Origin: Acidobacteriota bacterium
Lineage (GTDB): Bacteria; Acidobacteriota; Terriglobia; Terriglobales; Acidobacteriaceae
Assembly (NCBI GenBank): GCA_021778875.1
Contig: JAJYBT010000057.1
Coordinates: forward strand, 1 to 8,761
Length of the DNA: 8,761 nt
Reading direction: 5' to 3'
Part shown: one piece after another, positions 1-8,761 of the stretch
How the letters are laid out: each line of letters starts with the position of its first letter
Position numbering within the stretch: position 1 is the stretch's first letter
Position numbers and translations under genes: made by a program
Notes under the pieces: generated by a model
The model's input: the letters and a program-made list of their open reading frames with translations, nothing else
Told to the model about the DNA's origin: nothing
The model's database searches: none

Positions 1-493
1 GGTTGAAGTCCACGTGCAGGCCCACGGGCGCCGCGGCGTTGGCCACAACCAGAGGCGTGGTCAGTGCCACGTTGATGGTGTTGGTGGCGAGCGTTGCCGG
101 CATGGTTTGAATCGTCGGAGCGCCGGCGCCGCTTGTATCCAGGTAGCCCAGGGTGGCCGCGCCCAGCCTGATGGTCACATTGGTGTAGGTGCCCTCGGGA
201 ACATTGTTCATGCTCAGCAGCGTCTGCAGTCCGTTGAAGCGCGCAAAGTCAACCGTGGGCGAGCCGCTGATCAGCTGCACGCTGTTTCCGTTGGCGTCCG
301 TCGCGGTGATGCTTTGTACCTGCACTGTAAAAGAGGTCACGGCATCCATGGGCGCATCCGTGCCCACCACAAATGAAGTGCCGGTTTTGGCGCTCGACAA
401 ACCGCTTACCGAGCCGCCACTGCTGCAGCCCGCCACAACAAGCGTGGCGGCGCTCAGCGCAAGAAGTGAAGGGAGGACAAGTCTCTTGTGCAT
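1..493 (-). CDS. DUF4382-like secreted lipoprotein, N-terminal part (runs off the left edge)
   Basis: The reading frame is open from an ATG at 493 to the window edge, about 164 residues with no stop, so the C-terminus is missing. The N-terminus MHKRLVLPSLLALSAATLVVAGC is a lipoprotein signal: basic MHKR, a hydrophobic stretch, then lipobox VAGC with Cys23 as the lipidation site. A Ser/Gly-rich tether follows, then a region with VVGTDAPMDAVTSFTVQVQSI, VDFARFNGL and VPEGTYTNVTIRL. This pattern (TDAP, strand-rich core, GTY before a final strand) fits the DUF4382 family, secreted beta-sandwich proteins of unknown function that are common in Acidobacteriota. An in-frame ATG at 505 would add MHIR; neither start has a convincing Shine-Dalgarno sequence. 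The cell location (membrane-anchored, periplasmic or outer surface) follows from the lipobox. Family assignment is from memory of the pattern, and the molecular role is unknown. Confidence 0.8.
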   Translation of the reverse strand, partial: MHKRLVLPSLLALSAATLVVAGCSSGGSVSGLSSAKTGTSFVVGTDAPMDAVTSFTVQVQSITATDANGNSVQLISGSPTVDFARFNGLQTLLSMNNVPEGTYTNVTIRLGAATLGYLDTSGAGAPTIQTMPATLATNTINVALTTPLVVANAAAPVGLHVDFN

Positions 494-1000
494 CCTGATG
501 TGCATCTCTGGTACTTCGCTTTCTGCGAGCGTCCGTGGCCTCCACGGTTGCGTCGCGCAAGGGGGGATTCAGACCAAGGCAGCTGGAGAGGGACAAGGGT
601 TGAGCCGCCCGGGCCGTTGTCAGACATCAACCCAGCCTTAGCGGAAAATGTTGCGCACCGGATGCATCTTCTTCACGGGACTTTGGTAACCTGCCCGCGG
701 CACGTACTTGAAAAGTCGTGCTTCCTCATTCGTCGTCATCTTCAGTGCGATGGGAAACTACAAGCTCGTGCAGCAGAGTGCAGGATGCTGATTTTTAGCA
801 CTCATGCGCTTCAATGGACGAAGCCTGTCCAAATCCGTGAGCGTGGAATCGTGTAAAAACGTGAATCGTATCCACACAAATATGAGAATAGCATCTCTTA
901 ATATATTAATTGTTTAAACGGAGATTATTTTCGTGCAATCACTTTTGAATGGAGGCTGGAACAGGTTGGAGTCGCTTTCCGTTGGAGTGGCGGGCGCGGG
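494..1000. other. Non-coding gap upstream of the lipoprotein gene
   Basis: No open frame in this 507-bp stretch has protein-like composition; the frames present are rich in Arg, His and Cys and look like noise. The likely contents are the promoter and leader of the lipoprotein gene and the 3' end of the dapA-side transcript. The notable parts are an AT-rich island at about 850-930 in otherwise GC-rich DNA, a 6-bp inverted repeat (GAGTGC 776-781 with GCACTC 798-803, 16-nt loop), and two copies of GTTGGAGT at 965-972 and 981-988. No hairpin followed by a T-run was found, so no intrinsic terminator is called. Confidence 0.6.
850..930. promoter_or_regulatory. AT-rich island, possible promoter region
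   Basis: This stretch is strongly AT-rich against a GC-rich background and includes the self-complementary TTAATATATTAA (899-910) and GTTTAAAC (912-919). On the minus strand there is an extended -10-like element TGCTATTCT (plus positions 885-893), but no good -35 at 16-18 bp. If used, it would give the lipoprotein gene a leader of nearly 400 nt. The direction and start of transcription cannot be fixed from sequence; low-melting promoter DNA is the simplest reading. Confidence 0.3.
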
Positions 1001-1135
1001 TCAGGAATCCTGCGAGAATCCCTCTTTGAGGATGGTGACCCAGCTGATAATCACCACAAGCACGCAACCGGCCAGGCCCGTGAAGAACATGACCTGGAGG
1101 GCGAAGAAGAACCAATGGATAATTCTGCCGAGCAT
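1001..1135 (-). CDS. Small single-pass membrane protein, 44 residues
   Basis: ATG at 1135 to TGA at 1001-1003 gives 44 residues. Most of the protein is one hydrophobic segment: MLGRIIHWFFFALQV followed by MFFTGLAGCVLVVIISWVTIL, then a short polar tail KEGFSQDS. The early Arg and the acidic tail suggest the N-terminus faces the cytoplasm. No domain is recognised and function is unknown. It lies 93 bp downstream of the dapA stop on the same strand, so it could be the last gene of that transcript. There is no clear Shine-Dalgarno before 1135. A TTG at 1216, preceded by AAGGG, would give 71 residues with a basic N-terminal extension, which is less likely. The strong hydrophobic, aromatic-rich composition is what separates it from a chance frame in this GC-rich DNA. 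Confidence 0.55.
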   Translation of the reverse strand: MLGRIIHWFFFALQVMFFTGLAGCVLVVIISWVTILKEGFSQDS

Positions 1136-1228
1136 CGTTGTGAGCCGGATTCTAGCTAGGCTCGTTAAGCGTTGGCAACAGCGTATGGCAAAAAACCACA
1201 AAGAGTGGCCAGCCAACGGCCCTTGCTC

Positions 1229-2155
1229 TTAGAAGAGCCCCAGGTCGCCTTCCGGTGGCGGAGCGAACTTGAGCAGGCCCAGTTCGCCGGCCAATCGTTC
1301 CAGCCGGGCACGTGTTGCCACCGAGGGCGGCACCAGCGGCAGACGCACCACATCTGTTGTGCGGCCCATCAGGTTGAGCACCGCCTTCACCGGTCCGGGG
1401 TTTGACTCCCAGAAGTTGGCCTCAAACAATCTTCCGTAGCGGCGCTCCAGCTCTCGTGCCTGTGTCCAGTCGTTGCGCAGAGCGGCGCGTATCATGCGTC
1501 CCACCTCCGCGGGAGCCTCATTGGAAGCTACGCTCACAAGCCCGCACGCTCCCACGCCAATCGACGCCAGAGCGAGATTGTCGTCGCCGGAGAAAATCTT
1601 GAAGCCGCGCGGCAGCATGTGCACCAGAGCGGAAATCTGGGGCAGCTTTCCGCTGGCTTCCTTGATGGCTTCGATGTTGGGCGCGGCGTCTACAAGCCGG
1701 AGCACCGTTTCCGGCTCCAGGTTCACGGCCGTGCGTCCGGGCACGTTGTAGAGCACCACGGGCATGGGGTCCACGGCTTGCGCCAGGGCGAGAAAGTGCT
1801 GGAACTGCCCCTCCTGCGAAGGCTTGTTGTAATACGGATTGGCCGACAGTACGGCATCCAGGCCGCGCACACGGCGGAGCAGCGCCGCCTGCCGCAGCAG
1901 TGTTCGCGTGGAGTTGTGCGTACACCCAGCCCACACCGGCACGCGTTCAGCCGCCGCGTCCGCCACCACCTGGATAGCGAACAGCCACTCCTCTTCGTCC
2001 AGCGTCGCCGCCTCGCCCGTTGACCCGCAGGCCACCAGGAAATCGATGCCTGAGTCAATCTGCCAGTTCACCAGCGCACGCAGCGCAGGCTCATCTATCG
2101 AGCCGTCCGCCTGGAAAGGCGTGACAATAGCCGTACCGCAACCCGTAGTTTCCAT
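1229..2155 (-). CDS. dapA: 4-hydroxy-tetrahydrodipicolinate synthase (DapA)
   Basis: The 308-residue product condenses pyruvate with aspartate semialdehyde, the first step committed to diaminopimelate and lysine, in the cytoplasm. It is a class I (Schiff-base) aldolase with a TIM barrel and is near the family's usual length of about 290-300. Visible active-site elements are GSTGE at 44-48 (usual GTTGE, here Ser45-Thr46), NPYYNKPSQEG at 106-116, Tyr136 and Arg141 in YNVPGRT, and the Schiff-base Lys165 in IEAIKEASG. FSGDDNLAL further on is also typical. The ATG at 2155 was chosen because METTGCGTAIVTPF is the normal start of the family; the open frame reaches back to 2260, but that part is not family-like. 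No Shine-Dalgarno precedes the ATG; the upstream bases are CU-rich. It follows the acetyltransferase gene by 85 bp on the same strand and is separated from dapB by the opposite-strand tonB-like gene. Confidence 0.95.
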   Translation of the reverse strand: METTGCGTAIVTPFQADGSIDEPALRALVNWQIDSGIDFLVACGSTGEAATLDEEEWLFAIQVVADAAAERVPVWAGCTHNSTRTLLRQAALLRRVRGLDAVLSANPYYNKPSQEGQFQHFLALAQAVDPMPVVLYNVPGRTAVNLEPETVLRLVDAAPNIEAIKEASGKLPQISALVHMLPRGFKIFSGDDNLALASIGVGACGLVSVASNEAPAEVGRMIRAALRNDWTQARELERRYGRLFEANFWESNPGPVKAVLNLMGRTTDVVRLPLVPPSVATRARLERLAGELGLLKFAPPPEGDLGLF

Positions 2156-2240
2156 AACAGGTGAGTGTATAACGGGAGGCCTTGGCGGGCTGACGGCCTG
2201 TATGGAAAAGAGGAGCCAATGGCTGTAAGCGGCGCAGGTT

Positions 2241-2726
2241 CTAGGGTTTCCGCGACGCATATTCGCGGTCGAGCACAGACATCAGGCTCAGCGTGCAATA
2301 TTCGCCGTCGCGCACCGCGGCCTCGCGCATCTTGCCCTCGTAGACAAAGCCAAGGCTTTCATAAAGGTGGCGCGCGCGGGCGTTGTCGTCAAACACGTCG
2401 AGGAACAGCCGATGCGCACCGAGTTCGCCAAAGGCGATGCGCATCAGCTCTTCGAGAATTTTGCGCCCCAGGCCGCGTTCGGGCGTCGCAACCACAATGC
2501 GCTTCAGCTCAATGGAGCGGGACGGCTCGGCCAGTCCGCGCAGGATGGCAAAGGCTTGCAACATTCCGGACTCCGCCTCGCTGACAAAATAGCGCGCATC
2601 CGGGCTGACGAGCGTAGCCCGGTGGCGCTCCTCGCTCCACTGGCCCACGAATTGGCGTGACTGAGGTAACCGCTCGATGGCGATGATTGCAGAGAGATCG
2701 GCGAGCGTGGCAGGGCGCAGGAGCAT
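2241..2726 (-). CDS. GNAT-family N-acetyltransferase (RimI-like)
   Basis: The 161-residue product fits a single GNAT domain, which moves an acetyl group from acetyl-CoA to an amine. It begins MLLRPATLADLSAI, a standard GNAT opening (beta 1 and start of helix 1). Motif A is LKRIVVATPERGLGRKILEELM, with the acetyl-CoA pyrophosphate loop RGLGRK at residues 84-89. Motif B is NARARHLYESLGF at 115-127, followed by the EGKMREAAVRDGEY strand pair typical of RimI/RimJ-like enzymes. The substrate cannot be told from sequence; a protein N-terminus or a small amine are both possible. The frame extends upstream to 2927 (228 residues), but the added part has no GNAT character and crosses an AT-rich patch, so ATG 2726 is preferred. 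The Shine-Dalgarno is weak (GGAC). The gene is probably co-transcribed with dapA, 85 bp downstream. Confidence 0.85.
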   Translation of the reverse strand: MLLRPATLADLSAIIAIERLPQSRQFVGQWSEERHRATLVSPDARYFVSEAESGMLQAFAILRGLAEPSRSIELKRIVVATPERGLGRKILEELMRIAFGELGAHRLFLDVFDDNARARHLYESLGFVYEGKMREAAVRDGEYCTLSLMSVLDREYASRKP

Positions 2727-3162
2727 CAGGTCCAGACTAAAGCATGCGCGCTTTTCCGGGCCTCGGAGCCGGCGTCCAGGCCTTCCGGCTGAACGGATAG
2801 TGACGAAAGGCACGTGCGCCCTGTACTGAGGTGTTCTATTTGAATTGGAAGGCGTATAGCATAATGTTTCAAGAGAACCGGCAACGGCTGGCATTGGTGT
2901 TTGCCGTGGATCCCGGATGCAGTGCAACGCATTGATTCAATCAGACTCGACCTGCGGAATCAGATGATCGATGAGCCGCAGGCGGCAGTCCTCCTTACCC
3001 ACAGATCTTCGTAGTCTTCCCAGAACGAGCTGGCAAACGAGACCGCAGCTTGTGCTGACGTGCCGTTTCGCTTCAACCCCGGCAACTGTGCGCGGAGTTG
3101 GAGAGAAAGTGCAATGCGACTGGATTGATTCCGCATGAACGGTTACGAAGGACGAATGACCT
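2727..3162. promoter_or_regulatory. Divergent intergenic region between the GNAT gene and the tonB-like gene
   Basis: This gap of 436 bp separates two divergently transcribed genes, so it should carry promoters in both directions. The most promoter-like part is an AT-rich patch at about 2830-2870, whose minus strand has TGCTATACG and a weak TTGCCG about 17 bp upstream; it would fire toward the acetyltransferase gene and dapA. ATTGATTCAAT (2931-2941) is a short near-palindrome that could bind a regulator, but it is too short to weigh. No convincing promoter was found for the tonB-like gene. Open frames across the gap have no protein-like features. Confidence 0.35.
3147..3152 (+). promoter_or_regulatory. 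Ribosome binding site of the tonB-like gene
   Basis: GAAGGA ends 10 nt before the ATG at 3163, which supports this start. An ATG at 3156 is in a different frame. Confidence 0.6.
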
Positions 3163-5031
3163 ATGGCTGCAACTAGTGAAGTGCCGATTACACCTCTGGA
3201 AGCTGATCCCGAGCTCTCTTGCCCGGGTGGCATGTCGATCGCGCTTATCGGGCCCAACGACGCGCACAGAAAAATCGTCGCCAACGCGCTGGCAGGCCCG
3301 GACGCGCACAGTGTGCGCGAGTTCCTGGACTATCCAGGCAAGATCAGCGATCTGCCGCGCATGATCGGTCACAAATTCGACGTGGTGCTCATCGATGTGG
3401 ATACTGATGAGAGCTACGCGCTCGCACTCATTGAGAACATATCAGCCATCGACAAAGTCAGGGTGGTGGCCTATTCGATGCGGCGCGGCCCCGCACTGGA
3501 GGCGAGCTGTCTGCATGCAGGAGCGCACGACTTTCTTCCTCTTCCGTCAGATGACGATCTGGAGCCCATGCTGGTTGATTCGCCATTTGTGGAAGACGCC
3601 GGACAGAGCAGCCCGGAAGACCTGTTCAATCCTGAAGAACTGAACGTACGGGATGACAGCATCGAGGTGTATCCGGCGGATGCGATAGCGGAGAAGGCTC
3701 CTTCGGCACTGCCGCAAAGTCCGATTCGCGAACCGGAGCCGGATGCCTACGACTTCACCGAATGGGATGCCCGGTTCCTTCGCCGCGCCCGGCCGGCAGC
3801 CGCCGAAGTTCCGGTAACAAAGCCGCAGCCGGCAATCACCCCGGAGCCACCCGCCAAGAGCGAACCGCAGATTGCTGCAACTGAAGTTGCTTCGCCGATA
3901 TCAGAAATCACCTTACACGCAGCGGAAATTACGCCACCCGCAGCCGAAATCGCGCTCCCCGAGGTGGAGAGCATTCCCACTGCGAATGAGAGCCACGCGC
4001 CTGCGGTTGAAAGCGCCCCCTTCACGGTTGAGACTAAATCAGCTCCGGTTGAGAGCCGCATGTCTGCGGTTCAGAATGCTGCGCCGGCGGTTGAGAGCCG
4101 TCCGCCCGCAGCTGAGACTGCCCGACCTCGTGTGGAGAGCCATCCACCGGCCATCGCTAGGACACTGATCCCGATCGACTGGACCGACGACGAGTTCCTT
4201 CAGATTGCCGAAAAGAAAGCGCCCCCGCCGGTGAGTGAAAAAGTCGAACTCTTCCGGGCCAGTCAATACAAGGCTGAGGCCGGCGAAGACGAGGCCGGCG
4301 ACAACTGGATTTCATTCGCCAATTTGAAGAAGTGGATGTTGATTCCGGCAGGATTGGCGCTGGTTGCCGGGCTGCTTTTCCTCGTTTTCGGGCATCCATT
4401 CCAGCAGGTTGTTCAAGTGGCGCAGGCAGTACAGAGCGTTGCATCGCGGGCGGAGACACCTGACCCCGCTCCTGCGGCGAAGCCTTCGGCTCACACGTCA
4501 TGGAAAACAATTCTGGAGTCCGGCTTCGGGAAGTCCGCCGAGCCGAGCCCCGTGCAACAGGTTTCCTCTGATCAGATGGTGGCTCAGTTGGCCGCGCCGC
4601 CCATCATTCCCACCACTGCGAAAAGACCTGCGCCTGTCGAGGCGCCACCGGCGGAGCTCTCTCCTGCGGCCATTGATGGCAGCGTCAGCGTTCCTCGCGC
4701 AGTTTTCAGTGGCGCCAGCCAGGTGAGAGTCGAGCCGGACGTATCTGCGATCTCGGCCGGCGTGGCCGAAGGCTTGCTGATCCACAGAACCGCGCCGCTT
4801 TATCCGGCATTTGCGCGGGAGCACAACTTGAGCGGCACGGTGGTCCTGAACGCCACAATTACAAAAACTGGGGCACTGGGAGGCATAAGCGTTCTCAGCG
4901 GGCCGTCCGTCTTTCGCAACCCCGCGCTGGACGCGGTGAAGACCTGGCGCTACAAGCCCTACATGCTCGACAATCAGCCGGTCGAAGTGCAAACCACGAT
5001 CAGCGTGGTCTTCAAATCCGGAGAGCGCTGA
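3163..5031 (+). CDS. TonB-family protein with N-terminal receiver-like domain
   Basis: The 622-residue protein has four parts. Residues 24-137 resemble a CheY/CpaE-type receiver fold: strand MSIALIG, then FDVVLIDVD with Asp78 where the phospho-acceptor would be, VRVVAYSM, and AGAHDFLPLP. The acidic pair and the conserved Lys of true receivers are missing. Residues 138-390 are a Pro/Ala/Glu-rich linker that includes 13 heptad repeats (240-330). One transmembrane helix lies at about 391-409 (WMLIPAGLALVAGLLFLVF), preceded by Lys389-Lys390, so the N-terminal 390 residues are predicted cytoplasmic. After a periplasmic spacer, residues 538-619 form a TonB C-terminal domain: APLYPAFAREHNLSGTVVL, a GxxGGISVLSGP turn, LDAVKTWRYKPYMLDNQPV and a final TTISVVF. 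TonB links the inner-membrane proton-driven ExbB/ExbD motor to outer-membrane transporters; no exbB or exbD is nearby. Ordinary TonB has its helix at the extreme N-terminus, so the large cytoplasmic part is unusual. It is the only plus-strand gene and lies between dapB and the GNAT-dapA pair. Confidence 0.85.
   Translation: MAATSEVPITPLEADPELSCPGGMSIALIGPNDAHRKIVANALAGPDAHSVREFLDYPGKISDLPRMIGHKFDVVLIDVDTDESYALALIENISAIDKVRVVAYSMRRGPALEASCLHAGAHDFLPLPSDDDLEPMLVDSPFVEDAGQSSPEDLFNPEELNVRDDSIEVYPADAIAEKAPSALPQSPIREPEPDAYDFTEWDARFLRRARPAAAEVPVTKPQPAITPEPPAKSEPQIAATEVASPISEITLHAAEITPPAAEIALPEVESIPTANESHAPAVESAPFTVETKSAPVESRMSAVQNAAPAVESRPPAAETARPRVESHPPAIARTLIPIDWTDDEFLQIAEKKAPPPVSEKVELFRASQYKAEAGEDEAGDNWISFANLKKWMLIPAGLALVAGLLFLVFGHPFQQVVQVAQAVQSVASRAETPDPAPAAKPSAHTSWKTILESGFGKSAEPSPVQQVSSDQMVAQLAAPPIIPTTAKRPAPVEAPPAELSPAAIDGSVSVPRAVFSGASQVRVEPDVSAISAGVAEGLLIHRTAPLYPAFAREHNLSGTVVLNATITKTGALGGISVLSGPSVFRNPALDAVKTWRYKPYMLDNQPVEVQTTISVVFKSGER
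3880..4152 (+). repeat. 13 tandem 21-bp units coding heptapeptide repeats
   Basis: Residues 240-330 of the TonB-like protein divide exactly into thirteen 7-residue units with no gaps: TEVASPI, SEITLHA, AEITPPA, AEIALPE, VESIPTA, NESHAPA, VESAPFT, VETKSAP, VESRMSA, VQNAAPA, VESRPPA, AETARPR, VESHPPA. The consensus is roughly (V/A)-E-(S/I)-x-x-P-A. The DNA period is 21 bp; copies are diverged, with gttgagagc-like cores the best conserved. The Pro in most units argues against a coiled coil and for an extended spacer. Confidence 0.85.
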
Positions 5032-5096
5032 GCCGCGGGGCATAGCTGCGTCAGGCGGCGGGCTGTGTTCCAGAGCTACGATGCAGGGATGCCGAC

Positions 5097-5774
5097 TTAT
5101 AACTGCTGGAAGATTTCGCGAAACTCCCACGCGCCTTGTTTGCCGGCGAGCCATTCGGCGCCGCGGACCGCGCCGAGGGCAAAGCCGCGGCGTGAGTGCG
5201 CGTCGTGGCGCAGTTCCAGCGTGTCGTATTCGCTGCTGGCGGTGACGATGTGCTCGCCTTTGGCGTCGCCGATGCGGTGCGAGGTGATGGGCACCTCGAC
5301 GCCCGGATGGGCAGCGTGAATAATTTCCTTCAGCGTCAGCGCAGTGCCTGAGGGCGCGTCGAGCTTGGACGTGTGGTGCGTCTCGCTGATGGAAAACCTG
5401 TAGCCGTCAAGGTGGGCCAGTTCCGCTGTCAGCCGGAAGAGCTTTTGCACGCCGATGGAGAAGTTGGTGCCATACAAAAGCCCGCCGCCGCGGCGAGCGG
5501 CCAGCGCCTTCATGTCGTCGAGGCGCGCATACCAGCCTGTGGTGCCCACGACGATGCGCCCGCCCAGGGCCAGCACGGCGCGCATGTTTTCAACCGCCGC
5601 TTCGGGCGCGGTAAAGTCAATCACCGCATCCACTCCGGCGAGGTTTGGCGCGGTGAGCGCGGAGGCGTTCTGGTTTTCAGTAATGTCCAGGGCGCGCACG
5701 CCATGGCCGCGCTCACGGGCGACCTCCGCAACCAGCGAGCCGGTTTTTCCTTTGCCCAGAACGAGAAAAAGCAT
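5097..5774 (-). CDS. dapB: 4-hydroxy-tetrahydrodipicolinate reductase (DapB)
   Basis: The 225-residue product uses NAD(P)H to reduce the DapA product to tetrahydrodipicolinate in the cytoplasm. The Rossmann loop is LGKGKTG (residues 6-12), in place of the common GxxGxMG; its two Lys may influence NADPH versus NADH choice (inference). Then come DFTAPEAA (53-60), VVGTTGW (75-81) and GTNFSIGV (102-109). The signature ETHHTSKLDAPSGTAL (131-146) carries the catalytic His133-His134 and Lys137 and the substrate loop DAPSGT. C-terminal SHRIGDAKGEH and RRGFALGAV are also typical. It is shorter than the 273-residue E. coli enzyme and resembles the compact form known from some thermophiles. GGGGG just upstream of the ATG supports the start at 5774. 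It follows lysC by 63 bp on the same strand. Its 3' end converges with the tonB-like gene across 65 bp, where no intrinsic terminator is visible. Confidence 0.95.
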   Translation of the reverse strand: MLFLVLGKGKTGSLVAEVARERGHGVRALDITENQNASALTAPNLAGVDAVIDFTAPEAAVENMRAVLALGGRIVVGTTGWYARLDDMKALAARRGGGLLYGTNFSIGVQKLFRLTAELAHLDGYRFSISETHHTSKLDAPSGTALTLKEIIHAAHPGVEVPITSHRIGDAKGEHIVTASSEYDTLELRHDAHSRRGFALGAVRGAEWLAGKQGAWEFREIFQQL

Positions 5775-5801
5775 GGTTCCCCCGGTTTGGTTTTCTTCTT
5801 G

Positions 5802-5823
5802 CAGGTCTCAAAAGCCAGACCTG
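5802..5823 (-). other. Hairpin in the lysC-dapB gap
   Basis: A perfect 7-bp inverted repeat (CAGGTCT 5802-5808 with AGACCTG 5817-5823) with an 8-nt loop lies between the lysC stop and the dapB start. In the operon mRNA it is followed by an A-rich stretch rather than a U-run, so it is not an intrinsic terminator. A role in mRNA processing or stability is possible but not shown. Confidence 0.5.
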
Positions 5824-5837
5824 GCCACGCATGTTTG

Positions 5838-7253
5838 TCAGCTTGCGGGCTCAGCGGCCAGCTTGCGCGCTTCCGCGTCGAAAATCTCCGGATCGGGATC
5901 CTTGAAGAAGGCAGCATGCAATGACCGGACAGCTTCGTCCGCATCATCCTCGTCGATCATGAAGCTCATATTGATCTCGCTCGCGCCTTGCGAGATCATG
6001 CGCACATTGATGTGGCGAATGGCGTTGAAGACCTGCGCGGCGATGCCGTTCTGCCCGCGGATGTCTTCGCCGACCATGCAGATCAGCGCCTTTTTGCCCT
6101 CGTACTTCACGTCGGCGAGCTGGCTCAGGTCGGCGGCAATCGCGGGCAGTTTGTCGTTCGAGTCCACGGTGAGCGAAACGCTGACTTCGCTGGTGGAAAC
6201 CATGTCGACCGGGCACTTGTGCTTGTCGAAGATGGTGAAGATTTCCTTCAGATAGCCGTGGGTCATCAGCATACGGCTGGCCACAACGTCGATGATGCTC
6301 AGCTTCTTTTTCACCGCGATGGATTTGAACGGGCTCCTGCAGTGCGGCGCCAGCGAGATGATGCGCGTGCCCTCGTTCGACGGATTGCGGCTGTTGAGCA
6401 CGAGTACGGGAATGTTTTTCTTCACAGCCGGCAGAATGGTGGCCGGGTGCAGCACCTTTGCGCCAAAGTAGGCCAGCTCGGCGGCCTCTTCAAAGCTGAT
6501 GACCTTCACGCGCAGCGCATCCGGGCAGACGCGCGGGTCGCAGGTCATGATGCCGTCCACGTCAGTCCAAATCTCGATTGCGTCCGCGTTGAGCGCGCCG
6601 CCGATGAGGGCGCCGGTAAAGTCAGAGCCGCCGCGGCCCAACGTGGTGGTGATACCTTCTTCGTTGGATGCGATAAAGCCGCCCATCACCGGCACCTTGT
6701 GCTGATTCACCAGCGGGAGCAGCTTCTCGGCGGCGCGCTTTTCGACAATCGCGTCCTGCGGCACGGCTTTCTGGTATTGCGAGTCCGTGATGACCACGTC
6801 GCGCGCGTCCACATGCATGGCGTCCATGCCGCTTTCGCAAAAGGCCGCGGCAACGATGCGGCTGGAGATGCGCTCGCCATAGCTGACGATCAGGTCGGAG
6901 ATGCGCGGCGTGAGTTCAAGAATGGCCGCCAGCCCGCGCAGAATCTCGTCGAGCGAGTCGAACTTCTGATCGATGTGGTTGACCAGCTCGGCCGGGTTCT
7001 TGACCAGCGCGGCAGCCGTGTCGCGGTGGCGCGAGCGCAGCCGCGAACTGATGGCCAGAGCGCCCGTGCGGTCTCCCTGCGCGGCCGACGAGGCGGCGCG
7101 CAGCAACTGGTCAGTCACCTTGGCCAGGGCGCTCACCACCACCACGGGCTGCTTGCCCATGGCCACGCGGCCAGCCACAATGGCCGCCGTACGACGGATG
7201 GCTGCCGGATCCTCGACCGACGTGCCGCCAAACTTCATCACAACCAGGCTCAT
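5838..7253 (-). CDS. lysC: Aspartate kinase, lysine-sensitive monofunctional type (LysC)
   Basis: The 471-residue protein phosphorylates aspartate with ATP, the entry step to lysine, diaminopimelate, threonine and methionine. The kinase domain starts with VMKFGGTSV (residues 5-13, nucleotide/aspartate binding, Lys7), continues with SALAKVTDQL and SYGERISS, and includes TTLGRGGSDFTGALIG (203-218), WTDVDGIMTCDPR (229-241) and FGAKVLHPATILPAV (263-277). The C-terminus has two ACT domains, about 317-375 and 388-455. The first contains GYLKEIF and VDMVSTSEVSVSLTVD, closely like the lysine-binding ACT region of E. coli LysC; the second contains INVRMISQGASEINMSF. Feedback inhibition by lysine is inferred from this resemblance. 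It is a monofunctional class enzyme with no homoserine dehydrogenase domain. A GGGAA motif 8 nt before the ATG supports the start at 7253. It lies between asd (50 bp upstream) and dapB (63 bp downstream), in the same direction. Confidence 0.95.
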   Translation of the reverse strand: MSLVVMKFGGTSVEDPAAIRRTAAIVAGRVAMGKQPVVVVSALAKVTDQLLRAASSAAQGDRTGALAISSRLRSRHRDTAAALVKNPAELVNHIDQKFDSLDEILRGLAAILELTPRISDLIVSYGERISSRIVAAAFCESGMDAMHVDARDVVITDSQYQKAVPQDAIVEKRAAEKLLPLVNQHKVPVMGGFIASNEEGITTTLGRGGSDFTGALIGGALNADAIEIWTDVDGIMTCDPRVCPDALRVKVISFEEAAELAYFGAKVLHPATILPAVKKNIPVLVLNSRNPSNEGTRIISLAPHCRSPFKSIAVKKKLSIIDVVASRMLMTHGYLKEIFTIFDKHKCPVDMVSTSEVSVSLTVDSNDKLPAIAADLSQLADVKYEGKKALICMVGEDIRGQNGIAAQVFNAIRHINVRMISQGASEINMSFMIDEDDADEAVRSLHAAFFKDPDPEIFDAEARKLAAEPAS

Positions 7254-7269
7254 GCGAAATTTCCCATTG

Positions 7270-7292
7270 TTCCAGCCCGTTCAGGGCCGGAA
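7270..7292 (-). other. Hairpin in the asd-lysC gap, just ahead of the lysC ribosome binding site
   Basis: In the operon mRNA, positions 7292-7284 pair with 7278-7270 as a continuous 9-bp stem with one G-U wobble and a 5-nt loop (UGAAC). The opposite-strand RNA would have an A-C mismatch there, so the structure is better in the sense direction. No U-run follows. It sits within 20 nt of the lysC start and could affect translation or mark a processing site; that is inference. Confidence 0.5.
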
Positions 7293-7303
7293 AAGGCTGC
7301 GCC

Positions 7304-8380
7304 TCAGGCGCGCGTGGCGGCCTCAGCCACCGGTTCCAGTTTGCCCAGACTTGCCAGCAGCTCGGCGTTCAGAATGGCTGCTCCCGCCGCGCCGCGAATG
7401 GTGTTATGCGAGAGCGCGGTGAACTTCCAGTCCAGCACGTTGCAGGGGCGCAGGCGACCCACGGTCACCGCCATCCCGCGGCCGCGATTGCGATCCAGCC
7501 GGGGCTGCGGGCGGTCGCTCTGCGGAGCCCACTCGACGGGCTGCTCCGGCGCCGTGGGCAGCGCCTGACCGGCCAGCGGCTTGAACTCCGACCACGCGGC
7601 AAGTATCTCGTCGTGCGTCGCGGGCTTCGCCAGCTTGATGCTCACGCTCTCCATGTGGCCGTCTTCAACCGCCACGCGGTTGCAGTGGGCGCTGATGCGC
7701 GCCGCGAGCGGCGTAACGGCATGGCCCTCAAGCCGGCCCAGCAGCTTGAGCGTCTCGGCCTCCATCTTTTCTTCTTCGCTGCCAATGTACGGCACCACGT
7801 TGCCCAGGATGTCCATCGAAGGCACGCCGGGGTAGCCGGCCCCGCTGACGGCCTGCATGGTGGTCACAAGAATCTGCTCGATGCCGAAGCGCTCCTCGAG
7901 AGGCTTCAGCGCCATGACCAGGCCGATGGTGGAGCAGTTGGGGTTGGTGACCATGTAGCCGCCCGTTGCGCGGCGCGAGGACTGCTCTTCAATCAGGTGC
8001 AGGTGCTCGGCGTTGATTTCCGGAATCACCAGCGGCACGCTGGGCGCCATACGGTAGGCGCTGGAGTTCGACACCACGGCGCAGCCGGCCTCGGCAAAGC
8101 GCGGCTCCAACTCGCGGGCAATGCTGGCGTCCAGGGCCGCGAAGATGATCTTCGGCGCGCCTTCGGGGTCGGCGGGCGCGACGGTCATTCTGGCGATGCG
8201 TTCGGGGAGGGGAGTATCGAGCCGCCACTTGGCAGCTTCGCCATACGCCTTGCCGCTTGAGCGGTCGCTGGCAGCAAGCCAGGCCACCTCAAACCACGGG
8301 TGGCTTTCAAGCAGTTGAATGAAGCGCTGGCCGACCATTCCGGTCGCGCCAAGGATGCCGATTGGGTATTTTTTTTGCAT
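7304..8380 (-). CDS. asd: Aspartate-semialdehyde dehydrogenase, archaeal/fungal-type (Asd)
   Basis: The 358-residue product reduces aspartyl-4-phosphate with NADPH to aspartate semialdehyde, the step between LysC and DapA. The N-terminal Rossmann loop is GILGATGMVGQRF (residues 8-20). The catalytic Cys149 lies in VTNPNCSTIGL, and ISAHCNRVAVEDGH (229-242) supplies substrate-binding Arg235 and the general base His242. MQAVSGAGYPG (175-185) and KFTALSHNTIRGAAGAAILNAELL (319-342) complete the pattern. The NPNCSTIGL and CNRV.V.DGH wording and the length match the branch of Asd best known from archaea and fungi rather than the E. coli type. ATG 8380 was chosen because it begins MQKKYPIGILGATG and has GGAGG upstream; the frame opens further to 8443 without family character. 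It is the first gene of an apparent asd-lysC-dapB operon. Confidence 0.93.
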   Translation of the reverse strand: MQKKYPIGILGATGMVGQRFIQLLESHPWFEVAWLAASDRSSGKAYGEAAKWRLDTPLPERIARMTVAPADPEGAPKIIFAALDASIARELEPRFAEAGCAVVSNSSAYRMAPSVPLVIPEINAEHLHLIEEQSSRRATGGYMVTNPNCSTIGLVMALKPLEERFGIEQILVTTMQAVSGAGYPGVPSMDILGNVVPYIGSEEEKMEAETLKLLGRLEGHAVTPLAARISAHCNRVAVEDGHMESVSIKLAKPATHDEILAAWSEFKPLAGQALPTAPEQPVEWAPQSDRPQPRLDRNRGRGMAVTVGRLRPCNVLDWKFTALSHNTIRGAAGAAILNAELLASLGKLEPVAEAATRA

Positions 8381-8390
8381 GGCTGTGAAC

Positions 8391-8395
8391 CCTCC
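8391..8395 (-). promoter_or_regulatory. Ribosome binding site of asd
   Basis: On the minus strand GGAGG lies 10 nt before ATG 8380. It is the best Shine-Dalgarno sequence in the window and decides the asd start over the upstream in-frame ATG at 8443. Confidence 0.75.
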
Positions 8396-8435
8396 AGTGT
8401 ACAGGAGGATGGGTTCCCGCCAACACATTGCTTGC

Positions 8436-8469
8436 GCAGGCATCCAATTTCCCGCGCTGCAGGCATCCA
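8436..8469. repeat. Short direct repeat upstream of asd
   Basis: GCAGGCATCCA occurs at 8436-8446 and again at 8459-8469, a centre-to-centre distance of 23 bp (about two helix turns). It lies in the 132-bp gap between the protease stop and asd, where an asd promoter would be expected. It could be an operator for a regulator or a chance duplication. No convincing -35/-10 pair was found in the gap. Confidence 0.3.
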
Positions 8470-8512
8470 GGATCTTGAGGCCGGGGAGCGGCCTGGCCCG
8501 GGGCCTGCCGCG

Positions 8513-8761
8513 TCAGGCCGCCTTGCTGGGCTGTTCAGCAGGCGCCGCCGCCTGCCGGTCTGCGCTGCGCATCTCGCGCCAGCATTTGAGCATCCGGTCG
8601 CCGTCAGAGCCCTGAATCGGCAGCAGGTTGGCAATGCCACAGCAGAAGTTGGCCAGACCGAAAACCGGCCACCAGGGCCAGCAGAGAATCAGCAGCAGGT
8701 TGATCAGGGGACCGGCGAATGAGATAAGCAGGTTCTTCGCCGGGGGACCGGCTTCCCTCAC
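8513..8761 (-). CDS. M50-type site-2 protease homologue, C-terminal part (runs off the right edge)
   Basis: The frame is open from the window edge to TGA at 8513-8515, giving the last 82 residues. They contain two hydrophobic stretches (NLLISFAGPLINLLLILCW and WPVFGLANFCCGIANLLPI). The AGPLIN motif matches the GPxxN pattern of M50 intramembrane metalloproteases. NLLPIQGSDGDRM matches the N-x-x-P...DG motif, whose Asp is the third zinc ligand. The HExxH motif would lie upstream, outside the window, so activity cannot be judged. The first in-window codon is GTG, but it is probably internal, because GPP..NLLISFAGP continues family sequence. The segment between the two motifs is short for the family and rich in Trp and Cys. 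The Ala/Gln-rich tail (RQAAAPAEQPSKAA) is likely disordered. The gene ends 132 bp before asd, on the same strand. Confidence 0.7.
   Translation of the reverse strand: MREAGPPAKNLLISFAGPLINLLLILCWPWWPVFGLANFCCGIANLLPIQGSDGDRMLKCWREMRSADRQAAAPAEQPSKAA

Follow-up and report, generated by a model that had tools for sequence, protein, structure and literature searches.

The gene examined here encodes a 622-residue protein (P0001) in which a receiver domain of the CpaE (TadZ) type is followed by a long linker, a single internal membrane helix and a C-terminal TonB domain. It lies in an 8,761-nt stretch of Acidobacteriota DNA, the whole of which is referred to below as the window. As judged from sequence, its receiver half derives from CpaE, and in related genomes cpaE and tonB-like genes recur side by side or fused. 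We tentatively suggest that the protein is a fusion of the CpaE pseudo-receiver with a special TonB-like protein and that it acts as a passive connector across the cell envelope, most plausibly between CpaE and the secretin CpaC of Tad pili.

Architecture and distribution of the fusion

The initial annotation of the window placed a TonB C-terminal domain at residues 538-619 and a receiver-like fold within residues 20-140. The HMM search recovers the former with PF03544 (residues 544-618, 56.3 bits versus a cut-off of 24.6; E 4e-15), and the latter is found at residues 22-130, where a receiver-only structure model has a pLDDT of 90 and matches PDB entries 4dn6, 4lda, 4dad and 4myr. With PF00072 the window protein scores 21.8 bits, below the Pfam cut-off of 30.2; the same family is present in the database annotation of some relatives. 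The internal membrane helix, originally assigned to residues 391-409, is supported as one helix near 385-410 and is thus not at the extreme N terminus as in TonB energy transducers. Domain matches, the structure model and the sequences of relatives are also consistent with the domain order and the N-in topology that had been predicted. The domain scan gave no match to a MinD/ParA-type ATPase or an FHA domain in the protein (Table 1).

Table 1. Features of the window and of one related locus. Positions refer to the window unless a locus is named.
Feature	Position	Strand	Basis or remark
Receiver-membrane helix-TonB_C protein, 622 aa (P0001)	3163..5031	+	ORF call, domain matches and structure model
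Pseudo-receiver (residues 22-130), an atypical receiver domain of the CpaE/TadZ type	3226..3552	+	Fold, trees and residue counts
Cytoplasmic linker, residues 131-384, largely disordered	3553..4314	+	pLDDT mostly <50
DFTEWD, residues 197-202, the [DE]FxxWD short motif within the cytoplasmic linker	3751..3768	+	
Membrane helix, residues 385-409 (about 385-410)	4315..4389	+	Hydrophobic peak 392-410
Periplasmic linker, residues 410-537	4390..4773	+	
TonB C-terminal domain, residues 538-619	4774..5019	+	PF03544, TIGR01352 and predicted fold
GNAT acetyltransferase	2241..2927	-	Retained beside the fusion in 6/9 fusion loci
dapA	1229..2260	-	Retained in 6/9 fusion loci
dapB	5097..5774	-	Retained in 6/9 fusion loci
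lysC (aspartokinase)	5838..7253	-	Retained in 6/9 fusion loci
asd	7304..8443	-	Retained in 5/9 fusion loci; one contig (L006) stops short of asd
Whole CpaE fused to TonB (G535), 1958-aa frame with many Ig-type repeats	L189:2016-7889	-	

The gene is set among lysine-biosynthesis genes (the dap region), outside any Tad cluster, and the seven neighbouring ORFs scanned in the window include neither ExbB or ExbD nor a receptor gene. The adjacent DapB (225 aa) is matched by DapB_N only from profile position 61, i.e., it has a short N-terminal domain, and the DapB of L012 is likewise matched from position 65. At the other end (2-505, minus strand) the window edge cuts a DUF4382 protein with a lipoprotein-like N terminus.

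A protein search returned 54 proteins, 52 of which (P0002-P0053) carry the receiver part, with P0054 and P0055 being distant; in a profile search that returned 58 proteins the same 52 score far above the others. Database annotation gives both ends, receiver and TonB_C, in 51 of these 52 relatives, the exception being P0016, which ends early and is without TonB_C. Another product of the profile search, P0056, is a long CpaE whose source name is Flp pilus assembly CpaE family ATPase. Among genome contigs, 80 of 99 stretches were kept and 79 loci counted, all assigned to Acidobacteriota or to genera within the phylum. The fusion is present at nine of them (L001, L002 in two frames, L003-L006, L009, L012 and L046), six of which have the order dapA-GNAT/fusion/dapB-lysC; in the examined DNA of L004, L005 and L009 none of dapA, GNAT, dapB, lysC and asd was found. 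A chance fusion or an assembly artefact was rejected, given that P0002 is 93% identical and of the same length, that relatives are many and that selection on the fusion is purifying. The TonB_C domain of the fusions is complete and strongly conserved.

Whether the architecture is fixed in Acidobacteriota had been raised as a question for a survey. It is not, since the fusion was detected in at least 3 of 250 class-level genomes, where a receiver match of the CpaE-like type occurs in at least 28. In 398 family-level genomes a receiver match was found in at least 87 and the fusion in at least 11 (G002-G007, G444, G452, G471, G506 and G549). Occallatibacter savannae is one cultured carrier of the fusion. 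The surveys scored 19 (class-level) and 12 (family-level) candidates per genome, hence the counts are lower bounds. All 11 family-level fusion genomes have a second receiver match, in a frame of 403-438 aa; a receiver match of any kind occurs in at least 76 of the other 387, and these counts ignore kinship.

Origin of the receiver half

The comparison with CheY, CpaE/TadZ and other folds, as had been proposed, returned a receiver fold with CpaE and TadZ at ranks 2 and 3; these are tied with others within 1 Z, so the fold alone cannot single out CpaE. When the receiver profile is searched against PDB sequences, CheY and other receivers come first and CpaE/TadZ entries follow at E 0.004-0.06. 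In the phosphorylation pocket, the site of the acidic pair after strand 1 is Gly30-Pro31 (Gly-Pro in 52/52 listed relatives and 14/14 locus fusions) and the site of the strand 5 Lys is Leu127 (Leu in all 52 relatives and 13 of the 14 locus fusions, Val in one), while the phosphorylatable Asp78 is retained throughout both sets (52/52 and 14/14). With the acidic pair exchanged for Gly-Pro and the Lys for Leu, the domain is a pseudo-receiver. Neither the acidic pair nor the Lys is present in the 40 short CpaEs tallied. CpaE/TadZ thus has a homologous N-terminal atypical receiver with the same losses, but in CpaE a MinD-type ATPase follows, whereas in the fusion a membrane helix and TonB_C do.

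Identity of the receiver domain to those of five long CpaEs from relatives is 42-45%. A midpoint-rooted tree of 75 receiver domains unites 13 of the 14 fusion rows in one clade (support 100/99), which is nested among the short CpaEs of fusion-bearing genomes (branches 99/82, 98/92 and 96/73), and another receiver tree likewise nests the fusion among CpaE/TadZ domains. As the trees nest the receiver among the CpaE/TadZ proteins of the relatives' own genomes, its sequence identifies this half as a copied piece of CpaE. The fourteenth row, from G595 (L188:2268-4151, minus strand), groups with long CpaEs; it is a second, divergent receiver-TonB fusion for which an independent origin is possible. 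A single origin for all fusions was therefore not adopted, though an AU test does not reject one clade for all (p 0.095).

In seven fusion genomes with all candidates scored exactly two receiver matches each were found: the fusion itself and a CpaE, 403-421 aa long, which adjoins cpaF in 7/7. A second receiver match is also present in all ten fusion genomes of a 59-genome, genus-level set, five of which overlap the seven and the others of which were judged by frame length. The CpaE of the window's own organism is assumed from these relatives. Three fusion-free genomes with all candidates scored gave zero (Silvibacterium), zero (Terriglobus) and seven (G008) receiver matches. A receiver match is near-universal in the genus-level set (53/59), and co-occurrence therefore carries little information within close genomes.

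The TonB half and its linkage to cpaE

In sequence, the TonB half resembles TonBs encoded next to cpaE: in helix type, partly in a short motif and, weakly, in a tree. Asn or His occurs within the first 16 helix residues of 53 of the 60 canonical TonBs of the group, and in this window of the helix it occurs in none of the 53 listed fusions, none of 13 locus fusions and none of 20 TonBs in a set that includes the retrieved CpaE-adjacent ones. Widening the window places Asn/His near the helix edge in three of these 20 and in one of the 13. In E. coli TonB, His20 in the membrane helix is needed for coupling. Canonical TonB-ExbB-ExbD systems have TonB_C in common with the fusion; however, they have an N-terminal helix, usually with Asn/His here, and an exbBD operon, and they are without a cytoplasmic domain. 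One relative, REEB336, has a separate tonB-exbB-exbD-exbD operon (L001 and L013).

The motif [DE]FxxWD is present in the cytoplasmic linker of 51 of the 53 listed fusions (all but P0010 and P0020) versus 0.05 expected from shuffles, these proteins being related to one another. Only six of 13 distinct locus fusions carry it; its absence from the other seven rules it out as a hallmark of every fusion. The longer form LPxDFxxWD is found near the start of all 15 CpaE-adjacent TonBs retrieved (of 16 pairs). In the first set, seven of the 95 TonB frames that are not fusions have DFxxWD, five of them immediately behind cpaE and the others at L007 and L047, and at least four of the 15 retrieved TonBs are the same genes as in this tally. 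Beside the motif-bearing TonBs L007, L047, L207 and L208 no cpaE was found in the stretch examined, nor beside L209 and L210 in shorter stretches.

A first TonB-domain tree on 81 columns left the TonB half of the fusion unplaced, and a longer region placed it weakly. In the resulting tree of 87 TonB regions the fusions group with the DFxxWD TonBs (inner branches 90/85 and 89/86, outer 90/31); L037 and L206 also fall inside this group, and the TonB of G535 sits firmly in it (100/97). The L206 protein (3922-4995, minus strand), a TonB from the G578 dapB locus, is cut by the contig end and is without DFxxWD; by eye, its start is like a stretch near the C terminus of long CpaEs.

The linkage of cpaE to tonB-like genes takes several forms. 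Among the 59 genus-level genomes, a CpaE-TonB pair (a long CpaE, in frames of 580-1589 aa, followed by a same-strand TonB within 3.0-5.0 kb) occurs in 16 and a fused receiver and TonB in 10 (in G002 split in two frames). No genome has both states (hypergeometric 0.03, ignoring kinship), and given that neglect of kinship mutual exclusion is not claimed. A gene with TonB_C stands between cpaE and cpaF-tadB-tadC in L020 (by Pfam), L008 and L018. Overall, cpaF follows the pair in 5/16 (four of the 15 retrieved pairs plus G008/L020); in the other 11 it was not seen next in the DNA examined, some stretches being short. The pairs at L030 and L040 (20-kb loci) lie beside unrelated genes (MFS, deaminase and RND/HlyD). 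A single 1958-aa frame of G535 runs from the receiver through a MinD-type ATPase, Ig-type repeats and a helix to TonB_C. Ig-type repeat matches past the ATPase are seen in the long CpaEs of L020 and L189, and in G001 a Tad secretin is encoded about 8 kb from cpaE.

Other gene arrangements were seen at these loci. The long CpaE at L008:5607-9509 (plus strand) continues past the ATPase with numerous Ig-like repeats and a short stretch that recurs. In G008, the gene immediately upstream of a short cpaE encodes a small TonB_C protein whose start resembles a signal peptide (L126:703-1176, plus strand); L095 (G003) has a similar one.

A possible connector for CpaE and alternative roles

We infer a connector from published work, taken as far as the accessible text of the papers goes, and from the G001 secretin. 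Caulobacter CpaE promotes the localisation and assembly of CpaC (PMC5182063), and six CpaE dimers have been fitted as a ring about CpaF, likely with REC-REC contacts (PMC13170226). The pseudo-receiver of FrzS serves polar localisation without phosphorylation (PMC1974792). In Pseudomonas, pocB and tonB3 mutants have no type IVa pili, and a contact between TonB3 and the N0 domain of the secretin PilQ has been suggested (PMC5285504). In the model that we favour, the pseudo-receiver, together with DFxxWD where present, would dock on the cytoplasmic CpaE/CpaF side, the single helix would traverse the inner membrane, and the TonB domain would grip a partner in the outer membrane, most plausibly CpaC, the secretin of the Tad system. 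This would keep the outer channel and the inner motor at one place. The connector is proposed to be passive because the helix core is without Asn/His. The Tad pilus as setting is the weakest step of this proposal, since the fusion gene lies outside Tad clusters and most of the CpaE-TonB pairs were not seen within one.

Three known systems offer comparisons, again within the accessible text of the sources. In GltG (PglI) of the Myxococcus gliding machinery a cytoplasmic signalling-type domain, a membrane helix and a terminal TonB_C are combined in 640 aa (PMC3169522); the likeness is one of architecture, as GltG has an FHA domain, not a receiver, and interacts with the motor protein AglR. Hence, the long cytoplasmic part that the initial annotation considered unusual is so relative to canonical TonBs, but it is not unprecedented. 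TonB3/PocAB of Pseudomonas aeruginosa provides a TonB-like protein required for pili (PMC5285504), but these are type IVa pili, the PocAB partners are ExbBD-like, and no receiver domain is mentioned for TonB3. The Caulobacter protein ZitP is bitopic, and its cytoplasmic domain acts on how the Tad secretin CpaC is assembled (PMC5182063); in contrast to the fusion, it has a zinc ribbon and DUF3426 and is described as a CpaE-independent pathway. A literature search, largely of titles and abstracts, found no description of a receiver-TonB fusion or of a CpaE-TonB link. Cytoplasmic domain, membrane helix and TonB_C are thus already known in one protein (GltG), while the receiver version and the CpaE partnership appear to be new.

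More generally, though this is rather doubtful, some Acidobacteriota CpaE/TadZ systems may have a dedicated, so far unrecognised TonB-like partner, in the form of a neighbouring gene, a full CpaE-TonB fusion or a minimal receiver-TonB fusion, that mechanically couples the positioning ATPase to an outer-membrane secretin. If true, this would offer one explanation of how CpaE, in the cytoplasm, positions a channel in the outer membrane: the accessible text of PMC5182063 names no direct physical link between CpaE and CpaC, and a receiver-helix-TonB protein would be such a link. It would also mean that TonB domains are reused as structural connectors, not energy transducers. Since a CpaE-TonB fusion occurs naturally, the partnership can be put to the test.

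Other roles have to be weighed against the connector. The protein might be a CpaE partner outside Tad pili and span the envelope as part of a different CpaE/MinD-like positioning system (for polarity or envelope upkeep). The 11 pairs for which cpaF was not seen next, the unrelated genes beside L030 and L040 and the Ig-type repeats of the long CpaEs would fit such a role; we nevertheless consider it fairly unlikely, as the receiver half groups with the short CpaEs that adjoin cpaF in 7/7 and five of the 16 pairs lie within Tad clusters. Alternatively, the CpaE-type receiver could serve as an address label that brings a TonB retaining transport function to the site of CpaE, for example the pole, where it would serve local TonB-dependent receptors. 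The complete and conserved TonB_C and the control of FrzS polar localisation by its pseudo-receiver (PMC1974792, accessible text) are in keeping with this idea. It is unlikely, however, given a helix that is without the polar residue of canonical TonBs, scanned neighbours that include no receptor or exbBD gene and a relative that already has a canonical tonB-exbBD operon.

The initial annotation had proposed that an intracellular signal acts on outer-membrane energy transduction. A cytoplasmic signal, perhaps phosphorylation, that gates the TonB would account for the invariant Asp78, and other TonB_C proteins with kinase and true receiver domains exist (P0059). We regard this reading as improbable. 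A phospho-switch is not the first choice because the pocket residues are lost (the acidic pair and Lys, in all these fusions as in the 40 short CpaEs), and an energy-transduction role is disfavoured by the helix, the lack of exbBD among the seven scanned neighbours and the separate operon of the relative. In place of signalling, sequence, gene neighbours and trees point to CpaE/TadZ. P0059 itself is a 923-aa protein with a receiver above the Pfam cut-off, a Ser/Thr kinase and a C-terminal TonB_C. P0054, a 627-aa TonB_C protein, has a receiver-like N terminus that has no Pfam match and, by eye, shows Lys-Pro past strand 5; P0057 combines a kinase, TPR and TonB_C.
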